Of a stretch of 45,076 nucleotides of DNA, positions 1 through 45,076 are shown piece by piece. The translations under genes were made by a program, and so were the position numbers. Origin of the DNA: an uncultured Aureispira sp. (GTDB lineage Bacteria; Bacteroidota; Bacteroidia; Chitinophagales; Saprospiraceae); the NCBI GenBank assembly GCA_937942475.1, contig CALDEP010000008.1, forward strand, positions 1-45,076. Direction: 5' to 3'. Within the stretch, counting starts at the first letter, position 1; each line of letters opens with the position of its first letter. The notes under the pieces are model-generated. The model made no database searches. It saw nothing but the letters and a program-made list of their open reading frames with translations, and had not been told where the DNA came from.

Positions 1-99
1 GTCATTGTGTTGGACGAAGAAGGAACGGTTACGTATACAGAATTGGTGGAAGACATTGTTCAGGAACCAAATTATGCTGCGGCATTAGCTGCTCTTTAA
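1..99 (+). CDS. tpx: Thiol peroxidase, C-terminal 32 codons (5' end outside window)
   Basis: The window opens inside a reading frame that ends at a TAA at 97-99. The translated tail (VIVLDEEGTVTYTELV, then EPNYAAALAAL) matches the C-terminus of bacterial thiol peroxidase Tpx. In that family a strand ending in a YTELV-like segment is followed by a short helix and an AALAAL ending. Tpx is a periplasmic or cytosolic peroxiredoxin that reduces lipid hydroperoxides with thioredoxin. The peroxidatic cysteine region lies outside the window, so activity cannot be judged. A strong terminator follows 44 bases downstream. The identification rests on 32 residues only. Confidence 0.75.
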   Translation, partial: VIVLDEEGTVTYTELVEDIVQEPNYAAALAAL

Positions 100-143
100 G
101 TTATTATAAGTAAAAAAATAAGTTAGTTTAATCTAACAAAAGG

Positions 144-175
144 GAGCTGTTTTATAAAACAGCTCTTTTTTTTTT
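144..175 (+). terminator. Intrinsic terminator of tpx
   Basis: Positions 144-165 are a perfect 22-base palindrome (GAGCTGTTTTA and its complement) followed at once by a run of ten T. It lies 44 bases after the tpx stop. Confidence 0.85.
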
Positions 176-236
176 GTTATTTTTTTGAGGTTTTTAGTAC
201 CTATAAGCATCGTTCAAATTAATGCTGTTGTACTAA

Positions 237-458
237 AAATGCCTTTACCCACGATCAAAATTAGATGACATCAATCAAGCACAACGCTTGACAACACACC
301 CTGCCTTTTGGTCTCCTTTCATTCAATTCGGAGATGCCAGCCCAATCCAATTAAAAACAAAACAGGGATCTTTTCCTTGGTTGTTTTCAGTACTTCTAGG
401 ACTTTGCACCCTCCTTTTTGCCTTGTATTGGTTTTGGTCAAAAAAACGTAGAGGCTAA
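237..458 (+). pseudogene. Decayed C-terminal remnant of a CHAT-domain protein
   Basis: An open frame runs from a stop at 234-236 to a TAA at 456-458 with no ATG in it. Its translation contains LDDINQAQRLTTHPAFWSPF followed by IQFGD. This resembles the last block of CHAT (caspase-like) domains, where a helix with an AQ motif is followed by HPxYWAxFxLxGD. After it comes a hydrophobic stretch (WLFSVLLGLCTLLFALYWFW) and a basic tail KKRRG, a C-terminal membrane anchor. The catalytic His/Cys part and the usual N-terminal TPR repeats are missing. The tpx terminator sits about 60 bases upstream, so the rest has been deleted. It is most simply read as a relic. The family call rests on one motif of about 25 residues. 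Confidence 0.5.
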
Positions 459-560
459 GATTATTGGGATAACTATAAAGCTTATTACAAGTTTCTATCT
501 ATTTCTTGTACTTTGTAGTCCTCATTTGTCATTTATATCAAAAATACATCCTTACGGTCT

Positions 561-1622
561 ATGAATATTTCTAAAAAGAAACCTTGTTTTCCAATTTCTG
601 AAAACCTAAAAAAATACTTAGATGACTATGACCGAACTCAAGATTTGCCTATTTCGTACAACGATTTGACCAATTGGTTTGAGTCGGCTGCGATTTATGA
701 TAGCAATGGAAACGATACCTTGTGGGAATCTGTTTTGTATCATCCTACCTTCCAAGATGAAATAGAAGCTGCCTTGACCTTTATTTATGGGTCCCTAAAG
801 ACAGATGGAAACATGGAAGTCATCGAACATCTTCGAATTAGCCGAATTGATTATTGCCTTTTTGGAAATTCCAAGCCGTTCCGTATTCGTATTGTTAATA
901 CCTTAAATGACAACCACGATTATTTTTACATCAAAAAAGCAGATGCTTCTAGAGTCTATGGTTTAGAATTGGAACACATCCTTAGTCCCAACCGATTGGA
1001 GTTTATTGTAGATGAGAACACCTTGGTTGAGGAACATATTCCTGGCATTCCTGGCGATGCATTTTTAGATTATTATATAGAAACACCCACCTTTTTAAAA
1101 GGTTATGCCGCCAAAGAGTTTGTCAAGTTCAACGAGCGTTGTTTTGTGATGTTGTTGGGCGATATGCGCTCTTATAATTATGTGGTTGATGTCACGCCTG
1201 ATTTTGATAAGGAACAATACCGTGTTCGAGCCATTGATTTTGATCAAGTCTGTTATGAAGGTCGTAAGAATCATTATTTGCCACAGTTTTATAAAGAAAA
1301 TTATAAAATTGTCAAGTTTTGTATGGAAGCCTTGCATCCTACGACGGTCAATCAATACAAGTACGAAGAACGTACTTTGATGAAAAAGCGGTATCAAGTT
1401 GCTCAAAAGCGGGTCAAGCATTTGCTAAACAGCATGTCAAAAGATACTTTGTCAACCAAAGAAAAGCGTCGTTCTTTGAGCAAAGATTTGAATGCTTATC
1501 ACGATACCAACAAATTCTCTAGAATGAATTCTATGGGAAAAATCTTGCGCTTGCACATGACATTGATGTTAGGAAAACCAAAGCCTAAGAAGTTGACGGG
1601 GCTTAGTTATAAAAAATTGTAA
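561..1622 (+). CDS. Conserved hypothetical protein with a kinase-like (PKL/APH) fold signature
   Basis: A 353-residue cytosolic protein without signal peptide or membrane segment. I do not recognise a named family. The middle shows the order of motifs expected of the protein-kinase-like/aminoglycoside phosphotransferase fold: a strand with YFYIKK (K125/K126), a helix with E136/E138, a hinge-like VEEHIPGIPGD, then GDMRSYNYVV with D201 and N206 spaced five apart as in the Brenner motif HGDxxxxN, and AIDFDQ with D226 in the place of the metal-binding Asp. The C-terminal 100 residues are lysine/arginine-rich and helical. The motif assignment is inference; the usual His before Gly-Asp is absent (LLGD). 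It stands alone between the CHAT relic and a convergent secreted-protein gene, with which it shares a hairpin terminator. Confidence 0.6.
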   Translation: MNISKKKPCFPISENLKKYLDDYDRTQDLPISYNDLTNWFESAAIYDSNGNDTLWESVLYHPTFQDEIEAALTFIYGSLKTDGNMEVIEHLRISRIDYCLFGNSKPFRIRIVNTLNDNHDYFYIKKADASRVYGLELEHILSPNRLEFIVDENTLVEEHIPGIPGDAFLDYYIETPTFLKGYAAKEFVKFNERCFVMLLGDMRSYNYVVDVTPDFDKEQYRVRAIDFDQVCYEGRKNHYLPQFYKENYKIVKFCMEALHPTTVNQYKYEERTLMKKRYQVAQKRVKHLLNSMSKDTLSTKEKRRSLSKDLNAYHDTNKFSRMNSMGKILRLHMTLMLGKPKPKKLTGLSYKKL

Positions 1623-1657
1623 AAAAACAAGGTTCCAAGCACTTTAAAAGTATACTT

Positions 1658-1724
1658 AAAACGTTTCAAAAAAAGAGAGAATGCTAAGCTTTCGCCCAAC
1701 ATTCTCCTCTTCACAAAACGTTTT
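1658..1724. terminator. Large hairpin between convergent genes (bidirectional terminator candidate)
   Basis: The outer arms AAAACGTTT (1658-1666) and AAACGTTTT (1716-1724) enclose inner arms at 1673-1683 and 1700-1711 that pair over 11 bp with one bulged base. The hairpin lies between the stops of the plus-strand gene ending at 1622 and the minus-strand gene ending at 1751. Confidence 0.6.
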
Positions 1725-1750
1725 AATTTTTCAAATAAATAAGTTCTTAC

Positions 1751-3127
1751 TTATCTACTGATAACCACCTTTTTAGTTGTTACAGATAAACCATTCGATA
1801 TTTTCACTAAGTAAGTACCGTTGTACAACGTTTTAACATCAAAATAAGCCAATGTTTGTCCTTTGTTGATGCTACTTTGTTTTACTTGTCTTCCTGTGAT
1901 ATCTAGCAACTCTACTTGCAAATCTTCTTTGACCAAACCACCTACTTGAATCGCTATGATGTTTGATGCAGGACTTGGAAATACATTGATATTCATATCA
2001 TCCAAAGAAGTAGTTTCTGTAAGACTTGTATTTGTTGGTGTGTACGTTGTTACTGTTTCTGTAATTGAAGCAATAGAACGATTGGCAGATACACCATAAA
2101 AAGTTGGTCCAACCACATAAGGATAAGCAGAAGTCCAATCACTATTTACCGTCGCAAAGTAAGCGTAAATTCCATTTGGATACTCAGGCGTTATACAAAA
2201 ACGACCATTGTGCTCATCTAAATAGGCTTCTGAAGTATTTGAAACCCACTCATAATCTTCTCTAAAATAACCTAAATAATAAGTCGCACTAACTGCTGGC
2301 CCATCATCTACATCTGTTCCATCTGCATGATGTGTTCTTACCGTTATATTTCTAAGTTCATAACCTGATTTAATTCTAGTAATTCCACCCGTACCATTTG
2401 CATTTGCATACCCATAAGCACCATAAATAGGAAAACCATCATAGGCATAACCAATCAAAGGAGCATGTGCCATGCTGTCAATAGCATACAAACCATCTGC
2501 GTCGTATAAATTACAAATTGTTGAGGTAATATTTTGATCTAACTTAAAAGCCGATGGGTTTTGGTGATGGTGATAATTCCCCATTGCTGGATGTCCTTTC
2601 GAACAGTCAAATCCTGGCAATTCATTAGGAACAGCATCTCTACTCCAATCTGTTGAAGCCATTGGTCCTCCTGGACATGGTGTGTTTCCTGGTCCTCCAC
2701 ACAAGCTATTGGTCGCAGTATTCCAACCTACTCCATCACGAAAATCAAATAAAGCAACTCCATTGATAAAAATACCAATGTTACCTCCATTCGTAGCGGT
2801 TGGCGTTCCTGTGTTTTCTACTGGATTCAAAGGAATCTGAAAAATAGCTCCTTGAGCTGTTGCTTGAGAAGGATTACCATCCAAAAATGGTCCTGTAGGA
2901 TATGCAGGAACGCCTTCTGTTGTCACATAGGCATAGGTAGCAGAATAGGCTACTTGCTGGCAATTTACTAGTGTTCCGTTACTAACGGCAGTAGAATTAC
3001 CAGACACATAATAGGTCCCTGTTTGGGTGGTATTTTGAAGCCATCCAGTGATTGCTGGATTTAATTGTGCTTGCATTTCGTTGAAGCAGCAAAAGCTCAA
3101 AAGAATTGGTAAAAATAATTTGTTCAT
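1751..3127 (-). CDS. Secreted YHYH-domain protein with type IX secretion sorting domain
   Basis: A 458-residue secreted protein. Residues 1-20 form a signal peptide ending in MQAQ. The body carries the YHYH-family signature GNYHHHQNP (Y185-H188) with surrounding GYAYDGFPIYG and HHADGTDVDDG segments typical of that domain (Pfam YHYH). The function of the domain is not established; copies occur in secreted proteins of marine bacteria. The last 80 residues (from about INVFPSPASN to TTKKVVISR) form a type A Por/T9SS sorting domain, so the protein should cross the outer membrane by the type IX system and be released or anchored. The composition is rich in Gly, Asn, Thr and Tyr, as expected of an extracellular protein. 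It is monocistronic, divergent from the DPP IV-type peptidase gene and convergent with the kinase-like gene. Confidence 0.85.
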   Translation of the reverse strand: MNKLFLPILLSFCCFNEMQAQLNPAITGWLQNTTQTGTYYVSGNSTAVSNGTLVNCQQVAYSATYAYVTTEGVPAYPTGPFLDGNPSQATAQGAIFQIPLNPVENTGTPTATNGGNIGIFINGVALFDFRDGVGWNTATNSLCGGPGNTPCPGGPMASTDWSRDAVPNELPGFDCSKGHPAMGNYHHHQNPSAFKLDQNITSTICNLYDADGLYAIDSMAHAPLIGYAYDGFPIYGAYGYANANGTGGITRIKSGYELRNITVRTHHADGTDVDDGPAVSATYYLGYFREDYEWVSNTSEAYLDEHNGRFCITPEYPNGIYAYFATVNSDWTSAYPYVVGPTFYGVSANRSIASITETVTTYTPTNTSLTETTSLDDMNINVFPSPASNIIAIQVGGLVKEDLQVELLDITGRQVKQSSINKGQTLAYFDVKTLYNGTYLVKISNGLSVTTKKVVISR

Positions 3128-3249
3128 AATGTTCTGTTTTTATTAAGTTTGTTGATTAGACGATATTAATTTCCTTATCCCTCGTTTGGCTAGGGAAAGA
3201 AACGTTAAGGGTACAATTTTCAAACAACTAGACGACACGAATCTATCAA

Positions 3250-3283
3250 TTGTACACTTTGGTAGAAATAGAATTTAACTTTG
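3250..3283 (+). promoter_or_regulatory. Bacteroidota-type promoter of the DPP IV-type gene
   Basis: TTG (3250-3252) is followed after 23 bases by TAACTTTG (3276-3283), matching the -33 TTG / -7 TAnnTTTG consensus. The predicted start lies about 60 bases before the ATG. Confidence 0.55.
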
Positions 3284-3349
3284 GTATTTAGTTTGTATCT
3301 TTAAGCAGTACACTAACAGTCAAATTATTTCAACAAGAAAATTTATACC

Positions 3350-5494
3350 ATGAAAAATAGTTTTTTCATACTTACCTTTTTAAGCATTTGTTATACCGCT
3401 TCTGCGCAATTAAAGGACATTAATATCCCTCAAATTTGGGAGGATTATAAGTTTTATCCTAAAATGGTTCCTGGTTTTAACTTCATGGAGGATGGCAAGC
3501 ATTATTCTGTTCAAAAAAGCAGCGAAATCGTTCAGTACGACTTAACCTCTGGAGAACAAACCAATGTTATTTATAGTGCGAAGGATATTAACTTTTCTAG
3601 CTATACCTTTAGTGCCGATGAAAATAAGATCGTTTTGGAGACCGATAGAGAGCAAATTTATCGTCGCTCGTCCAAAGCTAATTTTTATGTTTGGGATCGC
3701 AAATCAGAAAAATTAACCCCTGTTTCTAAAGAAGGGAAACAACGTTATGCTACCTTGGATGCCAAAGGAAACAAGATTGCTTTTGTTCGTGGAAACAACC
3801 TGTTCTACAAGGAGGTAAATGCTGCTAAAGAAGTGCAAATCACGACTGACGGAGAGCAAAACAAAATTATCAATGGTGCAACAGACTGGGTTTATGAAGA
3901 AGAGTTTGCCATGTCTAGTGCTTTTGTTTGGTCGCCAGAAGGAAGCAAAATTGCTTTTTTGCGTTTTGACGAAACGGCTGTAAAAGAGTTTACTTATACC
4001 ACTTATGATAATGAGCTGTATCCTATTTATAATACCTTCAAATATCCCAAAGCGGGTGAGGTGAACTCTGATGTAAGTGTTCACATTTACGATTTGGCTA
4101 CCAAAAAAATTACGCAAGTACAAGTAAAAGGAGACAAAGATCAATACATTCCACGCATCAAATGGATGGATGAAAATCAACTTTGTGTCACGCGTCTAAA
4201 TCGTCACCAAAATGATTTGACTTTGTTGATTGCCAATCCTAAAAATGGAAAAACAAGTGTCTTGTTGCACGAAGAAAACAAATACTTTATTGATGTACAT
4301 GATAATTTGACCTTTCTGGAAAAAGATGAATTCATCTGGACTAGCGATGACGATGGTTATAACCACATCTATGTTTATAACATGAAGGGCAAAAAAGTAC
4401 GTCAATTGACCAAAGGTAATTTTGATGTGATTCGTTTTTATGGTATTAACAAAAAAACCAAAGAACTTTATTTCCAAGCAGCAGCAGAAAGCGCCATGCA
4501 CAGAGGCGTTTACAGTACTGCTTTGGCTGGAGGTAAAATGAAAGCGCTACACACCCAAAAAGGGGTGAACAAAGCACAATTTAGTAGCACTTTTGACTAT
4601 TACGTCAACACTTATTCTAACGCTACAACGCCTCCTTCTTACAAGGTTTACGAAACGAAGGCAAATAAATTGGTTCGTACAATAGAAGATAATAAAGGCT
4701 TAAATACGCAATTGAAGGAATACAACATGGGTAAACATACGTTCTTTGAGTTTACCAATACCGATTCGGTTGTTTTGAATGGTTGGATGATAAAACCAGC
4801 TGATTTTGATCCAAAGAAAAAATACCCTGTCTTTATGTATGTTTATGGTGGTCCTGGTCGCCAAACGGTTATGGACGAATGGGGTGGTCAAAACTACATG
4901 TGGTTCCAAATGTTGGCTCAAAAGGGCTACATCGTGGTTTCTGTTGATAATAGAGGAACAGATGCTCGTGGAGAGGCTTTTCGTAAATCTACTTATATGA
5001 ATTTAGGTGGTTTGGAAACGAAAGATCAAATTGATGTCGCCAAATACTTTGCCAACAAACCATTTGTTGATTCAGAGCGAATTGGAATTTTTGGTTGGAG
5101 TTTTGGAGGGTATTTATCCACTTCTTGTTTGGCGAAAGCAGCAGATGTTTTCAAAATGGCGATTGCTGTAGCACCCGTTATCAACTGGAAATGGTATGAC
5201 ACCATCTACACAGAACGTTTCATGCGTACGCCAAAAGAAAATGACAAGGGATATGAAGATAATTCTCCGATCAATTTTGCAGGGCAAATTCGTGGCAACT
5301 ACTTATTGGTACATGGTATGGCAGATGATAATGTGCATTTCCAAAATGCGGCTGAAATGTCTAGCGCCTTAGTATCTAAGAACATTCCTTTTGAGGAGGC
5401 TTTCTATATGAACAAAAATCATGGTATTTATGGGGGCTATACGCGCTCTCATTTGTATAATAAGATGACCAATTTTGTTTTGAATAATTTGTAG
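3350..5494 (+). CDS. Secreted dipeptidyl peptidase IV-type prolyl peptidase (S9B)
   Basis: A 714-residue protein with a signal peptide (residues 1-19, ending SASAQ). Residues about 40-440 form the eight-bladed beta-propeller. DWVYEEE at 179-185 is the substrate N-terminus-binding double-Glu motif of DPP IV. The C-terminal alpha/beta hydrolase domain holds the nucleophile in GWSFGG (S584), the Asp in GMADDNVHF (D659) and the His in KNHGIYGG (H691); the spacings match DPP IV. It should remove X-Pro or X-Ala dipeptides from peptide N-termini in the periplasm. The length equals that of bacterial DPP IV and all key residues are present, so it is judged active. It is transcribed alone: it has its own promoter and a strong terminator. 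Confidence 0.93.
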   Translation: MKNSFFILTFLSICYTASAQLKDINIPQIWEDYKFYPKMVPGFNFMEDGKHYSVQKSSEIVQYDLTSGEQTNVIYSAKDINFSSYTFSADENKIVLETDREQIYRRSSKANFYVWDRKSEKLTPVSKEGKQRYATLDAKGNKIAFVRGNNLFYKEVNAAKEVQITTDGEQNKIINGATDWVYEEEFAMSSAFVWSPEGSKIAFLRFDETAVKEFTYTTYDNELYPIYNTFKYPKAGEVNSDVSVHIYDLATKKITQVQVKGDKDQYIPRIKWMDENQLCVTRLNRHQNDLTLLIANPKNGKTSVLLHEENKYFIDVHDNLTFLEKDEFIWTSDDDGYNHIYVYNMKGKKVRQLTKGNFDVIRFYGINKKTKELYFQAAAESAMHRGVYSTALAGGKMKALHTQKGVNKAQFSSTFDYYVNTYSNATTPPSYKVYETKANKLVRTIEDNKGLNTQLKEYNMGKHTFFEFTNTDSVVLNGWMIKPADFDPKKKYPVFMYVYGGPGRQTVMDEWGGQNYMWFQMLAQKGYIVVSVDNRGTDARGEAFRKSTYMNLGGLETKDQIDVAKYFANKPFVDSERIGIFGWSFGGYLSTSCLAKAADVFKMAIAVAPVINWKWYDTIYTERFMRTPKENDKGYEDNSPINFAGQIRGNYLLVHGMADDNVHFQNAAEMSSALVSKNIPFEEAFYMNKNHGIYGGYTRSHLYNKMTNFVLNNL

Positions 5495-5531
5495 AGATAG
5501 AAACAAGAACAGAAGTATTAAATATTTACAT

Positions 5532-5573
5532 AATAGGCAAATCATTCAAATGAATGATTTGCCTATTTTTTTT
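5532..5573 (+). terminator. Intrinsic terminator of the DPP IV-type gene
   Basis: A perfect 16-bp stem (5532-5547 with 5552-5567) with a 4-base loop is followed by a T run. Confidence 0.9.
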
Positions 5574-5616
5574 AAGAATGATTACAATCATCTTCCAAGT
5601 TGACGGCTATCATCAA

Positions 5617-5643
5617 TTGATCTAGGGTCATGCCCTATCTTTG
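5617..5643 (+). promoter_or_regulatory. Promoter of the small membrane protein gene
   Basis: TATCTTTG (5636-5643) is an exact TAnnTTTG box. A TTG lies at 5617-5619, 16 bases upstream, slightly shorter than the usual spacer. The ATG is 31 bases downstream. Confidence 0.5.
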
Positions 5644-5674
5644 AATTATTAATTGATACCAAAACAAACAAATC

Positions 5675-6055
5675 ATGACTACTATAACTGCCAACAACCA
5701 CAAGCCTTTCCAACAAACAACTACTGCTACAAAACAAGTAGTTACTAACAAAGGTCTTGTTCAACGATATTTAAGTTTTTGTGACGATCAGATGAAGAAT
5801 AGAATGACTTGGTTCTTATTTCCTGCTCTAATTTTACCTTGTCTATTTATGCCTTTAGCTATTTTTGCTTTGTTGAACTTTGCGGGTACAGGTACTCTGT
5901 TCTCTATGTACTTAATGGGTGGTATGTCTTTATTTATTGCAGGTTTGGTTGCCAATGTTGGTAATATGACAACAAGAGTGACGATTTCTTTATTCTTTGC
6001 TGCTGCAATTTGGAACATTGTATTTCCTTTAATTAGTCTTCTTATAGTTGGCTAG
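5675..6055 (+). CDS. Small hypothetical inner-membrane protein
   Basis: A 126-residue protein of no recognised family. Residues 1-45 are polar and Thr/Gln-rich. Three hydrophobic helices follow at about residues 46-68, 75-95 and 101-125, with the conserved-looking short loops MYLMGGMS and GNMTTRV between them. The polar N-terminus probably lies in the cytoplasm. The gene has its own promoter box and its own terminator, so it is a single-gene unit. No function can be assigned. Confidence 0.7.
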   Translation: MTTITANNHKPFQQTTTATKQVVTNKGLVQRYLSFCDDQMKNRMTWFLFPALILPCLFMPLAIFALLNFAGTGTLFSMYLMGGMSLFIAGLVANVGNMTTRVTISLFFAAAIWNIVFPLISLLIVG

Positions 6056-6086
6056 ACTCCATAATAAATAGTTTTGAAATTCTCTT

Positions 6087-6113
6087 AGAGCCCTTTTCGG
6101 GCTCTTTTTTTTT
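6087..6113 (+). terminator. Intrinsic terminator
   Basis: AGAGCCC (6087-6093) and GGGCTCT (6099-6105) form a 7-bp stem with a 5-base loop, followed by nine T. Confidence 0.88.
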
Positions 6114-6192
6114 GTTAAAAAATAACTTCTATATTAGAGGTGATTAAGAAAGAACAATTCTGTAAAATAGTTAAGGTCTAAAGGAAAGCTAC

Positions 6193-9100
6193 ATGGCAAA
6201 GCGCACACAATATGGACAAACTTGGTGGGGAAAACAATGGTTAAATGCTTTGGTAAACATTGATTATAGCAATCGATTGCCACGAGGAAGAACCTATGCG
6301 AATAAAGGGGCTGTAATGGGCTTTAGCATTGCCAGTCATTTGATTGCCGCAAAGGTGCAGGGAAGCCAGCGCAAACCTTACGAACAGGATATTTCATTAC
6401 AGCCTTTTACAGAACAGGAAAAGGAGCTGATCATTGAAACAGTAGCAGATAACATGGTGGTCTTAGCCGCATTGTTGAGTCGCCAAATCCCCAAAGAATT
6501 GGATCAATTATTACAAAAACAAGGCATCCAACTCTTTCCTAGCGATTGGCGAGATTTGAATATGCATTGCTCCTGCCCTGACTGGGCAGTCCCTTGCAAA
6601 CATTTGGCAGCAGTGGTTTATCTCATTGCAAATGAAATTGACAAAAACCCCTTTAATTTATTTGAATTAAGAGGTTTGTCTTTGTTAGATGAATTAGAAA
6701 AAAGGGATATTCTAAGCTTAGATAACAAAAAAGAAACTTACTTTAAGTTTGATAATTTTGTTCCTCCTGCGTCCATGCCTTCTTATTTGGGCAAGGTATC
6801 TTTGGATGAATTCGATCAACTGTCCTTTTCCTTGCCACAAGAAAACTCTAATACCTTATTCCAACTCTTGGACGATATTACTTTATTTTATTCGGATAGT
6901 GATTTCAAAAAAGTATTAGACAAATTATACAAAACCACCGAGCGCTCCCTTATAAAACAACTCAATTCAACGAAAGAAGAAGCGGACGATGCCTTGCATA
7001 AATCACTGGTCTCTAGCAACCAAATTCAGCTGATTCTAAACAAAGAAGGTTATTGTGATACTATCCATCTATTTAATCCCAAAACAGCGCAAGAAGAGAC
7101 TCTATTTAGTGTTAACACTAAAAATACGCCTAAATTAATTGCTCTATTAGAAAGCACTACTTGGGGAAGTCTTGGAGCCTATCCCAAAGAATGGATTGCC
7201 ATTTATGCCGTGTATTGTTTTGTCAAAAACTTGGTCATGACGCATAATTATATGCCTAGACTAATTGAAGTTGGCAAGAAATATAGAATTCAGTGGATTC
7301 CTGCCGACATTAGTACTGAAGTAAAAAAGGCACAAGAAGCCTTGCTCGCCTTTTGTCCTGATAATTTACTGCTTTGGAAAAACACAAAAGAAACCACTTC
7401 AAGGTTTACCAGAGTAGAACAATTAAGAGCCCTCTGTGATCTATTTATAGGAGAATGGGTTTATGCAGCAAATGATGATTGGTGTTCTGCCAAACGGAAA
7501 AACGATCAAAAGGTTCTGTCTTGTTTTATAAGAAGGCTTCCTATTTTTTTTAATAATATTGGTGAACAAGAAACGCCTTCTAGCCTACAGCTTTGGCTAA
7601 AAAAGTTCTACCTCAAACACAAACGATATGTTCCTTTGCTTCGAGTAGAGGAAGCCAAAAAAGGTTTTTCTTTGAATTTACAAATGGAGGACAGCCAAAA
7701 CAAAGAAAAATTACCGATTCATTGGCATTCATTTTTAACTAAAAAAGCCTACAAAGCGCATTGTTTGGATGCCGTGCAGGATATTCAGTCCTTGGTGCAT
7801 TACCTCCCTAGTTTATCTGATTTATTACAAAAAGAACCAAAACCCAATTTATATTTTAGTGAAAATGATTTTGAAGATGTCTTTTTTAGAGTCATGCCGC
7901 TCTTACAATTATTGGGCATCTCGGTTTTATTACCAAAATCCCTTCGACGCATTCTCTTTCCAAAGCTTTCGATGAGCATTAGCAAAAATGGAAACGAAAC
8001 GAGTGCTAATTTTATGATGGTATCTGATATGCTCACCTTTGATTGGCGGGTTGCGATTGGAGATCAACTTTTGACCGCAGAAGAATTTAGGGCTTTGGTT
8101 GCTCAAAAATCGGGTTTGGTAAAATTACAAAACCAATACGTACACATAGACCCTAAGGAACTCCAAAAATTGCTCAAACAATTGGAGGCAAGCCCTAGTT
8201 TGAAGGCACAGGATTTGATGCAGGCGGCTCTTTCTGAAAACTATCAAGGCGCATCGGTTTTAGTTGGAAAGAAAGTACAAGAAACTTTGGCTAAAATTCG
8301 CCAAATAAAAGAAATTGCCTTGCCCAAAGGGCTTCAAGCGACCTTACGTCCTTATCAGCACAGTGGTTATTCTTGGTTGTATAAGAATGCTCAATTGGGC
8401 ATGGGGGCGATTTTGGCAGATGATATGGGCTTAGGAAAGACTTTACAGGTGATTACTTTATTGCTGAAGTTTAAGGAAGAACAATTGCTAGAAAAGAAGA
8501 AAGCATTGATTATTGTTCCGACTTCTTTATTAACAAATTGGCAAAAAGAGGTGGAAAAATTTGCACCAAAACTTGAGGTAGCCATTTATCATGGTCCCAA
8601 ACGAAGCATTCCTACCACCTTTGATTTGTTGGTCACCAGTTATGGTGTTTTGCGTTCGGATGCCAAACTTTTGAAGCAACGAAAATGGTATTTAACGGTT
8701 ATTGATGAAGCACAACACATCAAAAATGTATCGACAGTACAAACTAAAATGGTGAAGTCCATAAAAGCCGATAATTATATTGCCATGAGTGGTACGCCTG
8801 TTGAAAATCGACTGTCGGAATATTGGTCTATCATGGATTTTGCCAACAAGGGCTACTTAGGCACTTTGAGTAAGTTTAACACTAACTTTGCCAAACCAAT
8901 TCAACAAAACCACGACAAAAAACGCCTAGAAACCTTCCGCACCATTACGAGTCCCTTTATCCTTCGTCGCCTAAAATCTGATCGAAGTATTATCCAGGAT
9001 TTGCCCGAAAAAATTGAAACGGATTATTATACTAGCCTAGAAAAAGAACAGGCTGCTGTTTATGAGAATCTAGTTAAAAACACGCTAAAAGATATTAACA

Positions 9101-9738
9101 AGGCAGCGGGCATTGCTAGAAAAGGCTTAGTATTAAGTTTAATGACGGCTTTAAAGCAGATTTGTAACCATCCTTATCAATATTTAAAGAAAGGCGATTC
9201 TAGTCCAAATTTATCAGGAAAGGCAACTGCTTTGTTTAATTTGTTGGATAATATCAAAGAGAAACAAGAGAAGGTGCTCATTTTCACGCAATACAAGCAA
9301 ACGGGCAATTTGATGGTCAAGTGGATAGAAGATGCTTATGGTCGAACACCGCTTTTTTTGCATGGTGGTAATAGCCGTAAGCAGCGTGATGCTATGGTCG
9401 AAGATTTTCAGAACAACCATCAAGACACTATTTTTATCCTTTCTCTAAAGGCTGGAGGGACAGGGCTAAACCTGACCGCAGCCAATCATGTGATTCATTA
9501 CGATTTGTGGTGGAATCCTGCGGTAGAAGCTCAAGCAACCGATCGGGCGTATAGAATTGGTCAAGAGAAAAATGTCTTGGTGCATCGCTTATTATCAGAA
9601 GGAACCTTGGAGGAAAAAATTGATGCCATGCTAAAGGCTAAAAAGGAATTGGCAAATTTGGCGGTTTCAACAGGAGAAAAATGGCTGGGCGACTTATCGA
9701 ATGACGAATTGCAAAACTTGGTTAAATTGAATAAGTAA
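6193..9738 (+). CDS. SWIM zinc-finger + SNF2/SWI2-family helicase
   Basis: A 1181-residue cytosolic protein. The N-terminal part carries a SWIM zinc finger with C126-x-C128-x6-C135-x-H137 (CSCPDWAVPCKH). A middle region of about 550 residues is poorly characterised. The C-terminal SNF2 ATPase begins near residue 705: the Walker A segment is DDMGLGKT (743-750), the Walker B is the variant DEAQ (838-841, where most helicases have DEAD/DEAH, but DEAQ is common in bacterial SNF2), and motif VI is QATDRAYRIGQ (D1117-Q1124). Bacterial members act on nucleic acid-protein complexes as double-stranded-DNA translocases; HepA/RapA recycles RNA polymerase. The specific target of this SWIM type is not established. 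There are no methylase or restriction genes beside it, so there is no sign of a defence island. All core motifs are intact. Confidence 0.9.
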   Translation: MAKRTQYGQTWWGKQWLNALVNIDYSNRLPRGRTYANKGAVMGFSIASHLIAAKVQGSQRKPYEQDISLQPFTEQEKELIIETVADNMVVLAALLSRQIPKELDQLLQKQGIQLFPSDWRDLNMHCSCPDWAVPCKHLAAVVYLIANEIDKNPFNLFELRGLSLLDELEKRDILSLDNKKETYFKFDNFVPPASMPSYLGKVSLDEFDQLSFSLPQENSNTLFQLLDDITLFYSDSDFKKVLDKLYKTTERSLIKQLNSTKEEADDALHKSLVSSNQIQLILNKEGYCDTIHLFNPKTAQEETLFSVNTKNTPKLIALLESTTWGSLGAYPKEWIAIYAVYCFVKNLVMTHNYMPRLIEVGKKYRIQWIPADISTEVKKAQEALLAFCPDNLLLWKNTKETTSRFTRVEQLRALCDLFIGEWVYAANDDWCSAKRKNDQKVLSCFIRRLPIFFNNIGEQETPSSLQLWLKKFYLKHKRYVPLLRVEEAKKGFSLNLQMEDSQNKEKLPIHWHSFLTKKAYKAHCLDAVQDIQSLVHYLPSLSDLLQKEPKPNLYFSENDFEDVFFRVMPLLQLLGISVLLPKSLRRILFPKLSMSISKNGNETSANFMMVSDMLTFDWRVAIGDQLLTAEEFRALVAQKSGLVKLQNQYVHIDPKELQKLLKQLEASPSLKAQDLMQAALSENYQGASVLVGKKVQETLAKIRQIKEIALPKGLQATLRPYQHSGYSWLYKNAQLGMGAILADDMGLGKTLQVITLLLKFKEEQLLEKKKALIIVPTSLLTNWQKEVEKFAPKLEVAIYHGPKRSIPTTFDLLVTSYGVLRSDAKLLKQRKWYLTVIDEAQHIKNVSTVQTKMVKSIKADNYIAMSGTPVENRLSEYWSIMDFANKGYLGTLSKFNTNFAKPIQQNHDKKRLETFRTITSPFILRRLKSDRSIIQDLPEKIETDYYTSLEKEQAAVYENLVKNTLKDINKAAGIARKGLVLSLMTALKQICNHPYQYLKKGDSSPNLSGKATALFNLLDNIKEKQEKVLIFTQYKQTGNLMVKWIEDAYGRTPLFLHGGNSRKQRDAMVEDFQNNHQDTIFILSLKAGGTGLNLTAANHVIHYDLWWNPAVEAQATDRAYRIGQEKNVLVHRLLSEGTLEEKIDAMLKAKKELANLAVSTGEKWLGDLSNDELQNLVKLNK

Positions 9739-9810
9739 TCTCAAAAGTCCCATATACTGCTATCTAAACCATCCTAAAGAGCTACAAAACTAAATACTTT
9801 TGTTTCAAAT

Positions 9811-9846
9811 AAAGCAACTTAAAATAAATTTAAGTTGCTTTTTTTT
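9811..9846 (+). terminator. Intrinsic terminator of the SNF2 gene
   Basis: A 13-bp stem (9811-9823 with 9829-9841) with a 5-base loop and a T run to 9846, about 75 bases after the stop. Confidence 0.85.
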
Positions 9847-9879
9847 GTCAAAATGGAGCTAAAACGCTATTTATTTCAC

Positions 9880-9930
9880 TTTTAAAACATTTTGTTTTCT
9901 TTTTGTTTTATTTTTAAAACATTTTGTTTT
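9880..9930 (+). promoter_or_regulatory. Tandem operator-like repeats upstream of the glucosaminidase gene
   Basis: Two identical 19-mers TTTTAAAACATTTTGTTTT lie at 9880-9898 and 9912-9930, 32 bases apart (about three helical turns). Each contains the inverted repeat AAAACA-N3-TGTTTT. The second copy extends into a 22-base block (9917-9938) that is 19/22 identical to 32988-33009 before the S24 regulator gene. This is the pattern of a dimeric repressor operator; which protein binds it is inference. Confidence 0.5.
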
Positions 9931-9986
9931 ACATTTACAATATGATAATAAAAAGACATTATAGACAATATAAAAATGCATTCGTT

Positions 9987-10913
9987 ATGATGATAGTAAA
10001 CAAAAACTTACCTGTAGTGGTAAAGCAAGCCGTTGATGACAGTCTACAAAGAATTAAAAACTTAGTAAAGCAACTTTGGCTAAGAGTCGCCTTCTTTGCA
10101 TTAGTAATTCTAGTGTTAACACAAAAAGAATTTAGCTTTCAATTTACAATTGGCAATGGAAGTACTCAACAAGAAGCAAGTATTGTAGAGACGCCAGAAC
10201 AACCGCAAAACCCTAAAAGTACGGCAACACCTTATGCAACTACAGTCGCAAGTAACAAAAATGATAAAGACAAAAAATGGTGGGAAGTTATTCGTGAAGA
10301 GAGTAAAGACATTCGTTCTCAAATGAATTTAGCCAATGCTGCTACTGCTGTAGGAGGTGCCTTAACAGAAGCACAGCAAAAAAAAGCAGCACAGTACTCC
10401 AATCTAGGTTTTGTTCTAAACCCAAACTATGCAAAGAAGCACAATATTGATCCTCAGATTGTCGCCGCAAAAAATAAACTTTGCTATGATTATGTTGCCA
10501 AATATAGTGCTACCGCCAAAGAAGAAGCTGATTTGTTCAACATTCCTGTTAGCATCACACTCGCACAAGCTTTGTTAGAAAGTAATGTTGGAAAAAGCTC
10601 TCTTGCCGCCAAAGAAAACAATCACTTTGGAATCAAATGCCGCAAAAAATGCATTGGTTGCCGTTGTGCAAATTACACGGATGACAGTCGCTATGATATG
10701 TTTAGAATCTTCGATTCTGCCTGGGAAAGTTTCAGAGAACACAGTAAATTATTATCCAATACTCGCTACAAACACTTGTCAAAATTACAACGTACCGATT
10801 ATAAAAACTGGGCAAACGGTCTTCAAGCAGCAGGCTATGCAACGGACAAAAAATATGGCTCCAAATTGATTGCCATTATTGAGGCCTTGAAATTGGATCG
10901 ATTTGATAAATAA
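9987..10913 (+). CDS. Membrane-anchored GH73 glucosaminidase (FlgJ/LytD-like peptidoglycan hydrolase)
   Basis: About 308 residues from the ATG chosen here. A hydrophobic segment near residues 33-50 (LWLRVAFFALVILVL) anchors it, followed by a polar linker. The C-terminal half is the mannosyl-glycoprotein endo-beta-N-acetylglucosaminidase fold (GH73): ITLAQALLESNVGKS carries the catalytic Glu, followed by ENNHFGIKC, WESFREHSKLL and AAGYATDKKYGSKLIAIIE. It should cleave GlcNAc-beta-1,4-MurNAc bonds in the cell wall. A CRKKCIGCRC insert right after HFGIK gives a compact Cys cluster, as in many Bacteroidota homologues. The frame is open upstream to an ATG at 9942 and a TTG at 9924, but those overlap or abut the operator-like repeats, so the 9987 ATG is preferred. 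A YbjN-like gene follows after 30 bases. Confidence 0.85.
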   Translation: MMIVNKNLPVVVKQAVDDSLQRIKNLVKQLWLRVAFFALVILVLTQKEFSFQFTIGNGSTQQEASIVETPEQPQNPKSTATPYATTVASNKNDKDKKWWEVIREESKDIRSQMNLANAATAVGGALTEAQQKKAAQYSNLGFVLNPNYAKKHNIDPQIVAAKNKLCYDYVAKYSATAKEEADLFNIPVSITLAQALLESNVGKSSLAAKENNHFGIKCRKKCIGCRCANYTDDSRYDMFRIFDSAWESFREHSKLLSNTRYKHLSKLQRTDYKNWANGLQAAGYATDKKYGSKLIAIIEALKLDRFDK

Positions 10914-10943
10914 TTTTAAGGAACTACTATAAATTTTTATACC

Positions 10944-11378
10944 ATGATGATCAAAAAAATATCTCGCTATTTTCAAAGAATTGGGATAGACTATATAACA
11001 GATCCAAATCGTCAAGCATTAAGTTTTGATGTAAAAACGCCAGAAGGAGAATGGCAATGTTTAGTTTTAGTAGGAAATAAAACCAAAGATCGTTCGAAAA
11101 AAATGCACAGTGGGGTTGGTCTTTATTCGACCCATCCAATGAAAGTTCCTTTGACGCTTCGCAACCAAATGGCAATTTTTTTGATGTGCTTAAATAGTGA
11201 TCGAGTTTTTGGAAACTTTGAATTAGATCCAGACTCTGGTGATTTACACTTCAAAACCTACATTGATTTTGAAAACCGCTCTTTTTCTGAAAAAACAGTA
11301 GAGCGAAATTTATTAATCAATATATCTATTATGGAGCAACATTTACAAAAAATCACCAAAATGATAAATTGCGCTTAA
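10944..11378 (+). CDS. YbjN-like domain protein
   Basis: A 144-residue cytosolic protein. The pattern WQCLVLVGNK, then the helix LTLRNQMAIFLMCLNSD, then ELDPDSGDLHFKTYIDFE and a final helix resembles the YbjN/type III secretion-chaperone-like fold. In that fold an acidic strand with G-[ED]-L-x-[FL]-[RK]-T is diagnostic. Such proteins are thought to bind or sense other proteins; the role of this one is unknown. It starts 30 bases after the glucosaminidase gene and is probably co-transcribed with it. A weaker hairpin terminator follows. Confidence 0.55.
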   Translation: MMIKKISRYFQRIGIDYITDPNRQALSFDVKTPEGEWQCLVLVGNKTKDRSKKMHSGVGLYSTHPMKVPLTLRNQMAIFLMCLNSDRVFGNFELDPDSGDLHFKTYIDFENRSFSEKTVERNLLINISIMEQHLQKITKMINCA

Positions 11379-11422
11379 AAACCTAAATATCAATTTACTA
11401 CAAATAACAGATCGGCAATTTG

Positions 11423-11461
11423 AAGCCCTTTTACGCTTTTAACATAAGTGTGGAGGGCTTT
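11423..11461 (+). terminator. Probable terminator hairpin
   Basis: AAGCCCT (11423-11429) pairs with AGGGCTT (11454-11460). An inner ACGCTT/AAGTGT stem lies in the loop. The following T-tract is interrupted (TTTCTTATTATTG), so efficiency is uncertain. Confidence 0.5.
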
Positions 11462-11661
11462 CTTATTATTGTTTTCCCTAATACTTCCAACCTTTTGACT
11501 TTCTGAATCGTCTTATAGAAATATTAACAAATGTTATACAAAATAAAATTCCGAAAAAAATTTGACGCCCATGCAACATTTAGCCAAAAGCTTGCGTTTT
11601 CCATATAGTAGCAAATTTTATTTCACACAGTTTATTTTTCAAAAATAAAACGACCCGAAAA

Positions 11662-11901
11662 ATGAAGCATCAAATTACCAAAGAAGATTTAGTTCGTGAG
11701 ATTTATGGAGAGGCTAATTATTTAGAAAAAATGGCGATCCAAAAAGCAAAACATTCTAACTCTCAAATTAAAGAAGATTATAATTCATTGAAAAAAGCAC
11801 AAGAATTATTAGACGCTGTTAATTTACAACCGCCTAGTTTTGTAATCCAAAATATTTTAAACTACAGCAAAAGCTCTGAATTTGAAACAGAGGCTGGATA
11901 A
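11662..11901 (+). CDS. Small hypothetical protein
   Basis: A 79-residue, charged, soluble, mostly helical protein (KEDLVREIYGEANYLEK, a polar middle, then ELLDAVNLQPPSFVIQNILN). There is no signal peptide, membrane helix or cysteine. The last third, LQPPSFVIQNILNYSKS, resembles a short motif seen at the ends of many small Bacteroidota proteins of unknown function. The gene is transcribed alone and ends in a hairpin shared with the convergent gene. It could be a small regulator, but nothing in the sequence shows this. Confidence 0.55.
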   Translation: MKHQITKEDLVREIYGEANYLEKMAIQKAKHSNSQIKEDYNSLKKAQELLDAVNLQPPSFVIQNILNYSKSSEFETEAG

Positions 11902-11962
11902 GACTTACTAAATTACCAAATACGGCTCTCTATAAAGATAGAGATAAATCAAAATCAATCTA

Positions 11963-11999
11963 AAAAAGGCTACTACTCTAAATGAGCAGTAGCCTTTTT
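11963..11999. terminator. Bidirectional terminator
   Basis: A 16-bp stem with one mismatch (11963-11978 with 11984-11999) and a 5-base loop. It has A5 on the left and T5 on the right, so it can act on both strands. It lies between the convergent genes ending at 11901 and 12024. Confidence 0.85.
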
Positions 12000-12023
12000 A
12001 CTTTTAATCGAATGATAATAAAA

Positions 12024-12476
12024 TTAATTATTATACATTTTATCCTTTTTACTCCTTTTATCTTCCTCGTCCATTTTATTAACAATGACTTCTACCTCTT
12101 GGGTCAATTTTTTCAAATCTTCCTTGGTTTGTTCCTCATCAATTTCAACTCCTTCTTTCGACTGTTCTACTTTTTCTTTGATTCGTTTTGTTTCTTGAAC
12201 CAACTGTATGAGTTCTTGTTGATTCTCTTCATTTCCTGCCTCTTCTCTCAATTTGTCTAACAAGGTTCCTAGCTTATCAATGGAATCGTCATAGGTTCCT
12301 TCTTTGAATTTGCCACTTTCGTGCTGAAAGATGTTAAAGATCCCTTGAACCGTTTCTTTAGCATTACCAATAACCTCTTTCCCCATGGCTTGTTCTTGTT
12401 CTGTTCCAAAAAATTGTGTGTAGACAACCCACCCCACAATGAAAAAGAATACAAGACTTATTAACTTACCGATCAT
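12024..12476 (-). CDS. Hypothetical single-pass membrane protein with coiled coil
   Basis: A 150-residue protein. Residues 4-20 (KLISLVFFFIVGWVVYT) form one N-terminal transmembrane or uncleaved signal-anchor helix. The rest is very polar and rich in Glu, Lys and Gln, with heptad-like spacing over about residues 60-135, indicating a coiled coil or long helical rod. It ends in a basic/acidic tail KRSKKDKM. It probably projects into the periplasm from the inner membrane and may be a structural or scaffold protein; no family is recognised. It lies in a minus-strand run but is separated from the upstream gene by 132 bases. Confidence 0.6.
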   Translation of the reverse strand: MIGKLISLVFFFIVGWVVYTQFFGTEQEQAMGKEVIGNAKETVQGIFNIFQHESGKFKEGTYDDSIDKLGTLLDKLREEAGNEENQQELIQLVQETKRIKEKVEQSKEGVEIDEEQTKEDLKKLTQEVEVIVNKMDEEDKRSKKDKMYNN

Positions 12477-12608
12477 AATTACAATTCTTTTTTATTAATT
12501 ATTCAAGTATATTTTGCACTTCTAATACCCCTATCTCTATTTTTATAATAAAATTCTTACTAGAAATTAAGGTAAATTTTCCAGCAATTAAAAAAATTAA
12601 GCAGCAGT

Positions 12609-13391
12609 CTATAAATTACTTTTAGGTTTTCTCTTTCGATTTTTTGCTTTTTTTTGCTTTTTCTTGTTTGGAGCAAATAAGTAATCTCGATCACTATCTG
12701 ACATAAATGGAATCGCAATCGAAATATTAAATCCAAAGTGGCTCATGTCATCTTCTATGGCATTGACAGCAACATTAGGCGTTTGGTTTAATTCTGTTTC
12801 AAAATTACCACTTTGCAAATAAGCGTGTAGTTGATAATAAGGTCGAATTCTTAACAAATAATAATACTTATCTCTTTGAGATTTTTTCAGCAAAAATTTA
12901 ATTTTAATCGCATAATCAATATAAAACTCTGGAGCAATAACATAATTATTTACGGGCGTTTGATAATCTCCTCCAAAAGAATAGCGAATTCGTTGTACCC
13001 CCAAATGCATTGCTGCACCAAAGGTAAAATAGTGTTTTGGAAAGGGCTTAACTCCTGCACGGGCGGTTGCCGACATGTAATTTACCACCACTTCCGCACT
13101 TTCTTTTAATTGATTTGGGTTAGAACTTTTTTGGTTAGACACTAAATTACCAAAACCTAATTCCATTACCGTATACTTACTATACTTTCCTGCGCCAACA
13201 CGATACCCGTGAAAATTATTCATTAAAGGCGCAATACTATGATCTTCTCTTGCATTAAAAGACTCAATCACTGCATTGGAACCTTCCATGGTTATTGCAC
13301 CATAATTATAGCCGCCAAAAATGTAGTATTGACCATAAGTGCTCGGAAGCAAAAAACAACAGGAAATCACTACGATAAAAATACGTATCAT
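12609..13391 (-). CDS. Predicted outer-membrane/secreted protein of unknown function
   Basis: A 260-residue protein with a signal peptide (residues 1-20, IFIVVISCCFLLPSTYGQ). The mature part alternates hydrophobic and polar residues in short strands rich in Tyr, Phe and Gly (YYIFGGYNYGAI, YLLRIRPYYQLHAYLQ, HFGFNISIAIPFM), the pattern of a small outer-membrane beta barrel. It ends in a strongly basic tail (KKKQKKAKNRKRKPK), which is unusual for a barrel. The gene is preceded by a possible TAnnTTTG box about 115 bases upstream. No specific family is recognised; similar proteins are usually annotated as outer-membrane beta-barrel proteins. Confidence 0.6.
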   Translation of the reverse strand: MIRIFIVVISCCFLLPSTYGQYYIFGGYNYGAITMEGSNAVIESFNAREDHSIAPLMNNFHGYRVGAGKYSKYTVMELGFGNLVSNQKSSNPNQLKESAEVVVNYMSATARAGVKPFPKHYFTFGAAMHLGVQRIRYSFGGDYQTPVNNYVIAPEFYIDYAIKIKFLLKKSQRDKYYYLLRIRPYYQLHAYLQSGNFETELNQTPNVAVNAIEDDMSHFGFNISIAIPFMSDSDRDYLFAPNKKKQKKAKNRKRKPKSNL

Positions 13392-13505
13392 TTTAATTAT
13401 ATTTATTGGGGCTAATATTTTTGTTATTATTTATCTCAACCAATTCTTTAATTTGCAAATGCTTCATCCACAAATAACTTGCTTTTTTTCAAAAAACAAG
13501 CTAGG

Positions 13506-13513
13506 CAAATATA
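13506..13513 (-). promoter_or_regulatory. Possible -7 box of the outer-membrane protein gene
   Basis: The minus strand reads TATATTTG, an exact TAnnTTTG. No TTG lies at the usual distance upstream, so support is weak. Confidence 0.3.
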
Positions 13514-13598
13514 CATAATCTAATTCCTTTCTATCCATTTTTTCGTGCAATAAATTGGCTAAAAGCTAATAAAACAAGAACTTAGCCTTCTAAACAGT

Positions 13599-14504
13599 CT
13601 AATTAGCAGTCTCTAATACCGTCTCCATATTCGATATGGCGATTAATACAATGGCGATTATTGATAGTAGAATACCTACCATGTTTAATAAAGACAAGCG
13701 TTCTTTAAAGGCTAAATAACCAACCAAGGCGGCCCCTGTTACGATGGTAATATTACACAGAGAATAAACCACAGAACCATCCATAACTCCTAAAGCATTC
13801 AGCATACAATAAATTGAAAAATAGTTCGGTACACCCAATACAATACCTCCGATGACGCTTTTGAGTGCTATCTTTTTTCTAAAGAATATCAAGCCAAAAA
13901 CACCTACAACTCCAGCACTGGCAAACAAAACAATACATTCAACAGCTGGTTTCATTTCATGCACCGTATGCAAATACTGCAATAAAATTTCAATCATTGC
14001 ACTCATCATAAAAATAGAAATAGGATAAAACACCAACCATTTCGATGATTTAGCTTCTTCTGAGCTAGTATCTATTTGAGTTTCGGTTGTTTTTTTATTT
14101 GGAATATTAATAAACCCAACTGCCAAAAGCGCTAATAGAATGCCTATTATTTTGAATACATCATAAGACTCATTATAATAAACAATCGCAAAAGTCGCTG
14201 AAAGCCCTAAAGACATCCGTTGAGCAACGGAAGTAACCGCCATCCCAAAATGCGTTACTGTTCGACCAACTAAATTAAAGCCCCCCATAAACAAGACGCC
14301 TAATACAAGAATGATTGGCAACCAAGGCTCCGAAAGCATACTCCGCTCAAAGGGTATTTCGCCCAAAGTAAGACAACCTGTGATAACACAAACAAGGTAA
14401 TTAAACACAATCGCTTGATAACGATCGACAGCATAACGATCAAATAATTTAAAAATCACAACAATCGTTATAGAGCAGCAAGCTGCTAAAAGTATATAGA
14501 TCAA
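13599..14504 (-). CDS. EamA/DMT-family transporter
   Basis: A 301-residue integral membrane protein with about ten hydrophobic helices in two halves separated by a polar stretch near residues 128-145 (PNKKTTETQ...EEAKSSK). This is the two-repeat layout of the drug/metabolite transporter superfamily. The first repeat contains FNLVGRTVTHFGMAVTSVAQRMSL and the second GVMDGSVVYSLCNITIVTGAALVGYLAFKERLS, the characteristic end-of-repeat EamA segment with the FKER motif. The substrate cannot be read from sequence; relatives export amino acids or other metabolites. It starts 10 bases after the ribD stop and is probably translated from the same mRNA, which makes a riboflavin-pathway link possible but unproven. 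Confidence 0.8.
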   Translation of the reverse strand: MIYILLAACCSITIVVIFKLFDRYAVDRYQAIVFNYLVCVITGCLTLGEIPFERSMLSEPWLPIILVLGVLFMGGFNLVGRTVTHFGMAVTSVAQRMSLGLSATFAIVYYNESYDVFKIIGILLALLAVGFINIPNKKTTETQIDTSSEEAKSSKWLVFYPISIFMMSAMIEILLQYLHTVHEMKPAVECIVLFASAGVVGVFGLIFFRKKIALKSVIGGIVLGVPNYFSIYCMLNALGVMDGSVVYSLCNITIVTGAALVGYLAFKERLSLLNMVGILLSIIAIVLIAISNMETVLETAN

Positions 14505-14514
14505 GATTATTTTT

Positions 14515-15573
14515 TTAAGATTGGTTTACTGTAAACGTATTCACATAGGTTTTAACCCGATTATTCAGTAATGGTTCTTCTGACTTCAAGTATTCACTGG
14601 ATATTTCTGGAGCAACAACGCCTTGCTTTAAGTTTTCATTACTAGATAAAACCTTTGCTTCATCCCACAAATTGGCGTCTATAAATCCTTGCAACAATTG
14701 TCGACCTCCTTCGACCAAGATAGATTGTATCTTTTGTTCGTGCAAATAAGCTAAGATGGAGGGCAATACATCCGCATCAAAATCCAAGGATACATATCGA
14801 ATCTTATCTATGCTAGACTCTTTTTTTTCTGCTGTAAATACCCAAGTTTCGATAGAGTTATCAAATAAATATAAATCCTCAGGCAAGCGCAATGCTCGAT
14901 CTAACACCAATCGCAAAGGCGTTCTTCCAAAATATAAGCGATTATTCAACTGAGGATTGTCAATTAGTGCCGTATTGGTTCCAACCATAATAGCCGTTTC
15001 TTCGCTTCGCCACTGGTGTACCAAGCGTTTACTCAAAGGATTTGAAATGGCAACCTCTTTAGTTGGATCGCCCATAAATCCATCCTTTGACTGTGCAAAT
15101 TTCAAGAGCACATAAGGGCGCTTTTTTTGTACATTGGTAAAAAATCGTCGCACCACCCAAGCCGCTTCTTTTTCTAAAACGCCAAGCACTACTTCTACCC
15201 CTTCTGCTTGGAGTTTTTGAATACTTTGCCCCGCTACCTTTTCAAATGGATCTTTGCAGGCAATTACAACCCGTGGAATGTTATGTTTCAGAATCAGCTC
15301 TACACAAGGTGGTGTTTTGCCATAATGAAAACAAGGTTCTAAAGTAACATATATAGTAGCCTTGGATAAGAATCCTCGATTTTCTGGCTGAACAGCAGCA
15401 ATCGCATTTACTTCCGCATGTCCTTCGCCACAACGCTCGTGATAGCCTTCCCCTATAATTTTATCTTGATAAACAACCACTGCCCCAACTCTAGGATTGG
15501 GCGCATTATAACCACCAGCTCGATCAGCGAGTTCAATGGCACGTTGCATATATAATTCGTCTTTCTTGTTCAT
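14515..15573 (-). CDS. ribD: Bifunctional riboflavin biosynthesis deaminase/reductase
   Basis: 352 residues. The N-terminal pyrimidine deaminase domain has the zinc site H52-A-E54 and P-C81-x8-C90 (PCFHYGKTPPC), with NAPNPRVGAVVV before it. The C-terminal domain (from about residue 145) is the 5-amino-6-(5-phosphoribosylamino)uracil reductase: YVLLKFAQSKDGF, SNPLSKRLVHQWRSEETAIMVG, and SILVEGGRQLLQGFIDANL. It performs the second and third steps from GTP to riboflavin. The frame extends eight codons further up, but the 15573 ATG (MNKKDELYMQRAIELA) matches the usual start and a promoter box ends only four bases before it. A terminator hairpin of serS overlaps its promoter. The DMT transporter follows after 10 bases. 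Confidence 0.94.
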   Translation of the reverse strand: MNKKDELYMQRAIELADRAGGYNAPNPRVGAVVVYQDKIIGEGYHERCGEGHAEVNAIAAVQPENRGFLSKATIYVTLEPCFHYGKTPPCVELILKHNIPRVVIACKDPFEKVAGQSIQKLQAEGVEVVLGVLEKEAAWVVRRFFTNVQKKRPYVLLKFAQSKDGFMGDPTKEVAISNPLSKRLVHQWRSEETAIMVGTNTALIDNPQLNNRLYFGRTPLRLVLDRALRLPEDLYLFDNSIETWVFTAEKKESSIDKIRYVSLDFDADVLPSILAYLHEQKIQSILVEGGRQLLQGFIDANLWDEAKVLSSNENLKQGVVAPEISSEYLKSEEPLLNNRVKTYVNTFTVNQS

Positions 15574-15577
15574 CCTG

Positions 15578-15608
15578 CAAAAATAGAAAAAGCCCACTTG
15601 AAAATCAA
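15578..15608 (-). promoter_or_regulatory. Leaderless promoter of ribD
   Basis: The minus strand reads TTG (15608-15606), 20 bases, TATTTTTG (15585-15578), four bases, then the ATG at 15573. The predicted transcription start falls on or next to the start codon. Confidence 0.6.
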
Positions 15609-15617
15609 GGGGCTTTT
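15587..15617 (-). terminator. Terminator hairpin of serS overlapping the ribD promoter
   Basis: AAAAGCCC/GGGCTTTT (15588-15595 with 15610-15617) plus CTTGA/TCAAG (15597-15601 with 15605-15609), with a bulged A and a 3-base loop. On the minus strand a T run follows. It begins 40 bases after the serS stop and contains the -33 TTG of ribD. Confidence 0.65.
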
Positions 15618-15656
15618 GTATTTTATTAAGAAGAGATCGAATTAAATTTTTCTTAC

Positions 15657-16937
15657 TTATTTAATCATATCAAATCCAGTATATTTTTGTAGTACTTCAG
15701 GAATCTTAATTCCCTCGTCCGTTTGATTGTTTTCCAACAAAGTTGCCATAATACGAGGCAAAGCCAATGCAGAACCATTCAAGGTATGCGCCAAATGATT
15801 TCTACCATCTGCTCCCTTGTAACGCAATTTCAAACGATTCGCTTGAAAGGTTTCAAAATTAGACACAGAACTTACTTCTAACCAGCGTTTTTGTGCCGCA
15901 GAATACGTTTCAAAATCATAGGTTAAAGCAGAAGTAAAGCCAATATCACCACCACACAACAACAAGATTTGGTAAGGCAATTCTAATTTTTGCAACAAAA
16001 CTTCCACATGATTACACATTTCTGTTAAAGTATCGTATGATTTATCTGGATGCTGAATTTGGACCAACTCCACCTTATCAAACTGATGCAAACGATTCAA
16101 ACCACGCACATGCGCCCCATAAGAACCTGCTTCTCTTCTGAAACAAAGCGTATGCCCCGTTAATTTAATTGGAAAATCTTCTTCCTTAACAATAACATCT
16201 CTATAAATATTCGTCAAAGGCACTTCCGCAGTTGGAATCAAATACAAATCATCCTTCTCTGCATGATACATTTGTCCTTCTTTGTCTGGCAATTGTCCCG
16301 TTCCACGAGCACTATCTTCGTTCACAAGATGAGGAACTTGATGCTCGATATATCCTGCGTCTTGCGCTTCATCCAAGAAAAAGCTAATCAAGGCACGTTG
16401 TAATCTAGCTCCTTTTCCGATGTAGACAGGAAAACCAGCGCCTGCAATTTTAGCCCCTAGCTCAAAGTCAATTATATTGTATTTTTTTGCTAATTCCCAG
16501 TGCGGCAATACGGCTCCACTCATCGTTGGCAATGCTCCATTCAAGGCTTGATGGACTTGATTATCTTCATCAGACTTACCAGGAGGAACAATTTCGTTGG
16601 CACAGTTCGGCACTTGTAACAAAAGGTCTTCTAATTGAGTTTTTATTTCCGTCAACTCATGCTTTAAAGCGGCATTGATCGTTTTGAGTTCACTTCCTCG
16701 TTTCTTTTTTTCTGCAACGGCATCGCCTTTTCCTTGCCCTGTTTTAAACAAATCTTTAATTTCAGCAGCAACTCGATTGCCCTCTGCAAGATGTTCGTCT
16801 AAATCTTTTTGAAGGTTTTTGCGTTTTGTATCTACTTGTATGATTTGATCTAGAATGGAGAAATCAGTATGATTACGTACTTCTAGGCTTTTGATTACTT
16901 TATCTTTGTGTTCTCGAATAAAATTAACTGATAACAT
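15657..16937 (-). CDS. serS: Seryl-tRNA synthetase
   Basis: A 426-residue class II aminoacyl-tRNA synthetase, the normal length. Residues 1-110 form the N-terminal antiparallel coiled-coil arm that binds the long variable arm of tRNA-Ser (NFIREHKDKVIKSLEVRN at the start). The catalytic core contains TAEVPLTNIYRD (serine-binding TAE motif), motif 2 CFRREAGSYGAHVRGLNRLHQFDKVE (with the class II arginine) and motif 3 near the end (LNGSALALPRIMATLLENNQ). It charges tRNA-Ser and tRNA-Sec in the cytosol. It is transcribed away from rho across an 879-base intergenic region and is followed by ribD. Confidence 0.97.
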   Translation of the reverse strand: MLSVNFIREHKDKVIKSLEVRNHTDFSILDQIIQVDTKRKNLQKDLDEHLAEGNRVAAEIKDLFKTGQGKGDAVAEKKKRGSELKTINAALKHELTEIKTQLEDLLLQVPNCANEIVPPGKSDEDNQVHQALNGALPTMSGAVLPHWELAKKYNIIDFELGAKIAGAGFPVYIGKGARLQRALISFFLDEAQDAGYIEHQVPHLVNEDSARGTGQLPDKEGQMYHAEKDDLYLIPTAEVPLTNIYRDVIVKEEDFPIKLTGHTLCFRREAGSYGAHVRGLNRLHQFDKVELVQIQHPDKSYDTLTEMCNHVEVLLQKLELPYQILLLCGGDIGFTSALTYDFETYSAAQKRWLEVSSVSNFETFQANRLKLRYKGADGRNHLAHTLNGSALALPRIMATLLENNQTDEGIKIPEVLQKYTGFDMIK

Positions 16938-17071
16938 CTTTTCTTTATATTTATAATAGTATAGTATGAGCTTAATGCTCTATGTAATGCTGTTTTTTAT
17001 TAATGTAGTTCTTTTTTTTCTTAAAAAAACCTTCTTTTTTGGTTTTTTCGTGGACAAGATGTAACTTAATA

Positions 17072-17079
17072 CAAAGTTA
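17072..17079 (-). promoter_or_regulatory. Probable -7 box of serS
   Basis: The minus strand reads TAACTTTG, an exact TAnnTTTG, 134 bases before the serS ATG. The nearest upstream TTG gives a short 14-base spacer. Confidence 0.4.
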
Positions 17080-17165
17080 AACCTTATTTAAAACAAAAAT
17101 AGGTTTATTTTGGCTTAATATGCTGTTAATTTAATCCTAAATCTAATTTTTTTGTAAAGATACTA

Positions 17166-17195
17166 TTTGAATTCAAAAATTAAAGTGTACTTTTG
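17166..17195 (+). promoter_or_regulatory. Strong Bacteroidota-type promoter 620 bases upstream of rho
   Basis: TTTG (17166-17169), an 18-base spacer, TACTTTTG (17188-17195). It is among the best -33/-7 matches seen in the window. It would drive rho with a long leader or a separate small RNA. Confidence 0.6.
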
Positions 17196-17807
17196 CATCA
17201 CTAAGTCAAGTAAAATCGACTTCTCTCGAACAAATCGTTAAGCTCCCACTGTTATCAATTCTAAAAAATCATTTCTACATAGCTTATAAATCTAAAACCA
17301 CACTATTTAGTTCCATTCAACGAACTTTTTAATGATTTTATTTATGTTATAACATCAAACAAGGGAATTAACAATTATCCACAATTTGTGCCTCATCTTG
17401 ATGCATCATTTACATGATTTGATGCCTTGGCTTGAAGCAAACTTTTACTTTTAGACTTCTAATTCAAGTTGAAGCAAATATTAAAAGTAAATTTAAGCAA
17501 ACTGTTGTTTAGGAACATGTGAAAATAATTTATCCTATTTTTTACGGCCCTTATTTCTAGTTATAATCTGTTGGAATTTTATCACTTTGGTAATCAGTAG
17601 ATTGCACTTTTGACTTGTTCTTGGGTATCACTTTAATTATCAAAGCGGTATAAATACATTTTTTATCTTTTATTAAAAAGGCAAAAAAATAATACGCTAC
17701 TATAATATATAGTAACAAATTACCACTGTAAAATCAGATGTGATTTCACGGTTTAAAATATACTTGTACAATTTTCATTGATTTATTCACCTAATTTTTA
17801 TTTAACC

Positions 17808-17815
17808 TACCTTTG
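17808..17815 (+). promoter_or_regulatory. -7 box abutting the rho start codon
   Basis: TACCTTTG ends one base before the ATG at 17817. The nearest TTG is 27 bases upstream, longer than usual. It would give a leaderless rho mRNA. Confidence 0.35.
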
Positions 17816-17816
17816 T

Positions 17817-19496
17817 ATGTACGACATACTTCAATTAAATCAGATGCTCGTTCCAGAGCTGAGAGAAATAGCTGAAAAGCTAGAGATGAAAGGATATAAG
17901 AGACTCACCAAAAAAGAGCTGATTTATAAAATCTTGGACTTCCAAGCCATTAAAGGAGATTCAATCTCAACTTCCTCTACTGAAGAAAAAACGGTTGCTA
18001 AAACAACCCGAACAAGAACGCCTAGAACACCTAGAGCGCCTAGAACAACTGAAACTGAAAAAGTTGCTGTTGATGAAAAAGAAGAGCCAAAAGTTGAAAA
18101 AACTTCTAAACCAGCCGATGACCTTTCTAAACGCAGAAGAGTTCGCAAGACAGAAACTAGAGATTCAGAAACAACCACACCGACTACTACACCTGAGGTA
18201 GAAGTAGAAATAGAGGCAGAAGTCCCTAAACAGGTGGAAGAAAAAGAAGTTGTTGTTCCAGAAAAGAAAGAAGAACGTCCTGCTCGTAGTAATAGCAACA
18301 AAAAAGAGCTAAAAAAGCCTAGAAATACGCCACAGAAAGAAAGACAGAACAAAACCGCTAAATTTAACATCGACTTAGACGGTGTTGTTTCAGGGGAAGG
18401 TGTTCTAGAAATGATGTCTGAAGGATATGGTTTTTTACGTTCTTCGGATTATAACTACCTTACTTCTCCTGATGATATTTATGTTTCTCCTTCTCAAATC
18501 AAATTATTTGGTTTAAAAACAGGAGATTCTATCGAAGGGGCAATTCGTCCTCCAAAAGAAGGCGAAAAATATTTTGCGCTTCTAAAAGTTGAAAAAATCA
18601 ACGGCTGGAGTCCTGAAGAAATTCGTGACCGTGTTCATTTTGATCACTTAACGCCTTTGTTCCCAGAACAAAAATTAAACATTGTCCAAAAAAGTAAATC
18701 CAACTTGTACTCGACTCGTATCATGGATTTGTTTACTCCTATTGGAAAAGGACAACGTGGATTGATCGTTTCTCAACCCAAAACAGGTAAGACGTTCTTA
18801 CTAAAAGATGTAGCAAATTCTATTGCTGAGAATCATCCAGAGTGTTACTTAATTATACTATTAATTGATGAGCGTCCAGAAGAGGTAACGGACATGCAAC
18901 GTAGCGTGCGTGCAGAAGTTATCGGTTCTACCTTTGATGCGCACCCAGAAAATCACGTTCGTGTTGCCAATATTGTTTTGGAAAAAGCAAAACGTATGGT
19001 AGAATGTGGTCATGATGTGGTCATTCTATTAGATTCTATCACTCGTTTGGCAAGAGCACATAACTCTGTATCGCCTTCTAGTGGTAAGGTATTGTCTGGT
19101 GGTGTTGAAGCAAGTGCCTTATTGAAACCTAAAAAGTTCTTTGGTGCTGCTCGTAATATCGAAGATGGTGGATCTTTAACTATTTTAGCAACGGCTTTGA
19201 TTGATACTGGGTCAAAAATGGATGAAGTAATTTTTGAAGAATTCAAAGGTACAGGTAACCTAGAGTTGCAATTGGATAGAAAACTAGCCAACAGACGTAT
19301 TTACCCTGCTATTGACTTAACCACTTCTAGTACACGTCGTGATGACTTATTACATCATCCTGATGTGATCAACAAGATGATTATTTTACGTCGTTACTTA
19401 GCGGATATGAAAACCGAAGAAGCCATGGATTTCTTATTGAGCCGTATGAAAGGAACGCACAGCAATGATGAGTTTTTACACTCGATGACAAAATAA
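17817..19496 (+). CDS. rho: Transcription termination factor Rho with long disordered insert
   Basis: 559 residues from the ATG at 17817 ([15 protein letters not shown]), the start typical of Bacteroidota Rho; the in-frame upstream TTG is not used. Residues 1-45 form the Rho N-terminal helical domain. About residues 50-185 are a low-complexity segment of Thr, Arg, Lys, Glu and Pro. Next comes the cold-shock-like RNA-binding domain ([15 protein letters not shown]) and the RecA-like ATPase with a P-loop SQPKTGKT (319-326), [12 protein letters not shown], and [10 protein letters not shown]. Rho is a hexameric ATP-driven RNA translocase that ends transcription. The insert is about 135 residues longer than anything in E. 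coli Rho (419 residues); comparable inserts occur in Bacteroidota, and in Bacteroides one is reported to promote condensate formation. A 144-bp repeat element lies between the stop and the terminator. Confidence 0.96.
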
Positions 19497-19530
19497 AAGC
19501 CGCTTATAAAAACATAAGTTTGGTTTAATA

Positions 19531-19674
19531 CAATACTTCGTGCAGAAATCGTATTAGATTAATTATCAACTAGATAGCTTTTGCATATTCAAGGTATTAA
19601 TAAGCTGATAATTAACCTAATGCAAGATGTGTTTTTATGTTTTTTGTAAAAAAACTAAAAACTCCACGAAGTAT
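19531..19674 (+). repeat. 144-bp structured repeat element, copy A
   Basis: The element runs from CAATACTTCGTG to CACGAAGTAT. Terminal arms: AATACTTCGTG (19532-19542) with CACGAAGTATT, the last base being just outside. Inner arms: 19553-19570 with 19604-19621, 18 bp with two A-C mismatches. A second hairpin is at 19639-19655. It is 144 bases long, the same as copies B (31541-31684) and C (26126-26269). The flanks show no clean 8-bp duplication in this copy. It lies 34 bases after the rho stop and before the rho terminator, oriented with transcription. Confidence 0.85.
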
Positions 19675-19685
19675 TAACTTAATAT

Positions 19686-19723
19686 AAATGCCTCTCGAAA
19701 TATATTTTTTGAGAGGCATTTTT
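19686..19723 (+). terminator. rho: Intrinsic terminator of rho
   Basis: An 11-bp stem AAATGCCTCTC / GAGAGGCATTT (19686-19696 with 19711-19721) with a 14-base loop and a T run. Repeat copy A separates it from the rho stop. Confidence 0.85.
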
Positions 19724-19804
19724 GTGCTACAAAGGGAGGTCTTTGGTATTAGATTTGCGATTGCTAAATCAAACACACTACTCACTATTTTTCTATATTC
19801 CCAA

Positions 19805-20794
19805 ATGAATAACGTTTACATTTTTGCAGGTTTAATGGGCTTATTAATAGCGCCCTATTTAAAGCAAAACCCCTTCGACTTGAACAAAATACAAGTGCTA
19901 TCAGAGGGTTCCAAAACCTATTATATTGTCCCTGAATTGGACTTAGTAGAATTTCAAGAAAATCATCTGCAATTTACCATTGAACCTATCTTGAATCAAA
20001 TTACAGCGGAACAAGGTTTGCTGTGGGGGCAAAATACAGACCTCATACAAACACGGGTTTCCGAACTTCGTCAAGAGTCTAGTATGTTCAACCAAATTTT
20101 AACGCATTTGGAAGAATCTGAATATCCTTATTCTGTTACCAACACAAAAATAAAAGATGCTTATGGCACTTACTCCTCTAAAAGTGGTAGAATTACTTTT
20201 GGAGTAGATCAAATGCACGACTTTTTATTTGATGCTACAATTATTGAAGAATTTGCACATGCTTATCAAGCACTTTATTACAATTATACGCATGGTCGAT
20301 ATCGTGCAACTCGCCAAAAGGAAAGCTTACCTCAAGGTAAAGACTATTCCAAAGCTAGAAAAAAAGGACTTTTAAATTGGAAAAAATTTGGGCAAAAGCA
20401 TGCCTTTATAGAAAGTGAAGCAAAGTTGATGACTTATTTTATACAACACCAAACTTGTGGCATTTCTATACAGGATATTGTGGATACAGATGATTATAAT
20501 ACTGGAGGAAAAGGACGAAAAATTATTCAACGATACCTTAAAAAAAATGCCTTGCATCATAGTTCTACCTCTATAAAACGCTTAGGACACTTAGCTTTTT
20601 ATTCCATAGATTTGCCTACCTTTACCTTGTATCAACAACGGTTTATACAACATTGGCGACGCAAAGCCCCTGGTTCTAACTATACTTTAGGTTATTTTTA
20701 CCACAAACCAGATGCTCTAAACAATGTTTATCAGTCTATTTACAAGGCAAATCCTGTTGTTCTGGGACAAAAGAAGATTACTATAAAACCATAA
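19805..20794 (+). CDS. Hypothetical protein with a degenerate metallopeptidase-like motif
   Basis: About 329 residues from the ATG at 19805. The frame is open to 19688, but the extra N-terminus would be read through the rho terminator hairpin, so the later start is chosen. A hydrophobic N-terminal segment (IFAGLMGLLIAPYL) could be a signal peptide or anchor. The centre has ATIIEEFAHAYQALYYNYTHGR, which looks like the HExxH helix of zinc metallopeptidases with the first His replaced by Glu, followed about 60 residues on by FIESEAKLMTYFIQ, where gluzincins carry the third ligand Glu. If the homology is real, zinc binding is probably altered or lost. The C-terminal part is basic and Tyr-rich. 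A small secreted protein gene follows after 28 bases. Confidence 0.55.
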   Translation: MNNVYIFAGLMGLLIAPYLKQNPFDLNKIQVLSEGSKTYYIVPELDLVEFQENHLQFTIEPILNQITAEQGLLWGQNTDLIQTRVSELRQESSMFNQILTHLEESEYPYSVTNTKIKDAYGTYSSKSGRITFGVDQMHDFLFDATIIEEFAHAYQALYYNYTHGRYRATRQKESLPQGKDYSKARKKGLLNWKKFGQKHAFIESEAKLMTYFIQHQTCGISIQDIVDTDDYNTGGKGRKIIQRYLKKNALHHSSTSIKRLGHLAFYSIDLPTFTLYQQRFIQHWRRKAPGSNYTLGYFYHKPDALNNVYQSIYKANPVVLGQKKITIKP

Positions 20795-20822
20795 TTTCAG
20801 AATACCTTTCAAGCTTCCCCCT

Positions 20823-21251
20823 ATGAGAGCAATACGCTTATTTACTTTATTAACGCTTTTGTTTGGCTACACTTTTTTGTTAGCTCAAAACAAGTTGCAT
20901 TGTAAAGAAACTGGATTTTATAAAACACCTTTAAAAGTGTGTTTTCCTTCTTGTGTAAAAGTACTTTTGGAAGAACAATGCAGCCAAGCTTTAAAAGGCT
21001 TTAATGGTCAAGTAGAATTCAAGTTAGTCATTTCCATTCCACAAGAAAAAATATTAACTACGCAACTTTTTATTCACGACAAAAATGAGCCATTAAGCCC
21101 CAAACAACGCATCAGCATCAAAAAAGCACTCAAAAATATTCCCTTATTATTTCTAGGAAAAGAGAAAAACGAACGACAAGCACTCCCCAATTTTTATTAT
21201 AAAACAAGTTGGGTTTACGCTGTTGTTGATGGTCATTTTAAAAATTTGTGA
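20823..21251 (+). CDS. Small secreted hypothetical protein
   Basis: A 142-residue protein with a clear signal peptide (residues 1-21, FTLLTLLFGYTFLLAQ). The mature part has four cysteines close to its N-terminus (C27, C40, C44 and C53 by count), suggesting one or two disulfides in the periplasm, and is otherwise basic. No family is recognised. It starts 28 bases after the metallopeptidase-like gene and is probably in one transcript with it and the membrane protein gene that follows. Confidence 0.6.
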   Translation: MRAIRLFTLLTLLFGYTFLLAQNKLHCKETGFYKTPLKVCFPSCVKVLLEEQCSQALKGFNGQVEFKLVISIPQEKILTTQLFIHDKNEPLSPKQRISIKKALKNIPLLFLGKEKNERQALPNFYYKTSWVYAVVDGHFKNL

Positions 21252-21326
21252 TCTTACTCTTGCCCATCTATCTAGAATTGAGTATTTTTAAAGAAAACCT
21301 AAAAACCTAAAATACAAAATAACGCA

Positions 21327-21794
21327 ATGGATCTTATTTATATAATAAAAGCAGTAATGATTGGTAGCTTAGGTGGAGGAGGATTTTATTTTATCATTGC
21401 CTTGCTCTTACATTACTTTCCACTTCCTTTGTTTATCAAAACACAGAATATAGTGGATGCTTGGGCGATCAAACGTTATGAAACAGAAAAAGCATTAGAC
21501 AGAATCTGGAATATTGGAAAGCGAATGGCTGGACTGGCTATCGCAATTATGTACTTGGTCATTTTTGCCGCTTTTACCTATATTTTATACAAAACGCTAT
21601 CTTTCTATCTTCCTATTGATAATAAGAGTCTACTTTTTCTCTATTATTATTTGATCGCAATTGCGCTCCCGCTTAGCTGGCTTCTATTCAGAATGGTTAG
21701 ATACTTTTGGCTTAAAGGAAAGAAAGAAAAACCTTCTGCTCCTGCCGAAGAGCCAGTTCGAAAAACACTTTTGGAACAGATGGTTGAAGAATAA
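21327..21794 (+). CDS. Hypothetical inner-membrane protein
   Basis: A 155-residue protein with three hydrophobic helices: about residues 5-31 (AVMIGSLGGGGFYFIIALLLHYF), 71-91 (GLAIAIMYLVIFAAFTYILY) and 101-123 (LLFLYYYLIAIALPLSWLLF). A charged loop lies between the first two, and a cytoplasmic-looking tail carries KGKKEKPSAPAEEP. No family is recognised. It ends at a bidirectional terminator. Confidence 0.6.
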   Translation: MDLIYIIKAVMIGSLGGGGFYFIIALLLHYFPLPLFIKTQNIVDAWAIKRYETEKALDRIWNIGKRMAGLAIAIMYLVIFAAFTYILYKTLSFYLPIDNKSLLFLYYYLIAIALPLSWLLFRMVRYFWLKGKKEKPSAPAEEPVRKTLLEQMVEE

Positions 21795-21796
21795 AA

Positions 21797-21826
21797 AAAA
21801 GCTACTTCCAATCAGAAGTAGCTTTT
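21797..21826. terminator. Bidirectional terminator
   Basis: AAAAGCTACTTC / GAAGTAGCTTTT (21797-21808 with 21815-21826) is a perfect 12-bp stem with a 6-base loop. It lies between convergent genes. Confidence 0.88.
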
Positions 21827-21857
21827 ATGATATATAGATGTCTGTACTTTTAGTTTA

Positions 21858-22328
21858 TTAACAAACCTTATCTGCACAGCTAGAACTAGCAAATGCATTG
21901 GGTTTTGCTTTAAATTCGTAGCCCATTCCTTTTATATAACCCATCGCTTCTTTGAGGGCTACATTAGATTTGAAGCTTGCATCCGTATTGATATCGGCAT
22001 GGATTTCCAAAGCAATATCGAATGTATCCCAAATGTCAGATAGCTCGTAAGCTAAAGTTACGGATTTACTCACCTCACGAATCATTCGTTCTTTGATGGA
22101 CATTTTTTGCGTAAGGACTTCGCTATTTATAAACATAAATCCTCCTTTCCCTTCTCGCAAAAATACAATAACGGTCGCAAAGCCGATGTTTTTACCACGT
22201 ACTTGCGAATCTGTCCCGATACAAATTTTTAGTTGGTGACCTGCGTCCAATTCTTTTTGAATTGTTTTTTCTACAGCTTCTTTGATAGGTAGCAAAATTC
22301 TGCTCCCATTTAGTCTGCGCCAGCTCAT
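21858..22328 (-). CDS. YkuK/DUF458-family RNase H-like protein
   Basis: A 156-residue cytosolic protein. CIGTDSQVRGKNIGFATVIVF near residues 36-56 is the first strand and acidic residue of an RNase H-like fold, and EIHADINTDASFKSN near residue 108 provides further conserved acids. This matches the YkuK family of Firmicutes and Bacteroidota (about 155-175 residues). Its biochemical activity is not established; in Bacillus it is linked to sporulation and cold stress. The C-terminus ends in SSSCADKVC. It is separated by 321 bases from rodA upstream and has two hairpins in its 5' region. Confidence 0.8.
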   Translation of the reverse strand: MSWRRLNGSRILLPIKEAVEKTIQKELDAGHQLKICIGTDSQVRGKNIGFATVIVFLREGKGGFMFINSEVLTQKMSIKERMIREVSKSVTLAYELSDIWDTFDIALEIHADINTDASFKSNVALKEAMGYIKGMGYEFKAKPNAFASSSCADKVC

Positions 22329-22649
22329 GTCTTCTCAGTTTTGAAGTTAAAAAATACTTGGATGTATGTTTTATGCTGTTTTGTGATTGTCTCACAAAAT
22401 GATAGATATTGTTGCTATTTATGATTAACAACAATATTCGTTCCTTATTGTTTGTTGGTTATCAATGTGTTTACTATATGATGTTCTCTGTTTAAACTCT
22501 TCTTCATATAGATAAGTTCCAATTCCTAAGTTATTTTTGTGTCAAGAGAATTTGAGTTGGCTTTAGGAATGGGGATTTTTTTTGTAATATGATAACATAT
22601 TAACATCAAAAACATTAAGCAAAAATAGATCAACTCTGTATCTAAATAT
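22329..22649. other. rodA-ykuK intergenic region with two hairpins
   Basis: A 321-base non-coding stretch. Two perfect hairpins lie close together: ATATTGTTG / CAACAATAT (22406-22414 with 22429-22437) and TTTTGTGA / TCACAAAA (22379-22386 with 22392-22399). Neither is followed by a T run on the minus strand, so they look more like leader structure of ykuK than a rodA terminator. I see no gene or promoter box in it. Confidence 0.45.
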
Positions 22650-24065
22650 CTATCTAAACACAAACAGACGATTACTATCTAACTTCAGCAACAAGCCCAT
22701 TAAAATAGAAAAGGACAGCAAGGAGGAGCCTCCATAGCTGATAAATGGTAGTGGAATTCCAATCACAGGAACTAAACCTGTGGTCATCCCAACATTAATA
22801 AAGACGTGAAAAAATAGAATACAAGCAACTCCTAAGGCATAATACTTGGTAAACAAAGATCGCTGACGTTGTGCAATAAATAAAATGCGTAAGATGAGAA
22901 TAAAAAAGACCAAAATAATAAAGGTTGTTCCCAAAAAGCCCCATTCCTCTCCTACCGTACAAAAGATAAAATCGGTGGATTGTTCGGGAACATAGTCCAA
23001 CTTTGTCCGCTCTCCTTGCAAAAAGCCTTTGCCAGCCCAACCACCTGAGCCAATCGCAAATTTAGATTGCTCAACATTGTACAAAGGTCCTAAAGGATGG
23101 CATTTTTCTGGTCGTAGCCAAACCCAAATACGTTCTTGGCGATGTCCTCCAATTAAATTATTAACAATATAATTCACAGAAGTAGAAAAAAGAACGGCTG
23201 CCGTCGCTAAAATCGAAACAAAAAAGCTACTCTCCCATTTCTTGTCGCCTATATTCACTAAAGCAAGAACGATTAAAATCAATCCATTGGCTCCTGTTAT
23301 TAAAAAATAACGACTTTCGTCAAATAGCATATACGTCAAAATGGCTTCCAGAACAATTGCCCCCAGCCATATATCTTCCTTGCGCCAAGATCTCATTAAG
23401 ACCACATTAGCAACTAATAGAATAACATTAATTAACCACCATGTTTCGTCGTACAAAAGAGCTGCAATGGATAAAGCAGCCACCACAAAGCCTAAGATAT
23501 AGAGCCAAGCATCCATTCCTGCTCGAAATAGTAGGATAAAAAAGGCAAAATAAACTAAGGTTGATCCTGCATCTCCTTGCAACAAGACTAATAAAACAGG
23601 CGTTAGGATGATCGAAAAGGCAATCAATTTTGTCCTCAACTCTTGCATTCGAGCCGTTGGCATTGCCAAATAAGCAGACAGCATGATACATGTGGTCACT
23701 TTCGCAAATTCTGAAGGTTGAAAACGGAAGCCCCCTAAGTCAAACCACGAGGTTGCTCCATTAATAGGTGTTGTAAATAGAACGCCTATTAGCAAGAGTA
23801 TGGTTAGCCCATAAAAAATAGGGGCAAAGGTTTGATAAACACTAAGTTCAATCAATTGTATAATTCCGACTAAAACCAAGCCTACCGTAATCCATAAAAG
23901 TTGCTTTCCGTAGTTTTTATCTAGATCGTACAAACTCGTAAACGAATCGTCGTCTAAATAACCTGAAGCAAAAATCATAGTCCATCCACTAAAGACCAAG
24001 ATTCCCCACAAGGCTATGGTAATCCAATCGTATCCTCCAATATCTGAATCTCTCCCTTGACGCAT
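22650..24065 (-). CDS. rodA: Rod-shape SEDS peptidoglycan glycosyltransferase RodA
   Basis: A 471-residue polytopic membrane protein of the SEDS family. Recognisable segments are GATSWFDLGGFRFQPSEFAKV (the conserved substrate-side motif with QPSE) and, near the C-terminus, EQSTDFIFCTVGEEWGFLG, then GLVPVIGIPLPFISYGGSSLL, all hallmarks of RodA/FtsW. It polymerises lipid II into glycan strands with PBP2 during elongation. It is about 100 residues longer than E. coli RodA; the additional length lies mainly in extra hydrophobic helices between residues 150 and 290, usual for Bacteroidota. It follows the PBP2 gene after 150 bases, placing it last in the mreBCD-mrdA-rodA cluster. Confidence 0.95.
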   Translation of the reverse strand: MRQGRDSDIGGYDWITIALWGILVFSGWTMIFASGYLDDDSFTSLYDLDKNYGKQLLWITVGLVLVGIIQLIELSVYQTFAPIFYGLTILLLIGVLFTTPINGATSWFDLGGFRFQPSEFAKVTTCIMLSAYLAMPTARMQELRTKLIAFSIILTPVLLVLLQGDAGSTLVYFAFFILLFRAGMDAWLYILGFVVAALSIAALLYDETWWLINVILLVANVVLMRSWRKEDIWLGAIVLEAILTYMLFDESRYFLITGANGLILIVLALVNIGDKKWESSFFVSILATAAVLFSTSVNYIVNNLIGGHRQERIWVWLRPEKCHPLGPLYNVEQSKFAIGSGGWAGKGFLQGERTKLDYVPEQSTDFIFCTVGEEWGFLGTTFIILVFFILILRILFIAQRQRSLFTKYYALGVACILFFHVFINVGMTTGLVPVIGIPLPFISYGGSSLLSFSILMGLLLKLDSNRLFVFR

Positions 24066-24215
24066 ATATTTTTTCTAAAGTAATTTCTGATGATAACAAA
24101 TTATAATTAATCTGTCCGTTTAAATAATTGGAGAAGATTCTATTCATTTTCAAATGATCAAATCTTCAAATTATTAATTCAAGCAAGCTTTATCCTCTTG
24201 CCATCTATGGTTTTA

Positions 24216-26081
24216 TTAAGGCGCAGAATAAGTTGGCTTATCTCTTTTGATCAAATCAGCTTCCAAGATTCGTTTTTCCAAAGATTTTCTTTGTGGCGTT
24301 TCGATCATGCGTTTCATGTATTTCTCAATCATCAAACTAGAAATTGGCGCAGCATACGTTGAACCATAACCACCATTCTCAACATATACAGCAATCGCAA
24401 TTTTTGGGTTATCCTTTGGCGCAAAAGCAATAAATGTAGAGTGATCTTTTCCTTTATTATTCTCAACCGTTCCTGTTTTTCCACACATCGTAATGTCTGG
24501 AATTCTAGAACGGGCTCCCGTTCCTGCGGTTACTACCCTAGCCATTCCATCTACCACAGGTTCAAAATGCATTGGATGCACTTTGGTGTAATGTCTTTCT
24601 TTAAATCTATCTAAGGTACCAGTCGTGTCTCCTTCAAATTCTTTTGCAAAATGTGGTATATAATAATAACCTCTGTTTGCAATGATTGCTGCCATATTTG
24701 CCATTTGCAAAGGCGTGATTAACAATTCTCCTTGTCCAATTCCGACCGATACAGCCGTAGAGAACTTCCACATTCCTTTGCCGTGTTTTTTGTTATAATA
24801 AGCAGCCGTTGGTACATGTCCTGATGCCTCATTGGGAATATCTACGCCCAATTTTGCGCCTAAGCCCCAACTGTGCAAATGTTCTGCTAGGCGATCCATT
24901 CCTTTTTCTGGATAATAAAAACCATATACATTTATCAATTCTCTAAAGGTTTGGCAATAATATTTATTACAAGAATACTGAATCGCATTACCAACATCAT
25001 TAATACCACCATGTCCATGACATCCAATTCTCAAAGAACCATAAACAAATCCACCACCACAAGCCATGCCTCGACCAGGTGTTAAGATGCGTTCTTGCAA
25101 ACCAATGGCAGATAAAGTCGTTTTAAAAATAGAGCCTGGTGGGTATTGCGCCATCAGTGCCCGATTGAACAAAGGAATTAAAGAATCTCTTTGCAAGGCT
25201 CTAAAAGCATCTTTTCTATTTCTATTAACCGCTAAAACAGCAGGGTCATAAGAAGGCGTACTAACCATTGCCAAAATCTCCCCTGTTGAAGGTTCGATAG
25301 CTACAATAGCGCCAATTTTATTTTGCATTAATTGCTCTCCATAAGCTTGGAGTTCTAAATCAATGGAGGTAATCAAATCATAACCAGAAACTGCTGGTTC
25401 GTCCATTACACCTTCTTTGTACTTTCCTTTTCGCTTGCCCCATTTGTCTTTTAAGACATGCTCTACGCCACGAATACCTCTTAATTGTTCTTCGTATGAA
25501 AGTTCTAAACCACTAGTACCAATGTATTCTCCTCGCTGATAAAGTCCTTTAGATTTTTTAATTCTTCCTGGACTTACCTCACTAATATATCCCAACATGT
25601 GCGCTCCAACATGTGCAGGATAGCCTCGCACACTCTTCAATTGACTTTCAAAACCAGGAAATTCGTACAAACGTTCTTCTATCGAAGCAAATTTATCACC
25701 AGGGATTTGTGTTAGAAAACTAAAGGGTTTACGTTGAGAAAAACGACGGTCGTTAAAATCTTTATTTAAATTTGCATAGAATGTACTGTCCGTTATACCT
25801 AACAATTTACAAAAAGCCAGGGTATCAATATTTGATTTTCGAACTTGATTGTAAGTTGCTTTTAAGTCGTACATCGCTAAATTGTAGACCAATAATTTTC
25901 CTGTTCTATCTTTGAGTGCCCCTCTTGAGGGATACAAGGTAACCGCCTCTCGATAACTGTGTTGTTGTTGATAAGACTTGTCCCAAATTTGTATTTGAAA
26001 ACATTTGAACACCAACATAATAGCACAGATTACAAATGCAGCTTGCAGTACTTTTTGCCTATCTTGATACAAATCTTGCAT
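24216..26081 (-). CDS. mrdA: Penicillin-binding protein 2 (elongasome transpeptidase)
   Basis: A 621-residue class B PBP. A short cytoplasmic N-terminus and one membrane helix (residues 11-28, VLQAAFVICAIMLVFKCF) are followed by the dimerisation/pedestal domain (LYPSRGALKDRTGKLLVYN). The transpeptidase domain carries the active-site motif S317-I-F-K320 (PGSIFKTT), SCN in IQYSCNKYYCQ, and K535-T-G in CGKTGTVEN. It cross-links new peptidoglycan in lateral wall growth and activates RodA. Length and motifs are normal. Upstream, a 144-bp repeat element separates it from mreD, so it may be expressed less evenly with mreBCD; downstream is rodA. Confidence 0.95.
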   Translation of the reverse strand: MQDLYQDRQKVLQAAFVICAIMLVFKCFQIQIWDKSYQQQHSYREAVTLYPSRGALKDRTGKLLVYNLAMYDLKATYNQVRKSNIDTLAFCKLLGITDSTFYANLNKDFNDRRFSQRKPFSFLTQIPGDKFASIEERLYEFPGFESQLKSVRGYPAHVGAHMLGYISEVSPGRIKKSKGLYQRGEYIGTSGLELSYEEQLRGIRGVEHVLKDKWGKRKGKYKEGVMDEPAVSGYDLITSIDLELQAYGEQLMQNKIGAIVAIEPSTGEILAMVSTPSYDPAVLAVNRNRKDAFRALQRDSLIPLFNRALMAQYPPGSIFKTTLSAIGLQERILTPGRGMACGGGFVYGSLRIGCHGHGGINDVGNAIQYSCNKYYCQTFRELINVYGFYYPEKGMDRLAEHLHSWGLGAKLGVDIPNEASGHVPTAAYYNKKHGKGMWKFSTAVSVGIGQGELLITPLQMANMAAIIANRGYYYIPHFAKEFEGDTTGTLDRFKERHYTKVHPMHFEPVVDGMARVVTAGTGARSRIPDITMCGKTGTVENNKGKDHSTFIAFAPKDNPKIAIAVYVENGGYGSTYAAPISSLMIEKYMKRMIETPQRKSLEKRILEADLIKRDKPTYSAP

Positions 26082-26125
26082 ATTCTTCTAATATTAGTTT
26101 GATTTTCGGAAGCCACCATACTTTA

Positions 26126-26269
26126 ATACTCCGTTGATTTTTTAGTTTTTCTATGAAAAACATAAAAAAGCATCTTGCATTAGTTTGATTATCAGCTTTT
26201 TAATATTTTAACTAGCAAAAATACATCCTGCTGATAATCAAACTAATACGATTTTCCAACGGAGTAATG
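26126..26269 (-). repeat. 144-bp structured repeat element, copy C, with 8-bp flanking duplication
   Basis: Read on the minus strand it aligns end to end with copies A and B at the same 144-base length. Terminal arms: TACTCCGTTG (26127-26136) with CAACGGAGTA (26257-26266). Inner arms: 26179-26196 with 26230-26247, a perfect 18 bp. Second hairpin: GTTTTTC/GAAAAAC (26145-26151 with 26155-26161). Identical ATACTTTA octamers flank it (26118-26125 and 26270-26277), as expected of a target-site duplication. It sits between mreD and mrdA in the direction of their transcription. Its loop contains a minus-strand TATTTTTG (26223-26216), a possible promoter box. Confidence 0.87.
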
Positions 26270-26287
26270 ATACTTTAGTAAGCGCTT

Positions 26288-26782
26288 TTATTCTTTGGGA
26301 TTAAATAGGAACTGATATAAAATAATGAGTAGCAAGGACAATGCATAAATTAGTAACCAAATTAACACCCTAAGCCCAGAGAAAAGGCTTGCCTGCTCTA
26401 GAGCGACCACCCATATCGTATGCCAGAGCATCAAGATGCCGCTGTATTGTACAAACCATCGAGTGCCTAAATTATATTTTGTGGGTGCTTTGCCTGGTTC
26501 ATAACCTCCTCTTGGTTCCATGATCGCCAAGACCAAAGGTCTAGCAGCAGCAACTGCAACGGAGGCAGAAGCAAACAATCCTGGTGTATCGTAAAACATA
26601 TCTATAGACAAACCATAGAAAAATGCCACCAGCAAAACTACCCCATCAATCATTCCAACAGGTAGCAGTAAAATAAAAAGAGGGTAAATGTAGATATCAA
26701 TACTATCCACGCCTTTCAGCACAAATTGTATGACAATCAAGAATACAAATCGAATAAAATTGGCTCTAATTAAACTAGTCAT
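26288..26782 (-). CDS. mreD: Rod shape-determining protein MreD
   Basis: A 164-residue hydrophobic protein with five or six predicted membrane helices. The segment DIYIYPLFILLLPVGMIDGVVLLVAFFYGLSIDMFYDTPGL matches the conserved core of Bacteroidota MreD, where a Gly-rich helix is followed by G-L-x-x-D-x-F. It couples cytoplasmic MreB to the cell-wall synthases. Its start overlaps the mreC stop by eight bases, implying translational coupling. Primary sequence of MreD is weakly conserved, so position in the cluster adds much of the confidence. Confidence 0.9.
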   Translation of the reverse strand: MTSLIRANFIRFVFLIVIQFVLKGVDSIDIYIYPLFILLLPVGMIDGVVLLVAFFYGLSIDMFYDTPGLFASASVAVAAARPLVLAIMEPRGGYEPGKAPTKYNLGTRWFVQYSGILMLWHTIWVVALEQASLFSGLRVLIWLLIYALSLLLIILYQFLFNPKE

Positions 26783-27614
26783 TGATTACCTCCTCTTCTA
26801 ATTTTAGACGTTCTTCTTTTAATAAATTAGACACCACATAAACATATTGTGTGCTGTTTAGGTCATTAAATAAGGCGACTTTGATGCTATAAAAATTCAC
26901 TCCTGGAGGTTGGTAAAAACTATCAATGGTTCCAATCAAAACCCCTTCTGGGAAAATGGTTGAATAGCCACTAGTGACAATCGTATCGCCTTTGTTGATA
27001 TTTGCGTGTTTGGGAACCGATTCTAAATTCATAGAACGAGAATCCAAACCATCCCAAATCATTACCCCAAAGTTATTGTTTCCTAAAATTTTAGCACTGA
27101 TTCGAGTATCCAAATTTAGGATAGACATGACCACTGCATAATTATTGCTCACTTTTTGCACAACGCCAACAATCCCCATTCCATTCCCATTCAAGACCCC
27201 TGAATTGGCTCTCAAACCTTGCGCAGCACCTTTGTTGATGGTCAAATAATTTCTAGGGCGATGGATCGTATTGTTCACGACCTTTGCATCAAAATATTGA
27301 TAATACTGTTGCAAAGTCGTGTCTTTAATCGTGTTACTTTGAATCAGAGAACTAAACTTTGAATTGGGCAGACGCATTTTTAATTCGGCATTCTCTCTTG
27401 CCAAACTATCGTTGACCGCAGAAAGATTCCAATACCGTGCTACTCGGCTAGTTGATTCATAGACGCCTCCAATCAAACCATTTGCAGAACTTAAGAAAGC
27501 TTGTGTATTGGCATTATTATTCCTTGTAAAATAAATTGACAATGCAATTACCTCTAGTAAAAAAAAGGCAAAAACACCATTATATTTTATAAAAAATAAG
27601 AATATCCGTTGCAT
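26775..27614 (-). CDS. mreC: Rod shape-determining protein MreC
   Basis: 279 residues from the ATG at 27614 (MQRIFLFFIKYNGVFAFFLLEVIALSIYF). The frame is open 13 codons further, but this start gives the short basic N-terminus before the membrane helix that is usual for Bacteroidota MreC. After the helix comes a coiled-coil stretch (LSAVNDSLARENAELKMRL) and the two beta domains: ARVVNN-like AKVVNNTIHRPRNYLTINKGAAQGL, NGMGIVGVV, and GDTIVTSGYSTIFPEGVLIGTI. MreC sits in the periplasm and regulates PBP2. It lies 178 bases downstream of mreB and overlaps mreD. Confidence 0.94.
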   Translation of the reverse strand: MQRIFLFFIKYNGVFAFFLLEVIALSIYFTRNNNANTQAFLSSANGLIGGVYESTSRVARYWNLSAVNDSLARENAELKMRLPNSKFSSLIQSNTIKDTTLQQYYQYFDAKVVNNTIHRPRNYLTINKGAAQGLRANSGVLNGNGMGIVGVVQKVSNNYAVVMSILNLDTRISAKILGNNNFGVMIWDGLDSRSMNLESVPKHANINKGDTIVTSGYSTIFPEGVLIGTIDSFYQPPGVNFYSIKVALFNDLNSTQYVYVVSNLLKEERLKLEEEVIND

Positions 27615-27792
27615 AATGTATTCAATCAAATAGGTAGGAAATAGAACCAGCAATTATCAATAAAAAAACTTGCTCTATCGAAAAGTAAAAATCAGTTTAA
27701 GATTTTTTAAAAAAATTGCCGAATTTACAACACTAAGAAAGGGTGGCAAATTCGGCAACGCTATATATTTTTTGTAAAAGATTTCGATTCAA

Positions 27793-28827
27793 TTACATGT
27801 TCTTATGTGTAATCAAGAAAGAATACTTTTCTCTATTTTTTAAGGCAATACCAGTACCACGAACAACCGCACGAAGTGGATCTTCTGCTACATGTACCGG
27901 TAATTTAGTTTTTTGAGCAATACGTTTGTCCAAACCTCTCAACAAAGCTCCTCCACCTGTTAAGTACAAACCTGTTTGGTAAATATCTGCGGCAAGCTCT
28001 GGTGGTGTATTTTCCAATGCTTTTAGAATCGCATCTTCTATTTTTGAAATAGACTTGTCTAAACAATGACTAATTTCATTATAAGAAACCATGATTTGTT
28101 TTGGAATACCTGTCATCAAATCACGACCATTAACGGCGTAATCCTCTGGTGGCACTTCTAACTCATGCAAAGCGGCTCCAACATTAATTTTAATTTGTTC
28201 AGAAGTACGCTCTCCAATTAACAAGTTGTGTTGACGACGCATATAATTCATAATGTCGACGGTAAACTCATCTCCTGCGGTACGAATGGACTGATCACAA
28301 ACAATTCCAGCCAAAGCAATAACAGCAATCTCTGTCGTTCCTCCTCCAATATCAATAATCATATTTCCGATCGGCTCTGTCACATCTAGACCAATTCCCA
28401 AGGCAGCAGCCATTGGTTCGTGGATTAGGTAGGTTTCTCTAGAGCCTACATGTTCTGCTGAATCAAATACGGCACGTTTTTCCACTTCTGTAATACCAGA
28501 AGGAATACAAATGACCATGCACATATTACGAAAAAACCTACGTCGATTCGGAATCATGTCAATCATGCCTTGAATCATACGTTCCGCTGCTTCAAAATCA
28601 GCAATAACCCCATCTTTAAGTGGACGAATCGTACGAATCATTTGATGCGTTTTCTCATGCATCATCATTGCTTTTTTACCAACAGCAATTACTTCATTCG
28701 TATTTCTATTGACAGCAACGATAGATGGTTCATCAACGATTACTTCATCATCAGATGTAATTAGGGTATTAGCAGTCCCTAAATCTATGGCTATTTCTTG
28801 CGTAAAAAAACTGAAGAAATTTTTCAT
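27793..28827 (-). CDS. mreB: Actin-like rod shape protein MreB
   Basis: A 344-residue bacterial actin, the usual length. The phosphate-1 loop is DLGTANTLI near residue 17, the phosphate-2 loop is NMIIDIGGGTTEIAVIAL near residue 155-172, and the adenosine motif is TGGGALLRGLDKRIAQK near residue 289. The sequence is highly conserved throughout (IRPLKDGVIADFEAAERMIQGMI, YLIHEPMAAALGIGLDV). It polymerises under the inner membrane and guides elongation of the wall through MreC, MreD, PBP2 and RodA, all encoded downstream here. A good promoter lies about 140 bases upstream. Confidence 0.98.
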   Translation of the reverse strand: MKNFFSFFTQEIAIDLGTANTLITSDDEVIVDEPSIVAVNRNTNEVIAVGKKAMMMHEKTHQMIRTIRPLKDGVIADFEAAERMIQGMIDMIPNRRRFFRNMCMVICIPSGITEVEKRAVFDSAEHVGSRETYLIHEPMAAALGIGLDVTEPIGNMIIDIGGGTTEIAVIALAGIVCDQSIRTAGDEFTVDIMNYMRRQHNLLIGERTSEQIKINVGAALHELEVPPEDYAVNGRDLMTGIPKQIMVSYNEISHCLDKSISKIEDAILKALENTPPELAADIYQTGLYLTGGGALLRGLDKRIAQKTKLPVHVAEDPLRAVVRGTGIALKNREKYSFLITHKNM

Positions 28828-28966
28828 TCTTATCTATAAAAGTATTGAGTGTTTGTGAAACTATTTCAAATTAACAGTGAATTAATTTAAAAATCTATAT
28901 CTAAGTAAGTTTCTATTAAATTAGTATTTCTTTTTCAAGTTGTTATGACCCTAAACTTGTTAAACA

Positions 28967-28997
28967 CAAATTTACCAATTATATGTAGTTCAACAAA
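28967..28997 (-). promoter_or_regulatory. Promoter of the mreBCD cluster
   Basis: On the minus strand TTTG (28997-28994), 19 bases, TAAATTTG (28974-28967). Start of transcription is predicted about 135 bases before the mreB ATG. The rest of the 313-base gap to the hydrolase gene holds only that gene's terminator. Confidence 0.6.
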
Positions 28998-29112
28998 AAA
29001 TTGACCTACATTTTTAGGCTAGTTTTAGATAAAACTATTGATTGTGAAAAATTAGCTTCCAAAACAACTTTTGGGGGTACATTTATTCTTCCCATAATAA
29101 GACTTTTTATTG

Positions 29113-29138
29113 AAAAGCTTAGTCCTAAAAAAGCTTTT
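29113..29138 (-). terminator. Possible terminator of the alpha/beta hydrolase gene
   Basis: AAAAGCTT (29113-29120) pairs with AAGCTTTT (29131-29138), with a 10-base loop, directly after the stop on the minus strand. The T run is short. Confidence 0.45.
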
Positions 29139-29140
29139 TA

Positions 29141-30004
29141 TTATTTTTTATGTTTCTTTTTCATAAAGGATAAACATTCTTGAATCAGTTCTTTAGTGTG
29201 CAAAGGCAAATCTTCACCAACAAAAGGATGCCGTACTCCAAACACATGATTTGCGCCATCTATGATGTGTAGCTTTGCATGTGGCGCATGTTCTGCCAAA
29301 TAGTTAGCCGAATCCATTGGCACCGCAGGATCTGCATTTCCATGCACAATTAAGTAAGGTTTGTCAAAATCCTTCAAGGTGTTTTTGATAGACAATCTTG
29401 TTTCGTTATTTTGATAATCCTCAAACAGCTGATAATAAAGTGGCATGTTTTGTTTGGTTCGACCATTCATTACATAGTACACGCCTTCTTTTTTCCATGC
29501 CTCCACTTGTCCTGCTGCTTTTTTCCAAGCATAATTTAACTCATGCACACCAGCCCAGGTAATAACTTGCTGAATGCAAGCATTTTCTTTGGCAGCAATC
29601 AAAGCAATTGGTCCTCCTCTACTGTGTCCAATCGAAGTTATATGAGCAACATCCCAATTGTTTTTTTGCTGCAATTCTTTTGCCTCCAAAAGCCAATCTA
29701 AAACCGTCTGAAAATCATCTAATTCTTTGCTGTAGTTATTTTGACCAAAGGCTTCTAAGTCTGCGAAATTTAAAAGATCGTCGGGTCTTGTTCCATTGTG
29801 CGAGAAGTTGAATTTCACAAAGCAATATCCTGCTGCTGCAAATTCTTTGGCAATCTGTTCCCAATGTCCCCAATCTTTAAACCCTTTGAATCCATGTGCA
29901 AAGAGAAGAATAGGCAAAGGTTTTTCAGACGTTTCCCAATAAACATCTACCGGAATTGGCTTACCGTTCTTGCCTTGGAGCAAATGGTTATTTATCTGAT
30001 TCAT
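29141..30004 (-). CDS. Alpha/beta hydrolase (dienelactone hydrolase/esterase type)
   Basis: A 287-residue cytosolic alpha/beta hydrolase without signal peptide. LLFAHGFKGFKDWGHW near residues 33-48 is the oxyanion loop; the nucleophile is S128 in GHSRG (IGHSRGGPIAL); D225 in HGNADPAVP and H253 in GANHVFG complete the triad. The arrangement resembles Bacteroidota alpha/beta hydrolases related to dienelactone hydrolase and BAAT/acyl-esterase domains. The substrate is unknown. The gene is divergent from the polyprenyl synthetase gene. Confidence 0.85.
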   Translation of the reverse strand: MNQINNHLLQGKNGKPIPVDVYWETSEKPLPILLFAHGFKGFKDWGHWEQIAKEFAAAGYCFVKFNFSHNGTRPDDLLNFADLEAFGQNNYSKELDDFQTVLDWLLEAKELQQKNNWDVAHITSIGHSRGGPIALIAAKENACIQQVITWAGVHELNYAWKKAAGQVEAWKKEGVYYVMNGRTKQNMPLYYQLFEDYQNNETRLSIKNTLKDFDKPYLIVHGNADPAVPMDSANYLAEHAPHAKLHIIDGANHVFGVRHPFVGEDLPLHTKELIQECLSFMKKKHKK

Positions 30005-30461
30005 TTCCTTTTATTCTTGGTTTGTTAAGAAGTTCTTACCTAAAGGTAGCTTTTTTATTATTTTCTACCTTCTTTTTAGCCTTCCTATTATTAAACGGTT
30101 CATAACTTTAGTAACTGGTCATCTTGCGCTTTTTTTCTACCTAAAATACTTTTTTGAATACCTACAATTCTAAGTCTTTAACAGATTAAAATTAAAGACC
30201 CAATATACTGGCAATCAACAACAATTTAAACAACACTAGGCATTTATAAACGATGTAATATAAGGACTTTTCAGTAAGAAGATTCATAAGATTTTATATT
30301 TTCAATAAAAATTGAAAATTAAGACTTTTTTTTTTAGTTTTGTAAACTAAAAAGAGCGAAAAGATGTTCTAATCTACAGAGAGTAATTTACACTGAGAAA
30401 CATCCAAAGTTTCGTTTCCTGATCACCAAATATAGGCTTAGTTCTATCTGACTTCTAGTGC
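30005..30461. other. Divergent intergenic region, hydrolase / polyprenyl synthetase
   Basis: A 457-base non-coding stretch. Apart from the promoter and palindrome at 30312-30352, I see no gene, RNA or repeat. No TAnnTTTG box was found for the minus-strand hydrolase gene. Confidence 0.4.
30312..30352 (+). promoter_or_regulatory. Promoter of the polyprenyl synthetase gene with palindrome over the -7 box
   Basis: TTG (30312-30314), a 20-base spacer, TAGTTTTG (30335-30342). The -7 box lies inside a perfect inverted repeat TTTTAGTTT-TGT-AAACTAAAA (30332-30352), which could be an operator. The ATG is 120 bases from the box. Confidence 0.55.
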
Positions 30462-31436
30462 ATGATAAAATCATTGTCCAACATACAAGCACCTATTGAT
30501 GCCGAAATAAAAGAATTTCACATTCGCTTTAAAGAAGCGATGAAAAGTGATGTGCCTTTATTAGATACGGTGACCAATTTCATTGTTCGCCGCAAAGGCA
30601 AACAAATGCGCCCTATGTTTATTTTTCTAAGTGCTAAAATTTGTGGCGAAGTCAATGATTTGACTTACCATGCTGCCAGTTTGGTCGAATTGCTCCATAC
30701 GGCAACACTTATTCACGATGATGTGGTAGACGACTCTATGCAACGTCGAGGCTTTTTCTCTTTAAATGCCCTTTGGGGAAACAAAATTTCTGTTTTAGTT
30801 GGAGATTATTTACTCTCCAAAGGCTTGTTGCTTTCGATAGAAAACAATGCCATCAATTTGTTAAAAATTACTTCTAATGCCGTTCAAGAAATGAGCGAAG
30901 GAGAATTATTACAAATTGAAAAAGCACGTCGATTGGACATTAAAGAAGATGTTTATTTCAAAATTATACGCAAAAAAACAGCTTCCTTAATTGCTTCTGC
31001 CTGTGCGAGTGGTGCAGCATCAACGACTTCTGATGAAGCCGTGATTCAGAAAATGCATGATTTTGGCGAAAAAATCGGGATTGCCTTTCAAATTCGAGAT
31101 GATTTATTCGATTTTGGCGATGGAGATGCAGGCAAACCTCAAGGAAATGATATTCAGGAGAAAAAAATGACCTTGCCGCTCATTCATGCACTCAACATGA
31201 CGACTAAAGAGCAACGAAATTATATTATTAATATCGTAAAAAACGAGAACACAAATCCCAAAAAGATTCAAGAAGTAACGGATTTTGTTTTGGCGAGTCC
31301 AGGCATTGAATATGCTCGAAAAATAATGTACCAATACCGTACAGAAGCATTTGATATTTTGCGAACCTTACCTTATTCTGAAGCAAGAGAATCTCTAGAA
31401 GATTTAGTTAATTACGTAACAGAACGAAAAAAATAA
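30462..31436 (+). CDS. ispB: Long-chain polyprenyl diphosphate synthase (octaprenyl/heptaprenyl type)
   Basis: A 324-residue trans-isoprenyl diphosphate synthase. The first aspartate-rich motif is HDDVVDDSMQRRG (D86, D87, D90, D91) and the second is RDDLFDF (D213, D214, D217). GKQMRPMF holds the IPP-binding Arg/Lys and GDYLLSKG follows the first motif. These enzymes extend farnesyl diphosphate to make the side chain of menaquinone. The DDVVDD motif preceded by two small residues (HTATLIH, no bulky residue before) fits a long-chain product. The gene has its own promoter, and repeat copy B lies 104 bases after the stop. Confidence 0.9.
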   Translation: MIKSLSNIQAPIDAEIKEFHIRFKEAMKSDVPLLDTVTNFIVRRKGKQMRPMFIFLSAKICGEVNDLTYHAASLVELLHTATLIHDDVVDDSMQRRGFFSLNALWGNKISVLVGDYLLSKGLLLSIENNAINLLKITSNAVQEMSEGELLQIEKARRLDIKEDVYFKIIRKKTASLIASACASGAASTTSDEAVIQKMHDFGEKIGIAFQIRDDLFDFGDGDAGKPQGNDIQEKKMTLPLIHALNMTTKEQRNYIINIVKNENTNPKKIQEVTDFVLASPGIEYARKIMYQYRTEAFDILRTLPYSEARESLEDLVNYVTERKK

Positions 31437-31540
31437 TTTTTTTTACTGGCATCTATTCTTCTTAATTTCTAGGCTACATTGTAGTTTTAGGGCTTATTAG
31501 GGACTTCATCTTTCTTATTTTTGAATTAGCTTTTACTTAT

Positions 31541-31684
31541 CAATACTTCGTGCAGAAATCGTATCTATTTGATTATCAGTAAGGTAACTTTACAACATTC
31601 GTTAAATTAAAACACTGATAATCAAATAGATGCATAGAGGTTTTTTTGATTTTTCGATAGAAAAACAAAAAATCCACGAAGTAT
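31541..31684 (+). repeat. 144-bp structured repeat element, copy B
   Basis: Same length and ends as copy A. Terminal arms: ATACTTCGTG with CACGAAGTAT. Inner arms: ATCTATTTGATTATCAGT (31563-31580) with its exact complement at 31614-31631. Second hairpin: TTTTTC/GAAAAA (31650-31655 with 31660-31665). Flanking octamers TTACTTAT (31533-31540) and TAACTTAT (31685-31692) match at 7 of 8 positions, suggesting a target-site duplication. It ends 16 bases before the GTG of the next gene, so it forms most of that gene's leader. Confidence 0.86.
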
Positions 31685-31700
31685 TAACTTATTTAATACC

Positions 31701-32222
31701 GTGAAAAACACCCTTCAATTTAAAAGTACTGTTTCTGTTTTTCTAACCTATCTTATTTTTAGAACGGCTCCTTTTGTTGCAGCAGTTTACTATTTCTTTA
31801 CTTGGCAACTGGCTTTACTCACTGGATTGATTTTATTACTAATCATCCTAATTCACTCCGCACGCACCAATCACAATTTTAGCATCAGCAATCAGAGCTT
31901 AACCGTTCTTCCTAGCATTCCTCTGGTACAAAAACCACAAAGCTTTGATTTTGCCTCTATTCAAGGAATAGAAATAAAGTATGCTAGAGAAAAAGACAAC
32001 CACCAATGGTTGACCATTTACCGCAAGGAAGCCCCCAACACACTACGTTTTCGTTGTGACTGGCTCCACTTACAAGATCCGCCAGACGAAGATGAGGACG
32101 ACCACGGGCATCCAGAACATGAATTGTTTGAATTGTTAGAAGATGAAGATTTTTACGCTGGTTCTTTGCAACAATTAAGAGACGAGCTTCGCAATAGAGG
32201 ACTACGAGTAAAAGAGGTTTAA
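31701..32222 (+). CDS. Hypothetical membrane protein with PH-like domain
   Basis: A 173-residue protein starting at a GTG, the first usable start after repeat copy B. Two hydrophobic helices (about residues 10-27 and 31-50, FFTWQLALLTGLILLLIILI) are followed by a beta-rich cytoplasmic part (NHNFSISNQSLTVLP, FDFASIQGIEIKYA, WLTIYRKEA). The two-helices-then-PH layout resembles bacterial PH (bPH/YdbT-like) membrane proteins. Then comes a very acidic stretch (PPDEDEDDHGHPEHELFELLEDED) and a basic end. The function is unknown. Its stop codon overlaps the stop of the convergent START-protein gene by 3 bases. Confidence 0.6.
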   Translation: MKNTLQFKSTVSVFLTYLIFRTAPFVAAVYYFFTWQLALLTGLILLLIILIHSARTNHNFSISNQSLTVLPSIPLVQKPQSFDFASIQGIEIKYAREKDNHQWLTIYRKEAPNTLRFRCDWLHLQDPPDEDEDDHGHPEHELFELLEDEDFYAGSLQQLRDELRNRGLRVKEV

Positions 32223-32830
32223 CGTTTCTCAATATACTTTTTCAAATTGTACATAGAGTTATAAGGATTATCAACCACGGCTGAATTTGCCAACCAATCA
32301 GGAATACTTCCCCCTGGTTCTGCCACACATTGCTGCACAATTTCCGTCCAACCATTTCCTTTATCTTTAATCAACCAATGTCCTTTCAAGCGTTTTATAC
32401 GAACAATTCCATCATATATAGGTGCTTTTGCATGTGATTCAACAACCGTCATGTCTACCCGAGTAGTACTTGCGTTTGGATAAGAAAACTTAAATCGAGT
32501 GATATTATCTCGATCAGCCACAGGCCAAGGAGCGTCCACCTTATTATATATAGCAACGTTCTCGCTGTTGGGGCGTTCGATTTCTCTTATCTCTATAGAA
32601 TTATACGCCCATTCATATCGACTAGGGACATCTTTAAGCGCTGTAATGATTGTAGAAGGCTTTGTTTTTATAGTCATAACCACCTTGTACTCCTTGATTC
32701 CCCATCCTTCTACTTTGCGAGTGTAGACTTTTACGCCATTTTTGTCTTTTGCTAAATCCCAACTTTGTGCTTTAGCCGCAAGGGAAATACTCAACAAAAC
32801 TATAATTAGTACAAAATGTTGCAATTTCAT
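32219..32830 (-). CDS. START-domain lipid-binding protein, secreted
   Basis: A 203-residue protein with a signal peptide (residues 1-21, FVLIIVLLSISLAAKAQ). The remainder is one START/SRPBCC domain: WDLAKDKNGVKVYTRKVEG, FKEYK-like IKEYKVVMTIKTKP, WAYNSIEIREIERPNSENVAIYNK, the typical APWPVADRDNITRF segment (compare the PWP-x-x-x-RD signature of bacterial START proteins), and IPDWLANSAVVDNPYNSMYNLKK at the end. It should carry a hydrophobic ligand such as a lipid in the periplasm. The ligand is not known. It overlaps the convergent gene at its 3' end (32219-32222). Confidence 0.85.
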   Translation of the reverse strand: MKLQHFVLIIVLLSISLAAKAQSWDLAKDKNGVKVYTRKVEGWGIKEYKVVMTIKTKPSTIITALKDVPSRYEWAYNSIEIREIERPNSENVAIYNKVDAPWPVADRDNITRFKFSYPNASTTRVDMTVVESHAKAPIYDGIVRIKRLKGHWLIKDKGNGWTEIVQQCVAEPGGSIPDWLANSAVVDNPYNSMYNLKKYIEKR

Positions 32831-32987
32831 GTTTCAATTTAGGTTTAAATATGATGATCTATGGTAATAATAACAAACAAACTGTTTTTTCAATACTTAA
32901 TTTAATGCTAAAAAGCCACTATTGTTGTGTTTTTTCTGGTTTTAACCCTTTTTTTTTAATAAAAACAAATAAAAATTGTTTTGTTTG

Positions 32988-33050
32988 AAACTTTTTGTTT
33001 TACTTTGACGTATAAACAATACAAGAACGGACAATGAAACAAAAATGTTT
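32988..33050 (+). promoter_or_regulatory. Operator/promoter region of the S24 regulator gene
   Basis: 32988-33009 is 19/22 identical to 9917-9938 before the glucosaminidase gene and contains AAAC-N5-GTTT. A further AAAC-N6-GTTT lies at 33037-33050, and TTTTATT / AATAAAA arms (33053-33059 with 33065-33071) sit just before the ATG. Dense symmetric sites before a repressor-like gene suggest autoregulation. Confidence 0.5.
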
Positions 33051-33081
33051 GTTTTTATTTGTTGAATAAAACAAAAAAACT

Positions 33082-33861
33082 ATGACTGAAAAAGAATTAT
33101 TGAATCAACGTTTTAAAATTGTCTTCCAACATTTGGTAGAGAAAGGAGAAGTTGTCAAGAGCTCTAGAGAGAAAGGTATGTCTAGTTTTGCGGAAAAAAT
33201 CATGGGGAATAAAAGTTATGGTCATATCATTAGAGCCTATCTAAAAGATAGTGATGCTAGAACGATTACCTACCCACAAGCCAAACGTTTGGTCAACCAT
33301 TATAGTGTCAATTGGACGTATATGTTTGAAGGAAAAGGAGCTATTTTTGTTTCTGAAGAAGAAGAGGAAGAAGATTTCTCTATGAATGAAATGTCTGCTG
33401 GTTCTCCAAAATCAGATGATGTCTTCACCAAAACCAATGTTCCCAAACATAAAACAAACATTGTGTTTTCTTCTATTTCTGCATTTGCAAGTAGTACCGT
33501 AGATGTTGGGGTACACGCAGATTCTGAGCGTTTCTATATTCCTGGTATGCAAGGAGAACACATCGCCTTCTATATTAAAGGGGAATCTATGATCCCAACT
33601 ATTTCCGATGGAGATATGGTCATTTGTCGCTCTTTAGATTCTAACGAACGCATCACTGAAAATGAAATTTACGCAATCGTTACTTCTAGTGGTAATGTTA
33701 TGGTGAAACGGGTTCAGAAAATATTCAATAAACACCGCCAATTACAGGGTATCAAGTGTATTTCTGATAATTACTTAGAACATGATCCTTTTACACTCAC
33801 CATTAGTGAAGTTCAAAAATTGCTTAAAGTAGAACGTAAATTAACAGGAATAGGACTTTAA
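33082..33861 (+). CDS. HTH + S24 (LexA/CI-like) transcriptional regulator
   Basis: A 259-residue protein. Residues 5-90 form a helical DNA-binding domain (FKIVFQHLVEKGEV, SSFAEKIMGNKSYGHIIRAYL, TYPQAKRLVNHYSVNWTYMFEGKG). An acidic linker (EEEEEEDF) leads to the S24 domain with GESMIPTISDGDMVI (S169) and VMVKRVQK (K209), the Ser-Lys pair of LexA/UmuD/CI proteins, 40 residues apart. It is thus a dimeric repressor of the CI/LexA kind. The only Ala-Gly in the linker (MSAGSPK) is about 62 residues before the Ser, versus 34 in LexA, so LexA-like self-cleavage is doubtful. Symmetric AAAC/GTTT sites upstream suggest autoregulation. An HTH-less paralogue follows after 76 bases. Confidence 0.88.
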   Translation: MTEKELLNQRFKIVFQHLVEKGEVVKSSREKGMSSFAEKIMGNKSYGHIIRAYLKDSDARTITYPQAKRLVNHYSVNWTYMFEGKGAIFVSEEEEEEDFSMNEMSAGSPKSDDVFTKTNVPKHKTNIVFSSISAFASSTVDVGVHADSERFYIPGMQGEHIAFYIKGESMIPTISDGDMVICRSLDSNERITENEIYAIVTSSGNVMVKRVQKIFNKHRQLQGIKCISDNYLEHDPFTLTISEVQKLLKVERKLTGIGL

Positions 33862-33937
33862 TACAGCTTTCTTATTCTTATTTACATTCAATTATCCACT
33901 ATCCACTATTTACTTTATTGTTTTAAAACCTCTTGTT

Positions 33938-34246
33938 ATGAATAATCTAGCATTTTATATTCAAGGAAACTCTATGGCACCAACAATTGCCAATGGAGAC
34001 ATGGTCATCTGTAGAGAGTTAGAACCATTTGAAAACATAGAAGAAAATGAACTTTACGCTGTCATTACCACAACGGGTATTGTCATGATCAAAAGAGTTC
34101 AAAAAGTAAAGTGGAACGGAAACAGTCAAATTAGACAACTTAATTTGGCCTCTGACAACGCTATGTTAGAACCTGATTTCCAAATTTCAGGTCATAACAT
34201 CCGCACCCTCCTAAAAGTAGAGCAGCGACTACCTGCTACGGCTTAA
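33938..34246 (+). CDS. Stand-alone S24 domain protein (HTH-less paralogue)
   Basis: A 102-residue protein consisting of an S24 domain only. It starts right at LAFYIQGNSMAPTIANGDMVICREL (S12) and has GIVMIKRVQKV (K52), the same 40-residue Ser-Lys spacing as the upstream regulator. The two share long identical blocks (GDMVICR, KRVQK, LLKVE). There is no DNA-binding part, no UmuC partner and no sign of truncation: the ATG is clean and the domain is whole. S24 domains dimerise, so it may form heterodimers with the upstream protein and modulate it. It probably shares a transcript with that gene. Confidence 0.8.
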   Translation: MNNLAFYIQGNSMAPTIANGDMVICRELEPFENIEENELYAVITTTGIVMIKRVQKVKWNGNSQIRQLNLASDNAMLEPDFQISGHNIRTLLKVEQRLPATA

Positions 34247-34325
34247 TTTCATCCAAAATCATTGTATTCATCAATTTATTCTGATAAAATACCATTGGTA
34301 AAAATTGTGAATACCTTTATTTATA

Positions 34326-34356
34326 AACAAGGGCTTTTAGCTAATGAGCCCTTGTT
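34326..34356 (+). terminator. Hairpin after the S24 pair
   Basis: AACAAGGGCT / AGCCCTTGTT (34326-34335 with 34347-34356) is a perfect 10-bp stem. The next T run starts about 12 bases later, so termination is uncertain. The rest of the 419-base gap to the next gene holds only the following terminator; no gene is seen. Confidence 0.5.
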
Positions 34357-34494
34357 GACGCACCTATTTTTACGTATACCTAAACCACTCCCTAAAGCTT
34401 GTAAAATACAAAGTAACACAACCCATTCTTATAACCACAAAAACGTTTCGCCTATAAGTTAAACTGATTTTTAATTTGCTAAGTTCGAGAACAT

Positions 34495-34536
34495 AAAACT
34501 GCCTTCCATACCGCAATTGGAAGGCAGTTTTTTTTA
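34495..34536 (+). terminator. Strong intrinsic terminator
   Basis: AAAACTGCCTTCC / GGAAGGCAGTTTT (34495-34507 with 34519-34531) forms a 13-bp stem, followed by T8. It probably ends the S24 gene pair's transcript. Confidence 0.88.
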
Positions 34537-34665
34537 TGCCCATACGCCAAAGATCAGCTACAATGGCATCTAACTTATAAATTGGGACACTCAAAGGTAG
34601 TCTCAGAAACACCCCTTGTTAATAATATTATAGCCAGCATATATTCAAGTCAAAAAAAATTACTC

Positions 34666-35169
34666 ATGAAATTCACCTTTTTATTTATTTTCCTTCTATT
34701 CTCCTGTCATCTTCAGGCGCAAGAAACAGAAAAGCCAATTAGAACAATAAAAGTCCATCCAAAACCCAAATCAGTAGAAGTAATTAACAGGGCTTCTATG
34801 ATTATAATTGCAGAGGAAATGCCTATGTTTCGAGATACCAATTGCTTGAAATTACCAAGTCTAAAAGAACAGAAAGCTTGTGCAGATCAAAAGTTGATGC
34901 AATTTATCTCTAGAAACCTCTATTGTTCTGATTCATTAAGAGCGAATACAATAGATGCTACCGTTATACTTTCTTATACCCTTGCAACAGATGGATCTAT
35001 CAATAATATTCAAGTATTAAGAGGCAGTCAAAATGTCCTTTTTGCCCAAGAATGCATTCGAGTTTTAAAGCTGACCGTAGAGCAGAATGGCCCTTGGATT
35101 CCTGCTAGACAAAGAGGGCAAGTCATTCCCATTCAGATGAACTTACCTTTTAGATTGCGTATCAGATAA
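34666..35169 (+). CDS. Secreted TonB C-terminal-domain protein (paralogue 1)
   Basis: 167 residues from the ATG at 34666, which gives a signal peptide (MKFTFLFIFLLFSCHLQAQ). The earlier in-frame ATG would add 28 residues before it. The mature part ends in a TonB_C-like domain: ATVILSYTLATDGSINNIQVLRG, FAQECIRVLKL, GPWIPARQRGQVIPIQMNLPFRLRI. Before it is the C-x(n)-KACADQKLMQFISRNL block usual in Saprospiria proteins of this type. Unlike true TonB it lacks an inner-membrane anchor, a proline-rich spacer and ExbBD partners, so it is a secreted TonB_C-fold protein of unknown role. The next gene is a diverged tandem copy. Confidence 0.75.
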   Translation: MKFTFLFIFLLFSCHLQAQETEKPIRTIKVHPKPKSVEVINRASMIIIAEEMPMFRDTNCLKLPSLKEQKACADQKLMQFISRNLYCSDSLRANTIDATVILSYTLATDGSINNIQVLRGSQNVLFAQECIRVLKLTVEQNGPWIPARQRGQVIPIQMNLPFRLRIR

Positions 35170-35179
35170 AAATTGACCG

Positions 35180-35668
35180 ATGAAAATTATTGCTTTTACG
35201 TTCTTAATTAGTTTCCTAGCCTACCAAACTACTCTTGCCCAATACAACATTCCTCCAGAGCTTCTATTGGAAGAAGAAGAGGAAGAAAAACCATCTGTAA
35301 CACTTTCACCCTACCCTATATGGATTCCTCCATACTTTACTAGTTGCGAAGACGATTCTAGTCATTATAACTCTAAAAAAGAATGTTCTGATCAAAAACT
35401 GCTCAACTATATTTACACCACATTAAGCTATCCTGATACTGCAAAAACAAACCAAATAGAAGGAATGGTCGTGCTTACTTTTCTTATCAAAAAAGAAGGC
35501 TGGATAGATCCTAATAGCATCAAAGTGCTTAGAGATATTGGGTATGGATGCGGGGAAGAAGCTCTGAGAATTGTTCAGAGTTTTAACGAGCAATTAGGAC
35601 AATGGTCTTTTTTTGGCAAGCCTGAAGACATACGCTACAATCTACCGATTCGATTCAAATTAAACTGA
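35180..35668 (+). CDS. Secreted TonB C-terminal-domain protein (paralogue 2)
   Basis: 162 residues with a signal peptide (MKIIAFTFLISFLAYQTTLAQ). An acidic run (EEEEEEK) is followed by CEDDSSHYNSKKECSDQKLLNYIYTTLSYP, the same block as in paralogue 1. The TonB_C-like domain is GMVVLTFLIKKEGWIDPNSIKVLRDIG, CGEEALRIVQSF, IRYNLPIRFKLN. It starts 10 bases after paralogue 1 and is translated from the same message. The two are about as similar as an old tandem duplication would be. The function is unknown; TonB_C domains outside TonB proteins probably bind other envelope proteins. Confidence 0.75.
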   Translation: MKIIAFTFLISFLAYQTTLAQYNIPPELLLEEEEEEKPSVTLSPYPIWIPPYFTSCEDDSSHYNSKKECSDQKLLNYIYTTLSYPDTAKTNQIEGMVVLTFLIKKEGWIDPNSIKVLRDIGYGCGEEALRIVQSFNEQLGQWSFFGKPEDIRYNLPIRFKLN

Positions 35669-35840
35669 TTGGCTTTCTATTTTTTTTATGTATGATTCTA
35701 GACGCTTTAAACGTATTTAGGATCTTATTTTTTTGCATACAAACAACATAAACAAGGCTGTAAATTAAAGCATTATCAAAATAATTAATTTAATCATTAA
35801 TATTTTTTTGTTGCAAACAATAGAATTCATTTAATATATA

Positions 35841-35848
35841 TACTTTTG
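35841..35848 (+). promoter_or_regulatory. -7 box of the diheme lipoprotein operon
   Basis: TACTTTTG matches TAnnTTTG. The nearest TTG ends 27 bases upstream, longer than usual. The leader would be about 90 bases. The rest of the 273-base gap is AT-rich without features. Confidence 0.4.
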
Positions 35849-35941
35849 CGCAGCCCTTGACGATCAAATCATTAATTAAAAAGGTTTTAAGCATAAAAAG
35901 TTAAATCACCTTTTAATCATTTAAATAGATTAAAATCATTT

Positions 35942-36919
35942 ATGTTGTCTAATTATCACAAACAGAAAAATTATTTCCCACTATTTATCCTGTTTTTTTT
36001 CTTTGCTCAAGCTTGTCAGAAAGAACATGAATTGTCCGAAGAAGATTTCCCTAGCAAACTTTCAGCTGCTAATATTTTTAGTGGCACTCTATCGGACTTA
36101 GCGCCTTATTCAGATTACATTCCCTATGAATTGGCTTCTGAATTATTTTCAGATTATGCAGAAAAACAACGTCTAATTAAGTTGCCTGCTGGCACCCAAA
36201 TGACAAAAATCAACGATGTACTTCCTATTTTTCCTGAAGGAACTTCTATCGTTAAAACATTTTATTACTGGAACGACAAAAGAGATGCTTCCAAAGGAAA
36301 AAGAATCCTTGAATCTAGAGTTTTATTGCTAAAAAATGGCAGCTGGTTATATGGAACTTATCAATGGAATAGCGACCAAACAGAGGCTTATTTGCTGACT
36401 AGTGGTTCTGATCAATTGGTCAATTGGGTTGATGAAGATGGAATTCCAAATGCAACCAGTTATCGAATTCCAAATATGACAGAATGTACGACTTGTCATC
36501 AGCAGAGTATGCACGTAAAACCTCTTGGCCCTAAATTACACAACCTCCATCTATTAGTCAATAATAATGGATCGCTCATCAATCAACTAACTTATTTCCA
36601 GAACATTGGCTTGATGAACAACTTTGATATTAGTACGATATCAGCAATTCCAAACTACAAAGACAGCAACCTCACTAAGGAACAAAAAAGCCGTGCTTAT
36701 TTAGATGCTAATTGCGGTCATTGTCACAATCCTCATGGAACGTCCAATGATCTAGAATTGGATTTAAGGTATCATACGCCTTTGGAAAACACCGCTATTT
36801 TAGGCAGTCAGTCCGTATTGATCGAACGATTAGAATCGGGACAAATGCCCTTAATTGGAACAAGTGTTTTAGATCGGGCATATGTTCAACAAATTACTCA
36901 ATACCTAAATAGTCTATAA
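35942..36919 (+). CDS. Diheme c-type cytochrome-like lipoprotein
   Basis: 325 residues. The N-terminal hydrophobic stretch ends in FFFFAQACQKE, a lipobox-like signal with the lipidated Cys. Two haem c sites are present: C182-T-T-C-H186 and C258-G-H-C-H262. The surrounding sequence (FPEGTSIVKTFYYW, LLLKNGSWLYGTYQWN, PNMTECTTCHQQ, LGPKLHNL, YLDANCGHCHNPHG, ESGQMPLIGTSVLD) matches a conserved Bacteroidota family of diheme proteins called SO_2930-like. The role, probably periplasmic electron transfer or a copper/redox function, is not proven. It is followed one base later by a barrel-like protein gene and then a DsbA-family gene. Confidence 0.85.
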   Translation: MLSNYHKQKNYFPLFILFFFFAQACQKEHELSEEDFPSKLSAANIFSGTLSDLAPYSDYIPYELASELFSDYAEKQRLIKLPAGTQMTKINDVLPIFPEGTSIVKTFYYWNDKRDASKGKRILESRVLLLKNGSWLYGTYQWNSDQTEAYLLTSGSDQLVNWVDEDGIPNATSYRIPNMTECTTCHQQSMHVKPLGPKLHNLHLLVNNNGSLINQLTYFQNIGLMNNFDISTISAIPNYKDSNLTKEQKSRAYLDANCGHCHNPHGTSNDLELDLRYHTPLENTAILGSQSVLIERLESGQMPLIGTSVLDRAYVQQITQYLNSL

Positions 36920-36920
36920 G

Positions 36921-37655
36921 ATGAAAACTTGTTTAATTTTAATCGTCATAAGCTTGCTCTTAACGGATGCCAAATATGGACAAGCACAAGGAGTAAATTG
37001 GTTGGCTAGCAAATGGTCTTTGGAAGCGGTCTTTTCTCCAAATTATTCTAATCGTATATTGACCAATTCAGGCAATGAACAGTGGCACAAGGAGGAAAGA
37101 GATGGTGCAGAAATTGGAAGAATGGGCTACAGTACTCGATTTGTTTTGAATCATCACGTTCATGAACGTTGGCAAATTAGTCTAGGTTTGGGCTATGCTA
37201 GTATTGGCTTTGATACAAAGCCTGTTGCCTTATCTTGGGCAAGTACGGTTTCCGATGCGCCAAGTGAACTGCGTACTTCTTCTCGATACTCCTATGCTGG
37301 CATTTATTTATTGGGCAATTATAAACTAGTACAACTCAATCGTTGGAATTGTTATTTAACTTTTGGCGCTGTGATGCATACTTATCTTGATAAAAACACG
37401 GTAACATCAAGCAAAATTAATGGTAATTGGAGCAGCAATTCAAACTGGGGATCTGAATACGACCGTCATAATTTATTTGCTATTTTGGGTATTCGTAATA
37501 CTTATCAATTGATCAATGGACTTTCTTTGGTTGCGAATCTTAATTTTTCTCAAGCAGTAACGCCTAGCAACAATCAGTCTAGGACAAAAGAGTTGCTTAA
37601 TTATTTGAGTTTGGATGTAGGTTTACAATTTCGTTTTGGGCGTAAACCTAAATAG
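36921..37655 (+). CDS. Predicted outer-membrane beta-barrel protein
   Basis: 244 residues with a signal peptide (residues 1-22, LILIVISLLLTDAKYGQAQ). The mature part consists of repeated amphipathic strands with aromatic ends (TRFVLNHHVHERWQISLGLGYASIGF, YAGIYLLGNYKLVQLNRWNCYLTFGAVMHTYL, LSLVANLNFSQAV) and ends with LGLQFRFG-like VGLQFRFGRKPK, where a terminal aromatic is common in outer-membrane barrels. The exact family is not recognised. Its ATG begins one base after the diheme lipoprotein stop, so the two are tightly coupled and may form one envelope redox module with the next gene. Confidence 0.65.
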   Translation: MKTCLILIVISLLLTDAKYGQAQGVNWLASKWSLEAVFSPNYSNRILTNSGNEQWHKEERDGAEIGRMGYSTRFVLNHHVHERWQISLGLGYASIGFDTKPVALSWASTVSDAPSELRTSSRYSYAGIYLLGNYKLVQLNRWNCYLTFGAVMHTYLDKNTVTSSKINGNWSSNSNWGSEYDRHNLFAILGIRNTYQLINGLSLVANLNFSQAVTPSNNQSRTKELLNYLSLDVGLQFRFGRKPK

Positions 37656-37711
37656 TATAGTTTTGTTATGAATCCTTGAAGCGGTTTAATAACTTTAAAA
37701 TATCGAGTCAT

Positions 37712-38497
37712 ATGAAAATTGGAATCGTACTATTTATAATGCTTTCAAGTAGTATCTCTTTGTTGGCACAATCAAATTCAAAAAAAGAAATGAAAGAAGA
37801 AAAAATAAAAATAGAAATTTGGAGTGATGTCGTTTGTCCTTTTTGCTTTATAGGCAAGAAAAAAATGGAGCAAGCCATCACTAAATTAAAGGCAGAAGAT
37901 AAGGTTGAAATCATCTGGCGCAGCTTTCAATTAGATCCTGACTTGCCTAAGAATACCGCTTTGCCTTCTATCCAATATCTTTCGGAAAGAAAAGGTTATC
38001 CAATCGATCAAATTAAAGGTATGTGTACTCAATTAAGTACACAGGGTAAAAGTTATGCCATTGACTTTGATTTTGACAAAGCACTTACGTTTAACACCTT
38101 AGATGTTCATCGCTTAATTCAATGGGCGCAATCCTTAGGCTTATCCAATGAATTGAAAGAAGCATTCATGATTGCTTACTTTTCTGAAGGACTAGATTTA
38201 TCAAAAGAAACCAACCTTTATGCTATCGTTGAAAAAGTAGGCTTAAATGTTGAACAGGCAAAAACGGTGCTTCAATCAGATGCTTTTTCCAAAGAGGTAG
38301 CAGAAGATATTAATCGCTCAAAAAAATTGGGTGTAAGAGGCGTTCCTTTCTTTTTAATCAATGAAAAAGAAGTCATTTCAGGTGCTCAAAACGATCAAGT
38401 TTTTGAAAACATGATTGCCGCAGCTTTAAAGAATTTAAAACCAGCAACGCTTACTACGGAAGAGGGTGTTTGCTTACCCAACAAGGAATGTAAGTAA
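37712..38497 (+). CDS. Secreted FrnE-like DsbA-family thiol oxidoreductase
   Basis: 261 residues from the ATG at 37712, giving a signal peptide (MKIGIVLFIMLSSSISLLAQ); a TTG 12 codons upstream is less likely. The domain starts KIKIEIWSDVVCPFCFIGKKKME with the CPFC active site (C42, C45). It continues with IWRSFQLDPDLP and GVRGVPFFLINEKEVISGAQ, whose Val-Pro is the cis-Pro opposite the active site. This is the FrnE/2-hydroxychromene isomerase-like branch of DsbA. Most FrnE-like proteins are cytosolic, so the signal peptide is notable. A C-terminal GVCLPNKEC adds two Cys. It follows the diheme and barrel genes in the same direction. Confidence 0.85.
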   Translation: MKIGIVLFIMLSSSISLLAQSNSKKEMKEEKIKIEIWSDVVCPFCFIGKKKMEQAITKLKAEDKVEIIWRSFQLDPDLPKNTALPSIQYLSERKGYPIDQIKGMCTQLSTQGKSYAIDFDFDKALTFNTLDVHRLIQWAQSLGLSNELKEAFMIAYFSEGLDLSKETNLYAIVEKVGLNVEQAKTVLQSDAFSKEVAEDINRSKKLGVRGVPFFLINEKEVISGAQNDQVFENMIAAALKNLKPATLTTEEGVCLPNKECK

Positions 38498-38550
38498 GTA
38501 ATCTTGATGTCATTCATATCTTAATTCCTCTAGCATTATTACAAAAAACA

Positions 38551-38586
38551 AAAATCACAGCCCAATAAATTGGACTGTGATTTTTT
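38551..38586. terminator. Bidirectional terminator
   Basis: AAAATCACAG pairs with CTGTGATTTT (38551-38560 with 38575-38584), extended by CCAA/TTGG inside; A and T runs lie on the two sides. It lies between the DsbA-family gene and the convergent efflux operon. Confidence 0.8.
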
Positions 38587-38618
38587 ATATAAAGTAGCTT
38601 GCGCTAATTCCATCTTTC

Positions 38619-41600
38619 TTAGTGTTGGAATCCAAAGAGCCCCTTCACAAATTTAGTGACTCGATAAAATAACCAATACATAACGGGTACAACAACCAAG
38701 GTTAAGAAGGTTGCGAAGATCAAACCATAAACAATCGTCCAAGACATTGCACCCCACATAACCGCATTATCACCACCAATAAAGATCTGTGGATCCAAAT
38801 CTGTGATCAATGTCGCAAAGTTTAAGTTAAAGCCAATTGCCAATGGAATCAAACCCAATACGGTTGTAATTGCCGTTAACAGTACGGGTCTTAATCTTGT
38901 TTTACCTCCTGTTATAATGGATTGCTTAATCGCCTCATCGGGAAGATAATCCTGTTCGGTCGTCTTCTTTTCCCTCGATTGTAAGAAATTAATATAATCA
39001 ATCAATACAATCGCATTGTTTACCACAATACCTGCCAAGGAGATAATACCAATTCCTGTCATAATAACCACCAAATCCATCTCTGTCCACCAATAGCCCA
39101 AGAATACCCCAATGGTACTAAATAGGATGGAGAGAATAATGATAAATGGAGAAACAAAGGAGTTAAATTGAGAAACTAGGATTAAGAAAATTGCAAAAAT
39201 AGCAATTAAAAGCGCTTGACTTAAAAAAGCCATATTTTCTGCCATTTCCTCTTGCTCTCCTGTAAAGACATAAGTATAGGCTTCGTCTAGATTCTCACCT
39301 GCATAGTCTTCCATCCCTCTTTTTAATTCGTCTACCACTTCGTTGGCATTGTAGCCTTCCAAGATATTCGAATAAATAGTAATGGTTCTTTTTTCATTCT
39401 TACGTTTTACAGCACTGTAGGTAGAACTTGGACGTTTGCGAGCTACTGCCGAAATTGGCACTTGAACAATTTGCCCACCTGCATCCATATTTCTAAACGT
39501 GACCATTTGATTCATCAAGGCTTCGTTACTATTTCTATCCGCTTCTTTAAAACGCAACATGATGGGATATTCATCTTCTCCATCTTTGTATTTACTAACT
39601 TCCTGACCATACAAAGAGGTATTCAAGGCTCTTGCAATGTCTAAAGTTGATAAACCATATCGTCTAGAAGCTTCTCTATCAATCTCAATAATATCTTGTT
39701 GTACCTTTGAAGAAATATTCATATTCAATTCTTCTACTCCAGGTACATTCAGTGATTTCAAATATCTCAAAGCATTATCGGATACAATCGTCAATTCTCG
39801 CATGGTTTTATCGTCTCCAGAAATTTCCAAGTTAATTGGTTTTCCTGTTGGAGGTCCATCTTTATTTCTATCCACAACCAAAGAAACCCCCGCATAACCT
39901 GTCAAGGCATTTCGAATAGAATCCATGGCATCGTAGGTAGAAAGCCCTTTTCGTTTATCAGAAGACACAAACGCTACCGTAATACGAGCTTTGTTTGGAG
40001 TTGCCCCTGGTTCTGGTGGTGCTGCTGGATCTGCTGTGTTCTCTCCTATTTGTGATAATACAGCATCAACAATCCCTGCATCTTTAAAGGTTCTAATCGA
40101 ACGATCTACCTTTGCTTCTAATTCCTTCATTAGAACATTCGTACTTTGTATGTCACTACCAATGGGTAGTTCTACAAAAGCATTGATGTACAAAGGATCT
40201 GTTTCTGGAAAAAAGACCGTCTTAGGAGGATTACTATTAAATAAAGAAATAGACCCAAACAACAAGGCAATCACTCCAATAAACGTTACGATTGGCATCA
40301 CGCCTTTTAATACAAATCGAATAAAACTATCGTATCCATTTTCTAGCCAAGGCAATACTTTTCCTTGGAATAAAATAGCGCCTGGTCTGAATATGAAATA
40401 ATTCAATAAAGTAAGAATCATCACCATTCCCAAAACATTTCGCAACCACATAGCATCGCTAATATGGGCAAAAATTGCTAAAATGAACATGATCCCTACG
40501 CCCAACAAATTATTAAATAATTTGCGCTTTTCATTCTCCCGAATCAATTGCTCTGCTTCTACTTTCATTAAAACAGAAGCAAATACTGGCGTCAAAATCA
40601 GGGCGACGAATAAAGAAGAACTTAATACAATGATTAAAGTCAAAGGTAAATAGCCCATAAACTCTCCCATTATTCCTGGCCAAAACATCAATGGAACAAA
40701 GGCTGCCAAAGTAGTTGCCGTCGAGGCAATAATGGGCATAGCAACCTCTCCTGCGGCTTTCTTTGAAGCATCTATGCCTGAAAAGCCCTCTTGCCGATAC
40801 CGATAAATGTTCTCAACGACCACAATCGAGTTATCCACGAGCATTCCCAAGGCTAAAATTAATGAGAATAAAACGATTACGTTTAGTGTAATTCCCATGA
40901 TGTTTAGAATTAAAATTCCCATTAACATCGACAATGGAATTGCCAAACCTACAAACATCGCATTTCTAAGCCCTAAAAAGAATAACAAGACAAGAACCAC
41001 CAAAATCACCCCAGAAATAATACTGTTCTGTAAGTTCGCTACTTGATCTCTAGTATTAATAGATTGATCGTTGAAAATTGTCACCTTCAATTCTGCTGGA
41101 AACTTGTTGGCTTTTGCTTTTTCTACAATTAGTTTAATCTGATCAGATGCCGATAGTAAGTTTTCTCCTCCTCTTTTGATAATATCTAAAGAGACGACAG
41201 GTAATTGATCGGAACGAGCAATACTGGTTGGTGTTGCTACGCCTTCTACAACCGTTGCGATGTCTTTGATAAAGACAGGATTTTGGAACTCACTTTTGAT
41301 GATAATGTTCTCAATTTCCTCCATGCTTTTGAACTCTCCAACCACACGTACCGAACGATTAAAGCCGTTGAAGTTACGTTCTCCAGCAGACATCGTGATG
41401 TTCTCCATTGCAATTGCATTGGCAATATCACTAAAGCTAATTTTCTTGGCTTGCATTTGTTTCCAATCCACGTCAATTTGCACCTCTTTATCAGAAGTTC
41501 CCTTTAGCTTAACTTCTGAAATTTCAGAAAGTTTTTCGATTTCATTTTGCAAATACTCACCAAAAGAACGCAATTCATCGTTAGAATAACTTCCAGACAG

Positions 41601-42068
41601 GTTTACGGTCATAATTGGAAATTCTGAAAAATTGATTTCAAAAACATTTGGACCAGCGGTCAAATCCTTTGGAAAATCTCGATCTCCTTTGGCTTTGTCT
41701 ACCGCATCTTTTACATCTCGCAAGGCTTTTTCTACCTCTACAGTAGTATTAAACTCTACGATAAGATTTGAAAAGTCATTGATGGAGTTTCCATCAATTT
41801 TTTTCACGCCATTGATAGACGCTAATTCCTTTTCAATTGGAATGGTTACCAAGGTTTCCATATCCTCTGCGGAGTTCCCCGAATAGGTGGTTGCCACATA
41901 AATAGTAGGAATTACAATCTCTGGAAACTGCTCCTTAGGCATCGTAAGATAAGACTGCACCCCAAATATCAGCAACATCATCGTCAACAAAAACATACTT
42001 GTTGAATTGTCTACTGCGAAGGAAGTCGCCCTAAAATTTCTATATAATTTATTTTTATTATTACTCAT
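38619..42068 (-). CDS. RND-family efflux transporter (AcrB/CusA-like inner-membrane pump)
   Basis: 1149 residues from the ATG at 42068 (MSNNKNKLYRNFRATSFAVDN); 13 further codons upstream are open but out of pattern. It has the RND layout: a first membrane helix (LLTMMLLIFGVQSYL), a large periplasmic loop (IPTIYVATTYSGNSAEDMETLVTIPIEKEL), helices 2-6 with ALGMLVDNSIVVVENI (proton-relay Asp), a second periplasmic loop, then GIGIISLAGIVVNNAIVLIDYI in the second half. It exports hydrophobic compounds with the adaptor and TolC-type channel encoded just upstream, driven by protons. The class (HAE1-like) fits drug/bile/lipid efflux; the substrate is not readable from sequence. It is last in the operon. 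Confidence 0.93.
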   Translation of the reverse strand: MSNNKNKLYRNFRATSFAVDNSTSMFLLTMMLLIFGVQSYLTMPKEQFPEIVIPTIYVATTYSGNSAEDMETLVTIPIEKELASINGVKKIDGNSINDFSNLIVEFNTTVEVEKALRDVKDAVDKAKGDRDFPKDLTAGPNVFEINFSEFPIMTVNLSGSYSNDELRSFGEYLQNEIEKLSEISEVKLKGTSDKEVQIDVDWKQMQAKKISFSDIANAIAMENITMSAGERNFNGFNRSVRVVGEFKSMEEIENIIIKSEFQNPVFIKDIATVVEGVATPTSIARSDQLPVVSLDIIKRGGENLLSASDQIKLIVEKAKANKFPAELKVTIFNDQSINTRDQVANLQNSIISGVILVVLVLLFFLGLRNAMFVGLAIPLSMLMGILILNIMGITLNVIVLFSLILALGMLVDNSIVVVENIYRYRQEGFSGIDASKKAAGEVAMPIIASTATTLAAFVPLMFWPGIMGEFMGYLPLTLIIVLSSSLFVALILTPVFASVLMKVEAEQLIRENEKRKLFNNLLGVGIMFILAIFAHISDAMWLRNVLGMVMILTLLNYFIFRPGAILFQGKVLPWLENGYDSFIRFVLKGVMPIVTFIGVIALLFGSISLFNSNPPKTVFFPETDPLYINAFVELPIGSDIQSTNVLMKELEAKVDRSIRTFKDAGIVDAVLSQIGENTADPAAPPEPGATPNKARITVAFVSSDKRKGLSTYDAMDSIRNALTGYAGVSLVVDRNKDGPPTGKPINLEISGDDKTMRELTIVSDNALRYLKSLNVPGVEELNMNISSKVQQDIIEIDREASRRYGLSTLDIARALNTSLYGQEVSKYKDGEDEYPIMLRFKEADRNSNEALMNQMVTFRNMDAGGQIVQVPISAVARKRPSSTYSAVKRKNEKRTITIYSNILEGYNANEVVDELKRGMEDYAGENLDEAYTYVFTGEQEEMAENMAFLSQALLIAIFAIFLILVSQFNSFVSPFIIILSILFSTIGVFLGYWWTEMDLVVIMTGIGIISLAGIVVNNAIVLIDYINFLQSREKKTTEQDYLPDEAIKQSIITGGKTRLRPVLLTAITTVLGLIPLAIGFNLNFATLITDLDPQIFIGGDNAVMWGAMSWTIVYGLIFATFLTLVVVPVMYWLFYRVTKFVKGLFGFQH

Positions 42069-42147
42069 TCTGCTTTTAATTTTAATGCCCGAAAGCATTG
42101 AAAACATTTTATCAATAATAGATAATTCTTCTTAGGAATGAAAGTCC

Positions 42148-43305
42148 TTATTCTGGCAACACCTCTACAAGATCACCATTAGAAACTTGGCGTGCTCCTT
42201 TTATCAAGAGTGTTTCATCGCCATTCAATCCAGAAGTAATAATCGTCTCGTTGCGATAGCCTCTACCCATGGTCACTAGCTTCTTAACCGCTTTATTTTC
42301 TTCCAAAACCATCACATAATCAGCACCACTTACATCTTGCAAAATTAATTGATCTTCCACCACGATAGCATCTTTTTTTGAAAAATCGTTGACCAACATT
42401 GTTGCCAATAAATTGGGTTTCAACAAGCCATTTTTGCTACTAATAGACGCTTCTACTTCAAATGTTCTGTTGGCAGAATTAATACTACGACCAATCGTTG
42501 TTACACGACCTTTTTGCTCTTCGTTCAAGGCAGGGAATTTCAAAACAACGCCCTCTCCTTTTTTCACATGTCCTAAATAAATTTCAGGAATAGACGCCAC
42601 TACTTTTAGGTTTCTAGTATTCAAAATTTGTACAATTGGAGTTCCTGGACCAGCCATTTCTCCCGCTTTTGCCATCACCATATCAATATAACCACTGATT
42701 GGTGCATAAACATTGGCTTTGGTCAATTCATATTCTAGACTTTCTTTATTTTTCAACAAAGATTCTACTTGACTTTTAGCTTGTAAATACTGTACTTCCG
42801 AACCAATTTTTTGATTCCAAAGATTCTCTTGACGGGTAAACATATTCTGCGCCAAGCTTAAAGATTCATCCAGTTGAGCAATGCTTTTCTTGATGCTCTC
42901 TAGGTTGATTTTAGCAATCAAATCTCCTTTTTTAACATAAGAACCTTCTGACACCATCAAATCTGTAATTCGACCACCTGTTTCACTACTTGCCATTCCT
43001 GGATCTTCAGCAGGAACAACATTTCCTTGTACTTCTACATAATGATTAAAATCTTTAACCACAACCTTCGCTACCGTGACAGGGATGAATGATTTTTTCT
43101 TTGATTTAGGATCTAATTTTAGTACCGCAGCTTCTGCTGCTGCCACCTCTTTTTTAAGCACTTGAAGCTCCTTGCGTTTTTCTTGTAAAATCTTACGAGC
43201 AGCATCCAATGTTTGTGGAGCGCCTTCTGATTCTGCGGTACCGCCACCACAAGAAGTAGCTAAGATTAAACCAGCAAGTGCAAAAAGATAAAATATATTT
43301 TTCAT
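42148..43305 (-). CDS. Periplasmic adaptor (MFP) lipoprotein of RND efflux system
   Basis: 385 residues. The N-terminus (LFALAGLILATSCGGG) is a lipoprotein signal with the lipidated Cys. It is followed by a coiled-coil hairpin (LQEKRKELQVLKKEVAAAEAAVL and SLAQNMFTRQENLWNQKIGSEVQYLQAKSQVESL). The biotinyl-lipoyl-like half motifs are GGRITDLMVSEGSYVKKGDLIAKIN and VYAPISGYIDMVMAKAGEMAGPGTPIVQI. These are standard for HlyD/AcrA adaptors. It bridges the pump and the TolC-type channel. It lies 79 bases upstream of the RND pump gene. Confidence 0.93.
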   Translation of the reverse strand: MKNIFYLFALAGLILATSCGGGTAESEGAPQTLDAARKILQEKRKELQVLKKEVAAAEAAVLKLDPKSKKKSFIPVTVAKVVVKDFNHYVEVQGNVVPAEDPGMASSETGGRITDLMVSEGSYVKKGDLIAKINLESIKKSIAQLDESLSLAQNMFTRQENLWNQKIGSEVQYLQAKSQVESLLKNKESLEYELTKANVYAPISGYIDMVMAKAGEMAGPGTPIVQILNTRNLKVVASIPEIYLGHVKKGEGVVLKFPALNEEQKGRVTTIGRSINSANRTFEVEASISSKNGLLKPNLLATMLVNDFSKKDAIVVEDQLILQDVSGADYVMVLEENKAVKKLVTMGRGYRNETIITSGLNGDETLLIKGARQVSNGDLVEVLPE

Positions 43306-43355
43306 TGTTTAATTTTTGTTATGTTTTAACGATAGTCCTTCGTTGATTCTTTAAT

Positions 43356-44711
43356 TTACTTACCTAAGGCTTTATCCAAATCCGCTTTAGCTACTACTAA
43401 TTCATACAAAGCATTCAAACGATTTGCTTGTGTACGATACAACTCTTGCTCTGCTTGAGTCATCTCTAGACTAGACCCAACACCTTCACGGTATTTGATT
43501 CTAGTGGTGTTCATAATTCGTTCTGCCAAAGCTAAATTCTTATCTTGACTCACCAAGCGTTCGGTTGCATTACTATAGATCGCTCTAGCATTGGTTACTT
43601 GAAGCGTAATGCTACGTTCCAAATCATTCAATTGCAACTTAAACTTCTCTACATCAATTTTTGATTTCTTAATTTTAGCGGCTTTCTCAAACCCATCAAA
43701 AATAGGCACATTCAATCGCAAACCAACAATAGTAGTTGGATAAAAACCAGGTTGAGCACCATCAAATAAGTCATCGCGTTGCAAGACTTGTTGATGTACC
43801 GCAAAGGCAGATAAACTAGGCAAATAGCCCATTGTAAACCGTTTTGTATTCAATTCGTTCAGACGAATTGTTTGCTTCATAATATCCGTTTCAATACGAC
43901 GATCAAAAGCAATTTCTCCATCCATATCTGCTCCATCAGGCAAAGCCAAAACATCTTCTAATTTATTGGACAATGCGATCTTATCCTCCAAAGGATAATT
44001 CATCTGAAACTTCAACACATTATAGGCTAATTCTGTTTGACGTGCCAACATCTCTAGTTCGACTTGAAGATTTGACAAAGAAAGATCTAAACGATCTACA
44101 TCCAACTGTTCAACCATCCCATTGTCTAGAAAAGCTTGTGTTTCTTTTCTCATTTTTTCTAGATTCTCAACATTGCGCAACAAAACACCTTTGTTTTCTT
44201 CGGCAATAAGCACTTGCAAATAAGCTTTCACGATAGTATGCTTAATGTCATACTTTGTCAAATCTGCTTGGCGCTTGGTCATTTCCATTAAGCCTTTAGA
44301 GGCTTTTAAGCCCACAAAATAAGTTCCATCAATCACCAATGTATTTAGGTTTATCCCAAATGTCAAATTGTTTCTCGTTCCAAATTGTGTCTCAGAATAA
44401 CCAGGCTCTGGTGGAGGAAGCGTAATTCCAGGAATCTCAATCGCAAAAGCATCATTGGGCAGCAATTGAGTTGGAATATGAATATAATAATTGTACTCCA
44501 CGCTTGCATTTAATTTTGGTATCCCAATAGAAGTATACTCTTGAACATCTGCCTTAGCTCTTGCAATATCCAACTGCGCTGTTCGAACACTATTGCTCTT
44601 CGACTGCGCATAAGCGATGGCTTCTGACAGAGAAAATTGCTCGGCATCCTGAGCTTGCACCCCTGTTATGGTTATTACCAAAATAACTAATAAAGTGTTT
44701 AGTCTTTTCAT
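43356..44711 (-). CDS. TolC-family outer-membrane efflux protein
   Basis: 451 residues with a signal peptide (residues 1-20, LLVILVITITGVQAQ). It has two OEP repeats, each a helical hairpin: AIAYAQSKSNSVRTAQLDIARAKADVQEYTSIGIPKLNASVEYNY and IRLNELNTKRFTMGYLPSLSAFAVHQQVL. The later GLRLNVPIFDGFEKAAKIKKSKIDVE is the usual P-[IL]-F-[DN]-G motif, and YREGVGSSLEMTQAEQELYRTQANRLNALYELVVAKADLDKALG is the signature C-terminal helix. It forms the trimeric outer-membrane exit duct. It is first after the regulator in the operon and lies 50 bases before the adaptor gene. Confidence 0.93.
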   Translation of the reverse strand: MKRLNTLLVILVITITGVQAQDAEQFSLSEAIAYAQSKSNSVRTAQLDIARAKADVQEYTSIGIPKLNASVEYNYYIHIPTQLLPNDAFAIEIPGITLPPPEPGYSETQFGTRNNLTFGINLNTLVIDGTYFVGLKASKGLMEMTKRQADLTKYDIKHTIVKAYLQVLIAEENKGVLLRNVENLEKMRKETQAFLDNGMVEQLDVDRLDLSLSNLQVELEMLARQTELAYNVLKFQMNYPLEDKIALSNKLEDVLALPDGADMDGEIAFDRRIETDIMKQTIRLNELNTKRFTMGYLPSLSAFAVHQQVLQRDDLFDGAQPGFYPTTIVGLRLNVPIFDGFEKAAKIKKSKIDVEKFKLQLNDLERSITLQVTNARAIYSNATERLVSQDKNLALAERIMNTTRIKYREGVGSSLEMTQAEQELYRTQANRLNALYELVVAKADLDKALGK

Positions 44712-44746
44712 GATATAGTATTGTAATGTTATAATTTTATCTTGCT

Positions 44747-45076
44747 TTAATATATTTCACCTCTAGGGTCCAAACTATCCAACATTGTTTTTAACAACTT
44801 GCGTCCTTTTTCAGAAACAATGCCATGAATATGGTAGCGCATAAATTCTCGATGTAATTGATGGGTCGGAAAGTGAGTTGCGGGAAACAAATCTTCGTTA
44901 GAAAGAATGGGCATCAAACTGATATGTAGTCTTGAAATTAGAGAGACATCCAAATTGTCTCTATACAAGCCTTCTTCAACGCCTTTCTTTAAATTATTTT
45001 CTACGATCATTAAAATCTCTTTCCGATTAAAGTCATCCAACATTTGCCAGACAGGTCGATGGTATTTTTGCAAATC
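44747..45076 (-). CDS. TetR/AcrR-family regulator, C-terminal part (5' end outside window)
   Basis: The frame runs off the window edge; about 110 C-terminal residues are visible. They are helical (WQMLDDFNRKEILMIVENNLKKGVEEGLYRDNLDVSLISRLHISLMPILS) and match the ligand-binding half of TetR-type regulators, where an EGLYRxDLD segment is frequent. The helix-turn-helix lies outside. It is immediately upstream (35 bases) of the TolC/MFP/RND genes on the same strand, a position typical for the regulator of such an efflux operon. Autoregulation and operon control are inferred from position. Confidence 0.75.
   Translation of the reverse strand, partial: DLQKYHRPVWQMLDDFNRKEILMIVENNLKKGVEEGLYRDNLDVSLISRLHISLMPILSNEDLFPATHFPTHQLHREFMRYHIHGIVSEKGRKLLKTMLDSLDPRGEIY

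Follow-up and report, generated by a model that had tools for sequence, protein, structure and literature searches.

A MITE-type element family of Aureispira with compensated stem arms and a fast-changing hairpin loop

The 146-bp repeats that occur three times in the window, a stretch of 45,076 nucleotides from an uncultured Aureispira sp. (contig CALDEP010000008.1), are by their features a MITE-type transposable element. An outer stem, a long hairpin, and a short hairpin are kept in this family through repeated compensatory changes. The fold is probably kept at the DNA level for propagation of the element, and not as RNA; there was no sign that the resident copies each work as RNA. An earlier sequence-only reading of the window had recognized the repeat family, which was confirmed, and had overlooked its transposable nature with 6-bp target duplications.

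Copies of the element in the window

All three repeats were present at the places and in the orientations that had been claimed (Table 1). The unit length of 144 bp given for them was corrected to 146 bp, C AATACTTCG ... GTATT A, because the direct repeats sit just outside the terminal C...A. A rho gene lies before copy A, a penicillin-binding-protein gene after copy B, and a polyprenyl synthetase gene before copy C.

Table 1. Positions of the three copies in the window and of the parts of copy C
Feature	Position	Strand	Basis or remark
Copy A	19531..19676	+	146 bp, full length; no exact 6-bp flanking repeat
Copy B	26124..26269	-	146 bp, full length; AAGTAT on each side
Copy C	31541..31686	+	146 bp, full length; ACTTAT on each side
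Copy C, left 6-bp direct repeat ACTTAT (target duplication)	31535..31540	.	Sequence and family-wide repeat statistic
Copy C, right 6-bp direct repeat ACTTAT	31687..31692	.	Sequence and family-wide repeat statistic
Copy C, outer stem, 5' arm (terminal inverted repeat)	31544..31552	+	Fold and consensus
Copy C, outer stem, 3' arm (terminal inverted repeat)	31675..31683	+	Fold and consensus
Copy C, long hairpin, 5' arm, 18 bp	31561..31578	+	Fold, covariation
Copy C, loop of the long hairpin (hypervariable stretch)	31579..31615	+	Loop divergence
Copy C, long hairpin, 3' arm, 18 bp	31616..31633	+	Fold, covariation
Copy C, short T-rich/A-rich hairpin	31641..31672	+	Fold; many other copies have nested inserts close to its loop

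Hallmarks of transposition

Of the unique full-length copies, 177 in all, 105 had the same 6-bp direct repeat immediately outside both ends, whereas shuffling the left and right flanks gave an expectation of 0.6; the 177 copies are not fully independent, orthologues from two sister strains being included. Many of the non-exact copies had flanking repeats of 5–7 bp, as judged by eye. The inverted termini had the consensus CA(A/T)TACT(T/C)CGT, and the pairs of the outer stem formed by these terminal inverted repeats were paired in 97.4% of cells in an alignment of 26 sequences. Among the 177 copies, 100 were 146 bp long, 15 were 145 bp, and 7 were 147 bp (122 copies at 145–147 bp), and a second group measured 164–172 bp. 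The unit is too short to encode more than 48 codons.

At least one insertion difference exists between two sister strains. For copy L106 of genome G004, an exact empty site was found in the sister strain G008, in which the flanks were identical and one GAATAT was present instead of two. This copy was one of ten from G004 that were checked in G008, a subset of the 13 without a known G008 ortholog (L044, L118, and L125 were omitted); seven sites were occupied, only that of L106 was empty, and two copies had no flank match. Separately, a second, less exact empty site was suggested by comparing loci L027 and L182, which are more distant from each other and share a flank match of 84% identity.

Family size and distribution

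A blastn search with copy C against its own genome gave 56 match rows. A covariance model was then built from 26 copies, and at most 150 candidates were scored per genome, so that large counts are lower bounds. The window's genome, with 12,206 first-look candidates, gave at least 150 matches (150 of 150 scored, E <= 2.1e-10). Eight other genomes of the genus were searched: at least 146 matches were obtained in G001, 82 in G003, at least 146 in G004, and at least 148 in G008 (at most 150 scored in each), and the model gave no match in G002, G005, G006, or G007.

When 60 genomes including that of the window were compared by blastn, full-length matches occurred only in the five positive Aureispira genomes, and matches of merely 32–46 bp in G006, G019, G027, and G032. 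A pattern scan of named genomes returned at least 77 stretches, and the sources among those listed were Aureispira sp. CCB-QB1 and the Aureispira MAG HLG_WM_MAG_10; the one exception among them was a Sulfurovum-binned contig from an identically named MAG series. The element was not matched in viral contigs by the exact pattern, nor in plasmids and phages by blastn.

Insertion was mostly into intergenic, AT-rich DNA, with one of 134 unique copies inside an ORF called by a simple ORF caller. There was no bias of replication strand: 100 of the 146 G004 copies were tested, 50 lay in each orientation, and 133 of 300 permutations were at least as extreme.

Search for an autonomous partner

A partner transposase with the element's ends was found neither among the loci matching DDE_Tnp_1 (30 of 44 matched loci) and rve (five loci), where these ends were absent, nor among the exact-end pairs of G003. 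About 1.12 Mb of loci were scanned for pairs of ends that lie 400–7,000 bp from each other and carry exact 6-bp repeats, and six candidates were obtained. L079 was rejected because it consists of two distinct elements with a gene between them, peroxiredoxin-like as judged by eye, and L150 because it is one element of approximately 280 bp carrying nested inserts; the ends of the remaining four candidates (L176, L194, L232, and L237) matched poorly. In G003, 61 exact left ends (backward control, 1) and 75 exact right ends (control, 7) were paired by eye. Two pairs were rejected after inspection by eye, one of 1,365 bp enclosing an SbcD-like gene and one of 8.4 kb enclosing ordinary genes; no transposase was seen in either.

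Compensatory changes in the stems

The fold proposed earlier, an outer stem around a long and a short hairpin, was reproduced in the three window copies with z-scores of -5.4 (A), -10.7 (B), and -9.7 (C), and none of 200 shuffles folded as well. The compensated differences described for the 18-bp arms and for two positions in the termini were present in the alignment, as were the additional compensated pair of copy A (columns 31–84) and its two A-C mismatches (28–87 and 39–76). In 26 sequences analyzed with RNAalifold, double changes occurred in 12 of 31 pairs, and the observed covariation was reached by none of 500 shuffles on each of five measures. The stem cells were counted in 123 distinct copies of 143–148 bp, which were left when 53 copies of other lengths and one identical copy were removed from the 177; there were 3,593 Watson-Crick, 138 G-U (77 of them at pair 22–93), and 50 A-C cells.

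Changes were counted as events on two trees of 122 copies (one copy with Ns was removed), built either from all columns or from unpaired columns. Double changes from one Watson-Crick pair to another numbered 24 on the all-column tree and 28 on the unpaired-column tree, whereas rate-matched random partners gave means of 0.6–0.7 and maxima of 3–5, and slid partners gave 0–4. When all 10,153 column pairs were ranked by APC-corrected G, stem pairs took places 1–5 and 7–8. A null of the R-scape style with a simulated phylogeny, the kind of statistical test that the sequence-only reading had named, left none of the 10,153 pairs at E < 0.05. We considered this null too harsh, because changes are placed by branch length on a tree made from the same columns; its outcome nevertheless stands as a negative result. 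The event test was given more weight because it counts independent origins. Of the earlier claim of selection on a fold, the part that the arms change together was upheld, far beyond shared ancestry, and the reading as RNA was not.

Hypervariable loop of the long hairpin

The loop (columns 39–76) differed at 43 of 850 sites in 23 orthologous pairs from the sister strains, which is 13 times the odds in the flanks (p = 8e-31); the flank rate was taken from local alignments, whose divergent ends get trimmed. These differences comprised 41 transitions and 2 transversions, compared with 156 and 45 in the flanks (p = 0.005). Three pairs (L111/L202, L121/L265, and L122/L213) contributed 20 of the 43 differences, and the other 20 pairs contributed 23. 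The same stretch was fast in the family tree, with 16.0 changes per loop column and 2.4–5.9 elsewhere, and in 32 independent near-identical pairs, selected at eight differences or fewer, which had 84 differences in the loop and 28 in the rest. Within the loop, columns 41, 45, 51, and 69–73 were conserved, and a few unpaired columns outside it were also fast.

The loop changed faster than the flanks, beyond what relaxed constraint would give, and this therefore pointed to single-strand exposure or to ectopic conversion from other copies. A paralogue was nearer than the ortholog in the loop of 4 of the 23 pairs (the three named above and L090/L208). The polarised changes were 5 G>A, 7 C>T, 4 A>G, and 9 T>C, besides the two transversions and 16 ambiguous changes; since they run in both directions, simple cytosine deamination of the loop was rejected as insufficient. 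Because the fast loop is bounded by its stem and lies beside flanks of background rate, mutation rate alone could serve to test whether the hairpin extrudes in cells.

Nested inserts

By comparison with the nearest clean copy, 48 of 49 copies of at least 152 bp carried one or two inserts of 20–26 bp, at a few fixed places and often beside AA or TT. In the window's own genome, at least five end pairs spanned exactly 190 bp (146 + 2 × 22) among the first 100 of 159 places. The orthologous sister-strain pairs differed by a 20-bp insert in 3 of 23 cases; the L116/L212 loci were otherwise identical across the 390 shared bases compared, and L115/L174 showed a further insert difference of 33 bp between the sister strains. 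Eleven insert motifs were located in 1.06 Mb of non-redundant loci; of their 199 occurrences, 175 lay no more than 250 bp from the end of an element (background, 20.6%). Because the motifs were chosen from elements and the loci gathered around elements, this proportion describes placement and not a genome total. A twelfth motif was dropped as unspecific (53 hits, 38 in its control).

The inserts could have spread by gene conversion between copies. A bolder reading, which we think quite unlikely, is that a cruciform formed in vivo makes the loop a hot spot of about 13-fold and that the element hosts the smallest mobile inserts yet seen in bacteria, approximately 18–22 bp long, placed at AA/TT in loops and junctions, and turning over between sister strains. 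In that case, the family would preserve a natural trace of hairpins formed by DNA in living cells.

Level at which the fold is kept

The explanation that we favor, and consider probable, is that the family is a non-autonomous Aureispira MITE served by a trans-acting transposase, with arms kept at the DNA level for propagation. A transposase of the cut-and-paste type would act in trans on the element, and propagation would require a copy to present its arms as DNA, in the form of an extruded cruciform, a single-strand hairpin, or paired inverted binding sites. Lineages with broken arms would leave few descendants, and paired arms would hence be kept.

The manner in which pairs were broken bears on this explanation. 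The first breaks of Watson-Crick pairs led to G-U in 44 events and to A-C in 43 (34 and 26 in the long stem, 5 and 12 in the outer stem, and 5 each in the short stem), and the cells outside pair 22–93 were G-U in 61 cases and A-C in 50. An RNA made from one strand is expected to tolerate G-U more than A-C. The near equality of the two, together with the mixed orientation of the copies, therefore points to the DNA level.

The age of the broken pairs was also compared. Pair-breaking changes numbered 82 on tip and 28 on internal branches, and changes in unpaired columns 436 and 380 (p = 2e-5), a family comparison that exaggerates the constraint on the stems because the fast loop makes up most of the variation in the unpaired columns. 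In the comparison of the sister strains, the element without its loop differed at 11 of 2,506 sites and the flanks at 201 of 50,144 (p = 0.75); for the paired columns alone there were 4 differences in 1,426 sites of the 23 orthologous pairs, too few to exclude selection in place. Constraint was thus seen over the history of the family and was not detectable in copies at their resident sites, a pattern that a fold serving propagation would be expected to leave.

The arms might instead be inverted binding sites that a transposase or a host protein reads as double-stranded DNA, so that the half-sites co-evolve and the hairpin never forms. This would suit the terminal and direct repeats typical of a DNA transposon, the strand symmetry of the broken pairs, and the place of the terminal pairs 12–137 and 8–141 within the top four covarying pairs. 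We find it a doubtful alternative, since the 13-fold faster stretch between the long arms and the short poly-T/poly-A hairpin would both be left unexplained.

Templated correction of one arm from the other, in an extruded or single-stranded hairpin, is a case that the sequence-only reading had named as refuting its claim; it would produce compensation by mutation without selection on the fold, and quick repair of this kind would likewise make broken pairs look young. The compensated changes numbered 13 on tip and 15 on internal branches, in about the same proportion as the changes in unpaired columns, and both the long, near-perfect palindrome and the strand-symmetric spectra of broken pairs are consistent with such correction. 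However, the four paired-column differences in the orthologous pairs were all single-sided, with no matched double change, and the 110 pair-breaking events far exceeded the 28 one-step compensations on the unpaired-column tree. For these reasons we regard arm-to-arm correction as unlikely, and propagation of a DNA fold as the better account.

Selection for the fold of a structured RNA (a leader, a terminator, or a small RNA) was brought to mind by the three window copies, each codirectional with an ORF whose start lies 12–43 bp downstream, and by pair 22–93, where 77 of 123 copies have T-G when read on the plus strand, but it is highly improbable: of the 134 copies, 44 were codirectional with both neighbors and 32 lay between divergent genes, whereas 33 were antisense to both and 10 lay between convergent genes (15 had a neighbor on one side only), G-U was not preferred to A-C, and a search of the window against Rfam at the gathering score gave no match, thus no known structured RNA family. 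An RNA leader or riboswitch was rejected on the same orientations and G-U counts. The downstream gene was on the same strand in 79 copies and on the opposite strand in 48, a mild bias that would agree with an RNA and that the DNA reading leaves unexplained.

Relation to known elements

The bacterial MITEs ERIC, RUP, and Correia/NEMIS are described as AT-rich elements of less than 200 bp with inverted ends, target duplications, intergenic copies that can number in the hundreds, and a stable fold with paired ends (PMC2229807, PMC10969869, PMC3049150). According to these descriptions, the Aureispira element resembles them in size, AT-richness, inverted termini, target duplications, intergenic copies, and paired-end fold. 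ERIC, RUP, and Correia are further described as having TA at their termini (PMC2229807), whereas the Aureispira element ends in C...A and has a 6-bp duplication. The Rfam search of the window gave no match to any of these elements. The relevant parts of the three descriptions mention neither a hypervariable loop nor nested inserts of 20–33 bp (PMC2229807, PMC10969869, PMC3049150). As far as these descriptions go, the 6-bp duplication, the three-stem fold, the fast loop, and the tiny inserts set the family apart from the elements compared. Our literature search found nothing joining Aureispira with miniature inverted-repeat elements and nothing on mobile ultra-short elements.

REPINs are described as inverted pairs of REP sequences tied to RAYT transposases, and compensatory changes have been reported in them (PMC3116915). 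By that description, the Aureispira element is like REPINs in being extragenic, palindromic, and mobile, and unlike them in its 6-bp target duplications and three stems. REPINs are not known to carry a target duplication. Integron attC sites and ends of the IS200/IS605 type were also weighed, and the 6-bp duplications speak against both; hammerhead-type ribozymes were considered as well.

With its fixed length, its recurrent compensation, and at least 82–150 copies in each of five related genomes, the family is a natural data set on whether transposition selects for a DNA fold. Should the nested inserts prove mobile, one would have to ask where the lower size limit of mobile DNA lies. The GC clusters of yeast mitochondria are described as short mobile units with AG target nucleotides, GC42 being 42 bp long (PMC4478555). 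As far as that description extends, the nested inserts are like GC clusters in being very short, richer in GC than their surroundings, variable between strains at homologous sites, and able to merge or nest; they are unlike them in measuring approximately 20–33 bp, in being bacterial and not organellar, and in their concentration in one transposon family.

Sequence variation and nested inserts in the element family

In 23 orthologous pairs of element copies from the sister strains G004 and CCB-QB1, the loop of the long hairpin (alignment columns 39–76) differed at 43 of 850 sites, whereas the divergence of the flanking DNA between the two strains was 0.4%. Transitions accounted for 41 of these 43 loop differences. 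Nested inserts, 20 and 33 bp long, also set orthologous copies apart: one sister strain carried the insert and the other lacked it. In several nested-insert types, one half (TTACTTCGTG) looked by eye like the end of the element itself (TACTTCGTG), a resemblance which hints that the nested inserts are derived from element ends.

Variable features of the element family
Feature	Location	Remark
Insert presence/absence pair	L116:1450-1720 vs L212:980-1240	orthologous copies, sister strains
Insert presence/absence pair	L114 vs L081	orthologous copies, sister strains
Insert presence/absence pair	L115 vs L174	orthologous copies, sister strains
Hypervariable loop of long hairpin, copy C	window 31579-31615	alignment columns 39-76

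Units of altered size and other contexts

At 20 end sites in the Aureispira genome G003 (L150–L169), the family ends bounded strongly shrunken or enlarged units packed with nested modules of approximately 20–30 bp; no clean 146-bp copy was found at these sites, of which L153 and L154, selected on account of other ends, were re-checked in part. At another locus (L248:634-2011), an element end was followed by a putative sbcD gene, named by eye, which would encode a hairpin nuclease subunit, and then by a second end in inverted order; this end pair had no matching direct repeats. The element was also present on a contig binned as Sulfurovum (L229, CACVAR010000311.1); this contig probably comes from Aureispira in the same sampling and was assigned to the wrong bin.
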